DNA from: a virus | Virus record (IMG/VR): IMGVR_UViG_3300045999_008849 | Location: 1 to 20,933 of that record | Length of the DNA stretch: 20,933 bases | Direction: 5' to 3' (one strand) | Part shown: piece by piece, positions 1 to 20,933 of the stretch | Numbering within the stretch: position 1 is the first letter of the stretch | Layout: every line of letters begins with the position of its first letter | The notes under the pieces: model-generated | Seen by the model: only the letters and a program-made list of their open reading frames with translations | Database searches by the model: none | Told to the model about the DNA's origin: nothing | Made by a program: the position numbers and the translations under genes

Positions 1-253
1 TTTGACCCTCAACAAAAAGTTTACCATCTTGTGTGTAGACATAAACTTCTTTCTTTTTAAATCCAGCAAGTGCAAGTTCAAGACGCGATTCCACATTACT
101 AATTTGAACTAGATTGTATGGGGGATAGTTTGTAGTAGTTTCATGTAGATGAAAAATACGATCAAAGTATTCATCCATACCAATACTATATTTGTTGATC
201 CTCTCCATTAATGCAGGAAGATCCGCAGCAGTATACCTTGTGAGGTTAGTCAT
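1..253 (-). CDS. hsp20: Small heat shock protein Hsp20, N-terminal part (runs off window edge)
   Basis: This is the first 84 residues of a small heat-shock (alpha-crystallin, IbpA-like) chaperone; the gene continues beyond base 1. The protein begins MTNLTRYTAADLPALMERIN, then has a short linker rich in His, Thr, Asn and Pro (about residues 36-44). Next comes the start of the crystallin beta-sandwich: a YNLVQISNVESRLELALAGF segment (45-64) followed by KKKEVYVYTQDGKLFVEG. This matches the usual pattern of Hsp20 proteins in T4-like cyanophages. The family holds unfolding proteins in soluble oligomers; in phage it may protect virion or photosystem proteins during infection, but that role is inference. 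The ATG at 253 follows a strong AAAGGAG ribosome site about 9 bases upstream. The gene lies alone after the terminator that closes the regA operon, so it probably has its own promoter in the 60 bases between. Confidence 0.85.
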   Translation of the reverse strand, partial: MTNLTRYTAADLPALMERINKYSIGMDEYFDRIFHLHETTTNYPPYNLVQISNVESRLELALAGFKKKEVYVYTQDGKLFVEGQ

Positions 254-329
254 TATAGTAGCTCCTTTAAAAGCGAGTTTGTGTTTTGTGGACCCTTTCG
301 GCATCCAATATTAATTATACAACAAACAT

Positions 330-354
330 AAAAAAAGGGAGTGTTGAACTCCCT
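330..354 (-). terminator. Intrinsic terminator after regA
   Basis: Read on the minus strand, a perfect 7-bp stem AGGGAGT/ACTCCCT with a 5-base loop (TCAAC) is followed by seven T residues. It starts seven bases past the regA stop codon and closes the replication operon before hsp20. Confidence 0.85.
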
Positions 355-360
355 ACAAGA

Positions 361-801
361 TCATTCGGTTTCTTCTACTCTTTTCTTTTTGGATCCAATA
401 TTATATTTGGTTTCCAAAATCCACTCTCCCTTATCTTTATAAGAAAGAACTTTAATTTGATTTAAAGGTGCAATATCTTGAATTTTTTCAAGATCAACAA
501 TTGTAATCAATCCCCAATCGGCAAGAAGTTGGGCAATACGATTACGGCGCTGCACATCATTCACAGTCAGGTTTGCGTGTTTGCCATCAAGAGCAAACAG
601 TTCCTTAAAGTGAACGAGATAATATCTACCTTGCTTGTGTAGAATATGGCAAGACTGATAGATTTTCTTTTCCTTTCTTGAAGCAACTCCGATACGAGTC
701 AAAGTTTCACGCACTTTCAAAAAGTCATCGGGTTCGTTGAGAACCACTTCAACCATTTGACTTGGCGTCCACTTCACTTCAGGTTCTTGAACTACACTCA
801 T
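361..801 (-). CDS. regA: RegA translational repressor of early genes
   Basis: The 146-residue product is the phage RegA protein, an RNA-binding repressor that blocks ribosome access to start regions of many early mRNAs (in T4 including 44, 45, 62 and its own). The core NEPDDFLKVRETLTRIGVAS (residues 22-41), then YQSCHILHKQGRYYLVHFKE (48-67) and LLADWGLITIV, aligns almost residue for residue with T4 RegA as I remember it. The protein has about 15 extra N-terminal and 8 basic C-terminal residues (GSKKKRVEETE). The ATG at 801 overlaps the stop of gene 62 by four bases (ATGA), so the two are translationally coupled, and a terminator follows at once. The order 62-regA is as in T4. Identification is secure; targets in this phage are inferred from T4. 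Confidence 0.96.
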   Translation of the reverse strand: MSVVQEPEVKWTPSQMVEVVLNEPDDFLKVRETLTRIGVASRKEKKIYQSCHILHKQGRYYLVHFKELFALDGKHANLTVNDVQRRNRIAQLLADWGLITIVDLEKIQDIAPLNQIKVLSYKDKGEWILETKYNIGSKKKRVEETE

Positions 802-1178
802 TTTGATCCTCCAGTTTCAAATTTCGATTTAATAAAAGTAAGTTGTTCTTTTGTAAGAATCCTCAAAGCTTGTTTTGCCTTCTCATTACTATAACCATAA
901 TAACGTTTGACATAATCAAGATCTTTGATTTTATCTTGTCGGAGCCAGGGAGAATACCTCTTCTTTTTCCTCAGACTATTTATATAAAAGTCATATTGCA
1001 TCTTCTTTGGGAGGAAATGATATTGATTCATTTCGTTTGCAAACATTAAACAATCAACGTGCCCAGAAAAACACCTATTGATAATATATGGCGCATATTC
1101 CTTCTCAAGTGAAGGATCTTCATCAATCAGGTGTTTCTTCGTTTGATTGATCGAGTTTAACCAGTCCTTCAATTCCAT
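798..1178 (-). CDS. 62: Clamp-loader small subunit gp62
   Basis: This 126-residue protein is the small subunit of the T4-type clamp loader, which joins a gp44 tetramer to open the gp45 sliding clamp onto primer ends. It is much shorter than T4 gp62 (187 residues) but matches the cyanophage version: MELKDWLNSINQTKKHLIDE at the start, a CFSGHVDCLMFANEMN helix region (about residues 36-51) and the RKKKRYSPWLR motif (71-81), which corresponds to the PRGKRYGKW region of T4. The frame is open upstream to 1232, but the ATG at 1178 gives the family N-terminus. That start lies 56 bases inside the end of the upstream methylase gene, so translation probably depends on coupling. The stop overlaps the regA start (ATGA). 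There is no clear Shine-Dalgarno site. Confidence 0.85.
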   Translation of the reverse strand: MELKDWLNSINQTKKHLIDEDPSLEKEYAPYIINRCFSGHVDCLMFANEMNQYHFLPKKMQYDFYINSLRKKKRYSPWLRQDKIKDLDYVKRYYGYSNEKAKQALRILTKEQLTFIKSKFETGGSK

Positions 1179-1995
1179 AATTAAAAAGCAAGAGTTCTTT
1201 ACGTTGTTTTTGCTCACGCATATATTCACCAACAGAACGCATTGTGTAAGTCAGATCAAACTCTGCAGCATTCCAGTTCTTAAACCTATCTTTTACAAGT
1301 TGGTCAGAATTATAACTAATCAACTGGTCCATATTATTAGCATCACAATCAGCAGCAAACTTATCGTGATCAAATCTTTTGTGCATTGATCCTTTGTTCC
1401 CATAGAGATTATCCTTAATATCATAAGGAGGATCGAGATACATAAAAGCACCTTTATTCCCATCCATCAGATAATCGTATGAATAGTTAGTTATACGCCA
1501 ACTAGCAATTAACTTGGAATACTCTGGCAATTTTTCAATTCCTCGCAAGGAAAAATTGGAGTTACTTGCTTGCTCCGAAAAAGATGAACTTTCGGTAAGA
1601 CCACTAAAAGAGCATTTGTTAACAATATAGAAAGCGACAGCACGATTAAAGTTCGTTTCAGACTCATCATTGATATGTTCCTTTGATTTTAAGAAAAGTT
1701 CTTTGGCAAGTTTAGGAGTATTGTAAGCAACTTTACAATCAACCAATTCATTCTTCAGATCATTCCCAAACATCTGAAGTTGCTGCCAGAAGTTTACAAG
1801 AGGTTCATAAAGATCATTCACCCAAATATCCATATTGGGATACTTCTTTGTGATATAAATCGCAACACTTCCTCCACCAAGAAATGGTTCTCGGAACTCA
1901 TCGTAGTTGCGAAGATCTGGAAAGTAAGGTCCCATCTTTTCACAAGCACGTGATTTTCCACCAGGATATCTAAGCGGGGTTTTAAGAGATTTCAT
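1123..1995 (-). CDS. dam: DNA adenine N6-methyltransferase, Dam/D12 class
   Basis: This 290-residue enzyme transfers a methyl group from S-adenosylmethionine to N6 of adenine in DNA. Order of motifs: YPGGK at 10-14 (motif X), FLGGGSVAI at 38-46 (motif I, AdoMet binding), ND at 60-61, AFYIVNKCSFSGLT at 121-134 (the typical N-x-x-x-F-S/N-G-L block), and DPPY at 188-191 (catalytic motif IV). This order is the alpha class of E. coli Dam and T4 Dam. The target is probably GATC, but sequence alone cannot prove it. The start is the ATG at 1995, one base inside the stop of the upstream candidate nuclease gene (TGATG). A TTG three bases earlier is less likely. The gene lies between clamp-loader genes 44 and 62, away from T4 dam's usual place. 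Together with the neighbour it suggests a modification half of a restriction-modification pair, though an orphan methylase regulating or marking phage DNA is also possible. Confidence 0.92.
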   Translation of the reverse strand: MKSLKTPLRYPGGKSRACEKMGPYFPDLRNYDEFREPFLGGGSVAIYITKKYPNMDIWVNDLYEPLVNFWQQLQMFGNDLKNELVDCKVAYNTPKLAKELFLKSKEHINDESETNFNRAVAFYIVNKCSFSGLTESSSFSEQASNSNFSLRGIEKLPEYSKLIASWRITNYSYDYLMDGNKGAFMYLDPPYDIKDNLYGNKGSMHKRFDHDKFAADCDANNMDQLISYNSDQLVKDRFKNWNAAEFDLTYTMRSVGEYMREQKQRKELLLFNYGIEGLVKLDQSNEETPD

Positions 1996-2567
1996 CAAAC
2001 GTATTCCTCAATCAAAGAAAACATACCATCAACGTCACAATCCTTTTCAGCAGGAATAACGTTTTCAACAATCATAGTATAATCACCCTTCTTCAATACA
2101 CATTTGGGGTCATTTGCATTCTCATCAACACATTCGTAAACTTTATCCCATGTGGTATAACCCACAGACATAGCCTTAGTATCAACTAAAAGTAGATAAT
2201 CAAATGTTTTAATTAGATCTTCTTTTTTCCATTCTGTTTTATCTTTACTAGAAGGATGAAAATTTTTCAATACAAATGCTTTGCAGTCACCACGGCAGTC
2301 TTTACCAGTTTTGTCTTTACCTGTTTTAAACAGACCAAATTGACTTTTCATTTCAACAAATTTGCCCGTTTCTTTTAGAATAAAATCCCTGCCAGTTTGA
2401 AAAAGTCCCACATGGGTCAATTGATCATCGGACCACTTACAAAAAGACTTCTCAGTATAATGGGCACGAAGTCCCCTGAAGGGATTACTTTTCATTTGTT
2501 TTGTATTGGATGCATTTACCCATCCAAAAAATTGTTCAAAATTAACGCGAGAAAAATCAATACTCAT
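1995..2567 (-). CDS. Candidate PD-(D/E)XK nuclease paired with the adenine methylase
   Basis: I do not recognise a named family. Using the ATG at 2567, the product has 190 residues. It holds a nuclease-like signature: GRD at 59-61, exactly ten residues, then EMK at 72-74, followed by SQFG. This fits the D-x(n)-E-x-K active site of restriction-type nucleases. Downstream come a Lys/Asp/Gly-rich segment with cysteines (about 81-96), AFVLKNF (97-103) and a hydrophobic strand FDYLLLVDTKAMSVGYTTWD, as is common in the core of type II restriction enzymes. The gene directly precedes, and by one base overlaps, an adenine methylase, the classic company of a restriction enzyme. It overlaps the preceding small gene by 11 bases. 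An upstream in-frame start at 2597 lies deep inside that gene and is less likely. Fold and function are inference; a structural or regulatory partner of the methylase is the main alternative. Confidence 0.55.
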   Translation of the reverse strand: MSIDFSRVNFEQFFGWVNASNTKQMKSNPFRGLRAHYTEKSFCKWSDDQLTHVGLFQTGRDFILKETGKFVEMKSQFGLFKTGKDKTGKDCRGDCKAFVLKNFHPSSKDKTEWKKEDLIKTFDYLLLVDTKAMSVGYTTWDKVYECVDENANDPKCVLKKGDYTMIVENVIPAEKDCDVDGMFSLIEEYV

Positions 2568-2763
2568 AATCAGGTTTGTTGTACTTAAGGTACTCAAAAA
2601 AAGTAAGTTTCATTTCCTTCTGCGTCATGCCACAGTGGGCAGCAGCAGCAGGCAAAGTCATTTTAGCACGAAAAAGACCTTCGTTTGCCTCCTTCACATT
2701 TGTAGGCGTTGTTTTAACTGGTTTTTCGTATAAGATTTTGTAATCAATTCGGTAAAAGTTCAT
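2557..2763 (-). CDS. Small conserved cyanophage protein with HTH-like segment
   Basis: The product is 68 residues and has no function known to me. The sequence has a basic and aromatic start (MNFYRIDYKILYEKPVKTTP) and then LPAAAAHCGMTQKEMKLTFFEYL near the C-terminus (about residues 37-59). The second stretch looks like two helices joined by a CGMT turn, as in helix-turn-helix proteins, so DNA or RNA binding is possible but unproven. The ATG at 2763 follows a TGAG element; a TTG at 2787 would overlap the stop of the gene before it. The last 11 bases overlap the candidate nuclease start. It sits in the run of small genes downstream of gene 44 and is probably cotranscribed with it. Confidence 0.7.
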   Translation of the reverse strand: MNFYRIDYKILYEKPVKTTPTNVKEANEGLFRAKMTLPAAAAHCGMTQKEMKLTFFEYLKYNKPDYEY

Positions 2764-2779
2764 CAGATACTCACAATAG

Positions 2780-3067
2780 TCAAACAATCAATTTTTTATT
2801 CGGAGATTTGATAACCGAAAACATATCCTTGTAGTTGTCAACAATTTGCTCCTGCGCTTCGGAAATATAAACAACATATTTTTTAGAAACCTCCAAATCT
2901 ACATCTTTACCTTTTAGAAGAGGAGACCATGGAGCAAATCCCATCTGCCCATTTCCAGTAGGAATAGCAACAATAGGATTACGAATAACAATAGTATCAG
3001 TCAAATCACCAACTTGATCTGCGATAACATCTTCACCAGACCACATACGAATTAATTTTACATTCAT
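2780..3067 (-). CDS. Small beta-rich protein, possible Sm/Lsm-like fold
   Basis: A 95-residue protein without a named function. It reads as a small beta barrel: MNVKLIRMWSGEDVIADQVG, then IVIRNPIVAI (26-35), a Gly/Asn turn, MGFAPWSPLL (42-51) and a last strand KKYVVYISE (62-70), with a short basic tail. The pattern SGED - RNP(I/V)V - xPW is shared with the 139-residue protein encoded at 14457-14876, so the two look like distant paralogues. The strand-rich layout suggests an Sm/Lsm-like fold and perhaps RNA binding; that is inference from pattern only. The ATG at 3067 follows a GAGG element 11 bases upstream and lies five bases after the preceding stop. Confidence 0.7.
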   Translation of the reverse strand: MNVKLIRMWSGEDVIADQVGDLTDTIVIRNPIVAIPTGNGQMGFAPWSPLLKGKDVDLEVSKKYVVYISEAQEQIVDNYKDMFSVIKSPNKKLIV

Positions 3068-3072
3068 TTTAA

Positions 3073-3264
3073 TTAAACCTCATCTACTAGTTCAATGTCC
3101 TCAAATTGATCCGAAGATACTTCATGCTCTCCGCCAAGAAGATACCAATGTTTACCATCATCACAAACACCAAGATATTTCATTTGATCTTCTTCAAAAA
3201 TGTTTTCACGCATAACTGCTTGAAGACGATAATGCATCAATTCAGATTTAGATGGGACTTTCAT
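3073..3264 (-). CDS. Small conserved acidic protein downstream of gene 44
   Basis: A 63-residue protein starting MKVPSKSELMHYRLQAVMRE and ending in an acidic tail (SSDQFEDIELVDEV). The middle, YLGVCDDGKHWYLLGGEHEV, looks like a two-strand beta hairpin. I know no function for it. Its start overlaps the stop of gene 44 by four bases (ATGA), a sign of translational coupling, and the gene reads as part of the 45-44-62-regA operon. The coding assignment rests on the overlap, the good start and the compact packing of neighbours. Confidence 0.72.
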   Translation of the reverse strand: MKVPSKSELMHYRLQAVMRENIFEEDQMKYLGVCDDGKHWYLLGGEHEVSSDQFEDIELVDEV

Positions 3265-4205
3265 TTGAATTCACACTCACACATAATTTCAGTTAATGCT
3301 GCAAGAAGATTTATTTCCTGATCAGCCACGAACGCACATTGGTATTGATACTTAGCAATAACAAGAACGGCAGCAGGAATAGATGCGGGTGAAAGACAAT
3401 CATAAAGGGAGTCATAAACCCTGCGGAGTAAACTAGAAGCATCGTTGTCCAAGTTGGAGACCACCCACTTTCGGACTTCAGTAAAGTTTTTATCCTTGAG
3501 AAATTTAATAAGTTCATTTACAGATACATCAGAAAAAGTTGCAAGAATACCAGAGTCAATTTTACCACCAGTAGAATATCTTTGAATTTCGTTTAAAACA
3601 CGTCGGAAATCTGGAAAGTGTTTAGCAACTAATTCAACAACAACTTTTTCATCATACTCAATTTTTTCCTGATCCAAGATTTGTAGGACTCTTTTGAAAA
3701 AACTTCCAGCAAGTTGCTGTTTTTGTTTTCCTTTGATTGCGAAGTCAATGACGGCACAACGGGAGTGAAGGGGTTCAATGATCTTGTTTTTGTAGTTACA
3801 GGTGAAAATGAATCGGCAGTTGTTATAAAATGCCTCAATATTCGCCCGTAGTAGGAGTTGTACGTCGTTGCCTGTGTTATCAGCCTCATCGATGATGATG
3901 ACTTTGTGTTTAGAAGATCCCGTAAGTGAGACGGTCGAAGCGAAGTTCTTTGCTTGGTTCCGTACAGTATCCAGGAAACGCCCTTCGTCGGATCCGTTGA
4001 TGACATAATAGTCTGCTCCCAATTCGTTACATAATGCCTTTGCGATTGTAGTTTTACCAATTCCAGGAGGTCCAGCAAGAAGGAGATTTGGGATCTCACC
4101 CTTCTCTACAAACTCCTTAAATGTTTTTTTAGTTTCATCGGGAAGAATACAATCCTCAATCACTTGAGGACGGTATTTCTCCACAAAAAGAAATTCACTT
4201 GTCAT
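3261..4205 (-). CDS. 44: Clamp-loader ATPase subunit gp44 (AAA+)
   Basis: This 314-residue AAA+ ATPase forms, with gp62, the loader that uses ATP to place the gp45 clamp on primed DNA. Visible motifs: VEKYRP at 8-13 (the N-terminal clamp-loader box), ECILP-like DCILPDETKKTF, Walker A GPPGIGKT at 45-52, Walker B VIIIDEAD at 102-109, sensor region FIFTCNY and the SRC arginine-finger motif at 148-150. The C-terminal part is the helical lid and collar. The length matches T4 gp44 (319 residues). The start at 4205 lies three bases after the stop of the upstream gene; the stop overlaps the next small gene. In T4 gene 62 follows 44 directly; here five genes stand between them. Confidence 0.97.
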   Translation of the reverse strand: MTSEFLFVEKYRPQVIEDCILPDETKKTFKEFVEKGEIPNLLLAGPPGIGKTTIAKALCNELGADYYVINGSDEGRFLDTVRNQAKNFASTVSLTGSSKHKVIIIDEADNTGNDVQLLLRANIEAFYNNCRFIFTCNYKNKIIEPLHSRCAVIDFAIKGKQKQQLAGSFFKRVLQILDQEKIEYDEKVVVELVAKHFPDFRRVLNEIQRYSTGGKIDSGILATFSDVSVNELIKFLKDKNFTEVRKWVVSNLDNDASSLLRRVYDSLYDCLSPASIPAAVLVIAKYQYQCAFVADQEINLLAALTEIMCECEFK

Positions 4206-4208
4206 AAT

Positions 4209-4718
4209 TTAGATCCAATCAGGTTTGCGTTCTGGCATACGAAGATAATTAGATGCAACCCAAGGTTTGGATGCAATATACATCTTGTAAGCAGTAAAAG
4301 TGTCAATGCTTGTGTCAAGTTTATACTCATCTGGCATAGCACGAACGAAGTTTTCTACCTTATTAATTTTACCACGAGGGAACAAATAAAAGGCATCTAC
4401 GAGTGTCTTATAACAAGAATGAACTTTACCATAACGGAGAGTGTATTCATCACACAGATTAAGACCATGTTTAATCAACCAGTAAGCATTATGAACGGAC
4501 TCTGCTGCCCACTTGGTACAAGGATGGTTACGGAAAGCACCCTTCTCGGTGCTGTAAGGAGTGTTGTCTGCTTTGAGAAGGGGTCCATAGTTGTGATACC
4601 ACTTGGAGGCAACGATAGAAAGCATCTGGCAGCACTCCAAGGGCATCTTTACAACGTGCTTGTCAGGAAGACAGAGAGCACTCTCTGCAGGAAATTCACT
4701 TGTTACGAAGATGTTCAT
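4209..4718 (-). CDS. Conserved phage protein of the DKHVVKM family, between 45 and 44
   Basis: A 169-residue protein of a family common in marine phages, marked by a short N-terminal strand (MNIFVTSEFP) and the motif DKHVVKMPLECCQMLS (19-34). The rest is rich in Trp, His and Tyr: FRNHPCTKWA, LCDEYTLRYGKVHSCY and a C-terminal KPWVASNYLRMPERKPDW. Conserved-looking His and Lys residues hint at an enzyme or nucleic-acid-binding protein. A distant link to pyrimidine-dimer glycosylases has crossed my mind but I cannot support it from motifs. The ATG at 4718 overlaps the gene 45 stop (ATGA), and gene 44 begins three bases after its own stop, so it is locked into the clamp/clamp-loader operon. Confidence 0.78.
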   Translation of the reverse strand: MNIFVTSEFPAESALCLPDKHVVKMPLECCQMLSIVASKWYHNYGPLLKADNTPYSTEKGAFRNHPCTKWAAESVHNAYWLIKHGLNLCDEYTLRYGKVHSCYKTLVDAFYLFPRGKINKVENFVRAMPDEYKLDTSIDTFTAYKMYIASKPWVASNYLRMPERKPDWI

Positions 4719-5380
4719 CCGAATGTTGAATCAGGTTCCAGAGCAATATAATACTTCAGATTGTACTTGGTGTTCGTGAACTGTGACAAAAGTTTAGAAG
4801 ACACCACAACGTCATAAGCACCAGGAATGATCTTAATGTTTTCTACCTTGAAATTGAACGTAAACTCTGTATCGGTTTCCCCAACAACAATAGCATATTC
4901 ATTAGAGGTATCATTCTTCTTATCACGAACAACAAGTTTAATGACACCTGCCTCACCAATAGCAGAAAAATCTGGGAGTTGATAAACTGCTGCTGCCTTT
5001 ACCAGTTTCTCCAAGGAAGCACTATCAAGTTGGAAACAAACATCTTTTGAAGGGAGTTGAATGTCTTTTTCGGGAGGAGAAACAATTACGTTAGGATCAG
5101 CAAAGAAGTATTTTACACGGCGCTTGCCTTCACGAATACTCAAGTAAGAGTCTTCTTTAAAATCCAAATCTGGATCTTGATGAAGACCCAATCCATTCAA
5201 AAACTGGTTGAGATCATAGATTGCAAAATCACGAGGAAACTCTTCAGTAATATCTGCCTCTGCCAAAATGTTTTTTGCAACCGAAATAGTACGAAGGCGG
5301 TTTCCCTCTTTTACAAGAATTGAGTTATTAATACTTGCAAAATTCTTAAGAATGGTTAGGGTATTGTCAGAAAGTTTCAT
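4715..5380 (-). CDS. 45: Sliding clamp gp45 (DNA polymerase processivity factor)
   Basis: A 221-residue ring-forming clamp that holds DNA polymerase on DNA and, in T4, also activates late transcription through gp55 and gp33. The N-terminus MKLSDNTLTILKNFASIN is nearly that of T4 gp45 (MKLSKDTTALLKNFATIN). Further matches are FAIYDLNQFLNGL (59-71 region), FFADPNVIVSPP, FTFNFKVENIKI with PGAYDVVVSSK, and the C-terminal YYIALEPDSTFG, equal to YVVALEADSTHDF of T4. The ATG at 5380 gives this family start. A GTG seven codons earlier overlaps the stop of the upstream gene as GTGA and cannot be excluded. Neither start has a good ribosome site. The stop overlaps the next gene (ATGA). Confidence 0.97.
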   Translation of the reverse strand: MKLSDNTLTILKNFASINNSILVKEGNRLRTISVAKNILAEADITEEFPRDFAIYDLNQFLNGLGLHQDPDLDFKEDSYLSIREGKRRVKYFFADPNVIVSPPEKDIQLPSKDVCFQLDSASLEKLVKAAAVYQLPDFSAIGEAGVIKLVVRDKKNDTSNEYAIVVGETDTEFTFNFKVENIKIIPGAYDVVVSSKLLSQFTNTKYNLKYYIALEPDSTFG

Positions 5381-5397
5381 AGTTTCAGGTTTCAGTT

Positions 5398-5886
5398 TCA
5401 CTTGTTTTCAACGAGATTAAGATGATTAATTAGCAGAATTGTGTAGTGAAGAACCTTGAACAAATCTGCACGAGGAGTACCTTTTGTATCATAACGATCA
5501 ATATACTTGGTTACATTACCAGCACAGAAACCTTCACGGCGATTGTGCTTGATCTTATCTAGGGTTTGCTCTTTGCCACCGCCAGTACGATCAACATAAT
5601 GTTGCCGATAAGTGCTTGCAATATATTCTTCCAGTTGCTTGAGGATTTTATCCTCGTTATATTTCCAAAAACCGTTTTTGTTTGTATCTTCAGGCATGTT
5701 CAAATTAAAAGTAATAGTATCAGGTGAGGTATAAGGATTTCCAGTCAAACTAATTCCATCATAGTTCCAGTAATCCTGCGCCCCTGAAAATGAAATGGTA
5801 TCAGTTCCAGATCCACCATAAATTGTGGAAAATTGAGATGTTTTTGGGATTGAACTTTCGTAAGTGCTCTCAAAGTTTTCAGACAT
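5398..5886 (-). CDS. DUF3310-domain protein with unusual N-terminal extension
   Basis: This 162-residue protein ends in a DUF3310 domain, an uncharacterised phage domain sometimes annotated as a nucleotide-kinase-like or SaV-like protein. The signature is visible: YIASTYRQHYVDRTGGGKEQ, then REGFCAGNVTKYIDRY (117-132) and DLFKVLHYTILLINHL (141-156). The first 75 residues, rich in Ser, Thr, Asn and aromatic residues (SGTDTISFSGAQDYWNYDG), are not part of the domain and I recognise nothing in them. The start at 5886 is the only good one, though the ribosome site is weak. A hairpin with a short T tract upstream (5908-5932) may separate it from the CobS-like gene. It precedes sliding clamp gene 45 and overlaps the GTG alternative start of that gene. 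Confidence 0.82.
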   Translation of the reverse strand: MSENFESTYESSIPKTSQFSTIYGGSGTDTISFSGAQDYWNYDGISLTGNPYTSPDTITFNLNMPEDTNKNGFWKYNEDKILKQLEEYIASTYRQHYVDRTGGGKEQTLDKIKHNRREGFCAGNVTKYIDRYDTKGTPRADLFKVLHYTILLINHLNLVENK

Positions 5887-5907
5887 TTTGTTTCATAGTA
5901 AAAGGAC

Positions 5908-5932
5908 AAAAGAGGAGGTACATTAACCCCCT
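5908..5932 (-). terminator. Probable weak terminator between the CobS-like gene and DUF3310
   Basis: On the minus strand a 7-bp stem AGGGGGT/ACCTCCT (one G-T pair) with a 6-base loop is followed by CTTTTG. The T run is short and interrupted, so read-through into the replication operon is likely. Confidence 0.55.
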
Positions 5933-5941
5933 TGTATTCTA

Positions 5942-7075
5942 TCAGTTTACTTGCTTCTCGTCAATATATTCTACAGTCAGTTCAGGACCAGTAGAAGGCA
6001 TCTGGAAGTCAACATCCACTTTGTCATAGAGTTCCAGGAATGCTTGCTTGGTTTCTTCATCAAATCGGTTCACACACACCTGGATTGCCTTTGCCTTGTC
6101 TTGGAAGATGCTATAAGCACGGATGATATGAACCAAACGGCGGGTGCTGATGATTTCCTCAATACCACCATCATAGAAGGTCTTGCGGATAATGTCACCC
6201 CAATCCACCAGGCGCTTGCAGAAATCACGATCCTCCACACCAAGATCCAGAGCGATGCCCTCAAGGATCTTCTGCTCGGTTGCAGGGGCAGGATAGGATT
6301 GCTCAAAGGTCACAGGGAAACGCTCTAGGAACGCCTCGTTGAGCACGTTGGTGCCAATGAAACGTCCGTCATCAGAACCTTTACCCTTGGTGTTTGCAGT
6401 GGCGAATACGTTGAAACCAGCAGCGGGTTTGACGAACTTGCCAATCTTCTTCAGGAAAACACCCTTACCTTCCAGAACAGATTGAAGGCACAGAATCTTG
6501 TTAGAAGCAAGGTCAATCTCATCCAGAAGGAGAATTGCACCACGCTCCAGTGCCTCAATCACAGGACCATTGTGCCAAGCAGTTTCACCATTCACCAAAC
6601 GGAAACCACCGATCAGATCGTCCTCATCAGTTTCAATCGTGATGTTGACACGAATCAGTTCACGCTTAAGTTGAGCACACGCTTGCTCCACACTGAACGT
6701 TTTACCATTACCCGAAAGACCCGTAATGAACGTAGGGTAAAAAAGATTGGACTGAATAATTTTTTTAATATCGTTAAAATTACCAAACTTGACGAAGGTA
6801 TCATCTTTATCAGGAATAAGGTTTTGTTCCAAAGAGGGAAGAGCAGGAGGTGCTTGATAAGAACGTTCAATCTCTTCCACACGTTCTTGAGTCACTTCTA
6901 GGTTCCAACGACCACGATCAGTTTTAAATTTTTCAAGGCGACTGGTTACTGTAGGGTAAGAAATACCCTTGGAAGCACAATAACCACGAACATCTCCAGA
7001 AGAAAACTCTGTACCGAACAGAGATTTAAGATCTGAAATGAGTTGTTCGTCGGTCACAGAAATTTTGCGGGGCAT
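5942..7075 (-). CDS. cobS: CobS/MoxR-like AAA+ ATPase
   Basis: A 377-residue AAA+ ATPase of the kind annotated as CobS in T4-like cyanophages. True CobS is the ATPase subunit of aerobic cobaltochelatase, but the wider MoxR/CobS group also remodels proteins together with VWA-domain partners. Residues 1-60 form a separate HTH-like domain (GDVRGYCASKGISYPTVTSR at 27-46). The ATPase core shows Walker A GLSGNGKT (119-126), Walker B ILLLDEID (181-188), sensor 1 ATANT (225-229) and an arginine finger in LERF (250-253). A VWA protein is encoded two genes upstream (7354-9483), so an ATPase/VWA complex is likely; the phage encodes no visible CobN here. Start ATG at 7075 has no clear Shine-Dalgarno site. 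A terminator lies just upstream, so this gene needs its own promoter. Confidence 0.88.
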   Translation of the reverse strand: MPRKISVTDEQLISDLKSLFGTEFSSGDVRGYCASKGISYPTVTSRLEKFKTDRGRWNLEVTQERVEEIERSYQAPPALPSLEQNLIPDKDDTFVKFGNFNDIKKIIQSNLFYPTFITGLSGNGKTFSVEQACAQLKRELIRVNITIETDEDDLIGGFRLVNGETAWHNGPVIEALERGAILLLDEIDLASNKILCLQSVLEGKGVFLKKIGKFVKPAAGFNVFATANTKGKGSDDGRFIGTNVLNEAFLERFPVTFEQSYPAPATEQKILEGIALDLGVEDRDFCKRLVDWGDIIRKTFYDGGIEEIISTRRLVHIIRAYSIFQDKAKAIQVCVNRFDEETKQAFLELYDKVDVDFQMPSTGPELTVEYIDEKQVN

Positions 7076-7118
7076 GATTTAGTTAGGTGGTTTGTTTCAA
7101 CAAAGTAATTATAGAAGC

Positions 7119-7143
7119 AAAAAGGGGGCAGGTGAGTGCCCCC
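7119..7143 (-). terminator. Strong intrinsic terminator upstream of the CobS-like gene
   Basis: On the minus strand a perfect 7-bp GC-rich stem GGGGGCA/TGCCCCC with a 6-base loop is followed by TTTTTG. It ends the transcript carrying the VWA protein and the small proline-rich gene. Confidence 0.88.
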
Positions 7144-7147
7144 TGTG

Positions 7148-7163
7148 CCAGTTCAGTAACTGG
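7148..7163 (-). other. Second hairpin between stop codon and terminator
   Basis: A perfect 6-bp inverted repeat CCAGTT/AACTGG with a 4-base loop lies three bases past the stop of the 51-residue gene and just before the main terminator. It has no T tract. It may stabilise the mRNA 3' end. Confidence 0.5.
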
Positions 7164-7166
7164 TTA

Positions 7167-7322
7167 TCAGTCCATAGTGAACTTCTTTTTTGGAAGTGAT
7201 TTTTTAGAGGCAGGTGGTGCCTCAACAACAGGCTCTGAAACAGGTTCCGAAACAGGCACTGGTGCAGGTTCTACAGCAGGTGCTGGAGTTGGTTCTTGAA
7301 AAAAATCTGTAAATCTACTCAT
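7167..7322 (-). CDS. Small proline/valine/glutamate-rich protein with basic end
   Basis: A 51-residue open frame begins with ATG at 7322 (MSRFTDFFQEPTPAPAVEPA). It continues as an alternating Pro/Val/Glu/Ala stretch with repeats of the type EPVSEPV and ends in the basic tail KKSLPKKKFTMD. The layout, a disordered acidic proline-rich stretch closed by Lys-rich residues, suggests a flexible adaptor or nucleic-acid-binding tail rather than an enzyme. Support for coding: it fills the whole gap between two genes, ends directly before a strong terminator, and has a late-promoter-like GATAAATA about 25 bases upstream. The ribosome site is weak. I recall similar proline-rich small proteins in cyanophages at this place, sometimes with longer C-terminal domains, so this may be a shortened form. 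Confidence 0.6.
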   Translation of the reverse strand: MSRFTDFFQEPTPAPAVEPAPVPVSEPVSEPVVEAPPASKKSLPKKKFTMD

Positions 7323-7347
7323 TAGGTACGATAGAATTCTATAAAAT

Positions 7348-7355
7348 TATTTATC
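7348..7355 (-). promoter_or_regulatory. Late-promoter-like GATAAATA
   Basis: The octamer GATAAATA differs from the T4 late consensus TATAAATA only in the first base. It overlaps the stop codon of the 709-residue gene and lies about 25 bases before the ATG of the 51-residue gene. Confidence 0.45.
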
Positions 7356-9483
7356 AGGCAACAAGTTCCACAAATTCACCAAGAATACGCTTGTTCATTT
7401 TTTTAGTTTTCAAACTCTTTACAAAAGCATTCTTAATTTGTGCCTTTGTTGCATCCTCGGCAACAGAAAACTCTGCCTCTTGCGAAAGAGCACTAGAAGA
7501 AAGACCAAAATATGAATGGTATCCAGACTTCTTGATGGTAAATGCTTTCTCCTTTTTCCAAGAGTTCATCACCTTATCATACTCATCACCATAATAACCA
7601 TAGTAACGGCGAATAAAATGACCTGCATCACGTGACTCAAGAACACGGATACCAATAAAGTTAATGTCAGTAAACTTATCCCTCAAATTGCGAAGAAGAA
7701 CATCAGTAAAATCATAAAACTCACCATCACAAGAGTAAGTCATCCCTGTTTTACGATCCCGAATAAACGCATTAGGACCAATATGAGCGGTTCCCATATA
7801 AGGTTCTTCTTCCCATCGGCGTTGAATTTCACGATGATATTTGAGAAGACATCCTTCACCGTCAGTTAGAACAACACACTGAACCTTTTGAAGTTTGTTT
7901 TCTTTCTGGAATTTAGGCAAAATTTGATGCAGAGCAATCAGAGACTCGTTCAGGGGAGTCCCAGAGAGAGTCAATCCTGGAGGAGTGCTGTAATAGCACT
8001 GATTGTGATAAGCAAAAGAAACAGCAAGACGAAATACATTCATCATTTGCTCTTCAAGTGTTTTACCATTCACTTTACTGGTAAGAAGGTTCATCAAAGA
8101 GAACCATTCACCAACCTGAATAAGTCCATCTTTCTTTTCGTAAGAGAGTTGGCGAAGTTTTGCTTTACCGTTCTCGTCATATTTCACCAAAGGATAATCA
8201 GTGGTAAAAGCATAAACTTCAAAAGGAATAGAAACCTTTTTGCAGAACCATACAAGATTAAAAAGTTGCTTGACGGTATCTTCCATTACGTTTGACATAG
8301 ATCCAGACCAATCAAGAATAAACACCAATCCATGGTTCTTACCATCAGAAAGAGTAGTTACTTTCTTGAACAGATCTTCATTGTATTTGTAGGTATGAAG
8401 TTTTGTACAGTCCAAAACACCAGTACGTGCAGTAGAAGCACGAGCATAGGAGTCTGCTGCTTTACGACATTCAAACTCTTTTACCAGATAGTTGACTTCC
8501 TTTTGAGCAGAACGTTTGAACTCGGCAAACTTCTTATCAACTGCACCAAAAATATCAGAATACTTCCACCCTTGATCCCCAAGGTAATTAATCCAATACT
8601 GTTTGCAATTAGAATGAATTTCTTCATTTGGAACAATTACCCTATTGAGATCAAGTTGGGGCAATTCAAGATAAACATTCTCATATGAGTCAGGATTAAC
8701 AAGATCCTTCAGTGCCTCTTCCAGAGAGTCCATGGTTTTAACTTCTGGATCTTCATCCTTCTCTCCACCATCTTGAGTGTTTTTAGGTTGTTGTTGATTA
8801 TTCTGTTCTGCAGGTTGTTCCTGCTGATCATTCTCACCTTCCTGCTGATCAGTAAAATCGGAAGCAGGTTGTTGACTTGCACCACTGTCCTGCGCCTCCA
8901 GATTATCCATAGGAGTCTTGGTTTCTTCCTGTTGCTTACGCTTACAGTACTTGTACAGTGCCTCCGCAGCAATCAGAACATCGGCAAAGGTTTCGGTTTC
9001 GGCAACCATGTTGATGATTTCAGTTTCTTCGCCAGGTTCAATAGGAATATTTACATAGTTACCGATCTTGAACCAAAGGTTTACACGATCTGCAAGGTTA
9101 TAGGTTTCCAGATTATCATCACCAATCTGGAAAAAGTCATCATCAGAAAACTCTTTATATCCGTTATAAAAGGTTTTGGAAAGACCAGGATAACGGCGCT
9201 TCATCATCTTCTCAATACGTGCATCCTCTACGATGTTCACGAATTGGGGAGGAACTTTTACATTCTTGGTCCAATCTTCATCGGGAGTGTAGAGAGCATG
9301 TCCAACCTCATGCCCCACCAGAAGATCATACACGGTGTTGCTTGCCTTCTCCCACATAGGAAGTGTGAGCACACGTGTATGAACATTAAAGCAGGCAGTC
9401 TCTACCTTCTTGTGCTCAACCACAAGGTCTTCGGTGGCAAGAAGTTTGGCAAGTTGTGACTTGATTTCGTGTCGAACGGTCAT
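7354..9483 (-). CDS. HEXXH metalloprotease-like protein with VWA (CobT-like) domain
   Basis: This 709-residue protein combines two parts. Near the N-terminus is HEVGH (58-62), a zinc-protease HEXXH motif, followed 24 residues later by Glu in NIVEDARIE (83-91), which could be the third zinc ligand as in gluzincins. Residues about 183-250 are a Gln/Glu/Asp-rich, probably unstructured linker. The C-terminal half is a von Willebrand A domain with a MIDAS motif DWSGS (391-395), a later TPPG..SGTPLNESL segment carrying the Thr, and VVLTDGEG. VWA proteins of this type (CobT) work with MoxR/CobS ATPases, and such an ATPase gene lies downstream. The start is the ATG at 9483; a TTG at 9513 sits inside the terminator hairpin. 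A tandem stop TGATAA ends it. The cellular target is unknown; cobalt chelation, virion maturation and host-protein cleavage are all possible. Confidence 0.85.
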   Translation of the reverse strand: MTVRHEIKSQLAKLLATEDLVVEHKKVETACFNVHTRVLTLPMWEKASNTVYDLLVGHEVGHALYTPDEDWTKNVKVPPQFVNIVEDARIEKMMKRRYPGLSKTFYNGYKEFSDDDFFQIGDDNLETYNLADRVNLWFKIGNYVNIPIEPGEETEIINMVAETETFADVLIAAEALYKYCKRKQQEETKTPMDNLEAQDSGASQQPASDFTDQQEGENDQQEQPAEQNNQQQPKNTQDGGEKDEDPEVKTMDSLEEALKDLVNPDSYENVYLELPQLDLNRVIVPNEEIHSNCKQYWINYLGDQGWKYSDIFGAVDKKFAEFKRSAQKEVNYLVKEFECRKAADSYARASTARTGVLDCTKLHTYKYNEDLFKKVTTLSDGKNHGLVFILDWSGSMSNVMEDTVKQLFNLVWFCKKVSIPFEVYAFTTDYPLVKYDENGKAKLRQLSYEKKDGLIQVGEWFSLMNLLTSKVNGKTLEEQMMNVFRLAVSFAYHNQCYYSTPPGLTLSGTPLNESLIALHQILPKFQKENKLQKVQCVVLTDGEGCLLKYHREIQRRWEEEPYMGTAHIGPNAFIRDRKTGMTYSCDGEFYDFTDVLLRNLRDKFTDINFIGIRVLESRDAGHFIRRYYGYYGDEYDKVMNSWKKEKAFTIKKSGYHSYFGLSSSALSQEAEFSVAEDATKAQIKNAFVKSLKTKKMNKRILGEFVELVA

Positions 9484-9511
9484 GGGTTTGTTGTGTATGA
9501 GGGTATCATAC

Positions 9512-9537
9512 AAAAAAAGAGGGTGGTGAAACCCTCT
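9512..9537 (-). terminator. Intrinsic terminator after the internal-head-protein gene
   Basis: On the minus strand a perfect 7-bp stem AGAGGGT/ACCCTCT with a 6-base loop is followed by seven T residues. The same stem arms occur in the terminator after gene 23. The 63 bases between it and the stop at 9601 are AT-rich and show nothing else. Confidence 0.88.
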
Positions 9538-9600
9538 AGTGTACCAGTTTGAAAAGTGGTCTCAATAATTCTAATTATTATTTTTATCTTGATAATTTAA

Positions 9601-10566
9601 TCACATTAAAGCCCCTTTGCCGTGCTTGGCAATAATAGATTGCCTTACAAGGTCTAATGCCTTTTTATTAGTCTCTGCAGTTTTTTTAGGATCATATGGT
9701 TTAGATGATTGTGATGTTCTTGTAGATCCTCTACCAGCACCAACTCCACCCCTTTCAAGTCTTCTATCATTTACCCTATCAGACTCTTCCTCACTAATCA
9801 TAATATTTTGTTTCCACTCTCTACTCATATTTTCTAAAATTGCAAGCGCAGCATCTTCGGTATCAGCATAACCTTCATCCATCAAATATGCCATAATATA
9901 CTCATCACTCAATCCTTTTCTTGCAACATGCCCAGCAAGTTTAGTAGCACCAGATGCTCCTCTGCCAACTTCTTTTGCAACACCACCAACTTTTCCTGCT
10001 GCTTTACGAATTACCTTTCCAGTCTCTTTTGCAGCACTCATAAATTCTTTTCTTCTTTGTACGTCAGCAGCAGCTCTTGTTTGAGCAGCTTCAATACCTC
10101 TGTTTACTGCGCCAGCAACACGATCTAAAAGACCTGGTTTTTTAGGTTGCTTCTTTGCAGCAGCAGCAACTGCAGATTGTCTTTGAAGGGATGCCTTCAT
10201 TCCAGATGGTTTTGATGCAGATGCTTTTGATTCTGCTTCTTTTCTTGCTGCCTTTTGATCACGAAGTCTTTGGAGAGATTTGCCAGTTGGTTTACCAGAC
10301 TTGAACTTTTGTCCTTTTGCAGTCACAGGTTCAATTCTAGCACCACCTGCTCTTGCTTCGGTTAAAACATACTCTTCAGCAATATCATAAACAAACTCTG
10401 AAAATTCTTCTTCGCCGAGTTCTTCAATTAAAATATCAACACCTTCTTCATTTAAACCCATTTCGTAAAAATAATGTGCAGCAATTTCCACTTCTTCTGA
10501 AAATTGTTCTTGGGCATATACATTTTCATATGCCTCAAATAAAGATTGCATTTCTGTTGCTTTCAT
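9601..10566 (-). CDS. Probable internal head protein, processed by the gp21 protease
   Basis: A 321-residue virion-type protein, often listed as a structural protein in cyanophages. Residues 1-70 are acidic and helical, ending in VLTE followed by ARAGGAR: L-T-E|A (68-71) fits the T4 prohead-protease rule L/I-x-E|A/G. The rest is strongly basic and Ala/Lys/Arg-rich with many short helical stretches (KAARKEAESKAS, LLDRVAGAVNRG, KVIRKAAGKVGGVAKEVGRG), as expected of a DNA-binding protein packed with the genome. Near the C-terminus is DEYIMAYLMDEGYADTEDAALAILENM. An exact late promoter TATAAATA lies 22 bases upstream and a terminator 63 bases downstream, so it is a single-gene late unit. There is no Shine-Dalgarno site. 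Role as internal head protein is inferred from processing site, charge and promoter. Confidence 0.72.
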   Translation of the reverse strand: MKATEMQSLFEAYENVYAQEQFSEEVEIAAHYFYEMGLNEEGVDILIEELGEEEFSEFVYDIAEEYVLTEARAGGARIEPVTAKGQKFKSGKPTGKSLQRLRDQKAARKEAESKASASKPSGMKASLQRQSAVAAAAKKQPKKPGLLDRVAGAVNRGIEAAQTRAAADVQRRKEFMSAAKETGKVIRKAAGKVGGVAKEVGRGASGATKLAGHVARKGLSDEYIMAYLMDEGYADTEDAALAILENMSREWKQNIMISEEESDRVNDRRLERGGVGAGRGSTRTSQSSKPYDPKKTAETNKKALDLVRQSIIAKHGKGALM

Positions 10567-10586
10567 TTTTATAAAAACGTTTTTAG

Positions 10587-10727
10587 TTATTTATAAAAAG
10601 AAGAAGCGCCCCGTGAGAGGCGCTTCTTGAGAGCTTGGCGTCGTGCCTTTGCTTGTCGGAGTGCTTGCGGTTTCAATTTCCGCTTTTGCTCCTTTTTAGA
10701 GTGGTGTTGCCAGTTTGGAAGTTTCAT
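10587..10727 (-). CDS. Tiny, highly basic protein whose end overlaps a terminator
   Basis: A 46-residue frame starts MKLPNWQHHSKKEQKRKLKP and continues with QALRQAKARRQALKKRLSRG, ending ASSFYK. About 16 of 46 residues are Lys or Arg and the region is clearly helical, so nucleic-acid or membrane binding is likely. Its ATG overlaps the stop of the preceding tiny gene (ATGA), the same coupling used throughout this operon, which is the main support for coding. The last 14 codons run through the full terminator hairpin at 10595-10628 and the stop lies within the late promoter TATAAATA. If the transcript ends at the terminator, the stop codon would be missing from most messages, so the terminator must be leaky or the true product differs. 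Confidence 0.6.
   Translation of the reverse strand: MKLPNWQHHSKKEQKRKLKPQALRQAKARRQALKKRLSRGASSFYK
10588..10595 (-). promoter_or_regulatory. Exact T4-type late promoter TATAAATA
   Basis: The minus strand reads TATAAATA, the T4 late consensus recognised by gp55. It sits 22 bases before the ATG of the internal-head-protein gene, which would give a leader of roughly 15 bases. It directly abuts the terminator T tract and overlaps the stop of the tiny basic gene. A 12-bp palindrome AAAAACGTTTTT at 10573-10584 covers the expected start site. Confidence 0.75.
10595..10628 (-). terminator. Strong terminator at the end of the 55-47-46 operon
   Basis: On the minus strand a perfect 10-bp stem AAGAAGCGCC/GGCGCTTCTT with an 8-base loop is followed by CTTTTT. 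It lies inside the reading frame of the tiny basic gene. Confidence 0.85.
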
Positions 10728-10864
10728 TGTTCCCAGAGTTTTTTTTGGACTTTTTCTCCCAGATCGGGAGTGTTAAGTATAGCACGTTTGAGTTTACACA
10801 GTTCTTTTTTAAGGGTTTCAACTTCTGATTTTAATTTAGAAATTTCTTCAGATTGAGAACTCAT
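10724..10864 (-). CDS. Tiny coiled-coil protein downstream of gene 46
   Basis: A 46-residue frame begins at the ATG overlapping the gene 46 stop (ATGA). The first part, SEEISKLKSEVETLKKELCK, has hydrophobic residues at heptad spacing (I, L, V, L, L) and reads as a short coiled coil. It is followed by LKRAILNTPDLGEKVQKKLWEQ. This N-terminal coiled coil plus short helix resembles small phage oligomerising or accessory proteins, but I know no function. Coding support comes from the ATGA couplings at both ends (with gene 46 and with the next tiny gene). It is too short for usual gene callers and may be missed in annotations. An interaction with the Rad50-like gp46 or with DNA is only a guess from position. 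Confidence 0.62.
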   Translation of the reverse strand: MSSQSEEISKLKSEVETLKKELCKLKRAILNTPDLGEKVQKKLWEQ

Positions 10865-12573
10865 GCAATCATCCTACTAAAACCTTTGATTTTTTCAAAC
10901 CTTGTGACACTTTCAAATTTGTCCTCAAGGCCAGTCTTATGAGAAATCACAAATATATTAGCATCCTTAATCACATAACGAATAATTTTAAGGAACTCAT
11001 CAGTGCCAAATCCATCAAGAGAACTATCAAATACTTCATCCATAATCAGCAGATTGGTATTGACGGAATTTTTGACTCTGGCGACTTCTCTCCAAGTGAA
11101 GAGTAGGGCAAGGTCAATTCTCATTTTTTCCCCTTCACTAAAAGAACTGTATGAAAAATGTTCGTGAATAGGGGACTTTACAGTTTCATTAAATTCTTCA
11201 TCTAGATGAAAGTTAATATAAAAATCCATCATTTGAAGGTAACGATTAACCTGCTGATTTATGAACGGAAGATACTTCTTGATTATCTTCGTTTTTACAC
11301 CATCATCCTTGAGTAAGGAATAGGCAAAATCGTAATAGACGATTTTTTGTTTTTTATTTGAAAGGTCTTCTATTGTGTTTTGGAGATTAGTTTGAAATTC
11401 TTCTAGTTTCTCATGTTCAGTATTTCTGTTTGCAAGGTTCTTGGTAATAGTTTGAATTTCAGATTCAAGTTCTCGTATTTGTCTTTGGTTGAGGGAAATC
11501 CGAGTATTGTTTTGAGAAATCTCATGGTTGAGTTTTGTAATCTCCTTGGATAGAACTATAAATTGACGCTCTCGTTCTTTTTCTAATTCTATTGCCTCCT
11601 CAAGTTCTTGAAAACCTTTCTGGAGTTCCTTTGCTTTATTTTGAGCGTCTGTAATTCTATTTAACCGAAATTCTTCTTCTATAGTTTGAGTGCAAGTAGG
11701 GCAGACCGTATTTTCTGTAAAGAACTTATGTTCTTTGGTAATTGTAAATACTTTTTGAGACAATTTACCCTTCAGATTATTCAGTTTTATTAACTTTTCT
11801 TCCGCCCCAATAACTTCTTCTTGTTCTTTGGTGTAAGTAAAAATCTTTTCTTCGATTTTAGCACTTTCATCCATATAAATGCCAACTTCAACATCTAAAT
11901 TGGCAATCTTTTCTTTATTGGCATTTATATTGGCATTCCCACGATTTTCAAGTTCCTCAATAAAATCTTGCTGCATTTTAATTTTATCTTTAAAATTTTC
12001 TTTTGCAGCATTCAGAGATTTGATTTCATCCTTTTGAGCACGAATTTTATCCTTGACGATATTATTCATTGCAGAGAAAATACGAATATCTAAAAGATCT
12101 TCAATTACCTCACGGCGATTTGCAGTTGTCAACTGCATAAAAGGAACAAATGCAGTGCTGCCCAGAATAACAATTTGAGTAAAAGACTTATAATTTACTT
12201 TTAAAATATTTTCTTCAAGAATTCTTTGATTAGCACGATCATCTGCTTCTTTATGAAGAAGACTGCCATTTACTTCTATATCAAAAATATTTGGTTTAAT
12301 TCCACGACGAACAAGATAATCTCGATTGTTCACAGAAAACTCAATTTCAACCAAACAATCTTTTTCGTTTACTGTATTAACTAATTGTGGTTTATTAATT
12401 TTACGAAAGGGTTTATTAAAAAGAACAAATGTGAGAGCATCAAGAATTGTAGATTTTCCTGCTCCATTTGTTCCAATAATTAAATTTGTATTGTTTGACT
12501 CTAAATTAACTTCCGTAAATTGATTTCCAGTTGAAAGAAAATTTTTCCACTTGATTTTATGAAATACTAACAT
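10861..12573 (-). CDS. 46: Recombination endonuclease subunit gp46 (Rad50/SbcC-like ATPase)
   Basis: A 570-residue SMC-type ATPase that with gp47 resects DNA ends for recombination-dependent replication and degrades host DNA. Domain order: N-terminal ATPase lobe with Walker A GTNGAGKST (34-42), Q-loop-like FTQIVILGST (131-140), long coiled coil (about 170-290), zinc hook CPTC (291-294), returning coiled coil (about 300-410), then the C-terminal lobe with the ABC signature FSEGEK (478-483), Walker B LLIMDEVFD (508-516) and the H-loop VISHK (542-546). Length is close to T4 gp46 (560). Its start overlaps the upstream DUF3110 gene by 17 bases, and its stop overlaps the tiny coiled-coil gene. All key residues appear intact. 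Confidence 0.97.
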   Translation of the reverse strand: MLVFHKIKWKNFLSTGNQFTEVNLESNNTNLIIGTNGAGKSTILDALTFVLFNKPFRKINKPQLVNTVNEKDCLVEIEFSVNNRDYLVRRGIKPNIFDIEVNGSLLHKEADDRANQRILEENILKVNYKSFTQIVILGSTAFVPFMQLTTANRREVIEDLLDIRIFSAMNNIVKDKIRAQKDEIKSLNAAKENFKDKIKMQQDFIEELENRGNANINANKEKIANLDVEVGIYMDESAKIEEKIFTYTKEQEEVIGAEEKLIKLNNLKGKLSQKVFTITKEHKFFTENTVCPTCTQTIEEEFRLNRITDAQNKAKELQKGFQELEEAIELEKERERQFIVLSKEITKLNHEISQNNTRISLNQRQIRELESEIQTITKNLANRNTEHEKLEEFQTNLQNTIEDLSNKKQKIVYYDFAYSLLKDDGVKTKIIKKYLPFINQQVNRYLQMMDFYINFHLDEEFNETVKSPIHEHFSYSSFSEGEKMRIDLALLFTWREVARVKNSVNTNLLIMDEVFDSSLDGFGTDEFLKIIRYVIKDANIFVISHKTGLEDKFESVTRFEKIKGFSRMIA

Positions 12574-12826
12574 TTTTAGGGGGAATTACGATATCGTCAG
12601 GAGTAATTACAGCGTATTTGTAATTATACATCTTACAGGTTTTTATTGCAAGTTCGTCGTCAACTTCAACGACATCCATTTCAGTTTCTTCTTGGTCCTC
12701 AAGCATTAAAGCATAACGTGTTGCATCATCTTCTTCCTCAAAAAGAAATAAAACTTTTTGTCCATGCTGATCTTGAACAGCATATGCACCATCATCTTTT
12801 CTATCTTTCAGAGTTAGAAGAAACAT
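12557..12826 (-). CDS. DUF3110-like protein between genes 47 and 46
   Basis: An 89-residue protein with the hallmark stretch VLFLFEEEDDATRYALMLEDQ: residues 25-45 match the pattern VLMFEdeDDAtRYAlLLEAQ that I associate with DUF3110, a small domain of cyanobacteria and their phages with unknown function. The start MFLLTLKDRKDDGAYAV and the later YKYAVITPDDIVIPP fit a compact alpha/beta fold. The ATG follows the gene 47 stop directly (TAAATG) and its last 17 bases overlap gene 46, so it is tightly coupled to the two nuclease genes. T4 has the small gene 46.1 or others near here but, to my knowledge, no such domain. A host origin is plausible. Confidence 0.72.
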   Translation of the reverse strand: MFLLTLKDRKDDGAYAVQDQHGQKVLFLFEEEDDATRYALMLEDQEETEMDVVEVDDELAIKTCKMYNYKYAVITPDDIVIPPKNVSIS

Positions 12827-13864
12827 TTACTCTACTTCGCAAGCTTGCTGATATAAATCTTGAAAAATTTCTTTAATAATTGTTTTATCAAATTCAAATT
12901 CAGATTCATCAATGTAACGATTAAGAATTGAAATTGTACTTTCTTCTTCTTCAATTTGAAAATTTTCATTTTCTTGTATGTCGAAGTTTTCTACAATCTT
13001 AAGTTCTTGAATTTTTGCAGAATAAAGTTTGTCAATAAATTTTTCAAAATCTTTTGGTTTTGATTTTTTACGAACAATCACTTTGACAATTTTGTCTTCA
13101 TACTCGGTGGCATCAAATAATTGATAAGGAGTATCTTCATAATAAATGTTATAAAATAATTTATAAGGATTATTAATTGGAGTATGAGTAAGGGTTTCCG
13201 TATCGAAGATATGAAATCCACGAGTATCATTTACATCCGTCCAATACATTTCATAAGGATTACCGAGATAGAAGATACTTCCATTATCAGAACGAGTGTG
13301 GTAATGACCAGAAAATACCTTTTTGAACTTTGAAAAAATAGTCGAGTCCAGTCCATGATCCTCCATAACAAGATTGCGATTTACCCGAAAACCCTGAAAT
13401 TCAAGGTGCCCCATAGCAATTTTTGCTTTTGTTTTTTCAATATGTTTTAAGGTTTCATCATAGTTCTCACTACAAATCCAAGGAACCATCATAATGTCCA
13501 GTCCACCAACTTTAATGGTTTGTGGAGAACTATAAGTTTGAATATTTGGATAGGTCTGAAGAAGCAAACTTGGAGAATTGACGCTATTGGTATTCTTATA
13601 GTAACAATCATGATTGCCAATAATCATATGAACCTCATAATTCCGCAGAGGTTCAAATACAACTCTCTTTGCCCATTCAAGACTTTGATAATCAATTGAC
13701 TTACGACTATCAAATGCATCACCCATATGAATAACTGATTCTACTCCATGCTCCTCAAGTGCAGGGAAAAAGACATTCTCATAGAAGAGTTCAAAATAAT
13801 CGTGGAGGTATTTTGAACCCTTTCGGGCACCATAATGAGTATCAGTAATAATAGCAACCTTCAT
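12827..13864 (-). CDS. 47: Recombination endonuclease subunit gp47 (Mre11/SbcD-like)
   Basis: A 345-residue metallophosphoesterase nuclease, partner of gp46. Metal-binding motifs of the Mre11 family are in order: DTHYG at 8-12 (D-x-H), GDAFD at 48-52, GNHD at 83-86, GHLEFQG in the middle and SGHYH about residue 205. These cover the two-metal active site. The C-terminal 120 residues are the variable capping and gp46-binding part, ending in an acidic stretch (QIEEEESTIS). Length agrees with T4 gp47 (339). Its start overlaps the end of gene 55 by four bases (ATGA); its stop is followed directly by the DUF3110 start. The complex resects ends and supports origin-independent replication in T4. Confidence 0.97.
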   Translation of the reverse strand: MKVAIITDTHYGARKGSKYLHDYFELFYENVFFPALEEHGVESVIHMGDAFDSRKSIDYQSLEWAKRVVFEPLRNYEVHMIIGNHDCYYKNTNSVNSPSLLLQTYPNIQTYSSPQTIKVGGLDIMMVPWICSENYDETLKHIEKTKAKIAMGHLEFQGFRVNRNLVMEDHGLDSTIFSKFKKVFSGHYHTRSDNGSIFYLGNPYEMYWTDVNDTRGFHIFDTETLTHTPINNPYKLFYNIYYEDTPYQLFDATEYEDKIVKVIVRKKSKPKDFEKFIDKLYSAKIQELKIVENFDIQENENFQIEEEESTISILNRYIDESEFEFDKTIIKEIFQDLYQQACEVE

Positions 13865-14334
13865 CGGGTTTTGTATTGGATGTTATCTTTGATAGTATTA
13901 TAGTCGCTACTAGCTCCAAAAAGCAAGCCCTCATCTACCATCATCACTTCATCAAATCCACTTCTTTCAATAATTTTAGATTTTATTTCTAACTGTTTCT
14001 TTTCTTTTTGAATTCTTCTCAAAAAAGCATAATGAATAATTTGAGTGAAATAAGCAAAAGGATTACTACTTTTGTTAGGATCAAAATTATGAATATATTG
14101 AATACAATTTTCTACACCATCAGAAATCATATCCTCACGAAACATGTAATTTACAAAGTTCGGTTTATATGATAAGTGAGTTGCAATTTTTAAAAAGCAG
14201 TCGCCAAGATAATTTGATATTTGAGGTTTTGCCAACCCATTCTCTTTGGATTTGAGATACTTTGATCGGTAAACAATAATTTCTTCTAGCAGCTCCTTAT
14301 TATTTACATAGTGCTCTGATTTCTTTTTAGGCAT
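13861..14334 (-). CDS. 55: Late-transcription sigma factor gp55
   Basis: A 157-residue divergent sigma factor that binds host RNA polymerase core and recognises late promoters of the TATAAATA type. The HYVNNKELLEEIIVYRSKYL stretch (8-27) copies the T4 NYVNNKELLQAIIDWK start. The sigma region 2 core is DMISDGVENCIQYIHNFDPNKSSNPFAYFTQI (about 69-100), followed by AFLRRIQKEKKQ; T4 has EMIADGIEASIKGLHNFD and NPHAYITQA. The protein is about 28 residues shorter than T4 gp55 and lacks an obvious copy of the C-terminal clamp-binding LDFLYE motif; it ends YNTIKDNIQYKTR. A strong promoter lies just upstream. Gene 47 overlaps its stop by four bases. Confidence 0.96.
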   Translation of the reverse strand: MPKKKSEHYVNNKELLEEIIVYRSKYLKSKENGLAKPQISNYLGDCFLKIATHLSYKPNFVNYMFREDMISDGVENCIQYIHNFDPNKSSNPFAYFTQIIHYAFLRRIQKEKKQLEIKSKIIERSGFDEVMMVDEGLLFGASSDYNTIKDNIQYKTR

Positions 14335-14368
14335 AACATTTGTTTTTAATTTTAAAATATTAATTATT

Positions 14369-14408
14369 ATTATACCATTATTATACCATTATTATGGACT
14401 ATTGACAA
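14369..14408 (-). promoter_or_regulatory. Strong sigma70-type promoter with repeated -10 boxes, driving gene 55
   Basis: On the minus strand TTGTCA (14408-14403, 5/6 to consensus) is followed by exactly 17 bases and a perfect TATAAT (14385-14380) with an extended -10 TGG. A second TGGTATAAT begins 11 bases further (TATAAT at 14374-14369), because the unit TATAATAATGG is repeated with an 11-bp period. The gene 55 ATG lies 35 bases after the second box. Confidence 0.8.
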
Positions 14409-14456
14409 ACCTCCAAAAAGTAAGTAGAATGCCTTTGTTAGGTTTGAAGATGAGAT

Positions 14457-14876
14457 CTAGCCTTCTTTATGATCTTTATTATTCTTGAATATACTTTCTA
14501 GTTTTTTACGGGCTTCTTCTACTGAAGACAGATATCCCATTCTATCCGATATCTTAACTTTTCCACTAGGGCTAGTAGTTAGTACTTCATCATCATCACT
14601 TTCAATATAATTATTATAACAATCTATTATAAGTTCATTATTAACTTCTGTCATAGTAATAATTTTATCCAATCTAATAATAAAGAAATCATCAGATGGA
14701 ATTTCCATCCAAGGTTTTATCTTTATCATTTGACCATTCTGATTTGTAATAACTTTAATTACAACTGGGTTTTGCAGCACTATGATTGGATCTCCATCAT
14801 TTTCATCAATTGAAACCAATGAAAATATTTCTTCTCCACTAACTAATTTAATGCTGCTATAAAATTCTTCTCCCAT
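14457..14876 (-). CDS. Small beta-rich protein, possible Sm-like fold, downstream of uvsW
   Basis: A 139-residue protein without known function. The first 90 residues look like a small beta barrel: YSSIKLVSGEEIFSLVSIDE, then PIIVLQNPVVIKVI, MIKIKPWMEIP, FFIIRLDKIITMTEV. The SGEE - QNPVV - KPW pattern (13-16, 35-39, 54-56) repeats the SGED - RNPIV - APW pattern of the 95-residue protein near gene 44. A linker with Asp and Ser follows (SDDDEVLTTSPSGKVK) and the C-terminus is a charged helix (VEEARKKLESIFKNNKDHKEG). Its ATG overlaps the uvsW stop by one base (TAATG). The 122 bases after its stop hold the gene 55 promoter. An RNA- or nucleic-acid-binding role is a guess from the fold pattern. Confidence 0.75.
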   Translation of the reverse strand: MGEEFYSSIKLVSGEEIFSLVSIDENDGDPIIVLQNPVVIKVITNQNGQMIKIKPWMEIPSDDFFIIRLDKIITMTEVNNELIIDCYNNYIESDDDEVLTTSPSGKVKISDRMGYLSSVEEARKKLESIFKNNKDHKEG

Positions 14877-16339
14877 TAGCTTTTAATTGGTATGTTTACA
14901 ATATCGTAATTGAAGTTTTCTTCATTATAAACTTTAATTCTTTCTATTAAGTGATTAAGTGTATAATTTTTTCTTGATTTATAACTGATATCATCGGCAA
15001 TATCATACAAAGTTGCTTTTGTTTTGTTATCGCTCTTTCTCAATACTCTTCCAATTGATTGGAGATTGCGGATTCTAGACTTCGAAGGTGAAGCAAAAAT
15101 AACATTATGTAAATTCTTAATGTTAATTCCAGTACTAAACGTACCATAGGACGCCACAATAATTGCATTATTTTCCTTTTCAGTAATTTCTCTGACCTTT
15201 TCTCGGTCTTCCGTATCTACACCACCATGAACAAAAAATACATGGCGATTGTCCGATATGCTATTATTTATGAGATCGTATAATGGTTGTCCGTGACCTT
15301 CTACTCTTGAAAAAAGAATTAAAGTATTACCTTTAAGATCAAGAGCAAGATTGCGAATAAACTTATTTCTACGCTCATGATTAATAATATACTGAACTTC
15401 TTCCTCAAAAGTTTCAAATTTATTTGGTGGGTGTTTCAATAGAAGAATATTAATATCCAGTTTGGCAACATGACCCTTCTGCATTAATTCATCTGTACGA
15501 ATAATCTTGTAAGAAGGACCAAATAAACCCTCTAAAACCCACTTATGGGTTTGTGAACCATCTAAAGTTCCCGTAAAACCATAACGATATTTTGCATCAG
15601 AAAGTTTTGTCATTATAGATACTAATGACTTTGATTTAAACTGGTGTGCTTCATCTCCTACTACCACATTAAATCTTGAAAAATATTGTCGGGGAAGTTT
15701 GTAGATAGACTGCCAGGTCGTAATGATTACCTGTGAGTCTGTTTCTCTTTCCTTTCCCGCATATATCTTGTGGCAGTATGAACCCACATCCCATCCATAA
15801 TCTGCAAAATCTTTATACATCTGCTCTACAAGGGATGTCGTTGGAACGACTATCAGAGTATTTTGTCCTTTCTCAACGTAATATCTCACAATTGAATATA
15901 TCATCAACGACTTTCCAGAAGCAGTTGGTGATATCAGCAACTTTCTATTATGTCGTAAAGCGTCGTATACTCCCTCAACTTGGTACTCGCGGGGAGAGTA
16001 CTTGCAAATAGAGTTCATATAATCTTTTACACCTTCCTTTGAAATCATTTCGTTGACTTCAAATGGAAGACCATAGAATTTATTATTTGCAAACTCATAA
16101 GTATAATTGTGATTTTCGCAAAATCTTATAAGTTTATCTAATAATCCAACGTATATTTCTCCAGTTTGGGTATTAAATAGACGTATTTTTCCATCCCAGT
16201 ATTTGTTGCGAAACTGGGGCATAAACTTCGCACCTGGTACATCAAAAGTAAATTGATCTGCCAGTTCATAATAAACATGAGGTTCTGCCTTTACTTGTAG
16301 GTAAACCTCATTCTTTTTGGAAATTATCAAATGAGTCAT
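14876..16339 (-). CDS. uvsW: RNA-DNA and DNA helicase UvsW
   Basis: A 487-residue SF2 helicase that in T4 removes R-loops, regresses forks and moves branches, shutting down origin replication late in infection. The first 100 residues match the T4 UvsW N-terminal domain (FTFDVPGAKFMPQFRNKYWD, where T4 has FSFEADGYRFNPRFRYGNWDG). Then come the Q-like PREYQ, Walker A SPTASGKS (137-144), VVPTTSLVEQM (motif Ia), DEAH box (229-232), motif III GFTGTLDG, FSRVEGHG (motif IV), and motif VI QSIGRVLRKS. Start ATG at 16339 lies directly after a 10-bp hairpin that overlaps a late-promoter-like sequence, a layout known for late-expressed T4 genes. The stop overlaps the next gene by one base. Confidence 0.95.
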   Translation of the reverse strand: MTHLIISKKNEVYLQVKAEPHVYYELADQFTFDVPGAKFMPQFRNKYWDGKIRLFNTQTGEIYVGLLDKLIRFCENHNYTYEFANNKFYGLPFEVNEMISKEGVKDYMNSICKYSPREYQVEGVYDALRHNRKLLISPTASGKSLMIYSIVRYYVEKGQNTLIVVPTTSLVEQMYKDFADYGWDVGSYCHKIYAGKERETDSQVIITTWQSIYKLPRQYFSRFNVVVGDEAHQFKSKSLVSIMTKLSDAKYRYGFTGTLDGSQTHKWVLEGLFGPSYKIIRTDELMQKGHVAKLDINILLLKHPPNKFETFEEEVQYIINHERRNKFIRNLALDLKGNTLILFSRVEGHGQPLYDLINNSISDNRHVFFVHGGVDTEDREKVREITEKENNAIIVASYGTFSTGINIKNLHNVIFASPSKSRIRNLQSIGRVLRKSDNKTKATLYDIADDISYKSRKNYTLNHLIERIKVYNEENFNYDIVNIPIKS

Positions 16340-16365
16340 ATACTCATAATATTACTTATGAGTAT
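16340..16365 (-). promoter_or_regulatory. Hairpin directly before the uvsW start codon
   Basis: A perfect 10-bp inverted repeat ATACTCATAA/TTATGAGTAT with a 6-base loop ends at the base before the uvsW ATG. In a transcript coming from upstream it would hide the ribosome site; a transcript from the late promoter at 16363-16370 would lack most of the 5' arm. Confidence 0.65.
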
Positions 16366-16370
16366 TTATT
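16363..16370 (-). promoter_or_regulatory. Late-promoter-like AATAAATA for uvsW
   Basis: AATAAATA differs from TATAAATA at the first base and lies 23 bases before the uvsW ATG. The expected start site, about six bases downstream, falls inside the 5' arm of the hairpin. Confidence 0.5.
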
Positions 16371-16373
16371 TGC

Positions 16374-16805
16374 TCAATTAAACCCTGCTTGGAAACGATG
16401 CCACTCAATAGCATTTTTGATCTGGAAAGTTCTATTTGAGATGGTTTTAATAATCTCTTCAAGAAATTTGAGCATAATATCATAGTATCTAATTTTAAGA
16501 TCTATTTTATTCAGTCTCTCATCGGCATCCATATGCCTCTGTAATGCTTCTTTTTCTCTAACCTTATACGGAAACGGTTCTTCTACATAAACCTCTACTG
16601 GTGCCTTTCCTGTGTAGTAGTTATAGCGTTCTAATTTAACTTTATTGTATGTTTCTCTTGCCTTTTCTCTCAAAAGAGTTACTGTATTGTAAACTGTATA
16701 ATATTTTGAATGTAACTGGGGTATTTTTAAAGACTCATCATGTAAATTATCAGGATCAATTACAGAATCTTTTTCCCACATTTCCTGAATTTGTTCAAGG
16801 TTCAT
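16374..16805 (-). CDS. uvsY: Recombination mediator UvsY
   Basis: A 143-residue protein that loads the UvsX recombinase onto gp32-covered single-stranded DNA. It matches T4 UvsY (137 residues) along its length: MNLEQIQEMWEKDSVIDPDN at the start (T4 MRLEDLQEELKKDVFIDSTK), LHSKYYTVYNTVTLLREKAR, the ERYNYYTGKAP segment (T4 LDYYSGRGD), a LNKIDLKIRYYDIMLKFLEEIIKTI helix and the end RTFQIKNAIEWHRFQAGF (T4 RGFAIKHIQDMRAFEAGK). The helical, charged character fits the hexamer. The ATG overlaps the stop of the upstream tail gene (ATGA). Order uvsY-uvsW is as in T4. Confidence 0.95.
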   Translation of the reverse strand: MNLEQIQEMWEKDSVIDPDNLHDESLKIPQLHSKYYTVYNTVTLLREKARETYNKVKLERYNYYTGKAPVEVYVEEPFPYKVREKEALQRHMDADERLNKIDLKIRYYDIMLKFLEEIIKTISNRTFQIKNAIEWHRFQAGFN

Positions 16806-17350
16806 AATAGTTTATTATTTTTGTCAAATATATTGTACATAGTATACTTGAAAGTTGCTTCTGCTGTAAAGTAATTAATATCAGTATCAGTTGCTTCAAA
16901 TTCTAATGAAGTTAATGAAACTGGGTATAACCCTCTAAAAACAACATTTGCAGTTGTTCTATAATTGCTATTTAATATTTGTAAAGTACCATTACTAAAT
17001 TGTAATTTTGGATCTTCTGTCCCGTTTTCATCGGTAATTAATTTTTTAAATTGCTCATGAGATTCTGGAAATCCTAATGCGGTTATCCAATTGTGTATTG
17101 CCATATAATTTGACATATCTTCATCCACAAGAAATCTCAAATAAAAATCTCCATACACAACTTGATCACCTGGAATATCAATCGCTTTAAAATAATTGCT
17201 TTGAACTGCCGTGTTTAAAGTAATATCTGGAATTCTACAACCATTAGAAAAGAAAGAAACTTTAGGATATTTTTGTAGAGTAAATTTAAATCCTACTGGA
17301 GATAAAAAGTTTCTATTCTGTATTTGATTACTAAAAACAGTATTCGCCAT
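16802..17350 (-). CDS. 3: Tail-tube-fold virion protein, probably gp3-like tail completion protein
   Basis: A 182-residue structural protein. MANTVFSNQIQNRNFLSPVG is followed by GFKFTLQKYPKVSFFSNGCRIPDI and then a section typical of T4-type tail tube relatives: DIPGDQVVYGDFYLRFLVDE, DMSNYMAIHNWITALGFPES. The C-terminus carries beta strands (NVVFRGLYPVSLTSLEFEA, AEATFKYTMYNIF). In cyanophages, the gene between 23 and uvsY is, as I recall, called gene 3 (tail completion and sheath stabilisation). The visible fold is that of tube proteins gp19/gp54, so a baseplate-tube or tube-cap role is the alternative. A late promoter CTAAATA sits only 10 bases before the ATG at 17350, and the gene 23 terminator just before that. 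Confidence 0.68.
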   Translation of the reverse strand: MANTVFSNQIQNRNFLSPVGFKFTLQKYPKVSFFSNGCRIPDITLNTAVQSNYFKAIDIPGDQVVYGDFYLRFLVDEDMSNYMAIHNWITALGFPESHEQFKKLITDENGTEDPKLQFSNGTLQILNSNYRTTANVVFRGLYPVSLTSLEFEATDTDINYFTAEATFKYTMYNIFDKNNKLL

Positions 17351-17359
17351 TTTTATTTT

Positions 17360-17366
17360 TATTTAG
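17360..17366 (-). promoter_or_regulatory. Late promoter CTAAATA before the gp3-like gene
   Basis: CTAAATA (in TATCTAAATA) is a late-promoter form reported for cyanophages. It follows the terminator T tract directly and lies nine bases before the ATG, so an RNA started here would have almost no leader. Confidence 0.55.
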
Positions 17367-17368
17367 AT

Positions 17369-17394
17369 AAAAAAAGAGGGTCCGAAGACCCTCT
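17369..17394 (-). terminator. Strong terminator after gene 23 with UUCG loop
   Basis: On the minus strand a perfect 8-bp stem AGAGGGTC/GACCCTCT closes a TTCG tetraloop (C-UUCG-G, a very stable type) and is followed by seven T residues. Confidence 0.92.
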
Positions 17395-17413
17395 GAAAGT
17401 ATGTGAATGTGGA

Positions 17414-18859
17414 TCACATAAGATTGAGAACCTGTACTCTTCTGTAATAGCGGTTGCTATTAACATTAAGTTTACCAAGACCCTGGTTTGTTCCTTCAGC
17501 GAATGGGTTAGCAACAAGACCGTAACGGGTCTTAAAGCCAATCTTGGGCTGGAAGGTGTTCTCACCAACGGCACGAACCATTTGGAGAGGAACATATGGG
17601 CAGTAGAAGAGACCTGCGTCATAAGGTGAAGAACCCTTATAACCAACAACGTAATACTGACCACCAGTGCCAGATCCGTTAGGGTTAGTACCGCCCGAAT
17701 ATGGGTCGATATAAACGCGATACTTACCTTGAAGAACACCAGCAAAGGTATTGCCAGTATCATCAACTTGAAGATTTGCGTTAAGAGCAGGGGTGTAATC
17801 GAGAACGCCTGCCATGGTGAGTGCCGAAGCAACGTCAGCCGAGCAGAGGATCATGTTACCCTTTCCTCTACGGGTTTCTTGAGCGATTGCATTAGCATCA
17901 CGCTCGATTTGGAAGATAAGACCCTTAAACTTCTCAACAGACCAACGACCGTTTGAGTCAACATCAAGGTCAAACTTACCAGCAGTTGCAACGTTGTGTT
18001 GAGCACCAGATTTAGCAACCTTATAGATTGTTCTGATAACTTCGCGGTTGATTTCAGCAAGAATTTCGCTAGAAAGAATATTAGCGAGTTCTGCTTCTGC
18101 GTTTAAACCGTGGATTGCCTTAAGGTCTTGTGCAAGCTCAAGGCTGTATTCTGCTTTCAGAGCACGTGACTTAGCAGTAACAGTGATCTTCTCGATTGAG
18201 AAGCCCATCTGATTGAACTGTGCTCCGTTGGTCTCACCTAGTGATTCAGCATCTTCGGTGTCCATACCACGACCAACTGTATAACCAGCTTGTGTGGTGT
18301 TACTATCTGGACTTAAGAGACCTGGGTTTGATCCTGCTTGTGCTCCAGTTGTACCAAAACCAACTGTTGTACCATCAGAGTTTGCTACGTATGGATTTCC
18401 AACCGCACCAGAAGTACGATCACTACCAACAGCGGAGAAACCTGAATCTGGTTCGTTGAAGAATGCTTCGTCGTTTGTAATGGCAGGACCATTATATCTT
18501 GAACGCATCGCAAAGATGAGTCCAGTAGGACCGTTCATTGGTTGAACGCCAGCGAGGTCATAAGCGACCAAGTTAGGCATCGAACGGCGAATAAGGCTGA
18601 TTAGAACAGGATCGAAACCTGCAACAGGACCCGCTGGAGTTGCATTAGCACTAAAACCAGCGGTTGCACCAGATGAACCAGTGTTCATGGTTGGTGATTC
18701 TGAAAGGAACTCACGCTCTTCGCGGAGAGTTCTTTCTTGGTTTTCTAGCAGGACAGCGGTTACGGCTCTACGATGTGAATCCCTAATTGGATCCATACCT
18801 TGATAGTCTAGAATAGGAGCCCACTTCTCCTGCAATAGTTCGGTGTTGAACCCTTGCAT
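17414..18859 (-). CDS. 23: Major capsid protein gp23
   Basis: A 481-residue HK97-fold capsid protein forming the hexamers of the head. It begins MQGFNTELLQEKWAPILDYQ, a start typical of cyanophage gp23, and continues with an Ala/Gly/Thr/Ser-rich segment. At 52-55 LSE|S fits the gp21 protease rule, so about 54 residues (the acidic delta region) are removed in maturation. Downstream are FDPVLISLIRRSMPNLVAYD and GVQPMNGPTGLIFAMRSRY (typical of gp23), EYSLELAQDLKAIHGLNAEAELANIL, and a C-terminal PKIGFKTRYGLVANPF. It uses more C/G at third positions than the neighbours, which is common for highly expressed capsid genes. A good AGAGG ribosome site stands 8 bases before the ATG. A strong terminator follows. 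Confidence 0.97.
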   Translation of the reverse strand: MQGFNTELLQEKWAPILDYQGMDPIRDSHRRAVTAVLLENQERTLREEREFLSESPTMNTGSSGATAGFSANATPAGPVAGFDPVLISLIRRSMPNLVAYDLAGVQPMNGPTGLIFAMRSRYNGPAITNDEAFFNEPDSGFSAVGSDRTSGAVGNPYVANSDGTTVGFGTTGAQAGSNPGLLSPDSNTTQAGYTVGRGMDTEDAESLGETNGAQFNQMGFSIEKITVTAKSRALKAEYSLELAQDLKAIHGLNAEAELANILSSEILAEINREVIRTIYKVAKSGAQHNVATAGKFDLDVDSNGRWSVEKFKGLIFQIERDANAIAQETRRGKGNMILCSADVASALTMAGVLDYTPALNANLQVDDTGNTFAGVLQGKYRVYIDPYSGGTNPNGSGTGGQYYVVGYKGSSPYDAGLFYCPYVPLQMVRAVGENTFQPKIGFKTRYGLVANPFAEGTNQGLGKLNVNSNRYYRRVQVLNLM

Positions 18860-18910
18860 TGTTTTTACCTCTTTTTAAAATTGTTAGTTTGAATTTTTAT
18901 AATTTAGAAA

Positions 18911-20110
18911 TCACTTTTTGGAAACTCTGCCAAGAGTCTGAAGATATGCTTCCATAATTCCACCTACTTGAGGTTGGATATTTTGGACATCTGTGCTTTC
19001 AGACAAGTTCTCAGAGTCATCTCTTTGAGCACTAGACACTCTTGAAGAGAAATAAGATTCTCTTAAAGTAACTAGTTTCTCACGATAGTTTTCTTCACTT
19101 TCAAACTCAACATTTTCAGCAAGAGAAGCGAGTTTATCCTTCTGAGAAAGTGCGAGACCCTCAGATACTTCTGCAAAAATTACATCTGCAACTGACTCTG
19201 CTAATCTTTTCTTTAGAGCAACGTTTCTATCGATTTGCTCGTTGAGTTTTGTTTCCATTTCATCAAGTTTATCTACCATACTCTCGATTACATCATATCT
19301 ATCTTCAGGGATTGTTACATAATGATCTTCAAAAAGACCCTTCATTCCTTGGAGGAATGATTCGGTCATTTCAGTCTTAAGACCGTGCTCAACTGCAAGT
19401 GCATTCTCTTGAATCCACTCGTCAGCAACATACTCAAGGTATGCATCAACACGATCAGTAAGTTCTTCTTTGATTAATTGAACTTCTTCAATTAATGCAT
19501 CTTCATATGAAGCATGTAATTCTTCTTTAATTTCTAAAACTTTTGATCTAATCGCAGCTTCAAAAATAACACGTGCTTTTTCTTGAAACTCTTCGGAAAG
19601 GTCTTCACCTTCTAGAAGAGCTCTGACATCTTCTTCGATGTCAATTTCTTCTTCCTCTTCTACATCTTCACCTTCTTCTTCAACTTCTTCTTTCACTTCA
19701 TCTTCATCTTCATCTTCATCTTCTTTCTTTGCCTTTTTCTTGGAAGATGTATTTTCATCTTCCTCTTCATCTTCTTCAGATTCTGCTTCGGAGATTAACT
19801 CCTCATCTTCAGTTTCTGTTTCTTCACCATAGCTGGCTTTTTTGCCAACAATTGCCGCTGGCATAGGATCAGCACCCTTTGCACCTTTATTAACGACATT
19901 TTTTACTTGAGCTAAAGGAGATGCGGCATCTTTTAGCTTTGCTGAATCGTCGTCTGAACGATAATTTTCTGGAGTAGGACCACCTAAATCTTCCCAACTA
20001 CCTGTTTGACCATCGGGAATACCCTTGGTTAACTTAGGCATTGGTTCAGCAGGTTTTGCTCCTTTGGTTACTACGTTTTCCATTTCTTGTAAATTTCTAC
20101 CAACGGACAT
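18911..20110 (-). CDS. 22: Prohead core (scaffold) protein gp22
   Basis: A 399-residue scaffold that fills the prohead and is then cut to small peptides. The N-terminal third is disordered and contains two copies of a 15-residue repeat (ENVVTKGAKPAEPMP at 11-25 and KNVVNKGAKGADPMP at 70-84). An extremely acidic Glu/Asp/Lys tract follows (about 96-165). The rest is helical, typical of gp22. Several sites fit gp21 cleavage: LISEAE, LLEGED, VIFEAA and GIMEAY (L/I-x-E|A/G), consistent with its degradation in T4. The C-terminus AYLQTLGRVSKK resembles the T4 gp22 end. Late-promoter-like repeats lie upstream (20137-20147); 42 bases separate it from gene 21. No Shine-Dalgarno site is visible before ATG 20110. 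Confidence 0.93.
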   Translation of the reverse strand: MSVGRNLQEMENVVTKGAKPAEPMPKLTKGIPDGQTGSWEDLGGPTPENYRSDDDSAKLKDAASPLAQVKNVVNKGAKGADPMPAAIVGKKASYGEETETEDEELISEAESEEDEEEDENTSSKKKAKKEDEDEDEDEVKEEVEEEGEDVEEEEEIDIEEDVRALLEGEDLSEEFQEKARVIFEAAIRSKVLEIKEELHASYEDALIEEVQLIKEELTDRVDAYLEYVADEWIQENALAVEHGLKTEMTESFLQGMKGLFEDHYVTIPEDRYDVIESMVDKLDEMETKLNEQIDRNVALKKRLAESVADVIFAEVSEGLALSQKDKLASLAENVEFESEENYREKLVTLRESYFSSRVSSAQRDDSENLSESTDVQNIQPQVGGIMEAYLQTLGRVSKK

Positions 20111-20136
20111 TTGTTTAGATTTCTGTATATAATCTA

Positions 20137-20147
20137 TATTTATTTAT
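20137..20147 (-). promoter_or_regulatory. Overlapping late promoters before gene 22
   Basis: The minus strand reads AATAAATAAATATAG, holding two overlapping ATAAATA motifs shifted by four bases. The leader to the gene 22 ATG would be about 20-25 bases. Confidence 0.65.
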
Positions 20148-20151
20148 TAAT

Positions 20152-20802
20152 TTATAAATTTGAGAGAAAATCTTGGAATAAACCAAGTTTATACTCTTCC
20201 AATATTTTTTGGTCTACTAAAGTATTAATTCTACGTTTTGTCGATTCTGCAAGTCTTTCACGAAGAATACCACCATCCCAAACCCACTCTTTTCCTTCCA
20301 TAATTCCCTGAACAAAAGCATCGGGGGCAGAAGGATCAGCAACAATATCAGCTGCAGTTGCAAGCATAAAATCTTCACCAACAACTTTATGACCTTCGTT
20401 GGTCATCTTAAGTGAACCAACACCACGAGAAGAAACGCCGAGGCAAACTCCCTCACCAATCAAAGATTTTGCAATCTTACCCATAGGTGTTTCAAGTAAT
20501 TGTGCTTTACCTCTAAAATTTGTTCCTTCTTGTGTAAGAGAAACAATTTTATGAGAAACACGATCAAGATTTACTGTTGGGCCATCAGGATGTCCAAGTT
20601 CACCAAGAGCACGACCTTTTTTTACAAAATTTTCATTATATCTTTTTACTTCACGTGAAAGAGTTTCCATAGGATACATTCTTCCATTACGATTGCAAAT
20701 ATCACCTTGAAGGAAAATACCTTCGATAAACATTTTCTTTTGTGATCCTTTGCCTTCGGTAATAAATTTTACCTTTGATACTTCTTCTGTGATGAGTTTC
20801 AT
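20152..20802 (-). CDS. 21: Prohead maturation protease gp21
   Basis: A 216-residue serine protease of the herpesvirus-assemblin clan, which sits in the core and trims gp23, gp22 and internal proteins after assembly. Motifs: FIEGIFLQGDICNRNGRMYP (25-44), catalytic His in GELGHPDGP (H71), catalytic Ser in the VSSRGVG segment (S124/S125, with R126 G127), and DFMLATAADIVADPSAPDAF. Self-cleavage sites are visible, ITE|G at 14-17, IGE|G near 115-118 and IME|G near 168. Length agrees with T4 gp21 (212). It begins five bases after the stop of the upstream small gene and has only a weak AAGAAAA before the ATG. Confidence 0.96.
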   Translation of the reverse strand: MKLITEEVSKVKFITEGKGSQKKMFIEGIFLQGDICNRNGRMYPMETLSREVKRYNENFVKKGRALGELGHPDGPTVNLDRVSHKIVSLTQEGTNFRGKAQLLETPMGKIAKSLIGEGVCLGVSSRGVGSLKMTNEGHKVVGEDFMLATAADIVADPSAPDAFVQGIMEGKEWVWDGGILRERLAESTKRRINTLVDQKILEEYKLGLFQDFLSNL

Positions 20803-20807
20803 TTTTC

Positions 20808-20933
20808 TTAATTTGTAAATCCTACTTTTGTTCCTCTAACCGTAATACTATCTGCATATACACAATGACTTGGTGTTTTTACAATTTGCTCAACTGTTCC
20901 CGCAGGCATAGTCATTGAACCAACACCCACTCC
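20808..20933 (-). CDS. C-terminal end of a small conserved gene before gene 21 (partial)
   Basis: The last 41 codons of a minus-strand gene enter the window from the right edge and end with TAA at 20808. The readable part, GVGVGSMTMPAGTVEQIVKT, then PSHCVYADSITVRGTKVGFTN, is Gly/Thr/Val-rich and beta-like. It resembles small conserved proteins encoded between genes 20 and 21 of cyanophages, but I cannot name it. In T4 the small head genes 67 and 68 hold this place, yet the sequence is not like those (which are charged and helical). The stop is five bases before the gene 21 start, so it is probably cotranscribed with the head genes. Confidence 0.75.
   Translation of the reverse strand, partial: GVGVGSMTMPAGTVEQIVKTPSHCVYADSITVRGTKVGFTN

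Follow-up and report, generated by a model that had tools for sequence, protein, structure and literature searches.

A conserved hairpin at the uvsW start codon of T4-like cyanophages, cut into by a late promoter, as a probable translational timing switch

Leaders of this design in T4 and at cyanophage uvsW

In phage T4, the early RNAs of genes e, soc and 49 are folded and silent, and a late promoter lies in or near the 5' arm of the hairpin (PMC3014915). The same pairing of a late promoter with a hairpin over the ribosome-binding site (RBS) has been described for the leaders of I-TevI and segB in T4 and of mobE in phage Aeh1 (PMC2988022). We identified a leader of this kind in front of uvsW in the window analysed here, a 20.9-kb IMG/VR virus fragment from a T4-like cyanophage. 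As at e, soc and 49, the hairpin is placed over the ribosome-binding site, the late RNA would lose the 5' arm and the gene appears to lie downstream of early transcription. Unlike those cases, the gene encodes a helicase central to recombination, the phage infects a cyanobacterium, the Shine-Dalgarno (SD) motif is weak and the stem abuts or includes the ATG. The leaders of I-TevI, segB and mobE share the combination of late promoter and RBS hairpin, and a second cyanophage case, described below, also belongs to a homing endonuclease (HNH). In contrast to those genes, uvsW is not mobile, and its leader design persists, with strong covariation, across a large clade of cyanophages.

In T4, UvsW is made late, from a late promoter of its own (PMC3016281), and cyanophage uvsW resembles it in having a late-promoter box. 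The T4 gene differs in standing divergent to inh, with an inserted segE in which promoters are embedded, and we found no hairpin of this kind at the T4 uvsW start. This arrangement fits the suggestion, made in a preliminary description of the locus, that the cyanophage had built the same logic separately. The psbA leader of S-PM2d also combines sigma70 and gp55 sites with a hairpin in the 5'-UTR; this inverted repeat was suggested to affect mRNA stability, and was described as a possible stability element rather than as a hairpin split by the choice of start site (PMC5931967). Searches of the open-licence literature found no report of a uvsW hairpin or of split-hairpin control in cyanophages. 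The mechanism is known from T4, and its proposed use at uvsW and in cyanophages would be a new case within that literature.

A single scan rule, a late box followed by a stem reaching the ATG, was applied to four genomes. Five of the six matches in T4 are e, 49, I-TevI, segB and soc, and the sixth lies inside mobD.1. Structures that hide the RBS are described for T4 genes including the first five of these matches (PMC3014915, PMC2988022), and the layout earlier ascribed to the late genes e and soc was recovered by the scan at both, in line with the reviews (PMC3014915). The match common to S-SRM01, S-SKS1 and P-SSM2 is uvsW. For S-SRM01 and S-SKS1, the total number of such layouts is close to what shuffling gives; thus, matches that are not conserved should not be trusted, and it is conservation that singles out uvsW. 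In S-SRM01, a late promoter and start hairpin (AAGTATGGTTAGTAACCATACTT) also precede an HNH homing endonuclease gene beside recA/uvsX (L136 446-1027; S-SRM01 162245-162826), free-standing between recA/uvsX and a primase/helicase gene, and this layout is kept in IMG/VR relatives (L434-L451) with compensating changes. In P-SSM2, a late-promoter hairpin built of A and U alone, TAAATACTTAAAAAGTATTTA, lies close to the ATG of a hypothetical gene after purH2 (L138 464-1141, 157263).

The uvsW leader in the window and among relatives

The window carries on its minus strand, in order, gp23, gp3, uvsY, uvsW, an Sm-like gene, gp55, and gp47- and gp46-type genes, an order syntenic with S-SRM01, S-SKS1 and P-SSM2 (Table 1). 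A predicted terminator isolates gp3-uvsY-uvsW from transcription of gp23. In the segment 17360-17394 (minus strand), this strong terminator is followed immediately by CTAAATA, just 9 nt upstream of the gp3 ATG, and many relatives are arranged likewise; a late promoter at CTAAATA would yield gp3 RNA almost without a leader. Directly 3' of uvsW, with a 1-base overlap, lies the gene for the Sm-like protein (14457-14876, minus strand; PF16243 1.6e-12), which is labelled 'methylamine utilization' in other phages and occupies the same place in most of the annotated relatives read. This protein is a possible RNA-binding partner of the uvsW leader.

Table 1. Genes and leader elements around the uvsW start, in positions of the window
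Feature	Position	Strand	Basis
gp55, late sigma factor and expected reader of the late promoter	13861..14334	-	phrog_234 3e-67
uvsW, helicase gene, proposed target of the regulation	14876..16339	-	PF21241 UvsW_N 4e-14; phrog_16 1e-121
Hairpin 3' arm, TTATGAGTAT, covering the ribosome-binding stretch	16340..16349	-	leader fold; opening energies
Hairpin loop, GTAATA	16350..16355	-	leader fold
Hairpin 5' arm, ATACTCATAA	16356..16365	-	paired in 61/92 distinct leaders
Predicted +1 of late RNA	16357	-	T4 geometry, about 6 nt past the last A
Late promoter box of gp55 type, AATAAATA	16363..16370	-	position 19-25 nt conserved; cyanophage late consensus
uvsY, same direction as uvsW, stop 34 nt upstream of uvsW	16374..16805	-	PF11056 1e-47
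gp3-like tail gene with internal promoter	16802..17350	-	phrog_45 tail tube 2e-37; synteny
Sigma70-like promoter, TTTACA-18-TATACT, inside the gp3 3' end, before uvsY	16841..16870	-	motif; synonymous constraint
Intrinsic terminator between gp23 and gp3	17375..17394	-	terminator scan; many relatives too

The minus-strand leader reads GAGCAAATAAATACTCATAAGTAATATTATGAGTAT up to the start codon ATG, with GCAAATAAATACTCATAAGTAATATTATGAGTAT separating the stop of uvsY (16374) from the ATG of uvsW (16339). The perfect 10-bp hairpin ending at the ATG, as given in the preliminary description, was confirmed: ten perfect pairs close a 6-nt loop (16340-16365, minus strand; arms 16365-16356 and 16349-16340), and the 3' arm abuts the start codon. 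The predicted fold of the 66-nt leader has an energy of -13.8 kcal/mol (z -4.0), a value equalled by none of 200 shuffles. Three perfect hairpins of at least 10 pairs with a loop of at most 8 nt occur in the window against 0.15 expected, and uvsW alone has a stable hairpin among the window ORFs that have TAAATA 12-45 nt upstream. Rfam covariance models gave 0 matches above the gathering score in the window. As the SD match at uvsW is weak, the sequence hidden by the hairpin is in part that around the start codon, with no clear SD.

Three other readings of the leader were rejected. A conserved SD is not supported, since the SD-like AGGTGA of class-1 leaders is too distant from the ATG and is missing in other classes. 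A conserved upstream mini-ORF in the 3' arm (in the window, ATG AGT ATA TGA) was dropped, as it is not kept in other leader classes. An intrinsic terminator is not indicated, given an AU-rich stem with few GC pairs, no U-tract and no entry for the hairpin in the terminator scan.

The late box shares 3 nt with the start of the 5' arm, and the cyanophage late promoter consensus is NATAAATA (PMC2984593). ATAAATA is not enriched in the window (7 seen, 6.7 expected); the box was thus rejected as stand-alone evidence, and fixed position and conservation must carry the case for a promoter. The comparison drew on 366 related uvsW loci, 153 of them differing in the region of the start. TAAATA lies 19-25 nt upstream of the uvsW ATG in 124 of these 153, and in those 124 it occurs at no other distance within 12-45 nt. 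The distance is unchanged when ORFs intervene between uvsY and uvsW (gaps of 25-2003 nt), suggesting that the leader goes with uvsW rather than with the 3' end of uvsY. The claimed overlap of a late-promoter-like sequence with the 5' arm holds in the window, and the distance of the box from the ATG is nearly fixed among relatives. The other 29 contexts, including Syn9, S-PM2, P-HM1 and S-T4, have no TAAATA 12-45 nt upstream of uvsW, and in many of them uvsW overlaps or almost abuts the preceding gene. The uvsY-uvsW gap is itself a hot spot for insertion, ranging from 25 nt to 2 kb (L009, L013, L025, L029, L030, L051 and others), with one small ORF in S-SKS1 and three in P-SSM2.

In T4, late transcription starts about one helical turn downstream of the TATA box (PMC2988020). 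Applied to the cyanophage box, this spacing places the putative +1 near 16357, within the 5' arm, and a late RNA starting there as in T4 would keep 2 of the 10 bases of that arm. In the predicted folds, the read-through RNA (-17.4 kcal/mol) contains the hairpin ending at the ATG, and the late RNA from 16357 (-5.8 kcal/mol) has an open start region and no start hairpin. Opening the segment from -12 to +6 is predicted to cost 11.9 kcal/mol in the read-through RNA versus 5.5 kcal/mol in the late RNA. The corresponding predicted means are 10.6 versus 5.5 kcal/mol for hairpin loci and 7.1 versus 4.9 kcal/mol for other loci. We predict that the hairpin covers the start region in the longer transcripts.

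Conservation of the stem as sense-strand RNA

Conservation of the paired bases across cyanophages, which the preliminary description had named as a check, was found, with compensating changes. A stem forms in 61 of the 92 distinct leaders that bear the promoter, compared with a mean of 13.8 and a maximum of 26 for shuffled spacers, under a rule that scores G-U and A-C mismatches equally. In one class, 21 leaders align without gaps; 93% of their pair cells are paired, and six pairs have changed on both sides. The covariation score of these aligned leaders is 0.537, against 0.267 +/- 0.027 for shuffled ones, and pairing does not exceed 43% when the register is slid by one to three bases. On the uvsW tree, the columns of the inner pairs 8-26, 9-25 and 13-21 change at least 9, 5 and 7 times, respectively, and these pairs are unbroken in all 37 tree loci. 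On the strength of these shuffles and the covariation, a chance AT-rich dyad was rejected.

In the stems, 60 mismatches are G-U and 8 are A-C, compared with 404 and 268 when the registers of these leaders are slid (Fisher 1e-6, indicative only, as the rows are related). The excess of G-U over A-C suggests that selection acts on the mRNA strand, which tells against both a DNA operator and an antisense RNA; it was mainly on this asymmetry that the two were rejected. Overall, the sequences argue for conservation of the uvsW hairpin as a sense-strand RNA structure. The stem is found in several sequence classes and registers (i+j 30 to 33); the class-2 stems (A2) vary too little for significant covariation. 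Close relatives can have leaders of differing classes, suggesting that leaders have been swapped by recombination.

About a third of the promoter-bearing leaders (31 of 92) have no short stem. Syn9, S-PM2, P-HM1 and S-T4 have neither promoter nor stem, and many Kyanoviridae are without the layout. Given these stemless promoter leaders and the Kyanoviridae lacking both elements, the switch proposed below would not be essential to the family.

Early transcription, the proposed switch and its alternatives

The sigma70-like promoter inside the 3' end of gp3 is a candidate early promoter for uvsY and the likely origin of any early RNA that reads through into uvsW. In a comparison of 62 distinct gp3 genes, the codons spelling its two hexamers are under the strongest synonymous constraint of the gene, with an excess homozygosity of 0.28 compared with a gp3 mean of 0.094 (p 1e-4). 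These codons include TAC and TTC, which are not the usual choice elsewhere in gp3, and TTTACAG-N17-TATACT is exact in 45 of the 62 genes. In S-PM2, the genes homologous to those under MotA control in T4 are stated to have both early and late promoters (PMC2984593), and the gp3-embedded candidate agrees with that report. The terminator scan of the window found no terminator between uvsY and uvsW. Judging from the 34-nt gap, a ribosome halted at the uvsY stop would reach no further than the first few bases of that arm of the hairpin which lies 5'.

We propose that the uvsW leader is an early-off/late-on translation switch operated by the choice of transcript, a reading to which we assign a probability of roughly 0.8. 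Early RNA made for UvsY, probably from the promoter in the gp3 3' end, would continue into uvsW with both arms of the hairpin, which would hide the ribosome-binding stretch and the start codon, and little UvsW would be made. Once gp55 appears, RNA polymerase would start at AATAAATA, about 17 nt upstream of the ATG, and the late RNA, without most of the 5' arm, would form no hairpin and be translated. UvsW would thereby be reserved for the late, recombination-driven phase. We infer the late start site, the early read-through RNA and the effect on translation. The early-off/late-on idea was already part of the preliminary description, and it gained support in those parts open to sequence comparison, namely the promoter, the sense-strand stem, the geometry, the upstream promoter and the T4 scan. 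T4 UvsW unwinds R-loop origins. By analogy, the purpose of the switch may be to protect early R-loop origins.

Alternatively, the conserved element might be a DNA operator, a palindrome at the late promoter bound by a dimeric repressor, with the RNA fold incidental. The palindrome does overlap the promoter, and in T4 I-TevI binds an operator at its own late promoter (PMC2988022). However, the stem sequence varies widely among relatives, its register shifts between classes, and an operator would not favour G-U over A-C as the stems do relative to the slid registers, all of which makes an operator very unlikely. Slightly less improbable, and still unlikely, is an element that processes or stabilises mRNA at the 3' end of uvsY or the 5' end of uvsW without blocking translation, for which the inverted repeat in the S-PM2d psbA 5'-UTR is a precedent (PMC5931967). 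Against this, the hairpin follows uvsW rather than uvsY where ORFs intervene, abuts or includes the start codon and has no U-tract after it, and late RNA would not carry it.

Late timing could also be set by the promoter alone, the hairpin being a residual AT-rich dyad with a minor role or none. The stemless third of the promoter-bearing leaders and the better conservation of the late-box distance than of the stem speak for this. The repeated compensating changes and a number of stems far above that in shuffles speak against it; moreover, among neighbours that lack the stem, some carry the promoter in the loop of a longer hairpin (L376) or have a terminator. We regard this explanation, too, as having little chance of being correct, and prefer control of uvsW translation by transcript choice.

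Some stemless relatives suggest other ways of stopping early expression. Among loci whose uvsW is at least 86% identical to that of the window, 13 of 21 stemless leaders versus 7 of 68 stem-bearing ones have an intrinsic terminator downstream of uvsY and upstream of the late promoter (Fisher 5e-6), a trade between hairpin and terminator that is not established after correction for relatedness, since independent contrasts are too few. That terminator and hairpin are mutually exclusive solutions is likewise not shown, strong as the raw counts are. Terminators upstream of uvsW include GAGGCAGAAATGCCTC-TTTTTT and GGGGTTTAATTGACCCC, the latter overlapping the uvsY stop; loci with such terminators are L185, L238, L365, L369, L370, L386, L388, L394-L396, L404, L063 and others, most of them lacking the start hairpin. 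In a stemless class without a terminator (L376), a 15-pair hairpin holds the promoter in its loop. The terminator or the longer hairpin may thus be alternative means of stopping early expression, which we note as a lead. It is a tentative and rather doubtful extension that cyanophages keep early UvsW off by interchangeable means, that is, a start-codon hairpin, a promoter-in-loop hairpin or a terminator after uvsY. If this were true, early replication would rely on UvsW-sensitive R-loop origins, as in T4, and cyanophage origins would become testable.

The proposed switch would extend a translational timing device of T4 to a gene at the core of recombination and replication, in phages whose hosts are marine and freshwater cyanobacteria, and the conservation evidence for it is stronger than a hairpin prediction from a single genome. 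The simple rule of a late box followed by a stem to the ATG can be used on other T4-like phages. The switch also predicts when UvsW appears. Since R-loop origins are dissolved by UvsW in T4, strict confinement of UvsW to the late phase would hint that cyanophages, too, may start replication from R-loops.
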